This document shows, piece by piece, positions 1-64,000 of a stretch of 64,000 bases of DNA. Each line of letters opens with the position of its first letter. Position 1 is the stretch's first letter. The notes beneath the pieces are model-generated. The model saw only the letters and a program-made list of their open reading frames with translations. It was not told where the DNA came from and made no database searches. Source of the stretch: Ignavibacteriota bacterium (GTDB taxonomy: Bacteria > Bacteroidota > Ignavibacteria > Tepidaquicellales > Tepidaquicellaceae); assembly GCA_026390735.1 (NCBI GenBank), contig JAPLFJ010000012.1:124001-188000 (forward strand). Reading direction: 5' to 3'. Both the position numbers and the translations under genes were made by a program.

Positions 1-236
1 CCTTCGATTACTTTTCCGTTTCTTTCACCGCAAAGTATAGAATTACCAAGTCCCTTTGAAATACGGGCGGCAACAGAAACGCTTTCAGCAGGAATAACTT
101 CTTTAGCACCATTGACCAAAGCAGTCAGTATTGTTGAAGAAGCCCTGAGAATATCCACTACAACTACGTTTTTATCTTTTAAGGTCAGTTCATCAGGAAC
201 TAACGACTGAGATAAATAAACACTAATGTTAACCAA
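1..236 (-). CDS. comB: 2-phosphosulfolactate phosphatase family (ComB-like), 5' part only
   Basis: The reading frame runs off the left edge, so only about 78 N-terminal residues are visible. They include KNVVVVDILRASSTILTAL and ILCGERNGKVIEG, which match the N-terminal signature of ComB-type phosphatases (conserved D in VVVDILRAS; GGERNG-like loop). ComB removes phosphate from 2-phospho-3-sulfolactate in coenzyme M or sulfolactate synthesis, but the family is widespread in bacteria that do not make coenzyme M, so the substrate here is uncertain. No ATG is in frame; TTG at 236 gives a start (MVNISVYLSQ) that aligns with the family, after an upstream in-frame stop. The family call is firm; the start is inferred. 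Confidence 0.8.
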   Translation of the reverse strand, partial: MVNISVYLSQSLVPDELTLKDKNVVVVDILRASSTILTALVNGAKEVIPAESVSVAARISKGLGNSILCGERNGKVIE

Positions 237-262
237 ACGAAAATATTTAATTTTATAAATCA

Positions 263-282
263 GGGGATTTTATCAAATCCCC
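263..282 (-). terminator. hairpin between gcvT and comB
   Basis: The arms GGGGATTT (263-270) and AAATCCCC (275-282) enclose a 4-base loop. The hairpin lies just after the gcvT stop in the direction of transcription. The tract after it on the minus strand is AT-rich but not a clean T run, so it may be only a weak terminator or attenuator. Confidence 0.4.
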
Positions 283-315
283 CGTTAACAATCACAATTA
301 TATTTTAAAAATCCA

Positions 316-1398
316 TTAACTCACAAACGGAGTCTTCGTTACAACAACTTTAATTCTTCGGCCGCGGACATCAACTTCGATTTCGGCACCGTTTTTACTG
401 TACTCAGTAGTTACGTAAGCCATACCAATATTCTTTCCGAGCATCGGAGAAGGAGCACCGCTTGCTACGTGACCGATTTTCTGTTCACCAGCGTAAACAT
501 CCTGACCGTGTCTTGCAACCATTTTATCTTCAATAACGAAACCAATGAGTTTCCTCTTAAGTCCATCCTGTTTTGATTTCAGGATAGCCTCTTTACCGTT
601 GAAATCTCCGCAGTCAAGCTTAGTAATCCAGGCAAGCCCTGCTTCGAGCGGGTTTGTAGTTTCATCCATATCATTTCCATAAAGTCTGAAAGCATATTCA
701 AGTCTGAGAGTATCTCTTGCACCGAGACCGATAGGTTTAATGTCGAATTCCTTACCTGCTTCAAAAATTGCATTCCAGAGTTCTTCTGATTTCTTAACAT
801 CTGAAGAAGAATATATTTCGAAACATATTTTCTCACCAGTATAGCCTGTTCTTGAAATGATAACGTCCTGACCTGCAACTTTGCCGAGTTCAAAATGATA
901 ATATTCAATCTTAGAAAGGTCAGTATCAGTAAGTTTCTGCAGGGTTTTCATTGAGTTTTGTCCCTGAACAGCGAGAAGCGAAGTTTCTTCCGAAATATCT
1001 TTAATAACAACATCACCGAAGATATTTTCTTTCATCCATTTAATATCTTTTTCGATGTTTGAAGCATTGATTACCAACATAAAATAATCACCGCAATGAT
1101 AGACGAGTAAATCATCAACTATTCCGCCATTTGGCAGACACATAGATGAATACTGAACTCTGCCTTTAAAAAGCTGGGATACATCGTTAGTAGTGAGTTT
1201 CTGGACAAAAGCAAAAGCATCTTTACCGTGAATCTGTACTTCTCCCATATGGGATACATCAAAAACACCGACAGAATTCCTGACAGCTTTATGTTCGGCG
1301 ATAATACCTTCGTATTGAACAGGCATTTCATAACCTGCAAATTCAACTAATTTAGCACCATACTTTTTATGTAAATCATTAAATGCCGTCTTTTTCAT
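316..1398 (-). CDS. gcvT: glycine cleavage system protein T (aminomethyltransferase)
   Basis: The 360-residue protein has the usual GcvT length. It transfers the methylene group from aminomethylated lipoyl-GcvH to tetrahydrofolate and releases ammonia, in the cytoplasm. Family features are the start LHKKYGAKLVEFAGYEMPVQY, the DVSHMGE segment (about 48-54) that carries the conserved folate-site Asp/Met region, SRTGYTGEKICFEIY near 182-196, and GLGARDTLRLE near 225-235. The ATG at 1398 gives the canonical N-terminus. It sits 44 bp downstream of the transaldolase gene on the same strand and may be co-transcribed with it. Other gcv genes are not in the window. Confidence 0.96.
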   Translation of the reverse strand: MKKTAFNDLHKKYGAKLVEFAGYEMPVQYEGIIAEHKAVRNSVGVFDVSHMGEVQIHGKDAFAFVQKLTTNDVSQLFKGRVQYSSMCLPNGGIVDDLLVYHCGDYFMLVINASNIEKDIKWMKENIFGDVVIKDISEETSLLAVQGQNSMKTLQKLTDTDLSKIEYYHFELGKVAGQDVIISRTGYTGEKICFEIYSSSDVKKSEELWNAIFEAGKEFDIKPIGLGARDTLRLEYAFRLYGNDMDETTNPLEAGLAWITKLDCGDFNGKEAILKSKQDGLKRKLIGFVIEDKMVARHGQDVYAGEQKIGHVASGAPSPMLGKNIGMAYVTTEYSKNGAEIEVDVRGRRIKVVVTKTPFVS

Positions 1399-1442
1399 TA
1401 CTATTAAATTTATAAATTATTAAAATTCCTCCGTTAAGAATA

Positions 1443-2090
1443 TTACTTGTTTAATTTCTTCCAGTCATCCAAGAACTTCTCAAGACCCATATCGGTTAAT
1501 GGATGTTTTGCCAGTTGTTCAATAACTTTAAAAGGCATTGTACAAACATCTGCACCCATAAGACAGGACTCAACAAAGTGTATTGGATGCCTGACCGAAG
1601 CTACGAGAACCTGGGTTCTGTAATCATAATTAGAATATATCTGGACGATTTGGGAGATCAACTCCATACCATTCATTGATATATCATCGAGTCTACCTAC
1701 AAAAGGACTGACTAAATAGGCACCGGCTTTAGCTGCGAGCACCGCCTGCGACGCGGAAAAACAAAGTGTAACATTAGTCTTTATTCCTTCTTCGGTAAAA
1801 GTTTTTGTAGCTTTAAGACCTGCTTTGATTAAAGGGACTTTAACTACTATATTTTTATGAATTTTTGAGAGTTCCCTACCCTCTTTTATCATACCCTCAT
1901 AGTCTGTAGAGACGACTTCTGCACTGATATCGCCATCGACGATAGAGCATATTTTTTCGAGCATTGATTTAAAATCTTTGTGTCCTTCTTTAGCAACCAG
2001 TGAAGGATTTGTTGTAACGCCATCGAGCAGACCCATATCAGCTGCTTCTTTTATCTCATTAAGATTTGCTGTATCTATGAAGATTTTCAT
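1443..2090 (-). CDS. tal: transaldolase, small FSA/TalC-type
   Basis: This 215-residue single-domain TIM barrel belongs to the short transaldolase/fructose-6-phosphate aldolase subfamily. Seen motifs are [24 protein letters not shown], the Schiff-base lysine in [14 protein letters not shown] (about residue 84) and [10 protein letters not shown]. In this subfamily the residue at E. coli FSA position 59 separates activities: Gln for the aldolase, Glu for transaldolase. Here the segment reads ISAEVVS, with Glu, so transaldolase of the pentose phosphate pathway is favoured. Length and both ends fit the family. It lies upstream of gcvT on the same strand. Confidence 0.93.
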
Positions 2091-2252
2091 ACTGAAAAGT
2101 TATTTTAATTATAAAATTAGTATTCCAATAATTTATTTAAAATAAAACACAATATAAATTCATAAATTCATCTTATTTGAACTATATGTGAGGAACATTG
2201 TTTTAAGATTTAAGGTAAAAATAATAGGGTGATAAAATAAAATCACAGAACA

Positions 2253-2945
2253 ATGAAAAAAACACTTTACATCTTTGCATTACTTTTAATGCTAACATCA
2301 GCGGCAAACACATTTGCGCAAAAAGTAACATCATTAACAATTTCACTTTATGACGGCAGTACATTCGGAGTTGAATTCGATAAAAGTGTCATCGCAAAAC
2401 AAATTGAAGAGGTAACAATAGACGGGATAGCGGCAGGTAAGCATTACATAAAAATCACCCCAACAAATGCCACAAAGCCAATTTATTCAAGCGAGATAAC
2501 AATCACGGAAGGATACACGATTCGCGCAGTAATTGACGAATACAAATCATTTTACGTGTATCAGAAATACAAATACAGAAAAACAAAAGGCGGGATTGAG
2601 ATAACTGACTGGGAACACCATAACGGAAACAGAGACCACGACGAGGAAAATTACAGAGTAATAAGCGACCCAGACTTTGTCGACTTAGAAAACATAGCAG
2701 CAGGAACACCATTTGACGAGACCAGGACTGAACTTTTAAAATACGGTATTGACCGTTCATATTTTACCACTGACCAGGTGAACAGTTTGATAAAAATGCT
2801 GACATTTGAAACTTACAAAGTTGAAATCGCAAAATATGCATATAAGAAAACAGTAGATAAGAGAAACTATTTAAGGGTTTTTGGTAACTTTAGGTACAGC
2901 AGCAGTATAACAGAATTAAAAGATTACATAGATTCGTTCAAATAG
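2253..2945 (+). CDS. secreted DUF4476 domain protein
   Basis: The 230-residue protein begins with a Sec signal peptide (KKTLYIFALLLMLTSAANTFA, predicted cleavage about residue 22). A beta-rich N-terminal half with PEGA-like character (GKHYIKITPTNATKPIYSSEITI) is followed by a charged linker. The C-terminus (about 160-230; VNSLIKMLTFETYKVEIAK) matches DUF4476, a helical repeat of unknown function common in Bacteroidota. It is probably periplasmic or secreted. It is divergent from the transaldolase gene, with 162 bp between them, and is followed by tRNA-Leu. No enzyme motif is visible. Confidence 0.75.
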   Translation: MKKTLYIFALLLMLTSAANTFAQKVTSLTISLYDGSTFGVEFDKSVIAKQIEEVTIDGIAAGKHYIKITPTNATKPIYSSEITITEGYTIRAVIDEYKSFYVYQKYKYRKTKGGIEITDWEHHNGNRDHDEENYRVISDPDFVDLENIAAGTPFDETRTELLKYGIDRSYFTTDQVNSLIKMLTFETYKVEIAKYAYKKTVDKRNYLRVFGNFRYSSSITELKDYIDSFK

Positions 2946-2968
2946 AGTTAGATTTCTTATGATATACA

Positions 2969-2999
2969 TTGAAAAGAAACAATAAATTGTTTACTTTTG
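2969..2999 (+). promoter_or_regulatory. promoter of tRNA-Leu, Bacteroidota type
   Basis: TTG at 2969-2971 and TACTTTTG at 2992-2999 match the Bacteroidota vegetative promoter (-33 TTG/TTTG; -7 TAnnTTTG) with a 20-bp spacer. The -7 box ends 11 bp before the mature tRNA 5' end, a sensible place for transcription start. Confidence 0.65.
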
Positions 3000-3009
3000 T
3001 AATTCACCA

Positions 3010-3094
3010 GCCCGGGTGGCGGAATTGGTAGACGCGCAGGACTTAAAATCCTGTTGCCTGAAAGGCAGTATCGGTTCGATTCCGATTTCGGGCA
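3010..3094 (+). tRNA. tRNA-Leu(UAA)
   Basis: The 85-base gene folds as a class II tRNA. The acceptor stem GCCCGGG pairs with TTCGGGC using two G-U pairs, the anticodon loop CTTAAAA gives anticodon UAA, the long variable arm is stemmed by TGCC/GGCA, and the T arm contains GGTTCGATTCC. The discriminator base is A and CCA is not encoded. It is the integration target of the 23-kb element: its 3' part, from the anticodon stem on, is repeated at 26056-26112. The copy here is complete and should be functional. Confidence 0.97.
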
Positions 3095-3095
3095 C
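3039..3095 (+). repeat. left attachment repeat (attL) within tRNA-Leu
   Basis: These 57 bp, from the 5' side of the anticodon stem through the tRNA 3' end plus one base, are identical to 26056-26112 in the same orientation. Identity stops at both edges (A against G before it, T against A after it). This is the expected trace of site-specific integration by a tyrosine recombinase into a tRNA gene. The left copy completes the tRNA. Confidence 0.93.
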
Positions 3096-3098
3096 TGC

Positions 3099-3134
3099 AA
3101 ACCCTTGAGACTTAATTGTTTCAAGGGTTTTTTT
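3099..3134 (+). terminator. terminator after tRNA-Leu, supplied by the element
   Basis: The stem AAACCCTTGA (3099-3108) pairs with TCAAGGGTTT (3121-3130), followed by a T run. It begins 5 bases after the tRNA. The host's own terminator was displaced to 26116-26149, so the element replaced it on insertion. Confidence 0.85.
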
Positions 3135-3142
3135 ATTATTGC

Positions 3143-3169
3143 CCTGCGCGTCTACCAATTCCGCCACCC
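3143..3169 (-). repeat. inverted 27-nt copy of the tRNA-Leu 5' half
   Basis: Read on the minus strand, this stretch is identical to 3014-3040 of the tRNA (from GGGTGGCGG through GACGCGCAGG). It covers most of the acceptor 5' strand, the D arm and the first bases of the anticodon stem, and stops within 2 bases of where the 57-bp attachment repeat begins. It lies just beyond the tRNA terminator. It has no 3' half here, so it is not a tRNA gene. Confidence 0.9.
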
Positions 3170-3197
3170 TGAACTTCCAAAATATAAACTATACTTG

Positions 3198-3228
3198 TAG
3201 TACAATCTGCTGTACAATTGCTTAAACT
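3198..3228 (+). repeat. element-end repeat, left copy
   Basis: A segment containing TAGTACA, then GTACAATTGCTTAAA, closely matches 25990-26020 (TAGTACA, then GTACAATTTGCTTAAA) in the same orientation. Each copy holds two GTAC half-sites. The two lie just inside the left and right ends of the element, a fitting place for integrase arm-type or excisionase binding sites. Confidence 0.6.
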
Positions 3229-3497
3229 TATTAAATCAGTAGATAACATTTTACCAATTTTGCATATTAAAAAAACCTAAAAGAGACTTACGGGTAGGCA
3301 TTACCACAACTCAATTAGGTTTTCTTTTAAACTCGTTAATATTACAATTGCCTTTTGTAAGTTTATTAAACTTAAGAGTTATAACCGACCGAATCAATGC
3401 ACCAGATTAAGGGGGGATATTTTGTAATTTTTTCAAACTTTACAAAATGAGTAAATTGTTTTGAATATTCTCACAATTATTATTATTAATTATTATA
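3229..3497. other. intergenic space at the left end of the element
   Basis: No gene is seen. The complementary segments AAAACCTAA (3272-3280) and TTAGGTTTT (3315-3323) could close a long hairpin whose loop includes GGTAGGCATTACC. A second inverted repeat, ATTTTGTAA with TTTACAAAAT, lies near 3420-3448. Either could end transcription from the minus-strand genes to the right. Confidence 0.4.
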
Positions 3498-4319
3498 TTA
3501 ATGCTTTTGGTTAAAGTCTTGTGAATTTCTTTTTCCATTCTTCTTATCCCACATTTTATGGTTCAGATACCCAATTGTCACATAAGATAGTAGCACCAGG
3601 GTTATAAATAAAATTGTATTTATTAAATTATCTATAACATAAAAAGCAGATAACTTAAAAAATAAAACTATTGATAATACGTCAATACAAAGCACTACGA
3701 ATATAGCCAACAAATACCATTTATTCTCTTTCTTAAACATTTCTTCAAAACCTATATGATTTGCTGAACTCCATTTCATACGATAATACCATTTTCCTTT
3801 ATCTGCTTGTTGTCGTTCAGTTCTATGTTTGTTATAATCAATAGCACTTATATCTAAAGCATCTAAAAAGGCATCATAACCTTTACTTTTCAAACTAAAA
3901 TACCCTCCGATGAGTCCTCCAATCCACATTGATGTTGTTAATGTGGGAACAATAAAGATATAAGAAATAATGAAAGTTATTATTTTAAGAGAATTAAAAA
4001 CAAATGCTGTTGCTTTATCAGGTTTTATAAATTCCTTTTTTAAAGAAATGAAGTCCTTTGCTAATTTAATTGCAGATTGTTCACCAATATCTGGATTGAA
4101 ATCCGTAATAATATAGTCTTGTATTTCATCTTCATTATCAATCTCCATTAAATATTTTGTATGAACAAACAATTCAAGAGGGGTTCCATTAAATTTACTG
4201 GAAAGAGTTGCAGTTATTAATTTCGCAAGTAAAATATCTTCTTGTTCTACATTAAATCTGTCCTCGTTATCATTTACTTCCATTTTCTGTATATGATTCT
4301 TTCTTGTTTTTGTTTTCAT
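3498..4319 (-). CDS. membrane protein of unknown function
   Basis: The 273-residue protein is not assigned to a family. The first 100 residues are charged and soluble. Hydrophobic segments at about 107-126, 127-143, 201-221 and 228-252 suggest four membrane passes with a basic loop (160-200) between the pairs. The C-terminus is basic. It is the last of the minus-strand genes at the left end of the element, about 160 bp downstream of the lipoprotein gene. Membrane proteins at the end of defence gene runs are often effectors, but nothing in this sequence proves that. Confidence 0.7.
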   Translation of the reverse strand: MKTKTRKNHIQKMEVNDNEDRFNVEQEDILLAKLITATLSSKFNGTPLELFVHTKYLMEIDNEDEIQDYIITDFNPDIGEQSAIKLAKDFISLKKEFIKPDKATAFVFNSLKIITFIISYIFIVPTLTTSMWIGGLIGGYFSLKSKGYDAFLDALDISAIDYNKHRTERQQADKGKWYYRMKWSSANHIGFEEMFKKENKWYLLAIFVVLCIDVLSIVLFFKLSAFYVIDNLINTILFITLVLLSYVTIGYLNHKMWDKKNGKRNSQDFNQKH

Positions 4320-4478
4320 TTATTAGTTTGTAACCTTATGTGTTATCATTTTAAACGATAAAAGCAAAATACGTATTTTTAGGTTCATAATTAATTGATT
4401 GATTATTTAATAATATTAATATGGGTATAATACTTTGTCATTGTTCTATATATTTAATTAAAACCGTAACCATAATTC

Positions 4479-5501
4479 TTAAAACGGAGAATTACTTGTG
4501 CTAAAATGATATTTGTTTCTCAATTTGTTTTGAATAATCCAAACATCGAGTTCAAGACTTTTTCTTTTTGCTCTAAATTTACTTAAGTTTTGATTCCATT
4601 CGTCTGTTGGGAACATACCCACGCTAAAATAACCTTTCCAATATTTTTTTGTGAAATTAACCCAATCGATTATATAATTCATCCAAACATTTACACTGTT
4701 TATAAATTTTCTTGTTGCTGGTTCATATTCTTCATAATCAATTAGTTCCTTCAGAAATTCTTTTCTCGATTTTTCCAGCATATCTATATATCTATTGTCA
4801 TTTATATTTGATTTATTAATCTCAAATCGTCCCCACTCTTGAAAAATATTGTTAAAATCTGCCGAAGAATTAATTATATAAATGCATTCAGTCTTGATTT
4901 TATCTGGTATCAATATTTTATTTACTTTCAACAAAAGTTCTTGAGCCTCTGGGTAAATCTCATCCCTTTTATCTATAAAAACTAATTTCTCCCATGCTTT
5001 ACTATAATCCTTTTCATCATACGCAAATATACCATAAATATATCTTTTTTTGTATTGTACTTTTTCAGAGTATTCATCACTATCATTAATTTGTTTGAAA
5101 TATTTTAAAGCATTTTTATAATCTTTTGTTTTTAATAGTTCCATACCATATTCATAGCAAAATATCGATTTATGTTCAATGCTATCTATTAACGATTTAG
5201 AATCCTTATAGAATTCATCTTCTTTGTATACTTTCGAGAAATTGTTAAACGCGTCAATAAAATTATTATCATTATAATTTAGTACTCCATTAATATAAAA
5301 TATTTTTGATTTAGCGTTAGAATAATTATTGTTAGTAGAATCCAATTTATTAAACTCTTTTAACGCTAATTCATACTTCTTTTCGTTTATTAGTTCAACG
5401 CCTTTTTCGTAATTACTTTTAAATCCAAATAATGAGAAAAGTTTACATCCAATAAATAAAAGAAGAGAAATGAAAAGTGCTAAAGTAAATAATTTTTTCA
5501 T
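4479..5501 (-). CDS. TPR-like lipoprotein
   Basis: The N-terminus has a lipoprotein signal with lipobox LFIGC (Cys about 19). Four degenerate TPR-like repeats follow (YEKGVELINEKKYELALKEF; YINGVLNYNDNNFIDAFNNF; YEYGMELLKTKDYKNALKYF; YIYGIFAYDEKDYSKAWEKL), between about residues 31 and 185. The remaining 150 residues are helical, rich in Lys and aromatics, and unassigned. The protein is likely membrane anchored with a protein-binding role. It lies between rmuC and the four-pass membrane protein on the same strand. Function unknown. Confidence 0.72.
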   Translation of the reverse strand: MKKLFTLALFISLLLFIGCKLFSLFGFKSNYEKGVELINEKKYELALKEFNKLDSTNNNYSNAKSKIFYINGVLNYNDNNFIDAFNNFSKVYKEDEFYKDSKSLIDSIEHKSIFCYEYGMELLKTKDYKNALKYFKQINDSDEYSEKVQYKKRYIYGIFAYDEKDYSKAWEKLVFIDKRDEIYPEAQELLLKVNKILIPDKIKTECIYIINSSADFNNIFQEWGRFEINKSNINDNRYIDMLEKSRKEFLKELIDYEEYEPATRKFINSVNVWMNYIIDWVNFTKKYWKGYFSVGMFPTDEWNQNLSKFRAKRKSLELDVWIIQNKLRNKYHFSTSNSPF

Positions 5502-5655
5502 ATCTATATATTAAATTATTATAAATAAGTATCTTCAATAATTGTATTCATTTAACTTTAAAAATAGAACAAATAGCATAGTTATTGGAAAAATATAAAA
5601 TCCATTTTCCTAAAAAAGGTTAAACAAAAACGTACTTTAAAAACCACATTCATTC

Positions 5656-7287
5656 TTAATCGTCATTCTTCTCTTCATTAGCCACTATTTCTACACTTCC
5701 TGTATCAAGCACTTTAACTTCATTATCATCATCAAGCAAATCAATTTCTGCAATATATTTTGCTGGAATACGCTTATTTGTTTTTGCTTCAAGTAATCTT
5801 ATCGTTTCAAATCGACCAATAATGGTGTTTCCTTTCTTTGTGCCAGCTTTCAAGTGAAACATCGCATCCTGATGTGCCTTTGTTGCTGAATGGAGACCAG
5901 TTTCAATCTTATCCATTTCTTCAAGAAAGGAAACGAATTTATTATAAAGCTCTCCACATTGTTTGAATATTTCCTCTACATTCTTTACTTGATTTTCCTT
6001 CTGCCAAAGTATCTTTACGATTTTTAAAGTTGCAACCAAAGTTGTTGGAGTTATGAGGACAATTTTTCTCTTCAATGCATTATCGAATATTTCTGGGTTT
6101 TGGTTTAAAGCCAATGTCAAAGCAGATTCTACTGGCATAAACATAAAGACGTAATCAGGTGTAGTAAGTCCAGCGAGAGATTGGTAATTTTTATCGGCTA
6201 ATTTTTCGATATGGTCAACTACGCTTTTTAAATGCTGTTTAAGAAATCCTACTTTTTCTTCTGCTGTGTTTGCATTGAAGTAATTCACATAAGCGGTTAG
6301 TGATACTTTGCTGTCGATTACGATACATTTTCCGTTTGGCAACTTCAGAATAAAATCAGGTTTACGGTTCTTTTCTTGTTCTTCATCTCTATACATTTCT
6401 TCTCGTGTGTAGTCGATATATTTCTGCAATCCTTCAACTTCCAAAATCATATTCAATCTTTCTTCACCCCAGCTACCTTGCATCTTGACTTCTGATTTTA
6501 GTGCTGTTGAAAGGTTCCTTGCATCATCGCTCAATTGTGAATTGAGTCTTTGTAATGATTCAATTTCTTTCTTTAAAGAAGTCATATCTTGTATGTCTTC
6601 TTTTCTTGTTGCTTCAACTTTATCCTTAAATTCGGTTAAGTTTGTTTTGAATGGGTCCAGAATTGTATTCAGTTCTGTCTTATTGGTTTCAACAAACAGT
6701 CTTTTCTTTTCTTCAAGAATATCGGTAGCAAGATTTTTAAACTGCACTTTAGATAAGTCGTGTAATGCTTCAACTTCCGTTTTAAAGGTTGTTAGTTTTT
6801 CGTTTAAGTTTTCTTCTTGTTCTTGTAGTTTTGTCAATTTATTATTTAAATCAAGAATGGTTTGGTTGTTTTCTGTTAAATCTGTTTCTGCTTTTTTCAA
6901 TTTCCCATTTACAATATCGAAGGTTTCTTTTGCAACATAATTCTGCTCAACATCCGCTCTGGAAAGTTTTTGTTCGGATTCTCCTGTTAGTTGAACAATA
7001 GTTTCTTGATGACTTTTGTTGACTTGTTTTTCTTTTTGCAACTCTTCCTTTGTATTTGTTAAAACCGCATTAACACTTTCATGAAGTTCTTTCGATACAT
7101 AGTTATTTGCTACTTCATCCTTTGATAATCTTGTTGCATTATCAACTCGTAATGTTGAAAAATCGGTTTGCAATGTTTCAAACTCAATTTTTGGAACAAA
7201 GTTTTTTTGTAATGTCAGTTTAAAAATTAGAACTCCGATTAATCCCCCAAGGATAAGACCTATTGAAATGTAAAATATTGTTTCCAT
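5656..7287 (-). CDS. rmuC: DNA recombination protein RmuC
   Basis: The 543-residue protein has an N-terminal membrane anchor (residues 4-24), a long coiled coil (about 30-260) and a C-terminal PD-(D/E)XK-like RmuC domain (about 265-480). The latter contains RKPDFILKLPNGKCIVIDSK, with the D and IDSK pattern of the fold, and the family stretch YVFMFMPVESALTLALNQNP. RmuC limits recombination at inverted repeats in E. coli; its biochemistry is little known. Homologues are often found near type I restriction genes. Here it lies in the element, downstream of the Gabija-like pair and on the same strand, so it is probably a cargo copy rather than the housekeeping one. Confidence 0.93.
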   Translation of the reverse strand: METIFYISIGLILGGLIGVLIFKLTLQKNFVPKIEFETLQTDFSTLRVDNATRLSKDEVANNYVSKELHESVNAVLTNTKEELQKEKQVNKSHQETIVQLTGESEQKLSRADVEQNYVAKETFDIVNGKLKKAETDLTENNQTILDLNNKLTKLQEQEENLNEKLTTFKTEVEALHDLSKVQFKNLATDILEEKKRLFVETNKTELNTILDPFKTNLTEFKDKVEATRKEDIQDMTSLKKEIESLQRLNSQLSDDARNLSTALKSEVKMQGSWGEERLNMILEVEGLQKYIDYTREEMYRDEEQEKNRKPDFILKLPNGKCIVIDSKVSLTAYVNYFNANTAEEKVGFLKQHLKSVVDHIEKLADKNYQSLAGLTTPDYVFMFMPVESALTLALNQNPEIFDNALKRKIVLITPTTLVATLKIVKILWQKENQVKNVEEIFKQCGELYNKFVSFLEEMDKIETGLHSATKAHQDAMFHLKAGTKKGNTIIGRFETIRLLEAKTNKRIPAKYIAEIDLLDDDNEVKVLDTGSVEIVANEEKNDD

Positions 7288-7449
7288 TGTTTAATTAGTG
7301 TTTATGTAATTAATTTTAAAATTACTTGTAATTTAAAAATATTTGTGAATGCATTTCGAGTTTGAAGAACCATAAAAATATACATATTTGTTTAACTATG
7401 AGTTATTTGTTCTATTCACAGTATAATATAATAATTATTTTATACTTCA

Positions 7450-8868
7450 TTAGTATGGATTCAATTTAGTCTTTTCAGTAAATATGATTAATCTTTTTGA
7501 TGCTCTTGTCAATGCCACATAAAGATGTTTTGGAGAATCAAATTTATGAGCATTGATTATTAACACAGTGTCAAACTCTAATCCTTTGGTTAATAGAGTT
7601 GTCCCTACAGATTTGCCAAATAATTTTCTGCCCATTCTACTAATTAAATTTCTAATATTTGTCATAGCAATAAAAACTGTAATATTGCCATATTCAGCTT
7701 GTTCCAATGCTTTGCAAAATGTATAAAACAACTCTTTCCTATAACATTTGATGTTTGGTAATTTATATACTTCTTTTAATGCAATCGAAAAAAGTGCCGA
7801 TGAATATTTGTCCTGTAATATATTGAGTATATTTTCTAATGGTTTCAGAATAGTTTTATCATTGTCATTTTTCTTTTTAACTAACCCAGCTCTTTTTAGC
7901 CATTTATTGACCTCTGTTTTATTAAAAAGAAAATCGCATAATAATGATAACATGGGAATTACATTGTCCTCTGTGATTTTATCTGCGATACTTGATGTTT
8001 TATAAAAGTCCTTGTCATAAATGGATTCAACAAGGCTTGGTATATTATTAAATCTTTGTATAAACTTTATTCTTGAATGAATATTTGTAGTGATTGGGTC
8101 AATTATTAATAAGTTATTCTCGTTTTTAATAATATCCAAAATGACATTATATTTCTCTTCATATATATCGCTACATTTGTGAAGTTCAATGGAAGAATAT
8201 TTTTCCAAATCAATTTCCATTTTTTTAAGTAGACTATTCCTTATCAAATATAAATCACTCCCTAAATTAGTATTATTACCACGTAACCATCTTTGTGGTT
8301 CATCCAGTTCGTATTTAGTTTCTGCAAACTCACCCATAATTACAGTATCCTCTAAATCAACAAGATTCTCACTATTAAACCCATAGATACCTTGTAAATA
8401 ATCTCCCAGAATACGTGTCTTCAGTGATTCAGAAAGTGCCAAAATTAATTTGTGCTGACTTAAAGTACAATCCTGATATTCGTCAACAAAAAGACCTTTG
8501 TATGAATTAACAATAATTTGTTTAATGGGATTAAGTTTAAAAAGTTCAGTTGCTTTTTCAATAAGAAATGGATAGTATTTTTCACTGTTATCTTGTTTAG
8601 GAATATCACTACCATTATAAAACGATAAAGTGTACTTTTGAGCAAAACTCATTATTGTTTCAACCGAGTAACTTGAATTAGATATACCTTGTTTTTTTAT
8701 TTTCTCTTTAATTGAGGCTACTCCAGCATGGGTATGTGTTAATATTAATTGTTTACCTTTGTCTTTCGAGTGATTAAGACATTCCGCTATTGCGTGAGTC
8801 TTCCCAAACCCTGCTGGGGCAATAAGCATGCTTTTATCTTTAGAAATGAATTCTAAATAATTAAGCAT
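7450..8868 (-). CDS. UvrD/Rep-like superfamily 1 helicase, GajB-like
   Basis: With ATG at 8868 the protein has 472 residues. Motifs in order: Walker A APAGFGKT (17-24), Walker B/motif II FVDEYQD (127-133), motif III ILGDYLQGIYGF (153-164), motif V TKGLEFDTV (about 427) and motif VI YVALTRASKRL (about 450). The length is near that of GajB (roughly 500) and far shorter than UvrD. The start overlaps the end of the OLD-family gene by 8 bp, indicating translational coupling. Class 2 OLD nucleases are known to pair with UvrD-like helicases, as in Gabija defence. A TTG 6 bp upstream is an alternative start. Confidence 0.87.
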   Translation of the reverse strand: MLNYLEFISKDKSMLIAPAGFGKTHAIAECLNHSKDKGKQLILTHTHAGVASIKEKIKKQGISNSSYSVETIMSFAQKYTLSFYNGSDIPKQDNSEKYYPFLIEKATELFKLNPIKQIIVNSYKGLFVDEYQDCTLSQHKLILALSESLKTRILGDYLQGIYGFNSENLVDLEDTVIMGEFAETKYELDEPQRWLRGNNTNLGSDLYLIRNSLLKKMEIDLEKYSSIELHKCSDIYEEKYNVILDIIKNENNLLIIDPITTNIHSRIKFIQRFNNIPSLVESIYDKDFYKTSSIADKITEDNVIPMLSLLCDFLFNKTEVNKWLKRAGLVKKKNDNDKTILKPLENILNILQDKYSSALFSIALKEVYKLPNIKCYRKELFYTFCKALEQAEYGNITVFIAMTNIRNLISRMGRKLFGKSVGTTLLTKGLEFDTVLIINAHKFDSPKHLYVALTRASKRLIIFTEKTKLNPY

Positions 8869-10537
8869 TATCAATCCAATCAGAAAGTTCCTGAAATTGG
8901 GTTTCTAATCGAGTGCCTTTAATATCAGCAAGATATTTGCAACAAACTTCACCAAGAAATTCTCCGTGGTCTATATTCTTTAACCACTGCCTTTTTTTGG
9001 CAACAATACCCAATGTTTTCCTTAATTCTAAAGAATCTACTTCAATCCAGTTCTGTGGCAATTCCCCATATGTTTTGTAATAATGTCTTAAGCTGTCTTC
9101 TACAGAATCATGTCTTGTTGATAATACATAATGAATTAATTCTTTTATTGCATTCCATGGTAAATCTAGAAAAATCTGATTTTCAATCGCGTTGTTATTA
9201 TCGCAGTCAATTATATTTATACCTTTTTCCTTTAGAGTTGCTTTCTGTTCATTAAATTCTTTAACCTCTGAATCACAGAACATACATACTTTATATCCAG
9301 CTTCTAGAAAACCTTTAGCATAAGCAACTTGATTTGAACCAACCCCATTGGCAAAGCCCACACCTAAATACGAAACGTTGTCTTGTTCAGATTGAATTCT
9401 ATAATTATTTAAACCTCTGCATATTCCAATTTCTGTGGGACCTTCGCAAACTAATATACGATTAGAGAAAAAAGCTTCTGGATTAGTTCTTATACAACCC
9501 TGTAAAGTTGTATCAAACAATAATAAACATTCTCCATTTTTTTCAATTTTATAAATATCTGTTGCTTTAAGTTCTACCAAAATATCTCGTGAGTGAGTAG
9601 TAATAAAAACTTGTCCTATATTTGGTTTTTTAAGAGTTCTAACTAAATGTTGAGCTCTATCTGGTTCAAGTCCAAGTTCAATTTCATCGATTAATAATAT
9701 ACCCCCAGATTTGGCAAGTTCAGTTTGTATAGCCACAGATATTAATCTTTTTGTTCCTTTTCCTTTTAATCGAAATGGTACATTATCTTCATGAAGACAA
9801 ATTCTACCATCCTTTATTGCTATATCTTTAAAATCAATTGAAGTTGAAGTATTTTCAATATCAACTCCAAGATTAGAAGCACTTTTCTTTATATTTTTAA
9901 CTACATTATTTAAATATTTAAATGCGTCTGGGTCAATGTTTTGCTTTGCATCTCTAAATGCATCAACTATTATGCTCGTTTTTTCTTCGTTAGAACCATC
10001 TTGCTTTAATAGTGAATATAAAGGAGTTCCTTTATTCCATGTAAAATGTCTGTCTATATAATCTGAAACCATAAATACATTTAATTTTGCTCTATCAGTT
10101 GCATGTATTTCAATTGGTTCTTGACCGTTCCTATCGTTGGTGACAAACCATTTTGGCTCTAAATCTTTTTTAACTATTAATTTTATTGTTAATACAGGTT
10201 CATGTTCGTCTTTTATCTCGTCATGGATAATACCAGTTGCTTTATCTAACCCTCGTATATAAAGCCCAAATTTATTTTCGTGAATTAAAGCATTTGGGAG
10301 CTCATATAGAGAAACTTCAATTTCGATTGGATTTGTAATTTCTACTTTGTAGAAATCTGTATCATAAAAGGATAAATTCCAAATGGGGGATAGCACTGAA
10401 GAAATTGCCTCAAGAATAGTTGTCTTACCTGAATCTCCACGGCCAATTAAACAAATAAAGTCTGTCATTCCAAAAACTTGCTCAAACTTTTTAAAACCTC
10501 TATAATTAGCAATTTTAAGTGTATGAATTTTTGCCAT
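8861..10537 (-). CDS. OLD-family ATPase/TOPRIM nuclease, GajA-like
   Basis: The 558-residue protein has an SMC/ABC-type ATPase half: Walker A GRGDSGKTT (32-40), a signature-like region near 256-266, Walker B LLIDEIE (281-287) and the histidine-containing switch ITTHSRD (312-318). A TOPRIM half follows, with the conserved acid in ILVCEGPTE (E365) and the metal site FCDSE (D422/E424). This is the class 2 OLD architecture of GajA, a sequence-specific DNA nickase controlled by nucleotides. The next gene is an overlapping UvrD-like helicase, so the pair is Gabija-like. All key motifs are present, so activity is plausible. Confidence 0.9.
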   Translation of the reverse strand: MAKIHTLKIANYRGFKKFEQVFGMTDFICLIGRGDSGKTTILEAISSVLSPIWNLSFYDTDFYKVEITNPIEIEVSLYELPNALIHENKFGLYIRGLDKATGIIHDEIKDEHEPVLTIKLIVKKDLEPKWFVTNDRNGQEPIEIHATDRAKLNVFMVSDYIDRHFTWNKGTPLYSLLKQDGSNEEKTSIIVDAFRDAKQNIDPDAFKYLNNVVKNIKKSASNLGVDIENTSTSIDFKDIAIKDGRICLHEDNVPFRLKGKGTKRLISVAIQTELAKSGGILLIDEIELGLEPDRAQHLVRTLKKPNIGQVFITTHSRDILVELKATDIYKIEKNGECLLLFDTTLQGCIRTNPEAFFSNRILVCEGPTEIGICRGLNNYRIQSEQDNVSYLGVGFANGVGSNQVAYAKGFLEAGYKVCMFCDSEVKEFNEQKATLKEKGINIIDCDNNNAIENQIFLDLPWNAIKELIHYVLSTRHDSVEDSLRHYYKTYGELPQNWIEVDSLELRKTLGIVAKKRQWLKNIDHGEFLGEVCCKYLADIKGTRLETQFQELSDWIDNA

Positions 10538-10636
10538 TTTGTAGGTGATTGATTTATTTGCAAACGGTCAAAGTTTGCTTTGTTTACGTAAAAGTAAAGA
10601 AAGCGTACAAATTATCCAATTCAATAAGAAATTGTA

Positions 10637-11182
10637 TTATTTTATGTCATCCAAGTTTAATTCTCTCAATGGAATATGTGAATTATAGGCAACTCTATTA
10701 AAACCTGTAGGTTCAATTTCTTTTATAAATATATTTTTAAATCCTATGAATGCGCCCAAAAGATTTCCATAGTAATATTTTAATAAATCTTTTGTAAATT
10801 CGAATTTAGATTGTTCACCATCATTCTCGAATATCTTCAATGTTTCCCAGATTCCTTCAATATCATTTTTTCCATATTCCACAAACATCTTTTTATTCTT
10901 AAAAAGAAATCGTTCTTGTTTGAACTTTTCGGCAAGCATCAGTATATCTTTCTTTCCAATATTTGCAATAACTAATGCTTTCGCTTGAACTAATTTTTCT
11001 TCTTTTGTAAATCCGCCTTTTAGTTCAGTAAACCCTAACCCTAAAGAGCGAACTTGTTCTTTTAATCCCTGATGTTTCTCTTCATTTTCTCTACCTCGAA
11101 TTCGGAAAGCAGAAATAACAGCAAAAGTATTGTTCGAATTAATATGTTGCCATATTCTTGATGTTTTTAATACTTCAGGCAA
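10637..11182 (-). CDS. uncharacterised protein, possibly DUF3293-like
   Basis: The 181-residue protein starts at TTG (11182), directly after an in-frame stop; no ATG occurs before residue 80. The N-terminal half (FAVISAFR, then ENEEKHQGLKEQVRSLGLGF and a Gly-rich turn) recalls the DUF3293 pattern of small proteins of unknown function; this is a weak resemblance. The rest has FKQERFLFKNKKMFVEY and a hydrophilic tail. It is the first gene of the minus-strand block, 99 bp upstream of the OLD-family gene, and divergent from hsdM. It could be an accessory of the Gabija-like pair. Confidence 0.6.
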   Translation of the reverse strand: MPEVLKTSRIWQHINSNNTFAVISAFRIRGRENEEKHQGLKEQVRSLGLGFTELKGGFTKEEKLVQAKALVIANIGKKDILMLAEKFKQERFLFKNKKMFVEYGKNDIEGIWETLKIFENDGEQSKFEFTKDLLKYYYGNLLGAFIGFKNIFIKEIEPTGFNRVAYNSHIPLRELNLDDIK

Positions 11183-11395
11183 ATCGTTTTTTTTGAATTA
11201 TTAATTGTGCTATTTATATCGTTTTCTATTTTTCAAAATTTTACAAATATACTAAATAATTATTATAAGGATATTATCATTTGTGGATATAATATTAAAT
11301 TTAGAGATAGAACTTTAATATCAACTTACAATAAGACCACAAAAATAAGTCTTTTATAACTTGGAAAATTTAGCGATTTTATAAGAATTATTATT
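11183..11395. promoter_or_regulatory. divergent promoter region of the two defence blocks
   Basis: This 213-bp AT-rich space separates the minus-strand block (181-residue protein, Gabija-like pair, RmuC) from the plus-strand hsdMSR operon. It must hold promoters for both. No exact TAnnTTTG box was found; no operator palindrome stands out. Confidence 0.5.
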
Positions 11396-13366
11396 ATGAA
11401 TCAAGAACAAATCAAAAAATTAGAAAAGGAGTTATGGGATTCTGCCGACCAACTTCGTGCTAACAGTAAATTAACTGCTGCAGAGTATAAAGACCCAGTT
11501 CTTGGTCTTGTATTACTTCGTTTTGCACAAAATCGTTATGAAGAAGTAAAAGCAATTCTTGAATCCAGAGTATCAGACGGACCAAGACCAAATCGTAATA
11601 TTGCAAAAGATAAATATTTGGCTGAAGGTGCAATAATGTTGCCTGAAGAAGCAAAATATGATTATTTGGCAAACCTTCCAGAAAGTAATGATATTGCAGA
11701 AGCAATTAATAACGCTATGAAGTTGATTGAAAAAGAATATCCTGATTTGTCTGGTATTCTTCCAAAAAGTTATCAGGAATTTGAAAGTCAATTACTTCGT
11801 GATTTAATTCGTGTTTTCAATAAGGATGCAGTTAAGAAAGCCACTGGTGATGTATTCGGAAGAATATATGAATATTTCTTAATGAAGTTTTCTATGCAAG
11901 GTGCTGGTGCACAGGAGGGTGGAGAATTCTTTACACCTCCAAGTCTTGTTCAATTGATTGTTCATTTTATTGAACCAGACCACGGAATAATACACGACCC
12001 TGCTTGTGGAAGTGCTGGAATGTTTGTTCAAACTGGATATTTTGTACGTAATCACACAAATAAAATTGTAAACGAAGCAATTAAATGTTATGGTACAGAA
12101 CTTAAAACAAATAACTATAAGTTAGCAAAAATAAATCTTGCTATACACGGTATTGAAGGTAATATTATTGAAAGAAATAGTTTTTATAGTGACCCTCACA
12201 ATCTAATTGGTAAATGTGATTTTGTAATGACTAATCCTCCATTCAATGTAAATAAAATTGATAAAAATAAGGACTATGTAAAAAATGACCCCCGTTTACC
12301 ATTTGGTTTACCCAAAGCCGATAATGGTAACTATATGTGGATTCAGTATTTTTACAGTTATTTAAATGATAAAGGTAGAGCGGGTTTTGTTATGGCAAGT
12401 TCTGCTACAGATGCAGGACATAGTGAAAGAGCAATACGAAAAGAATTGATTGAAACAAAACACGTTGATTGTGTCGTTTCCATTGGAAATAATTTTTTCT
12501 ATACTCGTTCATTACCTTGCCATCTTTGGTTTTTTGATAAAGGTAAAAGAAAGGAAAATGATGATAAAATTCTAATGATTGACGCCAGAAACATTTATAG
12601 AAAAGTTACAACAACAATAAATGATTTTTCACCTGGTCAATTGTTAAATCTCACCACTATTATGAAAATGTATCGAGGGGAGAAAGATGTTTATACAAAT
12701 ACAATAAAGGAGCACGAGCAAATATTATACGATTATTTGGATAAGATGAACGAAGATTATAAAGTAATGTTTAAAGATTTGATTAAAATCGGAGAAGAGT
12801 GTAAGGTTTCTTTAAAAATTAATGAAATAGTTAAAATTAATAAACCAAGTAATTATACAGAGGCTCAAATTATTTTTAACCATTATTATTCACAAATCGA
12901 ATCAGTATCAGTTATTATTAGCCAATGGCAAGAAGAAATATCCAAAGTTGAAAAGAATATTGCAGAAAAACAAACTGATGAAAAAGATGGGAAGAAACAA
13001 ATTGCATTATTACGTAGCAATATTAATAAACTTAATAAACCTATTGTAGCATTTTATGATGCTACAAAAGAAAGTGCTGAACAGATAAAACAAGGGATTA
13101 AGGATTGGCACGATTTTGTTGTTTGGTTTCCAGATAAAATATATAGGGATATTGAAGGGCTTTGTAAAATTATTACTATCGAAGAAACAAAAGATAACGA
13201 ATATTCTTTGACCCCAGGAAGGTATGTTGGAATTAAGATACAAATCGAAGAAGATTTTGATTATACAAAAAGAGTTAAAGAAATATCACAATTGTTATCT
13301 GATTTGAATGACAAATCAAATTTATTGTTAGAAGCAATAAAAATAAACGAAAAACAATTCTTATGA
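11396..13366 (+). CDS. hsdM: type I restriction-modification methyltransferase subunit
   Basis: The 656-residue HsdM has an N-terminal helical domain (1-150) and an N6-adenine methyltransferase core with motif I DPACGSAGMF (201-210) and the catalytic motif IV NPPF (280-283). The long C-terminus (about 430-650) is helical with coiled-coil character and makes it larger than the usual 500-residue HsdM. It methylates the target adenine with HsdS. Its stop overlaps the start of hsdS (ATGA, 4 bp). It is divergent from the minus-strand defence block. Confidence 0.96.
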   Translation: MNQEQIKKLEKELWDSADQLRANSKLTAAEYKDPVLGLVLLRFAQNRYEEVKAILESRVSDGPRPNRNIAKDKYLAEGAIMLPEEAKYDYLANLPESNDIAEAINNAMKLIEKEYPDLSGILPKSYQEFESQLLRDLIRVFNKDAVKKATGDVFGRIYEYFLMKFSMQGAGAQEGGEFFTPPSLVQLIVHFIEPDHGIIHDPACGSAGMFVQTGYFVRNHTNKIVNEAIKCYGTELKTNNYKLAKINLAIHGIEGNIIERNSFYSDPHNLIGKCDFVMTNPPFNVNKIDKNKDYVKNDPRLPFGLPKADNGNYMWIQYFYSYLNDKGRAGFVMASSATDAGHSERAIRKELIETKHVDCVVSIGNNFFYTRSLPCHLWFFDKGKRKENDDKILMIDARNIYRKVTTTINDFSPGQLLNLTTIMKMYRGEKDVYTNTIKEHEQILYDYLDKMNEDYKVMFKDLIKIGEECKVSLKINEIVKINKPSNYTEAQIIFNHYYSQIESVSVIISQWQEEISKVEKNIAEKQTDEKDGKKQIALLRSNINKLNKPIVAFYDATKESAEQIKQGIKDWHDFVVWFPDKIYRDIEGLCKIITIEETKDNEYSLTPGRYVGIKIQIEEDFDYTKRVKEISQLLSDLNDKSNLLLEAIKINEKQFL

Positions 13367-14514
13367 ATTGGAGCCATAAAAATTTAGACGAACTTGTTAA
13401 ATTCCAAAGAGGTTTTGATTTACCTCGTGATAATTTTGTAGATGGTAATGTACCTGTTTATGGTTCAACTTCTATTTTAGGATATCATAATAGAGCAAAA
13501 ATAAAAGCACCTGGAGTAATCACAGGTCGCTCTGGAACTTTAGGTGTATTCCAATATGCGACAAAAGATTATTGGCCTCATAATACTTCTCTTTGGGTTA
13601 AGGATTTTAAAGGTAATTCACCGAAATTTGTGTATTATTTATTGCAATGTTTAGATTTTAAATTATTCAATAGTGGCGGTGCTGTACCAACATTAAACAG
13701 AAACGTTTTAAAAGGTTTTATGGTTGATATCCCACCAATATCTGTCCAAAACAAAATAGAAAGTATACTTACATCTTACGATGATTTAATTGAAAATAAT
13801 TCTAAACGTATTGAACTATTAGAGGAAAAAGCAAAAATAACATTTAAGGAATGGTTTATTTGTCATAGAATAAATCAGAGAAAGATGAAATTGGATAAGA
13901 ATTCAGGTTTACCAGATGGTTGGGCGAAAATTCAAATAGGAGAATTCATAAAATTTCAAAAAGGAAAGAAAGCAAGTGATATTGTTGAAAATTACAAGCA
14001 AGGATATATTAAGTTATTACTACTTGATGGAATTGAAGGTGGTACTTATTTATACACAAATCCTCATAAGCAAGTATTGGCAAAACGAGGAGATTTGATT
14101 ATGCTAATGGACGGTGCAAGGAGTTCAAAAGTGTTTTTTGCAAATGAAGGTGCTGTGGGTTCTACAATGGCGAAAATTATTATTATTAACAAAGAGGTAT
14201 CACCTACTTTACTAAAACAATTTTTCGAAATTAATTTTATATGGATGCAAACTAATAATACAGGTGCTGCTATTCCACACGCTAATAAATCATTTATCAA
14301 TAGAATGCCTTTTCAATTACCACCAATTGAAATATTAAAAAAATGGAAGGATTTAATAGAACCGATTTATTTGCAGATTGAAATCCTTATTGAGCAAAAC
14401 CAATTATTAAATGAAGCAAAAAATATTCTCCTACCAAGACTAATGACGGGAATAATTAAATTGGAAAACACAAACCACGACTATTTGAAAAAAGTAAAAC
14501 AACGTTTAAAATGA
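13363..14514 (+). CDS. hsdS: type I restriction specificity subunit
   Basis: The 383-residue protein has two target-recognition domains (about 1-130 and 185-330), each followed by a helical conserved spacer (IPPISVQNKIESILTSYDDL; LPPIEILKKW and onward to LLPRLMTGII). Each domain reads one half of a split DNA target. The first shows the usual GVITGRSGTLG and HNTSLWV motifs. The protein overlaps hsdM and hsdR by 4 bp each (ATGA), as expected for a coupled operon. It appears intact; the target sequence cannot be read from the protein. Confidence 0.95.
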   Translation: MNWSHKNLDELVKFQRGFDLPRDNFVDGNVPVYGSTSILGYHNRAKIKAPGVITGRSGTLGVFQYATKDYWPHNTSLWVKDFKGNSPKFVYYLLQCLDFKLFNSGGAVPTLNRNVLKGFMVDIPPISVQNKIESILTSYDDLIENNSKRIELLEEKAKITFKEWFICHRINQRKMKLDKNSGLPDGWAKIQIGEFIKFQKGKKASDIVENYKQGYIKLLLLDGIEGGTYLYTNPHKQVLAKRGDLIMLMDGARSSKVFFANEGAVGSTMAKIIIINKEVSPTLLKQFFEINFIWMQTNNTGAAIPHANKSFINRMPFQLPPIEILKKWKDLIEPIYLQIEILIEQNQLLNEAKNILLPRLMTGIIKLENTNHDYLKKVKQRLK

Positions 14515-17500
14515 GTTACGAATATTCTGAAGATGCCTTGGTTGAAACTGCAACTCAACAAGTTTTAGAAGAACTCGGATGGGAAGTAGTATATGCTTGG
14601 AAGAATGAAAGTTTCGGAAATGATGGTTTGCTTGGTAGAGAAAACAAATCCGAAGTAATACTGAAAAGATACTTATTACAATCTTTAAAGAAATATAATC
14701 CAGACTTACCGAATTTAGCATATCAAAATGCTATTGAACAAATTGAACAAAAAGTTGCTGGACATTCAATTGGAAGAACAAACAAGGATAAATATTCAAT
14801 GCTTACAGACGGAGTTCTCGTAAGTTACACAAATGAAAAAGGTGTTTTGGAGAAAAAGAAACTTCGTATTTATGATTTTGATGATTACCAGAACAATCAT
14901 TTTCTTGCTGTTAGACAATTTGAAATTGTAGGAGAATTATATAATCGTAGACCTGATGTAATAGGTTTTGTTAATGGTATTCCATTAGTATTCTTTGAAT
15001 TAAAAGCGCATTATATAGATTTACAGAGTGCTTACAACGATAACTTGTCAGACTATAAAGATACAATCCCTAATATTTTCTATTGTAATGCTTTTATAAT
15101 ATTGAGTAATGGAACTGATGCTAAAGTTGGAACGATTACAAGTCCATATAATTTCTTTTTGGAATGGAAAAGAATTACTGAAGAGGAAAATGGTGTTGTA
15201 AATCTGGATACAATACTTCGAGGAACTTGTTCGAAAGAGAATTTGATGGATATCTTTGAAAACTTTTTGTTGTTTGATGATAGCGGTGGAGATATAGTGA
15301 AAATTATGGCAAAGAATCATCAATATATCGGAGTGAATAAAGTTCTTGAGAATGTTAAAGATATAAATGATTTAAAAGGGAAACTCGGAGTATTCTGGCA
15401 TACACAGGGGAGTGGTAAGTCATACAGTATGGTTTTTATCTGTCAGAAAATACATCGTAAATTAGGTGGCTCTTATACATTCCTTTTAGTTACCGATAGA
15501 ACTGAACTTGAAAGACAACTTTATGATACTTTCACAAGTGTTGGAGCAGTATCCGAAAAGAATGTTGTAGCAAAAAGCAGAGACAAACTTCGTTCACTGT
15601 TGAAAGCAAATCATAAATACATCTTTACTCTAATACATAAATTTTCTATTAATCCCAAAAAGGAAACAGAATATCCATTAATTACCGATAGGAAAAACTT
15701 AATTGTTATATCTGATGAGGCTCATCGTACTCAAGCTGGTACGCTCGCTCGCAATATGCGTTTCAATGGAATCCCAAATGCTTCTTATCTTGGTTTTACA
15801 GGAACACCAATTTTCAAAGATGAAGAGCAGATTACGAAAAATATATTCGGTGAATATGTGTCAATTTATGATTTTAATACATCAATAGCGGATAAGGCAA
15901 CATTACCATTAAAGTATTTAAACAGAGGTGATAAACTTGATATTATAAACCCTGAATTAGATGAACAAATGGCTGACTTAATACAGAACGAGGATTTAGA
16001 TGAAAACCAACGCAGAAAACTTGTGGATTTATTTCAAACTAATTACGTGCTCTTAACTTCCGAACCGAGATTGGATGCAATAGCAAAGGATTTAGTTTGG
16101 CATTTTAATGAACGGGGTTATCAGGGGAAAGCAATGTATGTTACCATCGATAAGCCAACTGCCGTAAGAATGTATGATTTGATAATGAAGTACATTCCAG
16201 AATATGTAAAGGAATTGAAGTTGAGAATTAAGAATGCAGAAGATGAACAGGAATCTCAATCATTAATTCGTAAATTAAGAAAGGTTGAGGAAACCGAGAT
16301 TTGTGTTGTTGTTAGTCAAGAACAAAATGAGATAAAGAAATTTAGTAAGATGAAATTGGACATTGAGTATCATAGAAAGAAAATTGTTCAAAGAGATTTA
16401 GAAAAAGAGTTTAAAGATGAGGATAATCCATTCCGATTAGTTATTGTCTGCGCTATGTGGATTACTGGTTTTGATGTCCCTTGTGTTTCTACGATATATC
16501 TTGATAAACCTATCAAAGGGCACACTTTAATGCAGACTATTGCGAGGGCTAACAGAGTTTATGATGATGAAAAGGAAAATGGATTAATCGTTGATTACGG
16601 AAATGTTTATAAGCAATTAGAAAAAGCATATTCAGTTTATGGAGAAGGTGGAAATAAGACTGGGGGATTAGGTGGTGATGGTGATGAAAAGAATAAAAGA
16701 CCACTTGAATTACTGATAGAGATGGCTAAAGAACTTGAAGTGGCTATTGTTAATGTTGAAAAAGAATTAACCGATAGAGGATTTGATTTGTCGGTTCTAA
16801 TCAACTCTAAACCAATAGATAAATTGGCAAACATTAGAAAAGCAATTGATTGTATCTGTTTAAATGAAACTACAAGAACAACATTCGAATTGTTGACAAG
16901 GGAAGTATTCAAGAAATACAAAGCACTTTATCCTGAAGAGCAAGCAAAACCATATACCAGAAGATTTAATGCAATCGAAGCTATTTATGGTCAACTAAAC
17001 CAACAGGTAAAATCTGCTGATATAATAGAAGTGATGCTCAAATTACAGAGTTTAGTAAACGAAAGTGTGTTTATTAAACCATCAAAAGAAACCGATTCTG
17101 AAGTAAGCATTGATTTATCCAGTCTTGATATAGATAAACTTCGTGCTGTCTTCGCAAAAGTAAAAGAAAAGAATACAGTATTATTCGATTTACAGAATGC
17201 ACTTGAGAAAAAGTTATCTCAAATGCTTAAAGATAATCCATTGCGAATTGAATTTTATGAACGATATAAGAAAATCATTGATGAATACAATCGAGGAAAA
17301 ACTTTAGAAGATACTATGAAAGCATTCGAAGGGTTAAGTGAATTTATGAAAGATTTATCCGTTGAAGATTCCAGAGCGTTAAGAGAAAACTTGGATGAAG
17401 AAACATTGGCAATCTTTGATTTACTGAAAGAAGGAAAAACATTAGATACTGATGAAATCAAAGAAGTTAAAAAAGTTGCAGTTGAAACACTTCATAAACT

Positions 17501-17693
17501 CAAAGAAGAGAAGTTAAGAATTGAAAGATGGCGTGAGAGTACACAAATTACAGCACAGGTAAGAAGTATGATATATGATTATTTGTTATATCTACCACAA
17601 AATACTTATTCAGATACAGACGTTACCGAAAAAACCAAAATTGTCTATCAACATATATATAGCAACTATCCTGGTGGGAGTAATGTTGCTTAA
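14511..17693 (+). CDS. hsdR: type I restriction endonuclease subunit R
   Basis: The 1060-residue motor and nuclease subunit has a PD-(D/E)XK nuclease domain near the N-terminus (D149, then E163-L-K165 in FFELKA). A superfamily 2 translocase follows, with Walker A QGSGKS (299-304), DEAH box (402-405) and GFTGTPIF; TGFDVP and IARANRVY lie in the second RecA domain. The C-terminal 300 residues are helical and bind the methylase core. Length and motifs are typical, with no frameshift. It is the last gene of hsdMSR. Confidence 0.96.
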   Translation: MSYEYSEDALVETATQQVLEELGWEVVYAWKNESFGNDGLLGRENKSEVILKRYLLQSLKKYNPDLPNLAYQNAIEQIEQKVAGHSIGRTNKDKYSMLTDGVLVSYTNEKGVLEKKKLRIYDFDDYQNNHFLAVRQFEIVGELYNRRPDVIGFVNGIPLVFFELKAHYIDLQSAYNDNLSDYKDTIPNIFYCNAFIILSNGTDAKVGTITSPYNFFLEWKRITEEENGVVNLDTILRGTCSKENLMDIFENFLLFDDSGGDIVKIMAKNHQYIGVNKVLENVKDINDLKGKLGVFWHTQGSGKSYSMVFICQKIHRKLGGSYTFLLVTDRTELERQLYDTFTSVGAVSEKNVVAKSRDKLRSLLKANHKYIFTLIHKFSINPKKETEYPLITDRKNLIVISDEAHRTQAGTLARNMRFNGIPNASYLGFTGTPIFKDEEQITKNIFGEYVSIYDFNTSIADKATLPLKYLNRGDKLDIINPELDEQMADLIQNEDLDENQRRKLVDLFQTNYVLLTSEPRLDAIAKDLVWHFNERGYQGKAMYVTIDKPTAVRMYDLIMKYIPEYVKELKLRIKNAEDEQESQSLIRKLRKVEETEICVVVSQEQNEIKKFSKMKLDIEYHRKKIVQRDLEKEFKDEDNPFRLVIVCAMWITGFDVPCVSTIYLDKPIKGHTLMQTIARANRVYDDEKENGLIVDYGNVYKQLEKAYSVYGEGGNKTGGLGGDGDEKNKRPLELLIEMAKELEVAIVNVEKELTDRGFDLSVLINSKPIDKLANIRKAIDCICLNETTRTTFELLTREVFKKYKALYPEEQAKPYTRRFNAIEAIYGQLNQQVKSADIIEVMLKLQSLVNESVFIKPSKETDSEVSIDLSSLDIDKLRAVFAKVKEKNTVLFDLQNALEKKLSQMLKDNPLRIEFYERYKKIIDEYNRGKTLEDTMKAFEGLSEFMKDLSVEDSRALRENLDEETLAIFDLLKEGKTLDTDEIKEVKKVAVETLHKLKEEKLRIERWRESTQITAQVRSMIYDYLLYLPQNTYSDTDVTEKTKIVYQHIYSNYPGGSNVA

Positions 17694-18134
17694 CAAAACA
17701 AATAGGTTAATACAATAAATTATTCCTATCAATCGGCTGAAAAAGCCCGTAATTGCTGGAATTGCACCACGTTGCCCAGGTTGAACGAGCCCAATAAGAG
17801 GCGAAATAACATATGTTTTTAGAATTATCTTCTGTCCTGGTGCGTTTAATTGCGCCATGGTGCATTTGGACTGAATATTAATGAACTCATTTTCTGTATT
17901 ACAAATAAATCTAATCTAATTGTTACATTCCGAATAATAAATAATCACAAATTCCTTCCTCTTTAAGGATGCCAAGAAAGACTATTAAACATAATCGACT
18001 ATCGGTGTTTATCAATTCTTGCTTTTCGCTCTTGCTATTTATTCCGACCCTTTAGTTAGTTGATTCATTCATATTTTCTTTTGCATTGAGTAATTTAGTA
18101 ATAATTTCTATATTCTTAAATAACCCAAATTAAT
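17694..18134. other. intergenic space before the HEPN/SecB-like operon
   Basis: The 441 bp hold no convincing gene; short frames on either strand lack a recognisable product. It contains the left copy of the cassette-flanking repeat (17826-17872), and GGCTGAAAAAGCC near 17733 could form a small hairpin. The promoter of the following operon should lie in the last 100 bp, which include TTTGC near 18080 and AT-rich sequence, but no exact consensus. Confidence 0.5.
17826..17872 (+). repeat. cassette-flanking repeat, left copy
   Basis: About 47 bp beginning TATCTTCTGTCCTGGTGC match 19735-19783 in the same orientation with a few changes and one-base gaps. Both copies contain TGGTGC, then TTTAAT, then GCGCCA, a possible hairpin with a 6-bp stem. 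The two copies flank the HEPN-like/SecB-like operon. Confidence 0.75.
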
Positions 18135-18548
18135 TTGTCGGACATTTTACTAAATAAATCAAAAGAGAATTTAGATTTAGCGTCTTCGCTTTTTAAAAGT
18201 AAAAAGTATATTAATTCTATCGTTCATTGTTCATACTATTCTTCCTTGCAACTTATTAAATATGTTATAATATTTGAGTTACATAGAGAAGAAAGTTCGC
18301 TAAATGCCGAGGCTAAAATTGCAAAGACAGGAACTAATAGTTTGATTATCTCGTTGATATTTAAAGAAATGAAAGAAAGAGACAAATCGGATGCGGTTGA
18401 ATTACATACCGCTATTAATGAACTTAAACAATTAAGAGTTGATACAGATTATGGTATAGATTTTTACCCTGATTATAGTCAATTAGTTAAGGCAAAATTA
18501 AAAGCTGATATAGTAAACTCAATAATTAAAAAATATTTTAAAATATGA
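18135..18548 (+). CDS. HEPN-like protein of a SecB-associated operon
   Basis: The 137-residue all-helical protein has a HEPN-type pattern: ENLDLASSLFKSKKYINSIVHCSYYSSLQLIKYVI for helices 1-2 and LKQLRVDTDYGIDF near 95-108, equivalent to the LR..ADY segment of many HEPN proteins. The RNase motif Rx4-6H of catalytic HEPN toxins is not evident, so toxicity cannot be assumed. The start is TTG at 18135, after an in-frame stop; no ATG fits. It overlaps the next gene by 4 bp (ATGA). It could be the toxin or a non-catalytic partner in a toxin-antitoxin-chaperone-like module. Confidence 0.7.
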   Translation: MSDILLNKSKENLDLASSLFKSKKYINSIVHCSYYSSLQLIKYVIIFELHREESSLNAEAKIAKTGTNSLIISLIFKEMKERDKSDAVELHTAINELKQLRVDTDYGIDFYPDYSQLVKAKLKADIVNSIIKKYFKI

Positions 18549-18931
18549 CGGTTAAAGAATTTATCAATAGAATTGTTAAAGAATTATTTGAGAAATATCA
18601 AGAAAGTGCTATTCTTTATGAATATAAAGATAATTCTCAAACACACTTCTTAAAAATATTACCAAAGTCAATTTATGACTCTGTTGAGTTTAAAGAACTT
18701 TATGCTGACTTTATAAGTGAATTTATTGATAATGATTTTGAAGGTTCTTTATGTATAATAGCTGATGATAGTGCCGTTACATTAATTAATCCTGATTTGT
18801 ATATTAATTCTACAAGTGACTCTTTAAAAACTGTTAGTATGAATAATCTTTTACAAAAGAATAATTTCAATTCAATCTTTTTAAATAAGAGCTTAAAAGA
18901 AAGTGCAATTAATTATTGTTTAGCAGCATAA
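18545..18931 (+). CDS. unknown protein of the HEPN/SecB-like operon
   Basis: The 128-residue protein has no family assignment. It reads as a small alpha/beta protein: an N-terminal helix (VKEFINRIVKELFEKYQE), strands (HFLKILPKS; GSLCIIADD; VTLINPDLYI) and a hydrophilic C-terminus. No signal peptide or membrane segment is visible. Its start overlaps the HEPN-like gene by 4 bp, and its stop is 1 bp from the SecB-like start. This tight order suggests a complex of all three. By position it could be antitoxin or toxin. Confidence 0.7.
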   Translation: MTVKEFINRIVKELFEKYQESAILYEYKDNSQTHFLKILPKSIYDSVEFKELYADFISEFIDNDFEGSLCIIADDSAVTLINPDLYINSTSDSLKTVSMNNLLQKNNFNSIFLNKSLKESAINYCLAA

Positions 18932-18932
18932 A

Positions 18933-19370
18933 ATGGAAAATAATCAAGATTCAAAAATAGTTGTTAAAGATATTAGTTTAATAGAATCCTACTTCAAAAA
19001 AGAAGCAATCGTATTAACTAAAGAAATGCTTAACAACGATATAAAATTAAGCTTAAATGTTCTGCAAGGGGAACCTATTTTTAGTGTTACTTTAAATTTA
19101 GATTTTAATAGTAAACAAGCAGATAAAGATGTATCGAACGCAAAAATTTCTATTATGGGTATTTTCGAAATCGAGGGTAGTAAACCGAGTTATTATGACA
19201 ATTTTTGTTATGTAAATGCTCCTGCTATTATTTACCCCTATATACGTGAACATTTGGCAACATTATCTCTTAAAGCAGGTGTCCCACCTGTTAATTTACC
19301 ACCATTTAATTTTGTTGCTTTTGGACAAGGTTATCTTGATTTACTTAAAGCTTCTATAGAAAAAGTTTGA
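18933..19370 (+). CDS. SecB-like chaperone
   Basis: The 145-residue protein has the SecB length and fold pattern. The most telling part is APAIIYPYIREHLATLSLKA followed by GVPPVNLPPFNF, equivalent to the SecB segment of a helix leading into PPVNLAPVNF. SecB binds unfolded proteins; solitary SecB-like proteins also act as the chaperone of toxin-antitoxin-chaperone systems (mycobacterial Rv1957) and of the CmdTAC phage defence system. Being the last gene of a compact operon with a HEPN-like protein in a defence-rich element favours such a role over general export. Confidence 0.82.
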   Translation: MENNQDSKIVVKDISLIESYFKKEAIVLTKEMLNNDIKLSLNVLQGEPIFSVTLNLDFNSKQADKDVSNAKISIMGIFEIEGSKPSYYDNFCYVNAPAIIYPYIREHLATLSLKAGVPPVNLPPFNFVAFGQGYLDLLKASIEKV

Positions 19371-19576
19371 TAAATATAAAATATAAGTAATAATTAAAAG
19401 CCTGATACTTATTCGTTAGTCTTTTCTCTTTTATTATAATCTACACATCATAATATCATTTTCTATATTTTTTATTCTCTCTTTGACCAATTAAAATTGT
19501 TTGAAGCACACCCCCGATATAATCTCCAGAGAGTATTCTGCAAATATTATGTTGTAGAATAATAATTTATGCTTGT

Positions 19577-19607
19577 TCTCCGGCATTTGCAAAGCAAATG
19601 CCGGAGA
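19577..19607. repeat. perfect 14-bp stem hairpin, first of a pair
   Basis: TCTCCGGCATTTGC, loop AAA, then its exact complement. A sister hairpin at 22871-22903 keeps the CCGG ends and the GC-AAA-GC tip but changes the middle of the stem on both arms (CATTT to TTGTT with matching AAATG to AACAA). No T run follows on either strand, so a simple terminator is not obvious. Confidence 0.85.
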
Positions 19608-19734
19608 TAAGATAAAATTACCAATAATTCCAACTTCACCAGGATAGGTCTAGGTCGTTTTTGGCCAAATATACGGGATTTCCTTATTTTTCACTTCAGT
19701 CGATATACTGCCATTCCCAAAACTCCATTAAAAA

Positions 19735-19783
19735 TATCTTCTGTCCTGGTGCATTTAATTTGCGCCACGGTTCATTCTGGTCT
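19735..19783 (+). repeat. cassette-flanking repeat, right copy
   Basis: This is the partner of 17826-17872, same orientation, starting TATCTTCTGTCCTGGTGC. Together they bracket 1.86 kb holding only the HEPN-like, unknown and SecB-like genes. Confidence 0.75.
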
Positions 19784-19882
19784 AGAATTGCAAACAGTAT
19801 TTAAGGGAAATTCAAATTTATTGAAATAAATTTGTCTAAATTAATTATTATAAATTGCTCACATACTCTTTTATTATGTGCT

Positions 19883-21082
19883 TTATAGACTTACTTTCTT
19901 AAAGTTTAAATTAAATCCAGTCGCTTCGTTAATAAAATATTCAATTTCTGAAACTGATGTATTAATGTCTGAAACCCATCCATCAAACATTTTTAATCTG
20001 ATGCTGTCCTTATATTTAGTGCAGATTAGATTTAAGACCTGACTCTCTAAATTCTGAAGTAAATGTGCCATAACCTTATTCCTATTAATAGATGCATTGA
20101 AACGATAGTAATATACAAGTTCTTTAATATCTGCAATTTCTTTTTTTAGATTATAGATAAAATTAAAACTCAATATATCTTCAATCTGTTTTTTACTCAT
20201 ATTAGCAAATACAGTATTGTGGTCGTTGTTTACACCAGAATTTAATAGTGCTAACATAATTTCTTTTGCTTTCCATTTAGTAATATTAAATTTAGTCGTT
20301 AATGCATCTATTACTTCATCTCTGTTGTTAACATATAAATTTAAATGAACATAGCATTTAGTATCAAATTCTTCTTTGATGAGCCATTCTCGTAGTAGGG
20401 TATAGTGTGCATTTATAATGTCATAATCATAACAACCGATTCCTGAAAATAATCTGTTTCTTAACTCGGTATAAAATTTTTGTAAGTTTGCATCCGAGTC
20501 TAAAAAAAGTCTGCCTGTGCTTCTCTCTGTATATTTATCTGTGGAAACATTTTCCAATATCATAATCAAACCATTCTTTCTTGCTTTCAACTCTGCCATC
20601 GTTATGATTTCTTTTCTGGGATTAAATATTTGATTATACTCGTCAATTCCAGCCTGTCCCTTCATTACCAATTCAATTAATAATTTAGCATCATCTATTC
20701 CTCTTTCCACATTAATTTTAATTTCATTCTTTTCATTATTCTGTCTAATATAGGATTCATTTAATTTATATGAATTGATAGTTTCTTTGAGTCGTGATGA
20801 ATAAGACCAACCACGAGCAGTCCCTTTCCAAAATTTATCGTTTACCAAAACATAGAACGGTGCAATCATAGATTTCCATTGTCTGAAATTGATTTTTTTT
20901 CTCATATAATCAGCAAAAAGAATAAATACTTCATCATAATTGCCGTATAAAGAATGTAAGTTCTTGCCTAAAAGAGAATAATTTATGATAAATATTAGAT
21001 TGTCTCTTTGTTTTCTGTCCATTTGATTAAATTCTGGGGAAAATTCTGTCTGAATAGTTTGAATTAAAGTTAGATTATTCAT
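19883..21082 (-). CDS. possible divergent polymerase/replication protein
   Basis: The 399-residue protein has no certain family. A set of segments resembles palm motifs of divergent family-A-like polymerases of mobile elements: RSTGRLF (187-193), YDYDIINAHYTLL (218-230, like motif A), KWKAKEIMLALLNSG (269-283, like motif B) and RLKMFDGWVS (362-371, like motif C), ending with a helix and TGFNLNFKK. The N-terminal 180 residues are helical and unassigned. It is not a reverse transcriptase: no YxDD is present. It may replicate the element or have a defence role. The assignment is pattern-based. Confidence 0.6.
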   Translation of the reverse strand: MNNLTLIQTIQTEFSPEFNQMDRKQRDNLIFIINYSLLGKNLHSLYGNYDEVFILFADYMRKKINFRQWKSMIAPFYVLVNDKFWKGTARGWSYSSRLKETINSYKLNESYIRQNNEKNEIKINVERGIDDAKLLIELVMKGQAGIDEYNQIFNPRKEIITMAELKARKNGLIMILENVSTDKYTERSTGRLFLDSDANLQKFYTELRNRLFSGIGCYDYDIINAHYTLLREWLIKEEFDTKCYVHLNLYVNNRDEVIDALTTKFNITKWKAKEIMLALLNSGVNNDHNTVFANMSKKQIEDILSFNFIYNLKKEIADIKELVYYYRFNASINRNKVMAHLLQNLESQVLNLICTKYKDSIRLKMFDGWVSDINTSVSEIEYFINEATGFNLNFKKVSL

Positions 21083-21541
21083 TAAAATTTCTCCTTTAAA
21101 ATAACTATGGTATTAGAATAAGATTTGATTTTACCATATACCTTTAGATGTGCAGTAAATAACATTAAAAAAAGGCGGTAAACTGGATGGATTGTAACTG
21201 GATTACAATTATAGTAAGAGCAGATTTTCATAATTTATATCCTTATCGAATAAATATAGACGGAACCTATTAGTTCATAATTTTTATCCTTTAAATATTG
21301 AAGTGCAGTCGGATATAGGTTTATGAAGACCCGTTTAAACTGCACATCAAATAAATCATTTATTATAAATAGTAACTCAAAACAAAAGATTGTTAAAGAA
21401 ATACTAACTTATCTTATATAAAATACTCCTAATAAATTTATAAAGAGTAAAATTTTGTTATAAAATTGTGTTATTTTGTCAACTATTATATCCCGTAAAT
21501 TATACTTTAAATACTCCTGAAAATCTTGTTATATTCTTGAA
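21083..21541. other. AT-rich space with inverted TGCAGT motifs
   Basis: The 459 bp upstream of the polymerase-like gene hold no gene. GATGTGCAGT (21147-21156) is repeated inverted as ACTGCACATC (21339-21348), and GTGCAGT (21303-21309) pairs with ACTGCAC (21339-21345), enclosing smaller complementary segments (GGT/ACC). This could be a replication origin with iteron-like sites or a structured leader RNA of the minus-strand gene. Confidence 0.45.
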
Positions 21542-21823
21542 TTATCTATTCTTCCTTTGTCGCTTATTTGTTGTTTTGTGTCTTTTCTTCCATATCCGTT
21601 TTTTGATGATATAACGACTCTTTAAAGCATTCATCCAATAGTTGACTTTGCTTTCATCTGAAAACTGTATATTTCTTTCTATTAATATTGTTCGTAGGTT
21701 TGCTTTTAATATTTCATATTCCTTTCTAGAAAACCTGAATTTATCTATATCTTTTTGGGGTAACAAAATAATATTATTCTGATTATCCAAAATTAATTTA
21801 TTTCTCATTGTTATCGAAATCAT
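21542..21823 (-). CDS. small basic protein, unknown
   Basis: The 93-residue protein has an N-terminal beta-like segment (KLILDNQNNIILLP), a helical middle (SRKEYEILKANLRTILIE) and a very basic tail (KSRYIIKKRIWKKRHK and more Lys/Arg). This suits nucleic acid binding. It lies about 70 bp downstream of the ParB-like gene on the same strand and may belong to that operon. No family was recognised. Confidence 0.5.
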   Translation of the reverse strand: MISITMRNKLILDNQNNIILLPQKDIDKFRFSRKEYEILKANLRTILIERNIQFSDESKVNYWMNALKSRYIIKKRIWKKRHKTTNKRQRKNR

Positions 21824-21891
21824 TTAGTCTGTGTTTAGCCTTTCAACGATAAATGTAAAGTTACATTCGGTTATTTATCAATTTAAAATTA

Positions 21892-22776
21892 TCAATCTAT
21901 GTATATCCTAATTTTAATTTTGTCACTCTCATAAGCATAATATGTATTTACAACCTTGAGATTTTCTGCAATGTTATCAATTGTGATTTCTTTCAATTTC
22001 TCTTTAACTTGATTCCTGTATTCTTCAGAATTAAGTTCAGCAATTCTGATTATTTTTGCTTCTTTAAGAAATGATGAACGAACATTATCCGACACAGGAT
22101 TATCTTTCCTATATTCTTCGTAAATTTCTTTTAATATTTCAGTCTGTTTGTCTTTTTCAAATGTTGAGAATGCTATAATTTCTTGATTAGTTATTTCATC
22201 ATTGATATTTTTTATAAAAACATCACCGAATCCTTTTTCTATCTCGTTTAACCCATTTCTAATACTATCGTATCCAATTGAATAGTCGGAATAATTATAT
22301 ACTGTACGTTCCGACAAGTTATATTCTTTGGCTATTATTTGAGCAGTTTTGCTGGGTGCATCTTTTGCACCTCCACTTTCATCCAGATTTGAATATTGAT
22401 TATGACCGCCAGTTAATTTCCGTTTGTTATACAGAACACCGATTAGATATTTTCTTTGTTCAAAGTCTATATTTCTTCTACCCAATTGGTTTTCTACTAT
22501 CCACTCAATTTTTTCTTCCTCTGAATCAAAAGAGATTTCTTTTATAAGATACGGTAACTTGTTTATCCGACATATTGTGATTCTATGATGGCCATCTAAA
22601 CAATTGTATGCTTCATCAATATATATTATCTCACGGCATCCGTCTTTTAGTATTGAGTCTTCAAGTTTCAAGTATTCATCTTTTGTTAAGTATGGCATTA
22701 AAAGTTGATATTCTGGATTAAAACTAATTTTGTTGTCGTAATCCACCGAGTTATAAATTGTTTGGTTAATTTTCAT
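21892..22776 (-). CDS. ParB/Srx-like domain protein
   Basis: The 294-residue protein has a ParB/sulfiredoxin-type N-terminal domain (about 20-120). In place of the GERR of chromosomal ParB it has CLDGHHRITICRIN, the DGHHR variant seen in mobile-element proteins, and QLGRRNIDFEQRKYLIG follows. Residues about 140-175 (TAQIIAKEYNLSERTVYNYSDY) form a helix-turn-helix. DGHHR-type proteins may be CTP- or ATP-using DNA-binding proteins or nucleases; the activity here is unknown. It lies in a minus-strand group with DUF5131 and zinc-ribbon genes, without a ParA. Confidence 0.82.
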   Translation of the reverse strand: MKINQTIYNSVDYDNKISFNPEYQLLMPYLTKDEYLKLEDSILKDGCREIIYIDEAYNCLDGHHRITICRINKLPYLIKEISFDSEEEKIEWIVENQLGRRNIDFEQRKYLIGVLYNKRKLTGGHNQYSNLDESGGAKDAPSKTAQIIAKEYNLSERTVYNYSDYSIGYDSIRNGLNEIEKGFGDVFIKNINDEITNQEIIAFSTFEKDKQTEILKEIYEEYRKDNPVSDNVRSSFLKEAKIIRIAELNSEEYRNQVKEKLKEITIDNIAENLKVVNTYYAYESDKIKIRIYID

Positions 22777-22870
22777 TTTATTATCCTTATTTTTAATATT
22801 ATAGTTTGATTTAATTGTTCTTTGAAAAGAACCTCATACATAACCTCATTGAAATTGTCAGTAATGTGGG

Positions 22871-22903
22871 TTCCCCGGTTGTTGCAAAGCAACAACCGGA
22901 GAA
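22871..22903. repeat. 11-bp stem hairpin, second of a pair
   Basis: CCGGTTGTTGC, loop AAA, then GCAACAACCGG, extended after one mismatch by 3 more pairs. It lies between the DUF5131 gene and the ParB-like gene, both on the minus strand. It shares ends and tip with 19577-19607 while the stem middle has changed with pairing kept. Confidence 0.85.
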
Positions 22904-22945
22904 TCCTTACTGCTATAAATATATCTTAAATGTGTTCTCATAATT

Positions 22946-23650
22946 CTAATTATTTGTTAGTAGTGGATATTCATTATATATTCTCCCGTATAATAAATTA
23001 TTTCTGTCTGCTTTTTTGTATCCCGCATCTTGTTTATAAAAGAAAGGGATATTATATTTTCTACATTGCTGAAGTATATCTATTGCCCATTCTTTTCTCA
23101 TTGGTCTATAATTTACAGCACTTTCTCCACCGACAATTACCCAGGATATTCCTTGGAGATTCAAATTCGGTATATTACCTAATAATGGTTCTAAAGAAAG
23201 AAACTTTACATTTGCCCCAGTATTCCGTAAATGATTGATTCTAAATGTATACCTACTTTCTTCCACCGACACTCCCAGCCAAATATTTTGTGTCCAGTTC
23301 ATTTCAGGTGATAGTTCTTCCAACCTTTCTACTCTTTTAGTTAGCACTTGGAAAGTATGCTGTTGGCATTGATTCATTACATTAAATACTTTCTTAATGT
23401 AATCCGTAGGAACATCCTTATGAAATAAATCACCCATACTGACTACAAATATTAATTGAGGCTTCTTCCATTTTAACGGCTCATTTAAGCGTTCTCTTTT
23501 TAATGTTACTTTGCTGAATTCACCGAATGTATCTGGATATCTTTTTGCTATCTTCTCCGCATAACAGTTCTTGCATCCAGCAGAGATTTTAGTGCAATTA
23601 ATTACAGGATTCCAGGATTTCTCTGTCCAACTGATTTTTGTGCTGTTCAT
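22946..23650 (-). CDS. DUF5131 (phage Gp37/Gp68) family protein
   Basis: The 234-residue protein matches DUF5131 closely: TKISWTEKSWNPVINCTKIS, then GCKNCYAEKIA, VSMGDLFHKDVP, the segment WLGVSVEE, and WVIVGGESAVNYRPM. Cysteines in INC..GCKNCY recall the metal-cluster-binding radical-SAM-like part of the family, whose reaction is unknown. Members occur in phages and mobile elements, often with ParB-like or TcmP proteins. The ATG overlaps the stop of the zinc-ribbon gene by 1 bp, so the two are translationally coupled. Confidence 0.87.
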   Translation of the reverse strand: MNSTKISWTEKSWNPVINCTKISAGCKNCYAEKIAKRYPDTFGEFSKVTLKRERLNEPLKWKKPQLIFVVSMGDLFHKDVPTDYIKKVFNVMNQCQQHTFQVLTKRVERLEELSPEMNWTQNIWLGVSVEESRYTFRINHLRNTGANVKFLSLEPLLGNIPNLNLQGISWVIVGGESAVNYRPMRKEWAIDILQQCRKYNIPFFYKQDAGYKKADRNNLLYGRIYNEYPLLTNN

Positions 23651-23931
23651 TATAATACACCTTTCTTGTTGGATGTTTGATTGTCAGAACATCCACGACA
23701 TACCCACCACTGATATGGTAGTTTGTTCCAATTATTTACTTTTCTAAAGTACCTTACAGTTTGGCAAGAATTACATTTTATCCGTATTTCTTTTCTACCT
23801 ATAAAGTACAGAGTAAAAATATAATCCCTGTTCGGATTATAAGCCTGTACTGGTCTTCTACTGTTTTGTATCCGTTTATCAGTAGCAACAAACTCGTTTA
23901 AAGACCGAGTGTGTTTTTTGCATTTTTCCAT
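23650..23931 (-). CDS. small zinc-ribbon protein
   Basis: The 93-residue protein has two CxxC pairs, CNSCQ and CRGCS, about 30 residues apart, a typical zinc ribbon. The N-terminal half is basic and unassigned. It overlaps the DUF5131 start by 1 bp and is the first gene of that minus-strand group; it is divergent from the coiled-coil regulator. A DNA- or RNA-binding adaptor role is plausible but not shown. Confidence 0.7.
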   Translation of the reverse strand: MEKCKKHTRSLNEFVATDKRIQNSRRPVQAYNPNRDYIFTLYFIGRKEIRIKCNSCQTVRYFRKVNNWNKLPYQWWVCRGCSDNQTSNKKGVL

Positions 23932-24025
23932 TTTTATTAATAATTAAGTTTGTTAAAATTATTTTTATTATTTCTAAACGAACAAAATTAATATCGTAAA
24001 TTATTTTACTAACTTAAAGAATTCA

Positions 24026-24055
24026 TGAAAGTCAAATGAAGTCATCAAAAGTCAA
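24026..24055 (+). promoter_or_regulatory. three AAGTCA sites at 10-bp spacing over the regulator start
   Basis: AAGTCA occurs at 24029, 24039 and 24049, exactly 10 bp apart. The array spans the start codon (24036) of a protein with an OmpR/PhoB-like winged helix. Regulators of that type bind direct half-sites one helical turn apart, so self-regulation is possible. The part inside the gene encodes KSSKVKK, so codon repetition is an alternative. Confidence 0.45.
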
Positions 24056-24722
24056 AAAACATACAAAAGAAGATTCAAAAGAATATATAACTGTATCTAA
24101 AAAGCGATGGGATGAATTATTGAAAGTGAAAGATGAATTCAAAAAACATAAAGAGAAAAGTGACAAAGAAAAGGATGTATTTAATAATATTTTTGAAATG
24201 CAAGAAAATCAAATTAAACATATACTATTAGAGAAAAGAGAAATAAATAATTCGTTTGCTGAATATCGTGAAAAATTTGAGGGTACTATGAATAATTTAA
24301 AAACATTTGCGCTTAAAATAGAAGAAGAAGAGAAGAAAGCCTTTGACCCCAAAACAAATGTTGGACTATACATTAATCTACTCTCTAGCAAAGTATATTT
24401 AGACGATTTTAAAATAGATTTAACCCCTCAAGAAAGAAAACTACTATATATTTTTGCCTCGCATAATTATATCAGTCTCAATATACAGGATATTTATGAT
24501 TTAATTACATATAATAGACTACTAGAATTTTCTGATGTAAAGCGGTCATTAAGTTATGATACTACGGTCACAAAGTATATTAACAGATTAAGAGAAACAT
24601 TGGGAAAACGAAAAAAAGCAAAAGTACTTTTAGATGGTATCAATACAAAATTCGATAAAGAATATGCGTTTTATTATAGTGGGAATATTAAATTAATTGA
24701 CGAGAATGGTAATTTGATATAA
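24036..24722 (+). CDS. coiled-coil protein with OmpR/PhoB-like winged helix
   Basis: The 228-residue protein starts basic and has a long charged coiled coil (about 20-105). The C-terminal domain (about 115-215) looks like an OmpR/PhoB DNA-binding domain: a strand pair (SKVYLDDFKIDLTPQERKLLYIFA), a helix with YDLITY, then DTTVTKYINRLRETLG and a beta hairpin ending YAFYYSG. No receiver domain is present, so it is not a response regulator. It is divergent from the zinc-ribbon/DUF5131 genes by 104 bp and may control them or the integrase. Confidence 0.7.
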   Translation: MKSSKVKKHTKEDSKEYITVSKKRWDELLKVKDEFKKHKEKSDKEKDVFNNIFEMQENQIKHILLEKREINNSFAEYREKFEGTMNNLKTFALKIEEEEKKAFDPKTNVGLYINLLSSKVYLDDFKIDLTPQERKLLYIFASHNYISLNIQDIYDLITYNRLLEFSDVKRSLSYDTTVTKYINRLRETLGKRKKAKVLLDGINTKFDKEYAFYYSGNIKLIDENGNLI

Positions 24723-24740
24723 ATACATTTCAACATCATA

Positions 24741-24900
24741 TGAATTCAACTCGTCAACAAGAGTAAGTTAGATTCAGAATTTCAAAAAATTGTAAAAGAA
24801 AATCCCAACAAGAAGTTTGTGCTTCATTTTCGTTTCCACCCTGAAGATATTGAGGTGTCTCATAAATCCGATATTAATATTTGGGAATTATGCATCCATT
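24741..24900 (+). pseudogene. short coding-like remnant
   Basis: One frame reads LVNKSKLDSEFQKIV and continues with KFVLHFRFHPEDIE to a stop at 24900, about 50 protein-like codons. It has no start codon and follows a stop at once; its end overlaps the integrase 3' end. A nearby ATG in another frame (MNSTRQQE, then stop) could be the original start before a frameshift. It may be a decayed gene or chance. Confidence 0.3.
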
Positions 24901-25985
24901 GCTGATTTCAGGTCGTGAAATTGAGATGAAGTATACGATTCTAATACTGCTAGACAGGAGTGACCACACAAATCCTTTATTATAAGGGGATTAATGTTTT
25001 TCCGCACTAATCTCATAATAAACGTTGCTCTCAAATTATGCCAATGAAAGGAGTCCATTTCTATTTTTTTTAATAAATTCTTAAATTTCTTTGAGATACT
25101 TCTTCTATCGAGTTTTACACCTTTATTATTAAACAAATAAGATTCTGGATTCCGTAATGTTAATACATTTGTGTTTAAATTTCCAAGAATATCATTAATT
25201 AGTTTCTGAATCTCACTGTTTATTGGAATTTTTCTTTGCTTTTGGGACTTTGTGGTAAAGTTCTTCTTATTCAATATATTGATTACTCCATCCTCAATGT
25301 CTTTAAGTTGAATGTTAATCATTTCTGATATTCGAACACCTGTCATATAACTAAATCGAATCATATTTCTAAAATTGGCATCAGAGTTTTCCTCAATCAA
25401 GATTAACTCTGCATTAGAAAAACTTAATATTTTTCTTTCAGGAATATTGAATTGCTTTACAAACCTAATCTTATTTTCAGTAGTTATACCTAATTTAAAG
25501 AATAGTGAAAAGACAGATTTAGCAGTCCTTAAGTAAGAATTAACACTGGTTTCCCGAATACCCCTTTTTAAAAGTTCTGATTTAAAGAACTCTATATCCG
25601 AAAATGTTATTAATGACACATATTTATCGTTTAAGATTTTAATCAAATATCTGAATGTAATCTCATACTTACAATAAGAACCGTTTGAACGATTAATTTT
25701 AATATAATGAAGAATTTGATTTTTAACATCTGAAAGTTTATATATTTGATTTCTTATACTGGATTGTTTCGATTGTTCTGCTTTAAGATTGCTTAAAAAC
25801 TTATTTGCATCAGATTTTAACTTTGTATGGGTTGATATATATTTGTATCTCCTTTTGTTGATTTCATCTCTATATACTATAGAGATATAATAATATCCGT
25901 TTTGTCGTTTTACCAAATAGAATTTTGAATTAACCGAAAACATAATTTTATCATTTGTCAAAGTAAAACTGGTAAAATTCTTCAA
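24888..25985 (-). CDS. int: tyrosine recombinase/integrase of the element
   Basis: The 365-residue phage-type integrase has an arm-binding-like N-terminus (20-70), a SAM-like core-binding domain (about 85-170) and a catalytic domain with R218 (TGVRISE), HxxR at H316-R319 (HNLR), H342 (CGHS) and the nucleophile Y351 (LESYTSS). All essential residues are present, so it is probably active. The start codon is 70 bp from the right attachment repeat, the usual arrangement for tRNA-targeting elements. No excisionase gene was recognised. Confidence 0.95.
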   Translation of the reverse strand: MKNFTSFTLTNDKIMFSVNSKFYLVKRQNGYYYISIVYRDEINKRRYKYISTHTKLKSDANKFLSNLKAEQSKQSSIRNQIYKLSDVKNQILHYIKINRSNGSYCKYEITFRYLIKILNDKYVSLITFSDIEFFKSELLKRGIRETSVNSYLRTAKSVFSLFFKLGITTENKIRFVKQFNIPERKILSFSNAELILIEENSDANFRNMIRFSYMTGVRISEMINIQLKDIEDGVINILNKKNFTTKSQKQRKIPINSEIQKLINDILGNLNTNVLTLRNPESYLFNNKGVKLDRRSISKKFKNLLKKIEMDSFHWHNLRATFIMRLVRKNINPLIIKDLCGHSCLAVLESYTSSQFHDLKSAMDA

Positions 25986-25989
25986 ATGC

Positions 25990-26020
25990 TAGTACAGTTT
26001 GTCGTACAATTTGCTTAAAT
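25990..26020 (+). repeat. element-end repeat, right copy
   Basis: Partner of 3198-3228; same orientation, with two GTAC half-sites followed by TTGCTTAAA. It lies between the integrase start and the right attachment repeat and may also contain integrase promoter elements. Confidence 0.6.
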
Positions 26021-26055
26021 ATTTTGTTATCTTTAAAAAACAAGGGTTTTGGACG

Positions 26056-26112
26056 GGACTTAAAATCCTGTTGCCTGAAAGGCAGTATCGGTTCGATTCC
26101 GATTTCGGGCAC
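26056..26112 (+). repeat. right attachment repeat (attR), tRNA-Leu 3' fragment
   Basis: An exact 57-bp copy of the tRNA-Leu 3' part (3039-3095). It lacks the acceptor 5' strand and D arm, so it cannot make a tRNA. It is followed by the displaced host terminator. Confidence 0.93.
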
Positions 26113-26115
26113 AAG

Positions 26116-26149
26116 ACCCTTACAGATTCAACGCTGTAAGGGTTTTTTG
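26116..26149 (+). terminator. original terminator of tRNA-Leu
   Basis: ACCCTTACAG (26116-26125) pairs with CTGTAAGGGT (26134-26143), followed by a run of T. It stands directly after the tRNA fragment, as it would have after the intact tRNA before insertion. Confidence 0.85.
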
Positions 26150-26171
26150 TTTTAATAGTATTCTATTTTCA

Positions 26172-27182
26172 ATGACAGAGATTCTGATAATAAGGCCGCA
26201 GAGTATACAGTTGGGGGATACGATTTGCTCACTTCCAATGTTTAAAGCAATTAAGAATAAATATCCTGATTCATTCATAACTTTTGTAGGCTGTCCGACA
26301 AATTACAATGTTAACTTAGAGAAACTGAACCCATTTCTTGACGATGTAATGATATACAAGAAGGATAATCTTAAAGTCATTCTCTCTTTTTACAAAGAAC
26401 TCAGGAAAAAGAAATACGACATAGTGGTTATTCCTTCGACTATAAGAATCTCTTCTACTTCTTATTTAATTGCTCTTATGGCAAAGGGTAAAGTTAAGGC
26501 AGGGATAAGCAGGATTGACGACGAAAAGAATCCGCTTGGTTTTGTACTGGATATAAAGGTAGAATCCGACTGGAAAGCGAAAAAGACAAATCAGGTTTAC
26601 AGGTTTCTGGACAGCGTCAAAGGACTCGGATGTAATTTAAGTCTTGAAGAGATAAAGAAGATGAGGATTGAATTGAATGATGAAGAGACAGAATTCGGAA
26701 ACAGATACATTGCAGAGAATTTTCCTGATAAGACTAAAAAGATATTCGGTTTTCATCCGGGAGGCGGCGAAGAAGAAAATCTATGGAGTGTAAAGAATTA
26801 CTCTGACCTGATAATGAAAGTACGGGAAAAATATAATCCATATATATTATTAACATCAGGATTTCTGGATAACGAGATTACGACACGATTAGAATCGATG
26901 CTTACAGATTCCGGGGTATCATTCACAACTGCCAGAAACCTTGATGCTTACAACCTTGCATCGATACTAAAACACACAGATTTATACATCTCTAACGACA
27001 CGGGGGTAATGCATCTTGCCGCGTATGCAGGGACAAACACTCTTTCAGTATTCCGGAAAGGAAAACCCGAAGAATGGCAGACCTTGTTTAACGAATCAAA
27101 ATATGTTTGTTCGGGAACGTATAAAATTGATGATATTACAGCAGATGAAGTGTTTGAAAAAGTAAAAGAATTTTATCACTGA
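26172..27182 (+). CDS. glycosyltransferase family 9 (heptosyltransferase-like)
   Basis: The 336-residue protein has the GT9 GT-B layout: ILIIRPQSIQLGDTICSLPMFKAIK at the N-terminus and, in the C-terminal domain, FGFHPGGGEEENLW and LYISNDTGVMHLAAYAG, where the Asp-Thr-Gly and His positions match the ADP-heptose transferase signature. It adds a sugar to lipopolysaccharide or another cell-surface glycan at the inner membrane. It is the first chromosomal gene right of the element and was probably once directly downstream of tRNA-Leu. Its 3' end overlaps that of the convergent GT2 gene by 7 bp. Confidence 0.9.
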   Translation: MTEILIIRPQSIQLGDTICSLPMFKAIKNKYPDSFITFVGCPTNYNVNLEKLNPFLDDVMIYKKDNLKVILSFYKELRKKKYDIVVIPSTIRISSTSYLIALMAKGKVKAGISRIDDEKNPLGFVLDIKVESDWKAKKTNQVYRFLDSVKGLGCNLSLEEIKKMRIELNDEETEFGNRYIAENFPDKTKKIFGFHPGGGEEENLWSVKNYSDLIMKVREKYNPYILLTSGFLDNEITTRLESMLTDSGVSFTTARNLDAYNLASILKHTDLYISNDTGVMHLAAYAGTNTLSVFRKGKPEEWQTLFNESKYVCSGTYKIDDITADEVFEKVKEFYH

Positions 27183-28003
27183 GAAGGTTTTACAATTCCG
27201 TTTTCGCAGAAGAAAACGTTTTTAGTCTTAACATTATTATGGAAGTAATCGAAGTTAGTATTATTTTCCTTTGTTTTCTGATGGTACATATGAAAGACTA
27301 CCGCAAGATTCCTAACAGATTTAAACTTAACATTGAGCAGGCTTAACCTGTATTCAATATCACTATCCTCCCCTATTCCGGCACCCGTATAGTTTTCATC
27401 GAACCCGTTAATTTTAATCAGTAAATCTTTCGGGACAGAGAAATTGCATCCCACTAAATGATTATTTCCCCTCCTCAGCATACTTCTCAATAATTTATTC
27501 TTTATGATAATACCTTCTTCGGAAGTTGTGGAAGAGTTTTTGAATTTAAAAGAATTTACAAGAGCCCTGAAAGAAAGACCATTGAAACCACCTGAGAGAA
27601 TAAAATCTTTATTAATCCGTTTAGTTAAGTCTTCGCTTAAATGTACTCTCCTGCCGACAAGCAGAGTATTTTCTTCTGAGTTTTCTGCGTGAGCTTTAAC
27701 AAAATCTTTATGAGGTATACAATCGCCATCGAGAAATATAAGGTATTGACAATTGGAGGTTCTTATTGCTTCATTAAGAATTTTGTTTTTTCTGAAGCCA
27801 ATATCTTCCTGTGTTAAGAAAGTAATTCCGTAATTACAATCCTTTCGGAATTCGTCAATAAAATCGTGCACAGGCTTACCAGAGCCATCATCCGCTATGA
27901 TGACATCAAAGTTCAGGTACGACTGTTTTTTGAGAGCAGTAAGAAGGACTTCAAGTTCCCTTACTTTTCTGTACACAGATATTACGACGGATATTGTTTT
28001 CAT
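27176..28003 (-). CDS. glycosyltransferase family 2
   Basis: The GT-A protein (275 residues from ATG at 28003) has SVVISVYRKVRELEVLLTAL, DVIIADDGSG, the DxD-type LIFLDGDCIPH (about 88-98) and an acceptor-side GIGEDSDIEYRL (galactosyltransferase-like ED motif). It probably transfers a hexose onto a cell-envelope glycan and has no membrane segment. The start at 28003 gives the usual MKTISVV beginning; an ATG at 28021 adds six residues. It is convergent with the GT9 gene, sharing 7 bp of 3' end. Confidence 0.9.
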   Translation of the reverse strand: MKTISVVISVYRKVRELEVLLTALKKQSYLNFDVIIADDGSGKPVHDFIDEFRKDCNYGITFLTQEDIGFRKNKILNEAIRTSNCQYLIFLDGDCIPHKDFVKAHAENSEENTLLVGRRVHLSEDLTKRINKDFILSGGFNGLSFRALVNSFKFKNSSTTSEEGIIIKNKLLRSMLRRGNNHLVGCNFSVPKDLLIKINGFDENYTGAGIGEDSDIEYRLSLLNVKFKSVRNLAVVFHMYHQKTKENNTNFDYFHNNVKTKNVFFCENGIVKPSQ

Positions 28004-28083
28004 ACTCTGCGAAAATAACATTAATCAGAGAGAAAGAATATGTATTCCGTTGTTCCCGGTTATGGTAAAGTCCGTGAATTAAA

Positions 28084-28293
28084 TCAGGCTTTCTTTTTCA
28101 AGTACAGAAAGATAATTCCCAACACTGCCAGGATTATGGTGCTAACGGGTGTGAAAGCACATAGTGCTTTGTAGCCGAGCATACATTCATCGTCAATATT
28201 TTTATACGGAATTAAAGTTAAAACTGCAGTAATAAAAGATATTACTGACAAGAGCATGAAGATTAATTTTGCCTTACTGTTTGATTCAGCCAT
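28084..28293 (-). CDS. small two-pass membrane protein
   Basis: The 69-residue protein has two hydrophobic segments (about 9-28 and 48-65) joined by a loop with two Cys (ECMLGYKALC), and a Lys-rich end. Function is unknown. Its length, ATG start and clear membrane pattern argue for a real gene; it stands alone between the GT2 gene and the next lipoprotein. Confidence 0.55.
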   Translation of the reverse strand: MAESNSKAKLIFMLLSVISFITAVLTLIPYKNIDDECMLGYKALCAFTPVSTIILAVLGIIFLYLKKKA

Positions 28294-28435
28294 TTATATT
28301 TCTCCTAAGTTTATAAATATTTTGGTATAATACAAACTTAAGAATAATAATATTAAGAATTAAGAGGATTAATAATTCTTATTAATACAATCTTTCAGAC
28401 ATAAGATACACAAGAGAGCAATAAATCACAGGTGA

Positions 28436-29353
28436 TTATCTTTGAGGGGGACGGTTTATCATTCCCGGAAGAACTCTGTCAGGATAGAAGAGAAGTTCTT
28501 TCGAGGCAACCGCTTTTCCGTTTACGACATCGGTCATTTCAATTTTAAAAGAATATTTCTTTATAGGACCCTGGTGGTAAATATCCGGAGCAGGTTCGCT
28601 TTCGAGATGTTTGATAATATCCTTACCCAGGAATATGCTTTCAAATTTTTGATTTTTTCCGGGTATAAGATTATAATGAATTACAGACTCCTTTAAAATT
28701 TCCCCGTCACTACTTTTTAGTTTCAATGAATAGTCCTTTGCTACTTCCCTGCCTGCATTATTATATAATTCAAAGAAAACAAACATTTCTTTAAACCCAA
28801 AAATATTGTTATTAATCCGTGGTGTTATCTCCTTTGTCCCGTCAGGTTTTATTTCAATGTTAGAGAGAAGCATTAAATCGCTGATTGACAATTCCTGTGA
28901 AACAAAATCTCTGGCGTTTATGCTGAAAGATTTTTTATAATCACTGTTCATATACTCATCTTTGAGTTCAACTTCCAGTTTATAGACATCAGGTACAACA
29001 GAATAACTGTAGAAATAAAGCTGTGAGTCTTTTGCTTTGGATTTTATTTCTTCGTAACTGTACAGAGATTTCTCCTCATATGATTTTGAATGAATGGTTT
29101 CTCCTGCGGCATTTTTCAGGTTCACAGTTATGAAAATTTTAGAATAATAAGTGTTGTTCTGATAATTCTTCTGAAAAGATATATTGGAAATCGGTATTTC
29201 AACGGACAGGTCCAGCCTTGGTTTTGATGATACTGAATCGTAGAACACAAGCGGCTCGGCAAAGAATCTGTCCTTTCCTTCCCGTGGCATTCTGTAATCA
29301 CCCCTGTCATCCGCAGACGGAGCACAGGAACACAAAAACAGTAAAACCAGCAA
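28436..29353 (-). CDS. lipoprotein of unknown function (GWxTD-like context)
   Basis: About 305 residues with a lipoprotein signal (LLFLCSC, lipobox Cys near 10) and a beta-rich body with alternating strands, e.g. LDLSVEIPISNISFQ and YSKIFITVNLKNAAGE. The visible TTG start at 29353 leaves no positively charged n-region; the open frame extends upstream through KYFYKIS, and a CTG 18 bp earlier would give a normal signal peptide. It is probably in the outer or inner membrane. The pattern resembles the N-terminal part of GWxTD-type proteins of the FCB group but no GWxTD motif is seen. Confidence 0.65.
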   Translation of the reverse strand: MLVLLFLCSCAPSADDRGDYRMPREGKDRFFAEPLVFYDSVSSKPRLDLSVEIPISNISFQKNYQNNTYYSKIFITVNLKNAAGETIHSKSYEEKSLYSYEEIKSKAKDSQLYFYSYSVVPDVYKLEVELKDEYMNSDYKKSFSINARDFVSQELSISDLMLLSNIEIKPDGTKEITPRINNNIFGFKEMFVFFELYNNAGREVAKDYSLKLKSSDGEILKESVIHYNLIPGKNQKFESIFLGKDIIKHLESEPAPDIYHQGPIKKYSFKIEMTDVVNGKAVASKELLFYPDRVLPGMINRPPQR

Positions 29354-29454
29354 CGATATTTTATAAAAGTATTTCAGAATAAGCGCTTTAAATATTATTT
29401 GTGTAAATTTAGTGCTTTAAAATCAGAGTATCTATTTATTTCATTACAGATAAT

Positions 29455-30240
29455 TTACTTAGGAAGTCTGAAGGAAATACCTCCGTTTATAAAATAAGTT
29501 GGTGCATTGTCAGTTATCCCCAGACCTGCGGAAGCATCTAATGCGAGATTATTTTTAGCAAAAAAGGTAAGTCCAAAATCGAATCTGTGGTCTGCTCTGG
29601 TTTTTTCTGGCAAGAAGCCATACACTTCCACAAACCCCGAGAACCGTTTTGACAATTCATAATCGAGAGAGAGCGTGTAGAAGAATGTAGGTTCGGGAGT
29701 ATTGCCATCCCACGAGGCACCGAGATTATAACCTGCGGAGAAATCATCAGTAAAACTGTTCTGCAAAGCAAGGTTAACGCTTGTACCTACGTAATTTTTT
29801 TTAAAATTCTTAGAAGCGAGATTTGGCAACGAGAAATTAACAATAAACCCTACAGCAGGGCTGAGACCATTTTCTTCACGAAGGTTCATTTTAACACCTA
29901 AAGAGACTGGATTAATTCCGTTTATACTTGAAGAAGTCCCGTTTGATTCAGTAGTGATTTTTGTATTCTCAACTTCCATTCTTAATTCAAGGTTGCTTAA
30001 AAGACCGTACCTCAATAACAGTGAAGGGTATGAAAGGTTATTAACATCAGCGTCCTCCTGAGAATTTTTCTCATAAACCACACCTGCTTCAACCTGAAAA
30101 GTGTTGACGGGTATGACTTTCGGGCTTTCCGCCTGGTCGGGTCTGTCTGGCTCAATCCGGTTTTCCTGAGCGAATGAAGTGTTCAGGAATGCGCATGTAA
30201 CAAGAGTTACAAAAGCAAATGCTGATATTATTTTCTTCAT
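29455..30240 (-). CDS. outer-membrane transporter-like barrel (MetA-phenol-degradation type)
   Basis: The 261-residue protein has a signal peptide ending SFAQ (about 25). A short segment with RIEPDRPDQAESPKVI precedes alternating beta strands, and the end is INGGISFRLPK. The RPD start and barrel match the transporter-like family often annotated as phenol degradation MetA-like, whose substrates are mostly unknown. It is located in the outer membrane and is separate from its neighbours by about 70-100 bp. Confidence 0.72.
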   Translation of the reverse strand: MKKIISAFAFVTLVTCAFLNTSFAQENRIEPDRPDQAESPKVIPVNTFQVEAGVVYEKNSQEDADVNNLSYPSLLLRYGLLSNLELRMEVENTKITTESNGTSSSINGINPVSLGVKMNLREENGLSPAVGFIVNFSLPNLASKNFKKNYVGTSVNLALQNSFTDDFSAGYNLGASWDGNTPEPTFFYTLSLDYELSKRFSGFVEVYGFLPEKTRADHRFDFGLTFFAKNNLALDASAGLGITDNAPTYFINGGISFRLPK

Positions 30241-30310
30241 AATTAAAATTTATATTTCAAGAATAATAATGTTTTTAAAAATAAAAAGTAAGAACTGATT
30301 TAGTCATTTT

Positions 30311-30994
30311 TTAACTGAGTACAAATTCTTTAGATTCAGTGGTTAACCATTCGTATAATTTAGAATCAGTTTTAGTAATAGCGAAGAAGACTGTTGCATT
30401 TTTAAAATAAGATATAAGGCGGATATACTGGTCTATAAAATTACCTTTGATGGTCTGGTATTCATCTGGTGTTTCAGAAAGAACGGATTCTGATGCGAAG
30501 GCGAATGCAATATTTTCGTGAATTTCAGGATTATCAGGATTGCGCAGGAATACAACAAAATGAGCAACGTAAGGCGGCAGAAGACACTCTTCAGTTGACC
30601 TGTCAATTTTAATTTTAATAGTTACGTTATCCGGGTTTAATTCAAAAGATTCTACTTTAGATCCAACGCCAACGGGAGTAATTTTAGAATGCGGGCTAAC
30701 TAGGTCAGGCTGAATGCTCAGGTGATTAGATTTAAATATCTTAGTATAAGCACTTCTGCCAGGTTCGGAAGAGAAGTTCCATATCTTATTTAAATCATTG
30801 ACAGAGTTCACAGCTTTGGCAAATTTAATAGTAGTGCCAAATTTACTTCTATTTTTAATAGAATTTGGTGAATAAGAAATATTGACTTCATCGTTATAAA
30901 CGGAAATGAAAGTCCTGCCATTCATATAACGGTAAATAACATCTCCGACTCTTCCCCTTACACCTCCGAGAGGTTTTTTGACTGCTCTTGCCAT
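30311..30994 (-). CDS. unknown protein with DUF6266-like N-terminus
   Basis: The 227-residue protein begins GGVRGRVGDVIYRYMNGRTF, which recalls the Gly-rich start of DUF6266 proteins (a family of Bacteroidota with unknown function, sometimes near phage-like genes). A beta-rich C-terminal part follows (VESFELNPDNVTIKIKI; VAHFVVFLRNP). No signal peptide. The upstream region holds an 11-bp tandem array. The family call is tentative. Confidence 0.55.
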   Translation of the reverse strand: MARAVKKPLGGVRGRVGDVIYRYMNGRTFISVYNDEVNISYSPNSIKNRSKFGTTIKFAKAVNSVNDLNKIWNFSSEPGRSAYTKIFKSNHLSIQPDLVSPHSKITPVGVGSKVESFELNPDNVTIKIKIDRSTEECLLPPYVAHFVVFLRNPDNPEIHENIAFAFASESVLSETPDEYQTIKGNFIDQYIRLISYFKNATVFFAITKTDSKLYEWLTTESKEFVLS

Positions 30995-31309
30995 ATTATA
31001 GTGATGTTTAAGTTATGTTTTAGGTAAACTTAGGTATAATGTAATTAAAATGCAAGTATAATGCAGTCATAATGCAGGTATAATGGAGTCATAATGCACT
31101 CAAGAAGAAAAAATAATTAAGGATTGATGAACCGGAACAGCGTATTTTGAAAAGGGGTTAATTTGGATTTGGGAAAAGAGATTTCAGAGAAGTCACAGGG
31201 TTAAAAGGGAATTTTGATGCCTTTCTGATCCCTGTTAAGAACATACATGGAGAGTTGAAAAATTAGAACTTTGTCATCATTTTGCCAGACTATTGTAAAC
31301 GGTATCTGA
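30995..31309. other. intergenic space with an 11-bp tandem array
   Basis: The 315 bp between two minus-strand genes hold no gene. The only clear structure is the six-unit array at 31032-31097; the remainder is plain AT-rich sequence. Confidence 0.6.
31032..31097. repeat. six 11-bp tandem units, (A/T)nTATAATGC type
   Basis: Consecutive 11-mers: AGGTATAATGT, AATTAAAATGC, AAGTATAATGC, AGTCATAATGC, AGGTATAATGG, AGTCATAATGC. The period is exact; the third to sixth units are the most alike. The array lies 38 bp upstream of the start at 30994 in its transcription direction. A period close to one helical turn suits repeated protein binding. Confidence 0.85.
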
Positions 31310-32014
31310 TTATATATTTCTTTCTATACTTTGTTTGATAAATTCAACAATCAAAGGATTTGGTTCGTCAAAAGAGGAAGTCAATGCAGGCTGGAATAAA
31401 GTCCCGACAAAAAACGGATGTGATTTTAATTCAAATGCTCTTACTTGTCCATCGGATGATGTTGCTGTTATTTTAAGGCCGTTTGACTTTAAAGTGTTTA
31501 TATATTTTGAGTTAATTCCATAACTGCAAAAGTACTTTCCTGAAAATTCCACCATTTTAATTGCACCAAACAGTATTGAATTTATTTCGGTTATTGTCAG
31601 TTTTTCTTCCTGCTCAACTAACGAGCAGGATAATTTTGAAATAAGTAAATCTTTTGAATCAGGGTTAGTTTCCTCGTGGTCAGCATTCTTAATTCCACAA
31701 CAGTTTCTTGCAAACTCAATTATCATATGCTGAAACCCGCCGCAATTTCCGAATGCAGGAATATGATTTTCTCTGGCAAACTTAATGGCGTTTAAAACAT
31801 TTTCCATGTTTTTATACGGCGAGCCGGGGGCAATCCAAAGTCCGCAATAAATATTTTTTAATGCCTCATTAAAATTGAGTGTGTCGGTAGAAATCCAATC
31901 AAACTGAATATCAGTTTTGAATATTTTCCGGACTTGTCTAATGCTATCATTCAGTGCATGATGTGTTGAATAGGAAGGATTAAAGTCACCAAGTATTGCA
32001 ATTTTGAATGTCAT
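31310..32014 (-). CDS. class I glutamine amidotransferase-like protein, catalytic dyad lost
   Basis: The 234-residue protein matches the C-terminal domain of CTP synthase and the CTP-synthase-related (seleno)protein family. The nucleophile elbow is FGNCGGFQH with C91. The segment equivalent to FHPE of active enzymes reads FQPA (Q208, A210), so the catalytic His and Glu are missing. It therefore probably does not hydrolyse glutamine; a binding or regulatory role, or a different reaction at Cys91, is more likely. It is the last gene of the metabolic minus-strand run, just after the cupin gene. Confidence 0.85.
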   Translation of the reverse strand: MTFKIAILGDFNPSYSTHHALNDSIRQVRKIFKTDIQFDWISTDTLNFNEALKNIYCGLWIAPGSPYKNMENVLNAIKFARENHIPAFGNCGGFQHMIIEFARNCCGIKNADHEETNPDSKDLLISKLSCSLVEQEEKLTITEINSILFGAIKMVEFSGKYFCSYGINSKYINTLKSNGLKITATSSDGQVRAFELKSHPFFVGTLFQPALTSSFDEPNPLIVEFIKQSIERNI

Positions 32015-32037
32015 GTATTATTAATTTGTCAGTTTGA

Positions 32038-32604
32038 TTATTCTCCGATTTTCAGTGGTGGTCCTACAACCTGCATATCATTGTCGGCAAACATCTTATT
32101 GATTTCTTCTTTTGTCGGTTCATGGTCTAAGGCAGCCATAGTAACAAAAAAATCTTCCAGCTTTCCTGCCGGCTGCATTGTCACTGTCATCTTACCCGTT
32201 TCCGACACCTGTGTCCAGGCGTGAGCAACTTTGCGTGGAAGAAAGATACTGTCGCCCTTAGTCAGACTAAAGTTTTCATCTCCCATTTGAAAGTAATATT
32301 CTCCTTCCAAAACGTAAAATATTTCATCCTGTAAATGATGAATGTGCAAAGGAGTCCCCTTTCCCTGAGAAAGAGAAGTCTGCTCAAAAATTGCCAGATG
32401 CCCATCAGTATCACTACCCGATATTTTTACATCAAGAATGTTTGCGTTAACGCCTTTTAATTTGATATGCCCGTGAATTCGTCCTTCACCGGCATTGATT
32501 TTAAATCCTTTATCTGGTCTCATAAATAAATTTGGTTTGATTTTAGCGAGAGCCGCCAATGGAATGACAGAAAGTAATGCAAGAATAAATTTCCCTCTGT
32601 TCAT
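32038..32604 (-). CDS. cupin domain protein, exported or membrane anchored
   Basis: The 188-residue protein starts with a hydrophobic signal-like segment (KFILALLSVIPLAALAKI). One cupin barrel follows (about 60-160) with the metal motif HIHHLQDEIFYVLEGEY (His, His, Glu) and the second motif DSIFLPRKVAHAW (His). All metal ligands are present. Cupins of this kind may be dioxygenases or isomerases; the substrate is unknown. Next to the GATase-like gene, 23 bp away, likely one transcript. Confidence 0.8.
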   Translation of the reverse strand: MNRGKFILALLSVIPLAALAKIKPNLFMRPDKGFKINAGEGRIHGHIKLKGVNANILDVKISGSDTDGHLAIFEQTSLSQGKGTPLHIHHLQDEIFYVLEGEYYFQMGDENFSLTKGDSIFLPRKVAHAWTQVSETGKMTVTMQPAGKLEDFFVTMAALDHEPTKEEINKMFADNDMQVVGPPLKIGE

Positions 32605-32788
32605 TTTGTTGTGATTATTTGATACTTCATTTCGTAATTGTGTAAGTTGTAACTTTCCATAAATTATTTAACATACTATCCCGGTATTTCATCGCAATAT
32701 AATTCCGTATAGTAATCCGGTAACGAAAGGTACACTGATTTTGATGATAAAGACTGATCATCACTGAGTAACATCTGAGTTTTCAGTA

Positions 32789-33238
32789 TTACTTCAGATA
32801 ATCTTTTATGACAATTTTCTTCTGACCCATCATTACTTTAAACGCATTTGGTTTACTCATTAATTCGGCTAAATTTTTTGGAAGCACCTGCCATCTAAGG
32901 CCGAATTTATCAATACACCACCCGCATTGAACTTCATTACCTTCCTTCGTAAAATAATCCCAGTACTTATCAATTTCATTCTGTCCATCACAATTAATCA
33001 TAAATGAAACAGAATCATTTAACGGATGATGTTCATTTGCCGTTGTTAGTATAACATATTTTTGTTCAAAAATTGTTACTTCACACATTTCTGAATATCC
33101 CGATGGTGTTTCTCCAAGCGGGATAATTTGTCCCGCTTTAAAATCATCAGCAAATATTTCCTTATAATAATCAAGAACAGAAGATATTTTGCCGTTTGGA
33201 GTATTAAACCAAATGTTTGGTACTATTTTGTTTTGCAT
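32789..33238 (-). CDS. VOC family protein, 3-demethylubiquinone methyltransferase-like
   Basis: The 149-residue protein has the PF06983 pattern: IVPNIWFNTPNGKISSVLDYYKEIF, VSFMINCDGQNEIDKYW, CGWCIDKFGLRWQVLP. These are glyoxalase-fold proteins; the old methyltransferase name is not a proven function. It is 67 bp downstream of a second, related VOC gene and probably in one transcript with it. Confidence 0.87.
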   Translation of the reverse strand: MQNKIVPNIWFNTPNGKISSVLDYYKEIFADDFKAGQIIPLGETPSGYSEMCEVTIFEQKYVILTTANEHHPLNDSVSFMINCDGQNEIDKYWDYFTKEGNEVQCGWCIDKFGLRWQVLPKNLAELMSKPNAFKVMMGQKKIVIKDYLK

Positions 33239-33305
33239 CTATAAATGTTTTGTTTTTATAATTTCTTTTTTACATATACGGGCGTTCGCTCTTTTCGTGA
33301 TTAAT

Positions 33306-33737
33306 TTATCCGTTATTATTTGTATCAAAGTCCACCATCCATTCGATGCCGTATTTATCTCTGAACATTCCAAAGTAGGAACCCCAGGGACTGTCGGCAA
33401 TAGGTATTTCAACATTTCCACCTTCGGAAAGTCCATTAAATAATTTGTCAGCTTCTTCACGGCTTTCTGCACTGATTGAAATTTTAGATCTGTTTTCATT
33501 CTCATTTACTTTTCCCATAAATTCCGGTACGTCATTGCCCATTAAAATATTATTGCCGATAGGTAAACCAATGTGCATAATCTTATTTGCATCATTTTCT
33601 GCAACTGGAAATTCAGGGCTTGACATATCTTTTAAACGAACAATCATCGTGAACTCGCCGCCAAAAACCGATTTGTAAAATGTGAATGCTTCTTCTGCAT
33701 TTCCGTTGAAGTTTATGTAAGGATTGATAAGTGCCAT
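33306..33737 (-). CDS. VOC family protein, PhnB-like
   Basis: From ATG at 33737 the protein has 143 residues and starts MALINPYINFNGNAEEAFTFYKS, the normal start of PhnB-like glyoxalase-fold proteins; other features are IMHIGLPIGNNILMGND and MFRDKYGIEWMVDF. An earlier ATG at 33785 would add 16 basic residues and overlap the upstream gene by 14 bp, which is less likely. It is a relative of the neighbouring VOC gene, suggesting duplication. Function unknown. Confidence 0.87.
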   Translation of the reverse strand: MALINPYINFNGNAEEAFTFYKSVFGGEFTMIVRLKDMSSPEFPVAENDANKIMHIGLPIGNNILMGNDVPEFMGKVNENENRSKISISAESREEADKLFNGLSEGGNVEIPIADSPWGSYFGMFRDKYGIEWMVDFDTNNNG

Positions 33738-33771
33738 AATGTATTTTTTAAATTGTTTAAATGTTATTGTT

Positions 33772-34656
33772 TTACTTTTTGTCAATTCTGCTTTGTTCGC
33801 CTGTTGCCATTTTATAAGCCATTGCAGTGTCAGGAAGCGGTGTTAATGTATCCAATAAAATATTATAAGTCCCATTTTCTAATAGTTCATCAGCAACTTT
33901 TTTAGTTAAGGCTAAAGTTGCTTTCAACATACTTGAGCCCAGGCTTAATCGGGCAACACCTAAATCCTGAAGTTCACGAACAGGTGGAGGTAATCCGGCT
34001 ACATTTGCAGGGTTTGAAAGAATATTAACAGGGGCATTGATTTCTTTTACCAGAGTGGAAATCGTTTCTTTATCCCATACAGGCTGTACGAATATGCAGT
34101 CGGCACCTGCTTCCCTGTATTTATTCCCGCGCTTTATTGATTCAGATAATTTTTCCTGAGGTGAAGCTGACGAAGTATAGAATGAATCAGTTCTTGCATT
34201 TATCACTAAATGAAAACCGAGTGAATCTGACAATGCCCGAATAGCCGATATTCTTTCGCAAAATTCCAACTCGTCAATTAACACAGGATTTAAATCAATA
34301 CTATCTTCAATGTTTATTCCAACAATTCCAGTTTCAATTATCTTTTTAACCGAATCAATTATTTCATTCAGGTTTTTTCCGTAGCCGGCTTCAAAATCCA
34401 CAGTTACAGGAACCTTTACACCATTTACGATTCCCTTAACAGCATCAATCATCTCTGACAATTGTATTACCTGGCAGTCAGGATAACCTAAAGAAGCGGC
34501 GATCCCCATACTTGTAGTTGCAATTGCTTTAAAGCCGCATGCTTCTATCAATTTAGAACTTCCGATATCCCACGAGTTTAAAAGAACCAGAGTTTCTTTA
34601 TCCTGATGATATTTCAGGAAGGAATCAGCTTTTTCTTTTTGAATGTTTGAAACCAT
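33772..34656 (-). CDS. isocitrate lyase/PEP mutase family protein
   Basis: From ATG at 34656 the TIM-barrel protein has 294 residues. Motifs: LLNSWDIGSSKLIEACGFKAIATTSMG near the start, VPVTVDFEAGYG (metal-binding Asp/Glu), GINIEDS, and VINARTDSF. It lacks the KKCGH loop of isocitrate lyase, so it belongs to the PEP phosphonomutase/carboxyphosphonoenolpyruvate-like branch; the substrate is uncertain. ATG at 34689 would add 11 residues and run into the palindrome upstream. It is the first gene of the minus-strand metabolic run. Confidence 0.88.
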   Translation of the reverse strand: MVSNIQKEKADSFLKYHQDKETLVLLNSWDIGSSKLIEACGFKAIATTSMGIAASLGYPDCQVIQLSEMIDAVKGIVNGVKVPVTVDFEAGYGKNLNEIIDSVKKIIETGIVGINIEDSIDLNPVLIDELEFCERISAIRALSDSLGFHLVINARTDSFYTSSASPQEKLSESIKRGNKYREAGADCIFVQPVWDKETISTLVKEINAPVNILSNPANVAGLPPPVRELQDLGVARLSLGSSMLKATLALTKKVADELLENGTYNILLDTLTPLPDTAMAYKMATGEQSRIDKK

Positions 34657-34692
34657 AATCTTGTTTTTAAATTGTTTTATATAATTCATTTA

Positions 34693-34712
34693 AGTCTGAC
34701 ATAGGTCAGACT
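34693..34712. promoter_or_regulatory. palindromic operator, AGTCTGAC-N4-GTCAGACT
   Basis: Perfect 8-bp half-sites around ATAG. The core TGAC-N4-GTCA is the same as that of the Fnr-like site at 62667-62680. It lies 37 bp upstream of the start at 34656 in its transcription direction and may control the PEP mutase/VOC/cupin run. A terminator is unlikely because no T run follows. Confidence 0.6.
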
Positions 34713-34796
34713 ATATTTTTCAAAAACAAAGAATTTGTGTTTAAAAATCCAGGGATGGTGAATATAATTTTCGGTAAATTGTCAGAAGGATTGCAA

Positions 34797-35300
34797 TTAC
34801 TTAATCTCCTTAATCATCTTATTTATGGATTTATTTACGCACGGAGACAGGGATGCCATGTATTGATTTCTTGTAAGCAACAAAACTTCTTTAGCAAGTT
34901 CAGGATATCTATGCGTAATTTTTACGAGGATTTTAAATGCATTAAAGCGAACAGAAGGTTGTTTGTCAATCCTCAGCCAGACGGTCACACAATGGTCGAA
35001 CAATAAACCTTCGGACTCTTCATCAATTTCCATCTGTTCAAGAATCTTCAGCAGTTCGCGCAGTTGACCGTCTTTTCTTTCCTGCAAAACTTTAATAATA
35101 TCTTTAACATATTTCCGTATTCGTTTGTCATTCTTTTCCATACAACTCCAGACAAGCCAGGCCGCACGCCAGGAGTATGGCTGCTTATCAGTAATCGATA
35201 AATCCATTAACTCACTGAAGCATTCAGGATTTTTGCTCACGTAAGATATCATTCCCGCCTTATGAGAATTGGTTAATATTTTTTCAACTTCAGTTTCCAT
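34797..35300 (-). CDS. HEAT-repeat-like protein
   Basis: The 167-residue all-helical protein has HEAT-like helix pairs (YSWRAAWLVWSCMEKNDKRI; LRELLKILEQMEIDEES; SVRFNAFKILVKITHRYPE). No signal peptide. Likely a protein-binding scaffold in the cytoplasm. Function is not known. It stands upstream of the palindrome at 34693. Confidence 0.7.
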   Translation of the reverse strand: METEVEKILTNSHKAGMISYVSKNPECFSELMDLSITDKQPYSWRAAWLVWSCMEKNDKRIRKYVKDIIKVLQERKDGQLRELLKILEQMEIDEESEGLLFDHCVTVWLRIDKQPSVRFNAFKILVKITHRYPELAKEVLLLTRNQYMASLSPCVNKSINKMIKEIK

Positions 35301-35421
35301 AGAACTGATTTATTTGTCATATGTTGATATTTTATTCGATTATTTCCAAAGACCGATACACAGAATGAATGCCAATGCAAGAAACACTATACTAGTAAGA
35401 GAGAGTTTTCAATATTCTCAA

Positions 35422-36447
35422 TTAATCATTGTCCGGCAATAACCCTGTTCTAAAACCACTATGTTTACCCTTTTCTTGTTTTGTTTTCATTTTCTTTTTC
35501 TCAATAAAATCTCCAGTCCATGGATTGAAAGAATACACATTATATTTATTAATTATCCCTTCTCGATCCTGTCCTGCGTTATATTCCGTCTTCCCCTTAA
35601 ATTCGATAATATAATATCGAAATTGACCATTATAGAAAGTTTGTTTTTTAAAATTCTCCCAAATTAAAAAGCCCGAGACAGAACTCGAATCTGTAACGAT
35701 TAAACCTTTATGTTTAGCAATTTCAAATGCCGTATCAGTACATATATTAAATGTCTTTTTATCGCCCTTTACATCCTCAAAACCATAGTTGCTCCAATGG
35801 TCGTCAGAACTTGCAACATAATTTCCTAAAGAATCTAATGTAATCCTCATTTCAATACTCTCGTCATCAGATTTCTGAAGCCTCAGTTGGTACCGGAATT
35901 GAAATGAATTGGGTTTATTTGTCATTTGTTCAGTCCACGAACCTACGTAATCGGATATCCATTCTCTTTCATTATCAAACGTTTCCCAGTGATCATAATA
36001 TGCATAACATTCGAAATCAAATTTTACATGATTATCGTAAAACTCTTGACTGTATGATGAAATAATCAAGCTATCCACTTTTATTTTCATTTTTTCAAGT
36101 ACTTCATGATATGGATACAAAGGCTTATTTACTTCTAAAAATCCTTTATTATGGTCCCAGGTGTATAATAATTGTCTTTCAAAATTATATTCTTGCCAAA
36201 TCCCAATTTTCTGACCATTTTTTCTCATCCAGCCCTCTTCACAAAGTCGTGTTGTATCTTTAATAAAATGAACACTGTACCAAATGGAATCCTTATCTTT
36301 ATATGATTCTTTATAAATGTGATAAAAAGAATTTCTATTAATTTTAATATTAGAACTATCAGTTGTAATTATTTGTTCGCTGAATTGTCCAAATGAATAG
36401 ATTGATGTTAGAAGAAATATAAATATTACAAGGATATATCTTAGCAT
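35422..36447 (-). CDS. secreted protein of unknown function
   Basis: The 341-residue protein has a signal peptide (LRYILVIFIFLLTSIYSFGQ) and a body rich in Tyr, Trp and charged residues. A WMRKNGQKIGIWQEYN segment resembles a MORN-like repeat. The end is basic (KKKMKTKQEKGK). Probably periplasmic or exported. No domain was assigned. It is flanked by repeat-rich intergenic sequence on its start side. Confidence 0.65.
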   Translation of the reverse strand: MLRYILVIFIFLLTSIYSFGQFSEQIITTDSSNIKINRNSFYHIYKESYKDKDSIWYSVHFIKDTTRLCEEGWMRKNGQKIGIWQEYNFERQLLYTWDHNKGFLEVNKPLYPYHEVLEKMKIKVDSLIISSYSQEFYDNHVKFDFECYAYYDHWETFDNEREWISDYVGSWTEQMTNKPNSFQFRYQLRLQKSDDESIEMRITLDSLGNYVASSDDHWSNYGFEDVKGDKKTFNICTDTAFEIAKHKGLIVTDSSSVSGFLIWENFKKQTFYNGQFRYYIIEFKGKTEYNAGQDREGIINKYNVYSFNPWTGDFIEKKKMKTKQEKGKHSGFRTGLLPDND

Positions 36448-36892
36448 AGAATGATTGTTAAATTAATAAATCTAATTATCAAAACCTCATGAAAATACTT
36501 AATTCCGATTTTAATAACAAAGACATACTTGAGGATATAAAGTGTAAAAGATAGGACAGGGAGGGGGAAGCTTTCGGATAGGTTGGAATTTGTCAAACAT
36601 GGATATAATAGATTGATTATAGGAGTAGAGATGACCCAGAGGGTACCCCCTTCTAAGAGCACGAAAGAATGACAGCGGGGGGAAGAACGAGGTCCCCGCC
36701 TAGAGTCCCGATAAAAAACATCGGGATGTTCTCCGAGGCGAATCTTCGACAAAGAACGCGCATGCAGGGATGATCCACTATGGCGGACGTTCTCCACGGC
36801 GAATCTACGACGAAAAATATGAGTCGAGACAGTCCTCCCCCTTAATCCCCCTCCAGAGGGGGAGATTGTACATCCTTAGTAATTAATGATTA
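36448..36892. other. repeat-rich intergenic space
   Basis: No gene is supported; the frames seen here are low quality. The stretch is much more GC-rich than the genes around it. It contains a hairpin GCGGGG/CCCCGC (36675-36699), a hairpin TCCCGAT/ATCGGGA (36706-36726), two related units starting GTTCTCC and containing GGCGAATCT near 36728 and 36790, and a C/G-rich hairpin TCCCCCTCCAGAGGGGGA near 36847-36864. This looks like clustered dispersed repeats. Confidence 0.65.
36706..36726. repeat. TCCCGAT/ATCGGGA hairpin
   Basis: A 7-bp perfect stem with loop AAAAAAC. It could serve as a terminator on the minus strand, where the loop becomes a T run, but it lies within a longer repeat array. Confidence 0.6.
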
Positions 36893-37120
36893 TTAATGGA
36901 TTTTGCCGAAGTTTAGCATTAGAACAGCGAAAGCTATAATGCATAATACTATCAAGTATGAATAAGGATTTGCAAAATTTAAAGTCCAGCCCATCCACTG
37001 GTATCTTTTTGGTAATATATATCGTGGGTCTTTGGGGTTGAAGTAAAAGATTCCCCATTTATAATTTTCAGGATTGTTTCTCATTCTGTCGAGTTCGTCC
37101 TGATCGAATTGTGTTTTCAT
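36893..37120 (-). CDS. DUF5808 small membrane protein
   Basis: The 75-residue protein matches DUF5808: NYKWGIFYFNPKDPRYILPKR, GWTLNFANP, and one C-terminal membrane segment (PYSYLIVLCIIAFAVLML). In larger family members this domain joins other membrane parts; here it is alone. Function unknown. It follows the bestrophin-like gene after 33 bp on the same strand, likely one operon. Confidence 0.82.
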   Translation of the reverse strand: MKTQFDQDELDRMRNNPENYKWGIFYFNPKDPRYILPKRYQWMGWTLNFANPYSYLIVLCIIAFAVLMLNFGKIH

Positions 37121-37153
37121 TTGTTAAAAATTATAATTGCGTTTTTAATTCTT

Positions 37154-37942
37154 TTACGGAAAATCTTTTAAAGCAGTTTCGAGGTCGTGAATGGGTTTTA
37201 AAGAAATCTCTGTTCCGCTTTCACCCTTAGCAGAATAATCAAACGGGTTATCAAGGTCTTTGATTAATAAAAACATATAAGATATTAAGAAAGTAACGAG
37301 AACCGTAAAGAAGAGTGAAGAGTAAAATGAACCGATTTCTATGATTAACATACCAAATGCGATTAAAAGACCCATAACCTGTACGATTGCATAAGCGGAA
37401 CTAACAAAATCAGTGTCTCTTATTGTGTCAATTCTTAGAATCATTTTTCTTATGCTGCTCTGTTCGGTTTTCATTTTAATAATATAGTTAGCCATAATAC
37501 CTTCTTTATCGAGTTCAACAAAAAAGTCATTCATCATGCTGACTTTATTCAGAATGGAAGTTGTTCTTTCCTTTTTGTAAAACCAATCCATCAATGAATT
37601 AAGAAATGCTTTTTGAAATTCGATAAACTTAAGAGCTGTATCAGAATTTTTACTTTTATATAGAGTGTAGGTATCGTCAAGCAATGATTTCATAGTTGCT
37701 GAAAGTTCGCTGGGAAGTTTTTCGCTTTCTTTATAATCGGAAAGCACACCACTGATAAGAAACCCTATTAGGAATATGGTACCTGCAACTAAACTTGTGA
37801 AAATGGCATTTAACTCCATTACTTCATATCCAAACTTATGAGCAAGAAACTTTAATACTGCAATTAAAATAAGTAAAGGCATTATCTTGAATGCTATGGA
37901 CCATTTCACCCATATTTGATTTTTGGTTTTACTTATTTCCAT
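37154..37942 (-). CDS. bestrophin-like/DUF4239 membrane protein
   Basis: The 262-residue protein has four membrane segments in two pairs (about 16-36, 48-66, 182-200, 206-226), separated by a long cytoplasmic helical region. DTIRDTDFVSSAYAIVQVMG and the paired topology match the bestrophin-like DUF4239 group, possibly an anion channel. Upstream of the DUF5808 gene. Confidence 0.65.
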   Translation of the reverse strand: MEISKTKNQIWVKWSIAFKIMPLLILIAVLKFLAHKFGYEVMELNAIFTSLVAGTIFLIGFLISGVLSDYKESEKLPSELSATMKSLLDDTYTLYKSKNSDTALKFIEFQKAFLNSLMDWFYKKERTTSILNKVSMMNDFFVELDKEGIMANYIIKMKTEQSSIRKMILRIDTIRDTDFVSSAYAIVQVMGLLIAFGMLIIEIGSFYSSLFFTVLVTFLISYMFLLIKDLDNPFDYSAKGESGTEISLKPIHDLETALKDFP

Positions 37943-38094
37943 GTGAGCAAATTAAGATCTTAATTTATTGTAAAAATAGTTAATTCGGATTTTAATATCA
38001 AAGACATACTAAATACACAGTAATGATAATATGGAACTAATTGGAATGAAAAGTGTATTAATTATTAACACTTAAGATAAATCAGAATTATCAG

Positions 38095-39183
38095 ATGAGA
38101 GAAATATTAGTTGTAATACTTATTGCGTTGAGCAGTTTGAGTTTTGCGAATATGGCATCGCCTTACAGGGACGGGACGAAGGTTGCCAATGCGTTTACGA
38201 GCAGTGAGATTGATATACTGAAGGAAAGAATAAATGTCACTCTGAATAAGGAAAGTGCTACTGCCAATTACGTTGTGGAATACTTTATCAGGACTGATAA
38301 AGACGGTAAGCAGATACCGCTGCTGTTTTATGCAATGGAGTATAAGGGTGATTTTAAAGTATGGGTGGATGGGAAAGAGGTATCGGTTCAGAAGATTCCT
38401 GATGATTATACAGGAAAGACATTTGAAGGGTTTTCAAAGTCGTTTAACAATAAGGATATAGACAAAGCTGAAGTTTCGATAAAGTGGAGAGATAATTCAA
38501 GCATAATATACAAGTTATGGGATTTGAAGTACTTTGAAGTTGATTTAAGTAAAGGTGAGCATACTATAAAAGTTGAATATACAGCAAACGTTTGGGAGAA
38601 CAGGTCGAAATGGGTGAAGGAATACGGATACAGGTATTCACTCTCCCCTGCCAGGAACTGGAAGAGTTTCGGAACGCTTGAGATAACAGTTGATGCAAGA
38701 GGGATTGGCGAAGAATTGAAAACTAACCTTGGGAAACAGGAAAGCGGAAAGCAGGATTCGGCAGTATGGAAGTTTGATAAGTTACCCGGCGATTATTTTG
38801 AAATAACTTATGTACCGAAAATTAGTTCGATGGCTGATTTTCTGATAGGAATAGAGCCATTTGGACTGGCGGCAATAATCGGTTTATTCTTATGGATTAT
38901 TCATTTGTTTCTGACTTGGAGATACAGGAGAGGAAATCCCGAGAAGAGATTTTCGTGGGTAATGATTTTGGGAAGTCTGGTGGTTCCTGCGATAGTGTTG
39001 TTTTATTATGTTTATTCGTTTGATATAATTGACAGTGCAATTGGTGTACATGCGAGCAGATATCATGGGTATAATTTTCTGGTGGTGTTTATATATCCGG
39101 TGCTAATGCCTGTTTATCTGATAGTTATGTGGGTATTGGACAGGATGATGAAGAAAAGGGTTGAAAAGCTAACGAATATTTAG
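38095..39183 (+). CDS. exported protein with C-terminal membrane domain
   Basis: The 362-residue protein has a signal peptide (REILVVILIALSSLSFANM), a large beta-rich outside domain (about 20-255) and three hydrophobic segments at the end (about 262-280, 297-316, 330-350), finishing with RMMKKRVEKL. The organisation suggests an inner-membrane anchored periplasmic domain. No family was recognised. It is a single plus-strand gene between repeat-rich regions. Confidence 0.65.
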   Translation: MREILVVILIALSSLSFANMASPYRDGTKVANAFTSSEIDILKERINVTLNKESATANYVVEYFIRTDKDGKQIPLLFYAMEYKGDFKVWVDGKEVSVQKIPDDYTGKTFEGFSKSFNNKDIDKAEVSIKWRDNSSIIYKLWDLKYFEVDLSKGEHTIKVEYTANVWENRSKWVKEYGYRYSLSPARNWKSFGTLEITVDARGIGEELKTNLGKQESGKQDSAVWKFDKLPGDYFEITYVPKISSMADFLIGIEPFGLAAIIGLFLWIIHLFLTWRYRRGNPEKRFSWVMILGSLVVPAIVLFYYVYSFDIIDSAIGVHASRYHGYNFLVVFIYPVLMPVYLIVMWVLDRMMKKRVEKLTNI

Positions 39184-39559
39184 AGCTTATAGAAAATACG
39201 CGCAAAATGAGAAAGAAAAGATTGGAACGCGGATGACGCGGAAAGAACGGATTATCGCCGATAGAGATTTTTCAGGGTTAGAGATAAAAATAAATATAGT
39301 TACTTAGAAGAATAGAAAAAGAACTTCTCGCACGAAATTCACGAAATTCACGAAATATAGATAAGAAATTTATGTTGTAATATTCTTATTTAGCAGCTTA
39401 TAAATGACCGATAAGTGACACCTCGACTTCCCAATAAATGAGAAAGGCTCTTTTACAATAAGCAGCGCAAAAGAATGGGGTTTTACGCAGATTCATTGAC
39501 TTGTTATTCAACGATAAAATGAGTAAAATTGAGGTTTATTTTAAATTTTAAAAGGAATT
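39184..39559. other. intergenic space with dispersed and tandem repeats
   Basis: No gene is seen. At about 39226-39266 lies GGAACGCGGATGACGCGG and an ACGGATTATCGCCGAT-like continuation, a GC-rich unit of the type scattered in many bacterial genomes. At 39331-39357 CACGAAATT is repeated three times in tandem (last unit ends ATA). The promoter of the SurA-like operon should be in the final 100 bp. Confidence 0.6.
39331..39357. repeat. 9-bp tandem repeat x3
   Basis: Three units CACGAAATT, CACGAAATT, CACGAAATA. The segment follows the GC-rich dispersed unit and has no coding role. Confidence 0.75.
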
Positions 39560-41317
39560 ATGAAGAGCCAAAAAACATTATTTTTGTTGCTAGTTATTTC
39601 TATTATCTCATCTGTTTTTTTCATAACAGGATGTAATAAAAAGAATAAAACTGTAGTTGCAGATATCGGCAATGAGAAAATTTACGTGTATCAGTTCGAA
39701 GATCAATTTGTTAAATCCATCGGAAACAATATTGATTCGGCAAAGAAAACTACAATAGAACAGAGGAAAGAGTTTCTTGATTTAATGATAAAGTTAAAAC
39801 TTAAGGTTTTAGACGCGACTGAAAAGGGATATTTGAATTCACCTGAAATCAAAACTGACCTTGAGACATACAAGAAAAATTATTTATCAGCATTTTTAAT
39901 AGACAAGAAGGTAACAGAACCGTTTATTAAAGACCTTTATGAGAAGAAGAAATTTGAAATAAGAGCTTCACATATTTTAATTAACTTACCACAGACTGCA
40001 ACAGCAGACGATTCAGTAAAAGCATACCAAAAAGCAGGCGTAGTAATAGATAAATTAAAAGCAGGCGCTGAATTCTCAGATGTAGCAAAAGAATTTTCAG
40101 AAGACCCATCGGCAAAAGGCAACGGCGGCGACCTGTATTATTTCACAGGCGGAATGACAGTTCCTGAATTTGAAGATGAAGTATTCAAACTAAAACCGGG
40201 TGAATACACAAAGAAACCAATAAGAACAATGTTCGGACTTCACATAGTGAAAGTTACAGACAGGAAGAAAAGAAACGACGGAATCAAGGCATCACATATC
40301 CTGATACAGGACCAGAGAGACAGTGCGGGAGCAGTATTAGACTCATCAGTTTCCCTGAAGAAAGTAAATGAAATTTACAGCAAATTAAAGAGCGGTGAAG
40401 ATTTTGGAAAGTTAGCAACAGAATTCTCACAAGACCCGGGTTCAGCACCAAAGGGCGGAGACCTAGGATTCTTTGACAGAAGAAGAATGGTACAGCCTTT
40501 TGACAGTGCGGCATTCTCGTTAAAAGTAGGAGAATACTCTTCACCTGTAAGAACACCTTACGGATGGCACATAATAAAAGTAACAGAAATAAAAGAATAT
40601 CCTGATTTCGAAAAAGCAAAAGACAACCTGAAGAACGAGTTCAAGAGAAGCATGCAGTATAAAACAGAATACGATAAATATGTTGCGAAGGCATTAGCAG
40701 ATTACAAGCTTGAGATTGATAAAAACGGAGCAGCATTCTTCTTCTCTAAACTTGATTCGAGTAAAGTTTTATCAACAATCAATGTAGACAGTTTATTCTT
40801 AGAGCCTGAAAAGAATACAAAGTTAGCAAGTTACAACGGTGGTGTTATAATACTTGCCGATTTACTTCAGTTCTTACAGGTAAACAAAGATTATTCTTCA
40901 TCAAGTCTGAATTCAGTGATATTCAAGAAGATGATGAATGACATAGCAGCAGCACCGGTACTTTTTGCTGTAGCACAGAAAGAAAACATAGAAAAAGATG
41001 AAGACTACTTAGAGTTAATGAATGAGTATACTTCAGGACTCTTAAGAGAAAAAATTGACCTTGAAGAAATTTCAAGCAAGATTAAAATCACTGACGAAGA
41101 CATAAGCAGTTATTACAATTCACACATTGCACAGTATACGATAAAAGACGGAGAGACAGAGAAGACAAGAACAGTTGAAGAAGTTAAGGCAGAAATAACA
41201 AATGCACTCAGACAGGATAAATTTGTACAAATGGAAAAGACTTACATAGACGGACTGAAGCAGAAGTACCCTGTAAAGATTAATGAAGAGGCATTAAAAA
41301 AAGCATTTAAAGATTAA
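39560..41317 (+). CDS. peptidyl-prolyl isomerase lipoprotein, two PpiC domains
   Basis: The 585-residue protein has a lipoprotein signal with lipobox ITGC (Cys about 25). A SurA-N-like chaperone region follows (35-130). Two parvulin domains lie at about 133-238 (RASHILINLP ... GGDLYYF) and 243-350 (KASHILIQDQ ... GGDLGFF), then a helical C-terminal part. It likely folds or escorts outer-membrane proteins in the periplasm. It is the first gene of an operon with a second isomerase (6 bp gap) and a membrane protein. Confidence 0.92.
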   Translation: MKSQKTLFLLLVISIISSVFFITGCNKKNKTVVADIGNEKIYVYQFEDQFVKSIGNNIDSAKKTTIEQRKEFLDLMIKLKLKVLDATEKGYLNSPEIKTDLETYKKNYLSAFLIDKKVTEPFIKDLYEKKKFEIRASHILINLPQTATADDSVKAYQKAGVVIDKLKAGAEFSDVAKEFSEDPSAKGNGGDLYYFTGGMTVPEFEDEVFKLKPGEYTKKPIRTMFGLHIVKVTDRKKRNDGIKASHILIQDQRDSAGAVLDSSVSLKKVNEIYSKLKSGEDFGKLATEFSQDPGSAPKGGDLGFFDRRRMVQPFDSAAFSLKVGEYSSPVRTPYGWHIIKVTEIKEYPDFEKAKDNLKNEFKRSMQYKTEYDKYVAKALADYKLEIDKNGAAFFFSKLDSSKVLSTINVDSLFLEPEKNTKLASYNGGVIILADLLQFLQVNKDYSSSSLNSVIFKKMMNDIAAAPVLFAVAQKENIEKDEDYLELMNEYTSGLLREKIDLEEISSKIKITDEDISSYYNSHIAQYTIKDGETEKTRTVEEVKAEITNALRQDKFVQMEKTYIDGLKQKYPVKINEEALKKAFKD

Positions 41318-41323
41318 CAAAAT

Positions 41324-42613
41324 TTGAATATTAATTTTATAAGAACATTATTCCTGTCGCTATTCTTTTTGACGGCACTGAACTACGTAAATGCCCAAAA
41401 AGAAGGTGACAGGATAATTGCAATAGTAGGAAACGAAATAATACTGGAATCGGATTTGCAGTATCAGATGCAAATGTACGCGAGACAGAATAACGTTACT
41501 ACTATGAGTCCAGTAATTGCCCAGCAGATTTTTCAGCAGATGATAACTGATAAAATCATTTTAGCAAAGGCAGAGCAGGACAGCATAACAGTAAAAGATG
41601 AAGAGGTAAACAAGGAACTCGATTACAGAATAAAATCATTAATACAGCAGGTTGGTTCGGAACAGAGGATTCAGGAAGTATACGGAATGCCTTTAGTAAA
41701 GATAAGACTGACGCTGAAAGAAGACCTTGTAAAGAAAATGATGACGGACAAATTGAAGAGGAAGAAATTCAGTAACCCTGTTAAAGTAAACGACAAGGAA
41801 GTCAGGGACTTTTACAACAACTACAAGGATTCATTACCTGCAGCCAATCAGGAGTTTGAGCTGAGCCATATTTTCATGTCAAGAAAACTAACCGATGCGG
41901 AAAAGTTAGCCACCAAGACGAAAGCACTTCAGATACTTGACAGTGTTAAAGCGGGATTAGAGTTTTCAGACCTTGCAAAGAGAAATTCAGACGACAAAGG
42001 TTCTGCGGTTAACGGCGGTGACTTAGGTTTTGCGAAGAAGGGTGTGTTCGTAAAGGAATTTGATGAGGCATTGTACAAACTGAACATTGACGAAGTAACG
42101 GATGTAGTAGAGACAGAGTTCGGATACCATATTATCAAGTTAAAGGAAAAGAAAGGTGACCTTGTCCGTGCACAGCACATACTTGTTTCGTTTAAGAAAT
42201 TAGAGGCTTCAGATTTTGAGACCATCTCTGCATTGAACAAGATAAAAGACAGTATTGCAGCGGGTACGATTACTTTTGAAAAAGCAGTATTGCTTTTTTC
42301 ACAGGATATAGAAACGAACACAAAAGAAGGATATTTAGGTTTCTTATCTGTTGACAAACTTGACAGTAATTACGTTGAAGAATTAAACAAACTTGAAATT
42401 GGTGATATCAGTAAGCCATTAAGGTCTGGTGATGACAACAATTACGGTTATGAATTAATAAAGATAAAGAGCAAAGTTGCTCCACACAAGCTTACATTAG
42501 AAACTGATTACGATAAATTAAAGAAATACGCAAGTGTTATCAAGGACAACAAAGCATACGAAGCGTGGATAGAGGAACTGAAAAAATCTGTTTATGTAGA
42601 TATTAAATTCTAG
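41324..42613 (+). CDS. surA: SurA-like peptidyl-prolyl isomerase
   Basis: The 429-residue periplasmic protein has a signal peptide (FIRTLFLSLFFLTALNYVNAQ). The SurA N-terminal domain (about 28-150) begins with DRIIAIVGNEIILESDL, the classic SurA start. One clear parvulin domain (about 172-275; LSHIFMSRK ... GGDLGF) and a second, weaker one (about 283-390; RAQHILVSF) follow. The start is TTG at 41324, 6 bp after the first isomerase gene, since no ATG lies upstream of residue 45. It is a chaperone for outer-membrane proteins. Confidence 0.88.
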   Translation: MNINFIRTLFLSLFFLTALNYVNAQKEGDRIIAIVGNEIILESDLQYQMQMYARQNNVTTMSPVIAQQIFQQMITDKIILAKAEQDSITVKDEEVNKELDYRIKSLIQQVGSEQRIQEVYGMPLVKIRLTLKEDLVKKMMTDKLKRKKFSNPVKVNDKEVRDFYNNYKDSLPAANQEFELSHIFMSRKLTDAEKLATKTKALQILDSVKAGLEFSDLAKRNSDDKGSAVNGGDLGFAKKGVFVKEFDEALYKLNIDEVTDVVETEFGYHIIKLKEKKGDLVRAQHILVSFKKLEASDFETISALNKIKDSIAAGTITFEKAVLLFSQDIETNTKEGYLGFLSVDKLDSNYVEELNKLEIGDISKPLRSGDDNNYGYELIKIKSKVAPHKLTLETDYDKLKKYASVIKDNKAYEAWIEELKKSVYVDIKF

Positions 42614-42616
42614 CAG

Positions 42617-44686
42617 ATGAACATCTTCTCTGGAAGTATACTTTATTATTTAATTATTCTTGTACTTTTATTATTATCAGCAGGCACAGCTTATTTTATA
42701 TACAGAAATGAAGAGTTAAGCAATTTTAAAAGAGCGATATTAGTTTTCTTAAGAACTGTATCGCTTTTTTTAATACTCATTTTACTTGTAAATCCTTTCA
42801 CGGAATACTATAATAAATCGGTTACCAAACCTGTAAACGCAATACTCATCGACAACAGTTTAAGCAGCAGACTCGAGAAAAGGAATGAGACTATCCCAAA
42901 TGTATTAAAGAACCTTGTATCAGGCAATTCAGACATCATCTTTTACACATTCGGGAGCAAACTGCTCAGGCAGGGAAAAACATACAGCGAAGACAGTGCG
43001 ATGTATTACAGATATTCAACCAACCTTTCTCAAACACTCGATGACATTAATACGATTGCAGATTTAAGCATAAATTCTTTTACGATAGTTTCAGAAGGGC
43101 AGATTAACGAAGGGAATAACTTACTGAATACGGTAAAGAAATTTAATGTTCCTTTTCATTACGTATTAACCGGCGACACCATTCAGAAAAAAGATTTAGT
43201 GCTTAAAACTGTAAACTACAACAAGCAGGTATTCGTAAACAGTTTAACGAGAGTATTTGTAACAATTAATTCATACGGATACAGCAAAGAGTTACGTGTT
43301 AACTTATACGAAAACGGCATCAAAGTAAAAACAAACACAGTAACAGCAAGCAATGATGCAAGCGAATACACGACATCATTTGATTTGATATCCACAGAAC
43401 AGGGCATCAGGAAATACAAAGCAGAAGTAGAGGCAGAAAACGACGAGATAACACAGGCGAACAACACGGAAATATTTTATATAAAGTATGTCGATAACGG
43501 AATAAACATACTTATTATTGCAGGCAGTCCATCGGCGGATGTATCCTCTTTAAAACAGGCATTAGGCAGGACAGAGAATTTTAAGGCGGAATACAGGATA
43601 CAGAAACAAAGCAACGAATATTACGAAGGTGAATTACCCGATTTCAGGAATTACAATGCAGTTATCTTAAACGGATTCCCTACGGATATAACAAGTGAAG
43701 AACAGTTAAGCAATCTCAGTAAAAAACTTAGAGAGGTTAATATTCCATTAATATTCATAAACTCATCGAATGTATCTTTTGATAAACTGAGAGAATTACA
43801 GACACACCTTCCGTTCATAGTAAACGACATAATCAAGAAAGAGTTTAAGAGCAACATAAGAATAACGGCAAACAGTACAACAGATAAGACGGAGTTATTA
43901 AATAAGTTTAACGTTTATCCGCAATCATTCTTCTATAAAGAGGCGTTCAGTGTAAAGCCAAACTCAACGGTATTAGGGTTAACAGTACAGAACAGCGAAC
44001 CTGCGATAGTTATGGATAATACATCCGGGACAAAATCCGCGGGATTTTTAGGATACGGATATTATAAATGGAATCTGAACACACAGGGAAATTACAATTT
44101 CCTTCAGGGATTGATTTCCACGATGATTAACCTGACGGTAGACGAAAACACAAAAGAAAGGTTTGTTCTAAAGGCAAACAAAGATTATTACGCAGCAAGC
44201 GAAGATGTATTCTTCACATCGTATTTCAGGGATTCCGACCCGCTTAAGAAGTACGAAGTTAAGATAAACATCTCAGGTAACGGAAAGAATGAAATCATAG
44301 GAATGAGCCAGACCAACAGGAGTAATTTTGGTGCTGAACACAGGATATTTGATAAGGGTGATTATAATGTAAAAGGCGATTTGTATGAGAACGGGAATTA
44401 CCTGACGAGTACTTCTTTAAAAATTACGATTGGTGATGCTGTTGAAGAGTACAAGGAAACCAGAGCAAAAGAAGACATATTAAAAGAGATTGCATACAGA
44501 ACAAACGGAAAAAATCTCTCACAGAAAGACAAGTCAGAGATTGCAGAATTACTAAACACAAAAAATGAAGACGTAAAGACAGTTTCAGTGAAGACATTAT
44601 TCCGAAGGTCATTTTTGTATTTAATATTGATAATAGTTTTATTATCTATAGAATGGTACATAAGGAAAAGGTCTAATCTGGTCTGA
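42617..44686 (+). CDS. large membrane protein with vWA/GATase-like domains
   Basis: The 689-residue protein has two N-terminal membrane segments (about 8-28, 39-61). A periplasmic region follows, with a vWA-like start (VNAILIDNSLSS, about 75-86), beta-sandwich domains and a GATase1-like fold (ILIIAGSPSADVSSLKQAL; AVILNGFP). One final membrane helix lies near 665-682. This layout resembles uncharacterised membrane proteins of the FCB group. It starts 3 bp after the surA-like gene, so it belongs to that operon. Confidence 0.7.
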   Translation: MNIFSGSILYYLIILVLLLLSAGTAYFIYRNEELSNFKRAILVFLRTVSLFLILILLVNPFTEYYNKSVTKPVNAILIDNSLSSRLEKRNETIPNVLKNLVSGNSDIIFYTFGSKLLRQGKTYSEDSAMYYRYSTNLSQTLDDINTIADLSINSFTIVSEGQINEGNNLLNTVKKFNVPFHYVLTGDTIQKKDLVLKTVNYNKQVFVNSLTRVFVTINSYGYSKELRVNLYENGIKVKTNTVTASNDASEYTTSFDLISTEQGIRKYKAEVEAENDEITQANNTEIFYIKYVDNGINILIIAGSPSADVSSLKQALGRTENFKAEYRIQKQSNEYYEGELPDFRNYNAVILNGFPTDITSEEQLSNLSKKLREVNIPLIFINSSNVSFDKLRELQTHLPFIVNDIIKKEFKSNIRITANSTTDKTELLNKFNVYPQSFFYKEAFSVKPNSTVLGLTVQNSEPAIVMDNTSGTKSAGFLGYGYYKWNLNTQGNYNFLQGLISTMINLTVDENTKERFVLKANKDYYAASEDVFFTSYFRDSDPLKKYEVKINISGNGKNEIIGMSQTNRSNFGAEHRIFDKGDYNVKGDLYENGNYLTSTSLKITIGDAVEEYKETRAKEDILKEIAYRTNGKNLSQKDKSEIAELLNTKNEDVKTVSVKTLFRRSFLYLILIIVLLSIEWYIRKRSNLV

Positions 44687-44747
44687 CAAAAAAGATGAGA
44701 ATTATAAAGATATTAGAGCAAAGTAAACTTTAAAAGTACAAACAAAA

Positions 44748-46061
44748 ATGCGTTACAGGAAATATACAATACTGATATTCTTAATACTTAACACAGGATT
44801 ACTGTTTTCACAGGAATACTGGTTAAATTCTTACAGTCCGACAACAAACACTTTAAAGAGTGCTACCTTCTTAGACAGCCTGAACGGATGGGCCTGCGGT
44901 GATACAGGAATAATAATCCACACGACAAACGGAGGACAGAACTGGACAATACAGGACTCAAAATCAAGAGTAGCATTACACGACATATTCTTTTTGAACA
45001 AAAGATTAGGATGGGCACTTGGATGGAACATATACAACCCTCAGCCTCCTTACGGCACTTATTATTTTAAAACAACTGACGGGGGTGTAAACTGGGACAC
45101 ATCATTTTTCCCTGTCGAGAACGTGTACATTAAAAAAGTTTATTTTCAGGACTCACTACACGGATTTCTGGGAGGTGCATACCTGAATATTATGCGAACA
45201 ACAGATGCAGGTGCAAACTGGATTCCTGTGGATATTGATTCATTGTCGGTTATGATGTTCCCTGTAAACAATTTTACGTTTTACAATAACGACTACGGAT
45301 ATGCAGTAGGCGGAGTAATGGACATAGCGGGAATAATCTGGCGGACAACAAACAGAGGTGTCCGATGGACTCCATTCATTGTTTCTCCCGAACCAAACAT
45401 GGACATGAAATTTTTTGATTCATTAAGGATACTGGGTTTTGGAGGCGACTTCGAATACGGGGCAAGTTTAATCAGAACATCAAACTCTGGAGCAAACTGG
45501 AAGTATACGTCACTTGAAATATTCGGTTTACCGACAGTGTTAACATTCCGGGACCTGAAGGACGGGTGGGGTTCTCTGGGATACGTAAGAACATTCATAT
45601 TCACGCAGGATACAGGAAATACATTCGTTCAGATAAATACTCCTGACTCATGTGTTATCAACGAGATAGTATTTCCTGACACGAGACACGGATTTGCATT
45701 CGGAGAAAACGGAAAGATACTGAAGTTCAATTCATCAACGGTAGGAATCATCAACCAGACAGGAGTTGCTGTAAAGAGTTTTGATTTAAAACAGAATTAC
45801 CCGAATCCATTCAATCCGCTGACTACAATTTCGTACGAAATAGGAAGCAATAGTTACGTAGTGCTAAAAGTTTTTGATGTGACAGGAAAAGAAATAAGGA
45901 TGCTTTATAACGGATATCAGAACAAAGGAAAATACAACTTAAAATTTGGTAGTGACAATTTGACTTCCGGTGTGTATTTTTACCAGATAACTGTAAGGGA
46001 CTTAACAGGAAAGAGTAATGAATTTTACACACAGACAAAGAAAATGCTTTTAATAAAATAA
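44748..46061 (+). CDS. T9SS-secreted protein with YCF48-like repeats
   Basis: The 437-residue protein has a signal peptide (to about residue 22). Seven or so beta-propeller repeats of YCF48/BNR type follow (NGWACGDTGIIIHTTNGG; TDGGVNW; TDAGANW; TNRGVRW; SNSGANW). The type IX C-terminal domain (about 345-437) starts FDLKQNYPNPFNP and includes LTSGVYFYQ. The protein is probably placed on the cell surface or released; its ligand is unknown. It follows the SurA operon by 62 bp. Confidence 0.92.
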   Translation: MRYRKYTILIFLILNTGLLFSQEYWLNSYSPTTNTLKSATFLDSLNGWACGDTGIIIHTTNGGQNWTIQDSKSRVALHDIFFLNKRLGWALGWNIYNPQPPYGTYYFKTTDGGVNWDTSFFPVENVYIKKVYFQDSLHGFLGGAYLNIMRTTDAGANWIPVDIDSLSVMMFPVNNFTFYNNDYGYAVGGVMDIAGIIWRTTNRGVRWTPFIVSPEPNMDMKFFDSLRILGFGGDFEYGASLIRTSNSGANWKYTSLEIFGLPTVLTFRDLKDGWGSLGYVRTFIFTQDTGNTFVQINTPDSCVINEIVFPDTRHGFAFGENGKILKFNSSTVGIINQTGVAVKSFDLKQNYPNPFNPLTTISYEIGSNSYVVLKVFDVTGKEIRMLYNGYQNKGKYNLKFGSDNLTSGVYFYQITVRDLTGKSNEFYTQTKKMLLIK

Positions 46062-46086
46062 CTTTCTAAAATATAACATAAAGGTC

Positions 46087-46929
46087 ATGAGAAAATTTAC
46101 TCTACTCATCTTAGTAGCATTCTTCATCACAGGAATTGCATACTCTCAGCAGGTATTAACAACAGCCAACAAAAAACCATTTGTAACGATTGAAACATCA
46201 GGGTCGTTCGATTTGCCGATAATGGATTTAAAGGCTTCAAATGGTATAGGGGGATTCTATAAGCTCACGGATTACGGTGCAAACATCGGCTATGGTGCGG
46301 CCCTTAATGTGAAATTTGCAGTTTACAATGCAAAGACAACACAGTTGAGAACATATCTGACCTTTGGATATTCGCAATTTACAAATGATGAAGCAAAAGC
46401 ATACAATTATTCAGAAGCAGGGTGGATTCATCCGGGTTATCCTTACATAAATCCTGTAACCGGCTTACCATATCAAAAAGTTACCGATGCACAGGGCGTC
46501 AGCAATATGAGAATGAACATTCCTTACTTAGCAGTCGGATGTGAACTTGGTGTGTACACTGATAAAAGACTCCGTTCATCTTTCAACTTCGGCCTTGATT
46601 ATGTTTTCAGTGTAATCTTCGGAAAGTATTATCAGACAATCAACGGACAGGGCGAAACATTCACTACATTAAACTCAAACTTAAGAACAGGTATCGGACT
46701 GAACACTACATATTCATACAAGTTCAGCGATGTAGTTGGTTTTCACGTAGGAACACGTTTTACGATTCCAAACTTATTCGGCAAAGCATCGGATATTTCA
46801 GACGGTGACGCAGCAGTTTATCTTCTTGACAAAGAAAACACGTCTTTGAATCCTACTTTATCGAACAGCAGAAACATAGGATACTTCAGGTTCTTTGGTG
46901 GTCTTTCATTATTTCTGGGAAGAATGTAA
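46087..46929 (+). CDS. outer-membrane beta-barrel protein, first of a tandem pair
   Basis: The 280-residue protein has a signal peptide ending AYSQ (about 21). A barrel with alternating strands follows, and the C-terminus is RFFGGLSLFLGRM. It is about half identical to the next gene along the whole length (both have QQVLTTANKKPFVTIE-like starts and GVSNMRMN-like middles), so the pair arose by duplication. Located in the outer membrane; function unknown. Confidence 0.75.
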   Translation: MRKFTLLILVAFFITGIAYSQQVLTTANKKPFVTIETSGSFDLPIMDLKASNGIGGFYKLTDYGANIGYGAALNVKFAVYNAKTTQLRTYLTFGYSQFTNDEAKAYNYSEAGWIHPGYPYINPVTGLPYQKVTDAQGVSNMRMNIPYLAVGCELGVYTDKRLRSSFNFGLDYVFSVIFGKYYQTINGQGETFTTLNSNLRTGIGLNTTYSYKFSDVVGFHVGTRFTIPNLFGKASDISDGDAAVYLLDKENTSLNPTLSNSRNIGYFRFFGGLSLFLGRM

Positions 46930-46988
46930 CCGATATAAGGAAAATAAATTTATTAATTAAATAATTCAGTTAACTTAATTAAAAGGTT

Positions 46989-47819
46989 ATGAGAAAACAC
47001 ATTCTACTTATTTTGTTATTAATTTTCATCAGTAGTATTTCTTATTCGCAGCAAGTATTAACTTCAGCGAATAAAAAACCATTAATAACAATAGAAACAT
47101 CCGGTTCATTTGAACTTCCTTTAATGGACCTGGCAGCTAAGAACGGAATCGGCGGGTTCTGGAATTTTACTGATTACGGTGCAAGCACAGGCTTCGGAAC
47201 AGCACTTAACGTTAAGTTTGCAGTTTATACTGCAAAGAAAATTCAACTCCGCAATTATGTTACATTCGGCTACTCACAATTTGTAAACGATGAAGCCTCT
47301 GCATACATAACACCAGGCGGTACTGTAAACGGACAAGCGAATCCTCCTTATCCATACGGTTCAGGTACCCCGATAAAAACTTCAGGTGTAAGCAACATGA
47401 GATTGAACATGCCATCTTTAGCATTAGGAATAGAACTTGGTGTTTACACGGATATGAGAAACCGTTCATCGTTTAATTTTGGTTTTGATTATCTTTTCAC
47501 TGTAATCACAGGCAGATATTACCAGACTATAAACGGCAGCCAGGAAACATTCACAACTTTAAGGTCAAACTTAAGAAATGGTGTCGGACTGAATGCATCC
47601 TATTCTTTAAAATTCAGCGAAGTAGTTGGTTTCCACGTTGGTACAAGGTTTGTATTACCAAACTTAATAGGCAAGTCAGCGGAAATGACAGACGGTGATG
47701 CTTATGCTTACATTCTTGACAAAGCCAACACAACACTTAATCCGAATTTATCCAGTAACAGAACAATGGCCTATTTTAAATTCTTCGGTGGTCTGTCGAT
47801 ATTCATTGGGAAGATGTAG
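46989..47819 (+). CDS. outer-membrane beta-barrel protein, second of a tandem pair
   Basis: The 276-residue paralogue of the preceding gene shares the signal peptide (SYSQ), the start QQVLTSANKKPLITIE, conserved FNFGFDYLFTVITGRYYQTI and the barrel end FFGGLSIFIGKM. The most variable part is a loop near residues 105-125, probably exposed. It is followed by a strong bidirectional terminator. Confidence 0.75.
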   Translation: MRKHILLILLLIFISSISYSQQVLTSANKKPLITIETSGSFELPLMDLAAKNGIGGFWNFTDYGASTGFGTALNVKFAVYTAKKIQLRNYVTFGYSQFVNDEASAYITPGGTVNGQANPPYPYGSGTPIKTSGVSNMRLNMPSLALGIELGVYTDMRNRSSFNFGFDYLFTVITGRYYQTINGSQETFTTLRSNLRNGVGLNASYSLKFSEVVGFHVGTRFVLPNLIGKSAEMTDGDAYAYILDKANTTLNPNLSSNRTMAYFKFFGGLSIFIGKM

Positions 47820-47841
47820 AACACTTAAAGATATTATTTTT

Positions 47842-47875
47842 AAAGAGGCTGTCAGATACCTGACAGCCTCTTTTT
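47842..47875. terminator. bidirectional terminator between convergent genes
   Basis: Perfect 14-bp stem AAAGAGGCTGTCAG, loop ATAC, then its complement and a T run. It serves the barrel gene on the plus strand and the TonB receptor on the minus strand. Confidence 0.9.
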
Positions 47876-47885
47876 ATAATTAAAA

Positions 47886-49979
47886 TCAGAAATTAATTTT
47901 CAGGTTACCATAGAACTGTCTTCCTGTTCCAGGCTGGTAAGCATTACCGCCCGGATCAGGTTCTGAAAACGCGACATACTTCTTATCGCCGAGGTTTGTA
48001 GCATTAAAACTGATCTGGCCGTTGAACTTAGAAATATTCCAGTCATAAACGAGTCTTCCGTTGAAAAGTGCATAACCTTCAACTGCTTCAGCTTCAACGT
48101 TTGCACCATCGATGTATGCTTTCGATAATATTTCAGTGCTTAAACCAAAGAACAGATGCGGAACGATTTCATACTGAGCGTCAAGATAAAACTGATGCTG
48201 AGGAGAGTTCGGGAGATAGTTTCCATCAACCACGTATTTGTAAATGGTTGGGTCATCCATCACGACTCTGTTAGGAGTTTCATTTGTGTACTTGAAGTTG
48301 GAATAAGTATATGCTGTCTGCAAAGTTAACTCCCTTAACGGATTATACCTTAAATACACTTCTGCTCCAAACCTTCTGCTTGAGCCTGCATTCTTGTAGA
48401 ATGTTTCCTGGCTTCTGAGAGAGTCAGTAATTCTGTATCTGTCGAAATCATTATTCGTAGTAAGATAGAACAGACCAACATCGTAGTACAGTTTATTTCC
48501 GACTGTACCTCTGACACCAATGTCTTCACCGAAAGATGTTGCAGGGATAAGGTGTGTATTGAACCCGCCGAAGTTGTCGGGATTCTGAGCCAGTTCTTCA
48601 GTTGCAGGCGGCAGGAATCCCTGACCAACGTTTGCATAAATGTTTACAGCAGGTACAGGAGAATAAGTTATACCAAAGCGGCCGGTTGTCTTGTTAAATT
48701 TAGCCTCGCCTGAAGCATCGTAAGGGATTTTCAGATTATCAGTTAATTCATTTTTAATATCGTCATACCTTACACTTGCCATGAAATTAAATTTATCTCC
48801 GAGTTCGAGCCTGTCAATAAAGAAAACACCGAGACCTCTTTGCCTGATTGTTTCATTAGAGACTACAGTGTTGACCCTTACTGAGTAATCATTAGGAACA
48901 CGTTTTTCGTATATTGTCTGCCATTGAAGGTCAGTGCCTGCGCTGATATGGTTTTTATATTTCTTATTTCCGAAATGAAGATTATACTGAACCGAAGTAC
49001 CAGGAGTCAGGTATGTTCTGTCAACGAATGTATGATTATTCGCTTCGGTAAACAAAGTTCTTTTTGAATATATGTTAAAATTAAAGTCGTGCATATCGTT
49101 AACTTTCAAACTTCCTACCAAGCCTGTAGTGATTCTGTTAGTCTCAAGGTATTCATTAAACGGAATGGCATCGGGATTAGCCTGTTTAGGGTTTTCCTGA
49201 TACTGCTGTAAGTTTATACCTTCAGGATTTTCGTGATAGGAGTCTGTGTAGGAGAATATTGGAGTCAGTGTAATATTTTTGTTTGGTGTATACGTTGCTT
49301 TGCCGTATACATTATTATTCCAGAAGTGAGTATGGTCTCTGTAGCCATCACCCATATTACGGGAGAAAGAGACTCTGTAGTTTACTTTATCAACTGTAGC
49401 ACCAAACTGTCCAAGACCTTTCCAGAAATTATTTGAACCAACCGAGAACTGTCCCTGTCCTGAGAGAAGTTTATCAGAACCATTCTGAGTAAGAATGTTC
49501 AGAATACCTGCCGAGGAACTTCCGCCGTATAAGGATGCGCCTGTACCACGAAGGACTTCTATTCTTTCGACAGTAGCCCAGTCAACATCGAATAAATCCG
49601 GAGCAAAACCTGTCGGGTCATTTACAGGAAGTCCGTCCAGAAGAACTTTAATTCCTCTGATGCCTCTTTCAGTCAGGATACCCTGCCCTCTGATGGAAAG
49701 ATGGATTCTTTCACCATTAGCCTGGTTGTCAACTTTTACACCAGGTACTAATTTAAGTGCTTCGTCAACGGCAATAGACTTTGGCATTGAGCTGAGGAAG
49801 TCATAACCGACTATACTTGTAGCAAAACTGTTTTCCCTAAGAGGAATGTTAAACCTCGGAGCAGAAATAATAATCTCCAGAGGATATTTATACTCGTTCT
49901 TTACGCTATCGATATTTTCGTTTTGTGCGTATGAATACGAGCAAATAATCAATAATAATATTAAGAATATTTTTCTCAT
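47886..49979 (-). CDS. TonB-dependent receptor
   Basis: The 697-residue protein has a signal peptide ending SYAQ (about 18), a plug domain (about 45-160; SMPKSIAVDEALKLVPGVKVDNQ, IRGIKVLLDGLPVNDP, VERIEVLRGTGASLYGGSSSAGILN) and a 22-strand barrel ending FYGNLKINF. It has no carboxypeptidase-like extension. Its substrate is likely a metal complex or cofactor but cannot be told from sequence. It lies downstream of the PPPK-ending small membrane protein, the same order as at 54.6-57.6 kb. Confidence 0.94.
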   Translation of the reverse strand: MRKIFLILLLIICSYSYAQNENIDSVKNEYKYPLEIIISAPRFNIPLRENSFATSIVGYDFLSSMPKSIAVDEALKLVPGVKVDNQANGERIHLSIRGQGILTERGIRGIKVLLDGLPVNDPTGFAPDLFDVDWATVERIEVLRGTGASLYGGSSSAGILNILTQNGSDKLLSGQGQFSVGSNNFWKGLGQFGATVDKVNYRVSFSRNMGDGYRDHTHFWNNNVYGKATYTPNKNITLTPIFSYTDSYHENPEGINLQQYQENPKQANPDAIPFNEYLETNRITTGLVGSLKVNDMHDFNFNIYSKRTLFTEANNHTFVDRTYLTPGTSVQYNLHFGNKKYKNHISAGTDLQWQTIYEKRVPNDYSVRVNTVVSNETIRQRGLGVFFIDRLELGDKFNFMASVRYDDIKNELTDNLKIPYDASGEAKFNKTTGRFGITYSPVPAVNIYANVGQGFLPPATEELAQNPDNFGGFNTHLIPATSFGEDIGVRGTVGNKLYYDVGLFYLTTNNDFDRYRITDSLRSQETFYKNAGSSRRFGAEVYLRYNPLRELTLQTAYTYSNFKYTNETPNRVVMDDPTIYKYVVDGNYLPNSPQHQFYLDAQYEIVPHLFFGLSTEILSKAYIDGANVEAEAVEGYALFNGRLVYDWNISKFNGQISFNATNLGDKKYVAFSEPDPGGNAYQPGTGRQFYGNLKINF

Positions 49980-50022
49980 AATTCTGTAATTTTTAAATTA
50001 ATAAAATGTATTTATACAAAAA

Positions 50023-50547
50023 CTATGAGAACTTCGGGGGTGGTGTATGTCTGGCTATAAATGGTTTTAAGTCAGGATTTATGTAATAAATAACAGCGTT
50101 ATCTATTTTGGGTATGCTGTTGTCAAAATAATTATCGAAGACAAATGCTGTCAGTTTTTTGGCTACAGTAAGATTAAAAAAGTTTAAAGAAAACTTTCTG
50201 TTCTGATTATTACCAAACTGGAGTTCAAAAGACTTATCGAGCAGGTTTTCCGTTTCATCTTTTAAACAATAAATATAAGTACTGCCATCTTTTTCGACAG
50301 TATTAACTACATCGTACAATTCACCGTTAAAAAGGATTTCGGATTCATTATTATACTTTACAGGTGAGGATTCTTTATCGGATTCATTAATAACGATTAG
50401 TGCAAAGTCGCTTGAGTCATAACACTCATCGACCTTAGCCTTTTGCATCATAACTGCAAGGTTCTTTAAAGGAAGATATACTGTCAGAAAACTAAATTCA
50501 TTAACAGTAAATAACAATATCAGAAATATTGTAATTACTTTTTTCAT
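50023..50547 (-). CDS. small membrane-anchored protein ending PPPK, first copy
   Basis: The 174-residue protein has an N-terminal membrane segment (KKVITIFLILLFTVNEFSFLTVYL) and a mixed body with SEILFNGELYDVVNTVE and YIYCLKDETENLLDKSFE. The C-terminus is ARHTPPPKFS. It is related to 57107-57637, with the same layout and the shared core NGxLYD, DExExxL and PPPK. Each copy sits directly upstream of a TonB receptor on the same strand. Short PP-ending proteins before receptors (HYC_CC_PP type) are known in Bacteroidota. Likely a periplasmic partner; function unknown. Confidence 0.7.
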   Translation of the reverse strand: MKKVITIFLILLFTVNEFSFLTVYLPLKNLAVMMQKAKVDECYDSSDFALIVINESDKESSPVKYNNESEILFNGELYDVVNTVEKDGSTYIYCLKDETENLLDKSFELQFGNNQNRKFSLNFFNLTVAKKLTAFVFDNYFDNSIPKIDNAVIYYINPDLKPFIARHTPPPKFS

Positions 50548-50662
50548 AACTAATCAAAATTAGGGAATAGTTAAGAAACAAACTATTCAAATTTCAGAGT
50601 ATAGAGATGGCATAAAAAAAGCTGCATACTATAAAATATGCAGCTGTTATACGAATCATAAA

Positions 50663-52294
50663 CTATTTTGTAAGAAGCATTTTTCTTGAAGCAGTAAAAT
50701 CATCCGAAATTAATTTATAGAAATAAACACCGCTTGGAAGAGTCTTACCGAATTCGTTTGCGTTAAAGTTAATTTCGTATGTACCTGCAGAATGGTATCC
50801 TTCGGATAATGTCCTTAGTTCCCTGCCCTGAATATCATAAAGTTTAACCGTAATGTTTGAATTTTTAGGTACAGAATACTTTATTCTGGTTTCGGGATTA
50901 AAAGGATTCGGGTAATTCTGTTCGAGTTTAAAACCCGAAGGAATTTCAGAACTGATTTTAGTAATTCCGATAGTATTTAAATCAATAATAGTAGACCAGA
51001 TCTGATAAATACCCGAAAAGTCGTCCATCCAGTGAGCATAGAGTTTATTGCCGTTAGAGACCAGTGAAATAAAGTCACCCTGGTAGCTTGCCGCCCCACC
51101 TGTGATAGGTTTTGGTTTAAAGCGATGATCGCTGATAGTAATATCAGTCCAGGTGTTGCCTCCGTCTTTTGAGCGTGAAAGCATTACTTCTGCAGAATCC
51201 GCTGAAGTATTTCTATCATCATAATATATTACATTTAATGCGCCTGTAGAATCAACATCCACAGAGGGGCAATACTGAATTTTACCATTATTTAAGGCAT
51301 CCTGATTTACGCGAATACCCGCAGACCAGTTCAAACCGTTGTTTGTTGAACGGTGCATTATAATATCAGGGTCCGACCCTGCAGGAGAAAGGTTTTTTTC
51401 GGCCGTTATCATATATATCCATCCGTTCCTGGGGCCTCCAGATTTATCAATATCAAACCTTGGCAATCCGTTCACACGAATATTTCCTTTTGTCAGCAAT
51501 GTTCCGTTAATTCCATTCATTGCATAAGCATTCTGATAAACGGTCCAGTTAACTCCCCCATTGGATGACATAGCAAAACCTGCATAGTTTTCAGTAAAAG
51601 GCGAAGTGCTTGAAACGCCAGACCAGGACACATACACATTTCCATTTAAACCTGTTTTTATGTAACCACCCGAGCATCTTTGCGGAGGAGAAGAATTTAT
51701 CGCAGACGGCGAAGTCCAGTTTGCACCGCTGTTAGTAGTGTAAGAAACCAAGACAGGAAAAGGGGACACAAAGTTTACCCACGAAGCATAAGTTCGACCG
51801 TAAAAAGGACTGGCTGGACTGTCATCTGTTGTACTTGAACCTTTATCTTCCGGCTGAAGATTTGTTAGAGTATAAGCATTTGACCAGGTGCTGCCCATAT
51901 CTGTTGAAAAATGACTGTAAACACCTGTAATAATCGAGCCAATATGAGTAATAATAAATACTCCATTTTTATCTATTGAAATACCAGGGTCTCCACCGTG
52001 GTTTTGAAGGTTAACACCTTTGCAGGTATCCGTACCGAACCAGTTATAACCGCCGTTAGTACTCACATAAACTCCTTCGCTTCTGAAAGCACTGGAAGTA
52101 TTAATCGTATAAGAACTTGCGAACATTATCTGTTTATTAAGCGGGCTGAAACAAACGACAGGTTCGGTCTGAGTTGTAGTACTTGGAAATATTCTGAAAC
52201 TGGCAGATGGTGCTTTTAACTGCGAAAGAGCCACATTCCCCACCAATAAAACAATCAGTGTCAATTTAAAAACCAAATATTTCCTTTTCAACAT
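50663..52294 (-). CDS. T9SS-secreted protein with BNR/Asp-box repeats
   Basis: The 543-residue protein has a signal peptide (to about residue 25). A sialidase-like propeller follows with Asp-box repeats (STNGGYNWFG, STDMGSTW, TNSGANW, SSNGGVNW, STNNGLNW, SKDGGNTW). The type IX sorting domain (about 455-543) starts FKLEQNYPNPFNP and ends ASRKMLLTK. The catalytic residues of sialidases are not evident, so a binding or structural role is likely. It is secreted to the surface. It lies 12 bp downstream of the TonB receptor at 52306-54414. Confidence 0.9.
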   Translation of the reverse strand: MLKRKYLVFKLTLIVLLVGNVALSQLKAPSASFRIFPSTTTQTEPVVCFSPLNKQIMFASSYTINTSSAFRSEGVYVSTNGGYNWFGTDTCKGVNLQNHGGDPGISIDKNGVFIITHIGSIITGVYSHFSTDMGSTWSNAYTLTNLQPEDKGSSTTDDSPASPFYGRTYASWVNFVSPFPVLVSYTTNSGANWTSPSAINSSPPQRCSGGYIKTGLNGNVYVSWSGVSSTSPFTENYAGFAMSSNGGVNWTVYQNAYAMNGINGTLLTKGNIRVNGLPRFDIDKSGGPRNGWIYMITAEKNLSPAGSDPDIIMHRSTNNGLNWSAGIRVNQDALNNGKIQYCPSVDVDSTGALNVIYYDDRNTSADSAEVMLSRSKDGGNTWTDITISDHRFKPKPITGGAASYQGDFISLVSNGNKLYAHWMDDFSGIYQIWSTIIDLNTIGITKISSEIPSGFKLEQNYPNPFNPETRIKYSVPKNSNITVKLYDIQGRELRTLSEGYHSAGTYEINFNANEFGKTLPSGVYFYKLISDDFTASRKMLLTK

Positions 52295-52305
52295 TGTAAT
52301 ATGAA

Positions 52306-54414
52306 TTAAAATTTGTAACTAACATTTAAACCCGAATAAATACTTCTTGGTTCACCTGTCTCATAATATCTTCCGTAAAAATCATTTATGTTAACGTATC
52401 CAACGTATCTTTTATCGAAAATATTATTTATCCCCGCATAAAAAACTGTATTAAATTTCCCCACTGTAAAGTTTATACCACCCATCACATTTCCGTAGAA
52501 ATAACTTGGTGTGCTTTCTGAATTGTTATCATTCACGTACATACTTGTAAGGTAATCACAGTCCCACTGGAGTAATCCGTTAACTTTATCAGAAATCTCA
52601 AATTCATAATTAAAGATTAAATTCAGAATATGCCTTGGTATGGACGGGACATAATTACCGTTATAGTTTTCTGTAGTATTCCCTGAAGGTCCCTGTATAA
52701 CTGCAGAATAGTCCTCATACTTAAAATTTGTCAGAGTATAATTAGTTACAAGTTCTATACCTTCAAAAGGCTCACACATAAAACCAACTTCAACACCCAG
52801 CCTGTTAGTCCTGGTTGCATTACGGAAGAATGTATTTTGATTAATGGTAAAAGGAACGATTTCATTCCTTACGACATAATCGAAGAAAGTGGCTTCAAAT
52901 TTAATCTTTCTCATAAACTCAGAATTTCTGTTCAGAATGTTTCCTTTAATTCCAAGTTCAAAGTTCTGTGAATTCTGCGGTTTTAAATCAGGGTTAAGAG
53001 TATATTTAGTGTTTGAAGTTGTGTAATTATTGTCGAGTTCACTGACTGCAGGAATATCCACACCAATTCCGTAGGAAGTGTAGAGTGCAATGTATGGTGT
53101 AAGTTTATAGTTTAAACCAAGTTTTGGCGTAAAGTTATCAAAAATTCTTGACGTATCTGTATAACCATGAAACTGTAGTGAGTTTTTAGAAAGAGAGACC
53201 CTGTCGTAACGTGAGGAGAAGAACAAATTAGATTTATTCTTTATTATTTCAAACTGGTCTTCAAGATAAAATCCAATGCTGCTCTGTAAATCTTCGAACT
53301 GGTCAACTACGGTTAAACCCTTATTGCCATTAATATTATCATAAACAGTTCTAGGACCTGACTGTGTTGAAAAATCCATACCTACGGTTACCATATTGTT
53401 TCTGTCTTTCACTTTAGCCCTGTTTGTAAACCTCACGAAAGAACCTAGAGAGTTTCTGGTAGATATTGTATAGAATTCGTCATCTGTTTTCATAAAGTCT
53501 TTCATTCCGCCGTACCCCGTTATTTCGAGTTCGTTAGCATCATTTTTACCGAAAGTTGTTTTGAACTTAACAGCAAGTCTTCCCTTCTTGGATTCATTCC
53601 TGAAATCCTGAGAAATTGCAATATCCCTTGCCTGCATCGGATTCTGGTCAAACTGTTCTCTGGTTAAGGCACCCGGGATTCTGTTAATACCGCGGACATA
53701 ATTGCTCAGCACGGTGATTGAAGATTTATTACCAAGGTATCCTTCGAAAACTGAATTTACCAAATGTCCGTATTCACTGCTATGGTCTCTGAACCCTTTC
53801 AGATTACGGTAATTATAGCTCATAAAAAATCTGTAATCATTTGTCTTAACACCTACCTTGCCACCATTCTGAAGAAAGCCATAGGAGCCATACTGATTAT
53901 TAGAAGTGAAATAATTATCGGGAAAATATATATCGGTTAAAAAGTTAACAACACCACCAGGTGAGTTTCCGTAAATTGATGAAAGGTTACCTTTAACGAC
54001 TTCAACACCACCGAGGGAAGTGAAGTCGATAGCGTCTACTACGGTTTCACCGTCCGGCTCTGATTCGGGAATACCGTCCTGAAGAATCTTAACACCTCTT
54101 ACACCTGTATTAGAACGTGTACCATACCCTCTGATTGTAACACGAATATCTTTATTCCCGTATCTTGACTGAAGAAAAAGACCCGGTACATCTGCCAGAA
54201 CATTTTTGGCAGAAACCTTCTTGCCAAACATCAACTCTTTTTTATCGACTCTGAAAACTGAAAAAGGTATATCAATAATTTTTTCCAGTGTTCTTGTACC
54301 TGTAATAACAAGTTCTTCGGTTTCATATTTCATACTATCGCGTTCTTCTTCCTGGGCATAGGATATAGTGGTGATTAAAAGAATAAACAATAAACAGAGA
54401 GTAAAGTTTTTCAT
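52306..54414 (-). CDS. TonB-dependent receptor, FecA-like
   Basis: The 702-residue protein has a signal peptide ending SYAQ (about 20). The plug (about 30-150) has EELVITGTRT (TonB-box-like), KNVLADVPGLFLQSRYG, IRGYGTRSNTGVRGVKILQDGIPESEPDG, VEVVKGNLSSIYGNSPGGV. The FecA-type plug motifs suggest an iron-chelate or similar ligand. The barrel ends SIYSGLNVSYKF. It is probably co-transcribed with the T9SS Asp-box protein (12 bp), which may help ligand capture. Confidence 0.94.
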   Translation of the reverse strand: MKNFTLCLLFILLITTISYAQEEERDSMKYETEELVITGTRTLEKIIDIPFSVFRVDKKELMFGKKVSAKNVLADVPGLFLQSRYGNKDIRVTIRGYGTRSNTGVRGVKILQDGIPESEPDGETVVDAIDFTSLGGVEVVKGNLSSIYGNSPGGVVNFLTDIYFPDNYFTSNNQYGSYGFLQNGGKVGVKTNDYRFFMSYNYRNLKGFRDHSSEYGHLVNSVFEGYLGNKSSITVLSNYVRGINRIPGALTREQFDQNPMQARDIAISQDFRNESKKGRLAVKFKTTFGKNDANELEITGYGGMKDFMKTDDEFYTISTRNSLGSFVRFTNRAKVKDRNNMVTVGMDFSTQSGPRTVYDNINGNKGLTVVDQFEDLQSSIGFYLEDQFEIIKNKSNLFFSSRYDRVSLSKNSLQFHGYTDTSRIFDNFTPKLGLNYKLTPYIALYTSYGIGVDIPAVSELDNNYTTSNTKYTLNPDLKPQNSQNFELGIKGNILNRNSEFMRKIKFEATFFDYVVRNEIVPFTINQNTFFRNATRTNRLGVEVGFMCEPFEGIELVTNYTLTNFKYEDYSAVIQGPSGNTTENYNGNYVPSIPRHILNLIFNYEFEISDKVNGLLQWDCDYLTSMYVNDNNSESTPSYFYGNVMGGINFTVGKFNTVFYAGINNIFDKRYVGYVNINDFYGRYYETGEPRSIYSGLNVSYKF

Positions 54415-54549
54415 AATAAAGTATTAAATTCTTTATATAGTAGATTAATTTAAGTGTAATTTATAAATTAATAAATGTAAAAAGATATATTTATGAATAA
54501 GGGTTGCAGTAAATATCATAATGTAATTAAAAATAAAAAATTCTGAAAG

Positions 54550-54576
54550 GGGGTATCTCAATATAAGATACCCCTT
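54550..54576 (-). terminator. terminator of the large TonB receptor gene
   Basis: GGGGTATCT (54550-54558) pairs with AGATACCCC (54566-54574) around a 7-base loop; on the minus strand a T-rich tract follows. It stands 30 bp after the stop of the receptor at 54605. Confidence 0.75.
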
Positions 54577-54604
54577 AAATCAGAATTGTAACAAAATGAA
54601 AAAA

Positions 54605-57016
54605 CTATAGATTGCCTCTTAAAGACAATACAAAATTTCTGCCTGGAGCATTAAATCCTGAAGCAAATGTTCTGTAATTCAAATCGAGGATATTATCCAG
54701 TCTTGCCTGTATCTGTAAATTAGGTGTTAACTGATATGCGCCGCCTAAATTAAGTGTAAACCAGGAAGGCATACCGCTAGGTGTTGCATCCTGCAGATTA
54801 TCTTCGCCTGAATCGCTGAAATTCCAGATACGTTTCCAGCCGTTATACATAACAGAAAAATCGCCTTTGAACTTATCGAGTTTAAGTATTAAACTTGTTT
54901 TCCCGAGTACAGGCGGAATATGGTCTAAAGGAACGTCAACTGAATCGGTTTTAATTCTTCCGTAAGTGAAGTTCAACGAACTTGTTAACGAAAGGTAACT
55001 TGTTAAGTCAGCAGACATATTAAGATTGTATCCGAGAACGTAAGCACCCTTATCTGCATTCTGGTTAGCATAGACTTTAGAACGAACTCCCTGATAAGTA
55101 ACAGAATCCTGACCATTAAACTGGAAAGGAGCAGTAATGATTGCGTTTGAGAAGATTGTTCCGTAAGCAACACCTTCAAGTTTTATTCTATTGTCAAATA
55201 TTTTAGATACTCCAAATTCACCTGTGTATGTATATTCAGGTTTTAAATTATTGTTAGGAACTATAACATTTCCTGCGGAAGTCTCAAAGACCTTACTTAA
55301 GTCATCAAAATTAGGTGCTCTGAAACCTGATGCACCGTTAACATAGAATCTCCAGTCGGTTGTCGGCATATATACCAAACCGAGTGAGAAATTAAGTGCA
55401 GAGTTATTCTGTTTGGCTTCATTGAACGGGAATTTATAGAATGTTGTATCAACAAATGTTGATTTCAGAGATACATAACTAAAACGTAACCCATCCGACA
55501 AAGTAAACTGTTTGTTCATTTCCCACGAATGCGAGAAATAAGCCGCAAGTGAGAGCATATTGTTATCGCCATCAGGATATCTTGTAACGTCAGGAGTTGA
55601 AACACCTGTAACGATATTATTTTTAGTAGCAGTTGATTTCACGATATTGTATGTACCCTCAAGACCGTAACGTATTTCGTTTTCCTTTAACTTCTTGAAG
55701 AAATCAAGATTACCAGTCATAACGTCAACTTTTTCATTCTGGCTATAAAGATTTGCATTATTAAACCTTCTGTTGTTTCTGCTTTCTTTTATACTCTGAT
55801 AAGCCAGTGTTAACTGAGCATTATCGTAGAATGTATTTTCATTCTTAAGGTCAAGTTTATAAGAGCCCATTAATCTTGATTCCGGACCATAATACCACTG
55901 TGCAAACTTAAGGTTTGCACCACTGTAAATGTTAAGTCTGTCATAACGCGGAACATCGTTTGTGTTTGAATACTGGAAAGCAAAAGTATGCTGAACCTTA
56001 TCGCTTTGCTTTATTAAGAACTTTCCAAGTGCATCATATTGCTGATAACCTGACTGTTTTTGGATATTTGGATTATCATTTTTAGTCATAACATCCACAC
56101 CGTTAATTCTTTCGGCATAGTAATTTCTTTTCCATGAATCGCCGGCTGTCGGTTCATAATTGCCACCCATTCTTAAATCACCGAAATCAGAGAAAGTGAA
56201 ACTACCTATAAATCCAACGCTTTTACCGCCAAGGCTGATATTCATATGCCCTGTTTTTTCCTGATTTGCAGTTGAATACCTTACGAAGGCATCACCTTTA
56301 GTAAGCATATTACTGTTTAAACTTAACGTAGGATTTTTAGTGTAGAAATTCATAACACCACCAAGAGCATCGCTGCCGTACATTAATGAACCAGGGCCGT
56401 AAAGAACTTCAACTTTATCGAGCATATTATTATCAATCCTGAGTATGTTCTGTAAATGTCCTGCGCGGAAGATTGCATTGTTCAGCCTTACACCGTCGAT
56501 AACGATTAATACTCTGCTTGCTTCAAAACCTCTGAGTACAACGCTGCCACCACCCTGCTGGCTGGTCTGGACAGAAACATTTCCCGTCTTTTCCAGTAAT
56601 TGCGCAGTGTTCTGTACGTTTTCATACTGAATATCTTTTGTGTTTAAAACATCAATCTGACGAGGTACATCTTTTAAGAGTTCGTTGAACCTGTCTGCCG
56701 AGACGACTATTTCGTCTGTGGAATAGGATTTTGAACCCAGGGATACCGTAAACTTATCTGATTCAAGTCTTGAAAAGGTGTATACCATTGTCTGATATCC
56801 ACTTGCCTGAAATTTGACTGACTCATTTCCTTTAAACTGTGAAACATCAGCCTGACCTAAAACATTTGTATAGATAAAATCTTTATCATTAACTGATACT
56901 GAAGCACCCTTCACCGGCTTTAATGTTTCTTTGTCAAGAACCGTTACTGTCTGTGACATAGAAACCTGAATAACAGTAACCAGTATTAATACAGTAAACA
57001 AATATATTTTCTTCAT
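54605..57016 (-). CDS. TonB-dependent receptor with carboxypeptidase-like N-terminal domain
   Basis: The 803-residue protein has a signal peptide ending SMSQ (about 22). A CarboxypepD-regulatory-like domain (about 23-95; VTVLDKETLKPVKGASVSV) is followed by a plug (about 115-225; ENVQNTAQLLEKTGNVSV, VVLRGFEASRVLIVIDGVRLNN, VEVLYGPGSLMYGSDALGGV) and a barrel ending NFVLSLRGNL. The plug resembles haem/haemoglobin and catechol-type receptors. It follows the second PPPK-ending small protein by 90 bp on the same strand, the same arrangement as at 47.9-50.5 kb. Confidence 0.94.
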   Translation of the reverse strand: MKKIYLFTVLILVTVIQVSMSQTVTVLDKETLKPVKGASVSVNDKDFIYTNVLGQADVSQFKGNESVKFQASGYQTMVYTFSRLESDKFTVSLGSKSYSTDEIVVSADRFNELLKDVPRQIDVLNTKDIQYENVQNTAQLLEKTGNVSVQTSQQGGGSVVLRGFEASRVLIVIDGVRLNNAIFRAGHLQNILRIDNNMLDKVEVLYGPGSLMYGSDALGGVMNFYTKNPTLSLNSNMLTKGDAFVRYSTANQEKTGHMNISLGGKSVGFIGSFTFSDFGDLRMGGNYEPTAGDSWKRNYYAERINGVDVMTKNDNPNIQKQSGYQQYDALGKFLIKQSDKVQHTFAFQYSNTNDVPRYDRLNIYSGANLKFAQWYYGPESRLMGSYKLDLKNENTFYDNAQLTLAYQSIKESRNNRRFNNANLYSQNEKVDVMTGNLDFFKKLKENEIRYGLEGTYNIVKSTATKNNIVTGVSTPDVTRYPDGDNNMLSLAAYFSHSWEMNKQFTLSDGLRFSYVSLKSTFVDTTFYKFPFNEAKQNNSALNFSLGLVYMPTTDWRFYVNGASGFRAPNFDDLSKVFETSAGNVIVPNNNLKPEYTYTGEFGVSKIFDNRIKLEGVAYGTIFSNAIITAPFQFNGQDSVTYQGVRSKVYANQNADKGAYVLGYNLNMSADLTSYLSLTSSLNFTYGRIKTDSVDVPLDHIPPVLGKTSLILKLDKFKGDFSVMYNGWKRIWNFSDSGEDNLQDATPSGMPSWFTLNLGGAYQLTPNLQIQARLDNILDLNYRTFASGFNAPGRNFVLSLRGNL

Positions 57017-57106
57017 ATTAATAATTAATTTATAAAATTATAAAATAATGCAACCTTAAATGCATTAAGTGTTGTATTTCATTCAGAACGTGTAAAATTA
57101 TTATTA

Positions 57107-57637
57107 CTATGAAATTGATTTCGGAGGAGGAGATGGAACTTCTATATCGATTTTTAAAATAGGTACAAAAATGAAATGATAACACATATCCTCTCTCCAA
57201 GATGATGTGCTTTGAAACTCTGTAGGTAATCCTGCTTCAGTTATGAGAAGTTTTATTATAGAAGCAGTTTTTGAAAATTTATCGTTTAAGTTCTTATTTA
57301 AAGATTGCTCGAAGAAATCATTAAGTTTGTTTTCGTTTTCATCGCTGAGTGCAACGATTTTAACGGAATCGTTAATGTATTCTACCTGAGAAATGTCATA
57401 AAGTTTGCCGTAGAAACTTATTTCATTATCTCTAACTCTGTAGAAATTCTGGCTTCCATTGACAAACTCGCTTTTTGTAATGTTTATAATTGTCATTTCA
57501 GAGGGTTCCAGGAAATCCTCAAGTTTTGATAATGCATCTTTCTGGAAAGAAAATTTTAACTGAAAAAATACCAATACATAGCCAGCCGAGTTAAATATCA
57601 GCAAAGAAACGAGCAGTATGGAAAGTATTTTTTTCAA
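57107..57637 (-). CDS. small membrane-anchored protein ending PPPK, second copy
   Basis: The 176-residue protein has an N-terminal membrane segment (KKILSILLVSLLIFNSAGYVLVFF) and the body NEISFYGKLYDISQVEY, then VALSDENENKLNDFFEQ. The C-terminus is EVPSPPPKSIS. It is similar in layout and core motifs to 50023-50547. Both precede a TonB receptor, so the pair probably work together, for example at the inner-membrane side of uptake. The only Cys and His in MCYHF lie near residue 152. Confidence 0.7.
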   Translation of the reverse strand: MKKILSILLVSLLIFNSAGYVLVFFQLKFSFQKDALSKLEDFLEPSEMTIINITKSEFVNGSQNFYRVRDNEISFYGKLYDISQVEYINDSVKIVALSDENENKLNDFFEQSLNKNLNDKFSKTASIIKLLITEAGLPTEFQSTSSWREDMCYHFIFVPILKIDIEVPSPPPKSIS

Positions 57638-57760
57638 AAAACTAATTTAATGATTTATTTGTTATAATGTATAAATATATTAACAATATTCTAAATTAGC
57701 AATTAAAAAGAGATTCCTTTATAAATTTTAAATGGTTTATAGTTTTTATAAGTTTATCGT

Positions 57761-59512
57761 ATGAAATCATTATTTCCACTAATCCCATATTTAAAGAAAC
57801 AGAAGTATAAATTAATAACAGGTACTATATTTGTAATAATAAGCATTGCACTTCAGAGTATATATCCGCTTGTTATTGGAAACGGAATTGATGCAATCTC
57901 CAAAGGTGATACAAGTTTTTCGTATTTGAATTACGGTTTGCTGAGTGTCGGGCTTATTTTAGTCGGAGGAATTTTCCTGTTTCTTACCAGAAGGACAATT
58001 ATAGTGGCTTCGAGGGAGATAGAAAACGACCTTAGAAGAGATTTCTTTGACCACCTTCAGAAACTCCCAAAAGCATTTTACGACAAGATTTCCACGGGCG
58101 ATTTAATGGCTCACGCAACCAATGACATTAACAATATAAGGAACTTCCTGGGACCGGGAATAATGTATTCAATTCAGACACTCCTCAGGACAGTAGTTAC
58201 ATTGACCATAATGTTCAGCATCGCATTTAAACTTTCACTTATAGCATTAATACCTTTGCCATTAATTTCATTCTTTGTGTATAAGGTAATGAAATCTGTT
58301 TACGGCCGCTCGCAAAGGGTACAGGAAGCATTTTCAGGACTGACAACAAAGGTACAGGAAAATTTTTCGGGCATAAGGGTCATGAAATCATACGTAAGAG
58401 AGGATTCTGAGATTGCAGATTTCAACATAATTTCAGCAGATTACCAGAAAAAGAATTTATCGCTTGCGAGAATTCAGGCATATGCATTTCCGATGATGTT
58501 CTTATTAACAGGGCTTTCGATTATCATTGTGATATATTTCGGAGGAGTGGATGTTATCAACGGCAAACTTACAATCGGTAACGTAACAGAATTTATTGTA
58601 TATCTCGGTCAGTTAACTTTCCCGATGATTGCATTCGGATGGGTTATCAACCTTGTACAAAGAGCGGCACCTTCAATGGAAAGACTTATGAAAATAAGGA
58701 ACATTGAACCTGACATTAAAGATAACGATGTTACAAATTCGAACATTAAAAACAGTGAGGTACTCGGGACAGTAGAGTTTAAGGATGTAAGTTTTAAATA
58801 TCCCGATACGGAGAATTATGTATTAAAGAATATAAACCTGAAGATAGCGAAGGGCAGCAGCCTTGGAATAATCGGACATACAGGATGCGGAAAGTCAACA
58901 TTGATAAACCTGATTCCAAGAATATACGACACAACTGACGGTAAGATATTATTTGATGGAAATGACATTAAAGAGATTCCGCTTGAAGTTTTAAGGACAT
59001 CAGTAGGTGTTGTGCCTCAGGAATCATTTTTGTTCTCGGATTCAATTGAGAACAACATAGGATATTCCGCAGATACGATTGACGAAAGCAATCTTGAAAG
59101 GTCTTCACAACTCGCAGGTCTTTATAAAGACGTAAATTTATTCCCCGACAAGTTTAAGACTGTTATCGGTGAAAGAGGAGTTACTTTATCAGGAGGACAG
59201 AAGCAAAGGACTTCAATCGCAAGAGCTATATATAAAACACCAAAGATATTAATACTTGATGATTCACTGTCGGCTGTTGATACGAATACAGAAGAAGAAA
59301 TACTGCAGGGATTAAAGGAAGTAATGAAAGACAGAACAACGATAATAATATCACACAGGATTTCGACTCTGAAGAACCTTGACAACATTATAGTACTTGA
59401 AAGTGCAAAGATAAAAGAACAGGGCACACACGATGAATTATTAGCGAAGAACGGAATATACTACAACATACACATTAAGCAATTACTGGAGGAAGAAATT
59501 GAGGAGATGTAA
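57761..59512 (+). CDS. ABC exporter half-transporter, degenerate-site subunit
   Basis: The 583-residue protein has six membrane helices (1-310) and a nucleotide-binding domain with Walker A GHTGCGKS (about 371), signature LSGGQ (about 476), and Walker B ILILDDSLSAVD where the catalytic Glu is replaced by Asp. With the next gene (6 bp away) it forms a heterodimer in the manner of BmrC/BmrD or TM287/288. It probably exports a lipid or drug. Its canonical signature serves the ATP site whose Walker B belongs to the partner. Confidence 0.92.
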   Translation: MKSLFPLIPYLKKQKYKLITGTIFVIISIALQSIYPLVIGNGIDAISKGDTSFSYLNYGLLSVGLILVGGIFLFLTRRTIIVASREIENDLRRDFFDHLQKLPKAFYDKISTGDLMAHATNDINNIRNFLGPGIMYSIQTLLRTVVTLTIMFSIAFKLSLIALIPLPLISFFVYKVMKSVYGRSQRVQEAFSGLTTKVQENFSGIRVMKSYVREDSEIADFNIISADYQKKNLSLARIQAYAFPMMFLLTGLSIIIVIYFGGVDVINGKLTIGNVTEFIVYLGQLTFPMIAFGWVINLVQRAAPSMERLMKIRNIEPDIKDNDVTNSNIKNSEVLGTVEFKDVSFKYPDTENYVLKNINLKIAKGSSLGIIGHTGCGKSTLINLIPRIYDTTDGKILFDGNDIKEIPLEVLRTSVGVVPQESFLFSDSIENNIGYSADTIDESNLERSSQLAGLYKDVNLFPDKFKTVIGERGVTLSGGQKQRTSIARAIYKTPKILILDDSLSAVDTNTEEEILQGLKEVMKDRTTIIISHRISTLKNLDNIIVLESAKIKEQGTHDELLAKNGIYYNIHIKQLLEEEIEEM

Positions 59513-59518
59513 TATTTT

Positions 59519-61324
59519 ATGAGCGTAAGAAAAATTACTGCAAAGAAAAGCGAAGATGCGTTAGGCAAACCCATAGACTCTGTCATATTCAGGAGACTAC
59601 TATCATACTTTAAACCTTACAAATGGTATATTGTGCTTGCCATTTCGCTGACGATATTCACTTCAGCACTTGCTGCGGTAAGACCGAGGCTGACACCTAT
59701 TGCTATTGATGAGATGATTGGCAACAAGAATCTTCCCGGACTGCAGATGATTGTATTAATTTTATTCGGCACCATTGTTCTTCAGGGAGCAATACAGTAC
59801 GGAATGACATATTTAACAAGCTGGATAGGACAGAAGATTATTTACGATTTAAGGAAGAAGATTTATGAGCATACGATTAACTTAAACTTACAGTTTTTTG
59901 ATAAGAATCCTATTGGAAGGCTTGTAACAAGAGTGACCAATGATGTGGAAGTGCTTTATGAAGTCTTTTCTTCAGGATTAGTAACAGCTTTTGGCGACAT
60001 TCTTACTATTGTATGGATTTTATACTTTATGTTTTCACTGGATGCGCAACTGACATTTGTTACACTGGCTGTACTGCCGTTCTTAATCTATGCAACTTCC
60101 ATCTTCAGAAAAGCAGTAAGAAACTCATACAGAAAAATAAGAGTACTAATTGCCTCCATAAACACTTACATTCAGGAGCATATAACCGGAATAAGCGTTG
60201 TACAGTTATTCGGGAAAGAGAAAAGAACCGTTGAGGAATTCGAAAAGATTAACAGAGAACACACTGACGAAAACAAGAGAAGCATACTTTATTATGCAAT
60301 GTTCTTTCCTGTTGTAGAACTTCTTGGGGCCGCGGCTGTTGGTGCTATAATATGGTACGGCGGAGGACAGGTAATACAGAAGGCCATAACGGTAGGTGTG
60401 ATAATTTCATTTGTACAGTACACTGAAATGTTTTTCAGACCAATCCGTGACCTTGCGGAAAAGTACAACATTTTACAGACTGCAATGGCATCGAGCGAAA
60501 GGATTTTTGAATTACTTGATACAAAGAATCCTGTAATGGATGCGGATACACCTATGAAAGATACAGTAGTAAAGGGCAATATTGATTTCAAGAACGTTTG
60601 GTTTGCATACAATGACGAAGAATACGTATTAAAGAACATAACATTTAATTTTAAAGAAGGCGAGAAGATTGCCATCGTTGGCCATACTGGAGCAGGTAAG
60701 ACAACAATAATCAACCTTATCAACAGGTTTTATGACGTCAGCAAAGGTGAGATTAAAATTGACGGAATCAACATAAAGGATTTCAGACAAAAGGATTTAA
60801 GAAGCAATATAGGAATAGTCTTACAGGATGTATTCCTGTTTTCAGGAGACATACGGTACAACATTGATTTAGGCAATAAGGACATAACAGAAGATACTAT
60901 ACAGAAGGCAATTGACAATGTAGGGTTAAGAAAGTTTATTGAGGATTTACCTGACGGAATAAACCATAAGGTAAATGAAAGAGGGACAACATTTTCGGTA
61001 GGGCAAAGACAGTTGATATCGTTCGCGAGAGCACTTGCATACAACCCGAGAATACTCGTACTTGACGAAGCAACGTCCAGCGTGGATACAGAGACAGAAA
61101 TACTGATACAAAAGGCAATACAAAAGTTGATTGAAGGACGGACATCAATAATCATAGCGCACAGACTTTCTACAATACAGTCATGCGATAAAATAATAGT
61201 TATGCACAAAGGTGAAGTGAAAGAAATGGGAAATCATCAGGAACTGTTAAATAAAAAGGGGTTGTACTTTAAGTTGTACCAGTTACAGTATAAAGACGAT
61301 CTGGAAAGAAATGAAAAGTCATGA
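59519..61324 (+). CDS. ABC exporter half-transporter, catalytic subunit
   Basis: The 601-residue partner of the preceding gene has six membrane helices (about 30-330) and an ATPase domain with Walker A GHTGAGKT (about 388), Walker B ILVLDEATSSVD (with Glu) and the switch HRLST. Its signature reads FSVGQ instead of SGGQ. The pair thus has one normal and one degenerate ATP site. Its stop overlaps the rdgB-like start by 4 bp (ATGA), indicating a shared transcript. Confidence 0.93.
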   Translation: MSVRKITAKKSEDALGKPIDSVIFRRLLSYFKPYKWYIVLAISLTIFTSALAAVRPRLTPIAIDEMIGNKNLPGLQMIVLILFGTIVLQGAIQYGMTYLTSWIGQKIIYDLRKKIYEHTINLNLQFFDKNPIGRLVTRVTNDVEVLYEVFSSGLVTAFGDILTIVWILYFMFSLDAQLTFVTLAVLPFLIYATSIFRKAVRNSYRKIRVLIASINTYIQEHITGISVVQLFGKEKRTVEEFEKINREHTDENKRSILYYAMFFPVVELLGAAAVGAIIWYGGGQVIQKAITVGVIISFVQYTEMFFRPIRDLAEKYNILQTAMASSERIFELLDTKNPVMDADTPMKDTVVKGNIDFKNVWFAYNDEEYVLKNITFNFKEGEKIAIVGHTGAGKTTIINLINRFYDVSKGEIKIDGINIKDFRQKDLRSNIGIVLQDVFLFSGDIRYNIDLGNKDITEDTIQKAIDNVGLRKFIEDLPDGINHKVNERGTTFSVGQRQLISFARALAYNPRILVLDEATSSVDTETEILIQKAIQKLIEGRTSIIIAHRLSTIQSCDKIIVMHKGEVKEMGNHQELLNKKGLYFKLYQLQYKDDLERNEKS

Positions 61325-61914
61325 GAAAGAAATTAGTAATCGGAACAAACAATGAAGACAAAGTTCTGGAAATAAAGGAAATGCTTAAAGATATTGGCCT
61401 TAAGATAAAGACTCTTGCCGAATTAAAGATTAAGATTAAGGTTAAAGAAGACAAGGATTCACTTGAAGGAAATGCGTTAAAGAAAGCACAGGCAATGTGG
61501 AAAAAAGCAAAAATGCCTTGTATTGCTGATGACACAGGACTTTTTGTGGATGTCCTTGAGGGTGCACCTGGTGTATATGCCGCAAGGTATGCAGGAGAAA
61601 AAGCAACTTATGCAGACAACAGAATAAAACTTATAAAGGAACTTGAAGGAATACCTCTTATGAGCAGAACTGCATATTTCAGGACAGTGGTTTGTTACTA
61701 TTATACAAAAGGCAAGTATGAACTTTTTGACGGAATATGCGAAGGAAAAATATTATTAAAAGAACGCGGAGATAAAGGTTTCGGATACGATGCAGTATTC
61801 CTTCCAAACAACAGTGAAAAGACATTTGCAGAATTAAGCGCAGAAGAAAAGAACCATATTTCACACAGGGCAAAGGCATTTGACAAGTTCAAAGAATATT
61901 TACTGGACCAATAG
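61321..61914 (+). CDS. rdgB: XTP/dITP diphosphatase (RdgB/HAM1)
   Basis: The 197-residue cytoplasmic enzyme hydrolyses non-canonical purine triphosphates (XTP, dITP, ITP) to monophosphates. Signature segments: IGTNNEDKVLEIKEML (substrate-binding SHNxxK-like site), CIADDTGLFVDVLEGAPGVYAARYAG (catalytic Asp), GFGYDAVFLP, and AELSAEEKNHISHRAKAF (His-Arg site). Length and motifs are standard; the ATG overlaps the ABC gene by 4 bp. Confidence 0.96.
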   Translation: MRKKLVIGTNNEDKVLEIKEMLKDIGLKIKTLAELKIKIKVKEDKDSLEGNALKKAQAMWKKAKMPCIADDTGLFVDVLEGAPGVYAARYAGEKATYADNRIKLIKELEGIPLMSRTAYFRTVVCYYYTKGKYELFDGICEGKILLKERGDKGFGYDAVFLPNNSEKTFAELSAEEKNHISHRAKAFDKFKEYLLDQ

Positions 61915-61932
61915 AATTAATAAGTCTAATAA

Positions 61933-62655
61933 ATGAAACCTTCAAATGACATAAGCAAAATATTTCTGTTTTCCGGGCTTAACGAAAATGAGTTACAGCT
62001 TATTCAGGATTTTTCGAGTATTAAGACTTATTCAAAAGGCGAGATTATATTCTTTGATACAGAACCGTATCTTGGGTTTTACGGTGTAATTGAGGGATTA
62101 GTAAAGATTTACAAGATTTCAAAAGAAGGGCGCGAGCACATAATACATTTAGAATATCCAGGCTGCACTTTCGCAGAAGTCCCGATGTTTGAGAAATATT
62201 CGGACAGCAGGTTTCAGGAACTAACATATCCTGCAAACTCAATGGCGATAGAGGAGAATACGGTTGTAATAAAAGTACCTGTCAAGCCTTTCCTTGAACT
62301 TACGAACCGCAACACTGACATTTACCTTAAAATGCTTGCAAGTTTTGCTAAAAGGTTACGGTTTCTGAACACACACATAGAAGGCATAACTCTTGATGAT
62401 GTTACAAAAAGGTTATCGAAATATTTATTGACAGAGATAGAAAAAGAGCATCCAAATAGACAAACGATTAAAGAGAAGCAGGAAAACCTGATTGAACTGG
62501 ACATTTCAAAATACGATCTGGCATCTCATCTTGGTACAATCACAGAAACTTTGTCAAGGGTATTAAAGAAACTGCAGTCAGAAGACATAATTGAAGTCCA
62601 TGGCAAAAGAATAGTCATCAAGAATTTAGCCTCACTAAAAAACTACATAAAGTAA
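61933..62655 (+). CDS. Crp/Fnr family transcriptional regulator
   Basis: The 240-residue protein has a cyclic-nucleotide-binding-type beta roll (about 15-130) and a winged helix (about 150-235). The recognition helix has TETLSRVLKKL, with the E..SR pattern that reads TTGA half-sites in Fnr and Dnr proteins. It lacks the N-terminal Cys cluster of Fnr, so it is not a [4Fe-4S] sensor; the ligand may be haem-bound NO or unknown. A perfect TTGAC-N4-GTCAA site lies 12 bp after its stop, before the scdA-like gene. It starts 18 bp after rdgB. Confidence 0.93.
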   Translation: MKPSNDISKIFLFSGLNENELQLIQDFSSIKTYSKGEIIFFDTEPYLGFYGVIEGLVKIYKISKEGREHIIHLEYPGCTFAEVPMFEKYSDSRFQELTYPANSMAIEENTVVIKVPVKPFLELTNRNTDIYLKMLASFAKRLRFLNTHIEGITLDDVTKRLSKYLLTEIEKEHPNRQTIKEKQENLIELDISKYDLASHLGTITETLSRVLKKLQSEDIIEVHGKRIVIKNLASLKNYIK

Positions 62656-62666
62656 ATTTCCGAAAT

Positions 62667-62680
62667 TTGACTTAAGTCAA
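62667..62680. promoter_or_regulatory. Fnr/Dnr-type operator TTGACTTAAGTCAA
   Basis: A perfect 14-bp palindrome of the Fnr/Dnr/NnrR type (TTGA-N6-TCAA), 62 bp upstream of the scdA-like start and next to a Crp/Fnr gene. It shares TGAC-N4-GTCA with 34693-34712. Its position suits activation of the repair gene under low oxygen or NO. Confidence 0.82.
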
Positions 62681-62742
62681 ACCACCTGCATTCCTTTATG
62701 CATAATTTTGTAATAGAGAAATTAAACACAAAGGAAAACAAA

Positions 62743-63474
62743 ATGAATTTCACGACACAAAATACATTAGCTGAAATAGTAAAATCAGATTTCAGAACCG
62801 CACGTGTATTTGAAAACCACAATCTCGATTTCTGCTGCAAGGGCAACAGAGCGCTGGCAGAGGCATGTATTGAGCAGAAACTTGATGCAAACGAAATACT
62901 ATCCGAAGTAACCTCAGTATGCACGGAAAAGGATTCCGAAAAAGATTCGGCAAGCTGGAAGACAGAAGAGCTTGTGAATCATATTCTTAACACACACCAT
63001 GTATACGTAAAAAGAATGCTTCCAGTAATATTAGCACACTCTCAGAAAGTAAGCGAAGTACACGGGAAGAACCACGCCGAAGTAAAAGAAATCGCAGAAA
63101 TATTTGAAAGAATTCATAACGAATTAAGTTCTCATTTGATGAAAGAAGAGAGAATGTTATTCCCGATAATTCTTCAATTAAGTGAGATGGAAAAGAATAA
63201 TTCAAAAATGGAAGTATCACCATTCGGGAGCATACAGAACCCGATAGACGTAATGGAAAGGGAGCACGTAGAAGCAGGAGAAGGGTTTTACAAAATCAGA
63301 GAATTAAGCAATAACTACAACCCGCCCGAAGATGCCTGTACAACTTACAAGATATTGTATCAGGAATTAAATGAATTTGAGCAGGATTTACACACACACA
63401 TTCATTTAGAGAACAACATACTATTTCCAAAAGCTGTTGAGCTGGAGAAAAAATTAATGGGCAATCAAAATTAA
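62743..63474 (+). CDS. ric: di-iron iron-sulfur cluster repair protein (ScdA/Ric/YtfE family)
   Basis: The protein has 243 residues from ATG at 62743, the start that gives the usual NTLAEIVKSDFRTARVFE beginning; an earlier ATG at 62698 is less likely. A DUF542 domain with DFCCKG (about residue 32) is followed by a hemerythrin-like four-helix domain whose His/Glu ligands appear as NHILNTHHVYV, HNELSSHLMKEERMLFP, EREHVEAGEGF and HTHIHLENNILFP. It repairs Fe-S clusters damaged by NO or oxidants. The Fnr-type palindrome upstream supports nitrosative-stress control. Confidence 0.94.
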   Translation: MNFTTQNTLAEIVKSDFRTARVFENHNLDFCCKGNRALAEACIEQKLDANEILSEVTSVCTEKDSEKDSASWKTEELVNHILNTHHVYVKRMLPVILAHSQKVSEVHGKNHAEVKEIAEIFERIHNELSSHLMKEERMLFPIILQLSEMEKNNSKMEVSPFGSIQNPIDVMEREHVEAGEGFYKIRELSNNYNPPEDACTTYKILYQELNEFEQDLHTHIHLENNILFPKAVELEKKLMGNQN

Positions 63475-63502
63475 AAAATATTTTAAAACCTTAATTAAAG
63501 CT

Positions 63503-63922
63503 ATGAAAGCAAAAGTAAGTTATTTAGTAATACTGACAATAATTGTTATTGCAAGCTCCAGTCTCACGGGGTGTTCAGAGAACACTGACCTGACAGGAGT
63601 GGGGCCGATTAAAAAGATAGAATTAAAACCCGTCGACAAAGCATTATCAGACAGAGGCAAAGTTGCATTTGACGCGAAATGTGTCGCATGTCATAAATTC
63701 GATATAAAAGTAGTAGGGCCGCCTCTCAACGGTGTAACAAAGAGAAGAAAACCGGAATGGATAATGAATATGATTTTAAATCCTGAACAGATGACAAAAG
63801 AGAACATCATTGCCAAACAGTTATTAGCAGAGCATCTTACACAGATGACATTTCAGAATGTAACGCAGGATGAAGCAAGAGCAATATTAGAGTATTTCCG
63901 TGTAAACGACGGGGACAAGTAA
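63503..63922 (+). CDS. c-type cytochrome lipoprotein
   Basis: The 139-residue protein has a lipoprotein signal (lipobox LTGC, Cys about 24) and one haem-binding CVACH motif (about 60-64). A likely Met axial ligand lies near HLTQMTF (about 117), and the ending is typical (DEARAILEYFR). It is anchored in the periplasm and passes electrons singly. Similar cytochromes accompany nitrous oxide and nitric oxide reductases in this bacterial group. It follows the scdA-like gene by 28 bp, so it may share its regulation. Confidence 0.92.
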   Translation: MKAKVSYLVILTIIVIASSSLTGCSENTDLTGVGPIKKIELKPVDKALSDRGKVAFDAKCVACHKFDIKVVGPPLNGVTKRRKPEWIMNMILNPEQMTKENIIAKQLLAEHLTQMTFQNVTQDEARAILEYFRVNDGDK

Positions 63923-63974
63923 GTTTAATCAAAAAGTAATATAAACATTTTTTAAAAATAAAACACAAAGAAAA

Positions 63975-64000
63975 ATGGCAAAAACAATTCAAACAATGTT
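63975..64000 (+). CDS. start of a further gene, cut by the window
   Basis: Only the first nine codons are visible (MAKTIQTM and a partial codon), 52 bp after the cytochrome stop and on the same strand. The identity cannot be determined. Given the upstream genes, a denitrification or N2O-reduction component is a reasonable guess only. Confidence 0.5.

Follow-up and report, generated by a model that had tools for sequence, protein, structure and literature searches.

The window, the whole 64,000-nucleotide stretch of DNA analysed here, carries three open reading frames in tandem on the plus strand, at 18135-18548, 18545-18931 and 18933-19370. The first two overlap by 4 bp and the last two are separated by 1 bp, the tight packing that the preliminary description of this DNA had claimed. 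The first frame (18135-18548) encodes a HEPN protein of 137 amino acids and putative toxin, and its TTG start aligns with the ATG starts of its relatives (MSDILLNKS compared with MSELQNKS). A protein of 128 amino acids, read below as an antitoxin, is encoded by the second (18545-18931), and a SecB-like chaperone of 145 amino acids by the third (18933-19370). The operon is flanked by a 33-nt direct repeat, with the left copy at 17819-17851 and the right copy at 19728-19760; the two are 91% identical, lie 1909 bp apart from start to start and are the only copies in the window, and a 16-nt core of the repeat has a chance expectation of 0.03. These repeats are possibly the boundaries of a cassette or insertion that carries the operon. 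Promoter-like and terminator-like sites around the operon do not rise clearly above the shuffled expectation.

The surroundings bear out the defence-rich island that had been proposed. A Gabija system occupies 7450-10537 on the minus strand, with GajB at 7450-8874 and GajA at 8861-10537 (PADLOC E-values of 1.5e-126 and 1.3e-174), a complete type I restriction-modification system (HsdM, HsdS and HsdR) lies immediately upstream of the three genes at 11396-17693, and a DUF5131 protein, the PADLOC candidate PDC-M41B, is encoded downstream at 22946-23650. Neither Pfam nor PADLOC recognises the neighbouring open reading frames near the DUF5131 gene, at 19883-21082 and 21892-22776 (minus strand).

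The HEPN protein and the SecB-like chaperone

The product of the first gene, initially called HEPN-type, matches Pfam PF05168 at 25.3 bits, above the gathering score of 22, and its AlphaFold model (pLDDT 92.6) has AF0298 (2hsb) as the top structural match, with a Z score of 16.4 and an rmsd of 2.0 over 121 residues. The nearest solved chains by sequence are 9xbd (E 9e-8) and 9xbc, for which no paper was found in the literature. These two chains differ at the Tyr of an R-x3-D-Y motif, which is F in 9xbc, and this difference suggests that other workers regard the Tyr as functional.

The preliminary description had noted the lack of an evident Rx4-6H motif, and that much stands, as the window protein reads R101-x3-D105-Y106, with D and Y at the place expected for the H. 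No conserved H follows R101 in the family; an H six residues further on occurs at a single locus (L018). What has to be amended is any impression that the family is left without a candidate active site, since every informative relative retains R101, D105 and Y106, and 32 of 33 family members have an alternative His68. The sole exception is the window copy, which in the family alignment has Asn68 at this position (codon AAT, 18336-18338, plus strand). In the AlphaFold model position 68 is part of an insert that separates core helices 2 and 3. This arrangement is that of the AF0298-like HEPN-T branch, whose members have D in place of the Rx4-6H histidine; a different conserved H, located in the insert that separates helices 2 and 3, may complete their active site (PMC3710099). 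The HEPN protein of the operon belongs to this branch and shares with its solved members (2hsb, 9xbc and 9xbd) the D at the motif H and, in the family, the alternative H; unlike them, it is paired with SecB, a partner absent from their descriptions in the literature covered, and the window copy does not have the alternative H. As judged from these conserved residues the family is probably catalytic, most likely an RNase that uses R101 and His68. Non-catalytic binding of RNA or the ribosome is possible, especially for the window copy, which by virtue of Asn68 may be attenuated, non-catalytic or active through binding only. Other HEPN proteins are toxins of toxin-antitoxin systems, and HEPN proteins lacking Rx4-6H can be toxic nonetheless, perhaps through RNA binding (PMC3710099).

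The third gene matches SecB (PF02556, 61 bits, E 1.5e-16) and the PADLOC profile of the CmdC chaperone, PD-T4-9_C (E 1.3e-13), a profile that recognises the chaperone in all four of the trios tested. No other SecB was found in its genome, in keeping with the first reading of it as a solitary SecB-like chaperone. The tested host genomes have no SecB besides that of the trio, and the SecB gene is absent from four further genomes of the genus to which the window belongs. A relative of the chaperone from Desulfovibrio belongs to an MqsR-MqsA-SecB toxin-antitoxin-chaperone (TAC) system (L010, 4779-6222), the only locus in the SecB reference-genome match list where a TAC toxin and antitoxin are both recognised.

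Recurrence of the three genes

The three-gene neighbourhood, whose conservation the preliminary description had made decisive for its proposal, recurs in many genomes. A SecB gene lies directly 3′ of the middle gene in 31 loci across Bacteroidota (the window and 30 others), with a gap of -22 to +14 bp, and the HEPN gene lies upstream in all but three, in which it is broken, interrupted or beyond the contig end. Gene neighbours mostly differ from locus to locus, and a protein search of reference genomes likewise returned Bacteroidales loci with the identical three-gene order and differing neighbours. Profile searches with the middle protein found it in 3 of 395 genomes sampled across the phylum, in 10 of 101 and 6 of 197 genomes of two families, and in 17 of 393 genomes of one order, counts that take in already known genomes and some decayed copies. 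Among the 27 complete trios the protein distances correlate (Mantel r of 0.82 for HEPN and the middle protein, 0.70 for HEPN and SecB, and 0.61 for the middle protein and SecB), and for each of the three pairs none of 5000 permutations reached the observed r. The correlation indicates that the three genes travel together and, combined with recurrence in 31 loci, that the arrangement is not due to chance.

Two of the loci are associated with mobile or viral DNA: one trio (L081) lies in a Mu-like prophage beside a terminase gene and another (L017) on an IMG/VR viral contig. Plasmid searches with four family proteins (SecB and three middle proteins) and a search of phage records with one middle protein gave no match, and further scans of viral contigs returned the L017 contig only or nothing. 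Decay is also seen, as in the degenerate trio at L012 (5402-6126), where the HEPN and SecB cores are deleted and the frame of the middle gene is intact. In Seramator thermalis (L008, 6714-7521) a separate MNT gene and a helical partner lie just 3′ of the trio, and similar genes adjoin the degenerate trio of L012.

The middle protein and its C-terminal tail

The middle protein had been described as having no family, and it indeed gives no significant match in Pfam, NCBIfam, PADLOC or PHROGs; nor was a solved relative of its domain found by sequence. Its AlphaFold model, built with 18 sequences, divides into an N-terminal domain of alpha/beta fold (residues 1-91, 18545-18817, plus strand) and a C-terminal tail predicted to be disordered (residues 92-128, 18818-18928, plus strand), with a pLDDT of about 82-94 per ten-residue block over residues 1-90 and below 50 over residues 92-128. 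The domain of about 90 residues is conserved in relatives, with Y25, H34, P40 and F60 among its conserved residues, and the tail ranges in length from about 26 to 126 amino acids. A fold search with the domain returned KH domains (9lrg, Z 8.1), MNT antitoxins and ribosomal proteins at background level only, and the protein was therefore not assigned to any of these families.

The tail, a putative chaperone-addiction region, ends in NYCLAA (18911-18928, plus strand), which resembles an ssrA degron. A C-terminal -AA is present in 28 of the 31 chaperone-linked middle proteins and A[A/S] in 30 of 31, compared with -AA in 0 of 281 unrelated open reading frames of the same loci (Fisher p 7e-37, a value that overstates independence as the members share ancestry); the exceptional tails end in -KAS (L005 and L007) and -LTV (L008). 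The likeness to the host tmRNA tag, as predicted by ARAGORN, extends further upstream in several genomes. The window protein ends SAINYCLAA and the tag of its own genome is AENNYALAA; in two other genomes tail and tag are identical over nine residues, both GENNYALAA (G313) or both GNTQYAMAA (G633), and in two more they are close, with GSTQYAMAA against GNTQYAMAA (G732) and GENNYTMAA against GESNYALAA (G869). The remaining tails share only the end of the tag. In the tag-matching stretches the codons differ synonymously from those of the tmRNA gene, which places the likeness at the level of the protein and rules out tails copied from the tmRNA gene as DNA. The antitoxin of CmdTAC, CmdA, has the LAA end of other TAC antitoxins, a sequence recognised by ClpXP, and its degradation in the absence of its SecB-like chaperone CmdC depends on ClpP (PMC11618068).

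One genome offers a natural comparison. In G735 (L079, 6132-8818) there are three tandem pairs of HEPN and middle genes, one with a frameshifted HEPN, and the genome has no SecB gene. The middle proteins there are 105-106 amino acids long, terminate directly behind the conserved domain and have -DTIS or -LANL as their last residues. The chaperone-addiction model holds that classical two-component homologues lack the C-terminal extension of the antitoxin (PMC5105189), and the joint absence of chaperone and tail is as this model predicts, a fit that is suggestive and comes from one genome with three related copies. The broken copies of the family are also informative. The HEPN gene is broken beside an intact frame of the middle gene in L012 and L099 (deletions), in L084 (a nonsense mutation) and in the frameshifted pair of G735, which fits the HEPN protein being the toxin; in the decayed loci L045-L048, where the middle gene is truncated, no HEPN of the trio is left. 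Judged by the sequences, the middle protein is best read as a chaperone-addicted antitoxin with an LAA-type degron, like CmdA.

A toxin-antitoxin-chaperone model and its alternatives

We propose that the three genes form a TAC module with a HEPN-T toxin, a reading that we consider very likely, and which follows from the tail, its -AA ends and likeness to the tmRNA tag, and the tailless relatives without SecB, as these together point to a chaperone-addicted antitoxin. In this model the HEPN protein would be the toxin, and the conserved N-terminal domain of the middle protein would bind and neutralise it. The disordered tail would hold a chaperone-binding stretch and the terminal ssrA-like degron, such that free antitoxin would be degraded by ClpXP. 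Binding of the dedicated SecB-like chaperone to the tail would hide the degron, leaving the toxin silent. The trigger would be titration of the chaperone; the titrant would most plausibly be a structural protein of a phage, by analogy with CmdTAC and HigBAC, where the triggers are the T4 major capsid protein (PMC11618068) and a lambda tail protein (PMC11980606), respectively. Loss of the chaperone would then lead to degradation of the antitoxin, release of the toxin and abortion of the infection. A role in phage defence is suggested by the genomic context and by analogy with CmdTAC, MqsRAC and HigBAC.

The module shares with CmdTAC (PD-T4-9, E. coli) the order of toxin, antitoxin and SecB-like chaperone, a chaperone that matches the same PADLOC profile, an unstructured C-terminal region of the antitoxin ending in LAA, the ClpXP signal (PMC11618068), and a defence setting. 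It differs in its toxin, which is a HEPN protein rather than an mRNA ADP-ribosyltransferase, and in its antitoxin, which has a conserved alpha/beta domain, whereas CmdA is predicted to have two N-terminal helices. The toxin profile of PD-T4-9 (CmdT) matches nothing in the window or in the two relatives searched, and no PADLOC antitoxin profile matches either. With HigBA-SecB, the TAC of M. tuberculosis, and with MqsRAC and HicAB-SecB the module has in common the SecB-like chaperone and a variable C-terminal extension of the antitoxin (PMC5105189), but the HigB, MqsR and HicA toxins and the HigA, MqsA and HicB antitoxins have no Pfam or NCBIfam match in the trio, in a search that does recognise MqsR and MqsA at the Desulfovibrio locus. 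Membership in the CmdTAC, HigBA, MqsRA or HicAB TACs is thus excluded by the families of toxin and antitoxin. The sequence traits of a TAC are present, namely the operon order, the variable C-terminal extension, the LAA-type end and, in one genome, tailless homologues without a chaperone. The proposal of a toxin system that depends on a chaperone and differs from the TACs described so far is supported at the level of sequence, by the conserved trio and by the lack of any match of its first or middle gene to known families of TAC toxins or antitoxins.

That the SecB-like protein is an ordinary export chaperone and a chance neighbour of two unrelated genes is very improbable. Its SecB fold and Pfam match would suit such a role, but the trio is found in 31 loci and its proteins diverge in step, the gene is the only SecB of its genome and is missing from the four other genomes of the same genus, its distribution is patchy (3 of 395 genomes across the phylum sample, 17 of 393 in a single order), and it occurs in a prophage and in defence islands; we reject this reading on the recurrence, the sole SecB and the absence within the genus. 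Within a TAC, the HEPN protein could instead be non-catalytic and bind RNA or the ribosome, or the window copy of the toxin could have decayed and be held silent by an antitoxin and chaperone that are still intact. The missing Rx4-6H and the window's N68, where 32 of 33 members have H, would agree with this, as would the possible toxicity of motif-less HEPN proteins, perhaps via RNA binding (PMC3710099), and the HEPN decay in L012, L084 and L099. The conservation of R101, D105 and Y106, and of H68 in all copies but that of the window, suggests on the contrary a family active site, and all three window frames are open, so that we regard this alternative as possible but doubtful.

Two further alternatives concern the middle protein. 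HEPN-MNT systems (type VII toxin-antitoxin systems, HepT-MntA) likewise place a HEPN-fold toxin beside a small alpha/beta partner, and the domain of the middle protein has a weak fold similarity to MNT, at background level; they differ from the trio in that the trio has a SecB-like chaperone and a HEPN motif of R-x3-D-Y instead of Rx4HxY. The middle protein might then be a degenerate nucleotidyltransferase that once AMPylated the HEPN protein and now binds it, a derivation that would be compatible with a TAC and that we hold to be unlikely. The HEPN partner, the conserved Tyr106 of R-x3-D-Y and the fold matches over residues 1-90 (HI0073, 1no5, Z 7.5; 8xeo, 6.8; 1ylq, 6.8; 5yep, 6.4; 8xeh, 6.3) speak for it, but Z scores of this size are at background level and the KH fold of 9lrg scores as well, profile comparison with three MNT proteins (hhalign) gives 1.3% probability, and in the model a beta hairpin (strands 22-28 and 33-39) takes the place of the GSxRG turn and helix of MNT proteins. 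Having no Pfam MNT match and no similarity to MNT by sequence, the middle protein is not classed as a member of HEPN-MNT, although its domain may be remotely related to MNT in fold. The roles might also be swapped, with a harmful middle protein and the HEPN protein as RNA-binding regulator or antitoxin, an arrangement that would draw on the middle protein's lack of a known family, on the enzymatic nature of the alpha/beta partner in HEPN-MNT and on the weak fold similarity to the MNT antitoxin 1no5. Yet in characterised TACs it is the antitoxin that bears the chaperone-addicted tail and ends in LAA (PMC5105189, PMC11618068), intact middle genes coexist with broken HEPN genes, and the middle protein has no profile similarity to MNT, which makes swapped roles more improbable still.

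The TAC reading can be taken a step further, though only tentatively, if the tail is a mimic of the full host tmRNA (ssrA) tag under selection at the protein level and the antitoxin domain a new, possibly MNT-derived, inhibitor of HEPN. Were this so, the switch would plug directly into the host's recognition of the tag, that is ClpXP and any tag adaptor, and the SecB-like chaperone would be a dedicated shield of an ssrA-like tag.

No paper describing a HEPN TAC was found in the literature covered; the 2013 survey of TACs (PMC3581621) and preprints lie outside it, where a prior mention is possible. The model adds the HEPN-T toxin class and an undescribed antitoxin domain to the chaperone-guarded toxin systems, and extends these systems widely in Bacteroidota. 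It also makes the degradation step directly testable, as the tails end like the host tmRNA tag and a chaperone-free version without the tail exists in nature. If true, the model would strengthen the view of SecB-like chaperones as general sensors that have been grafted onto unrelated toxins.
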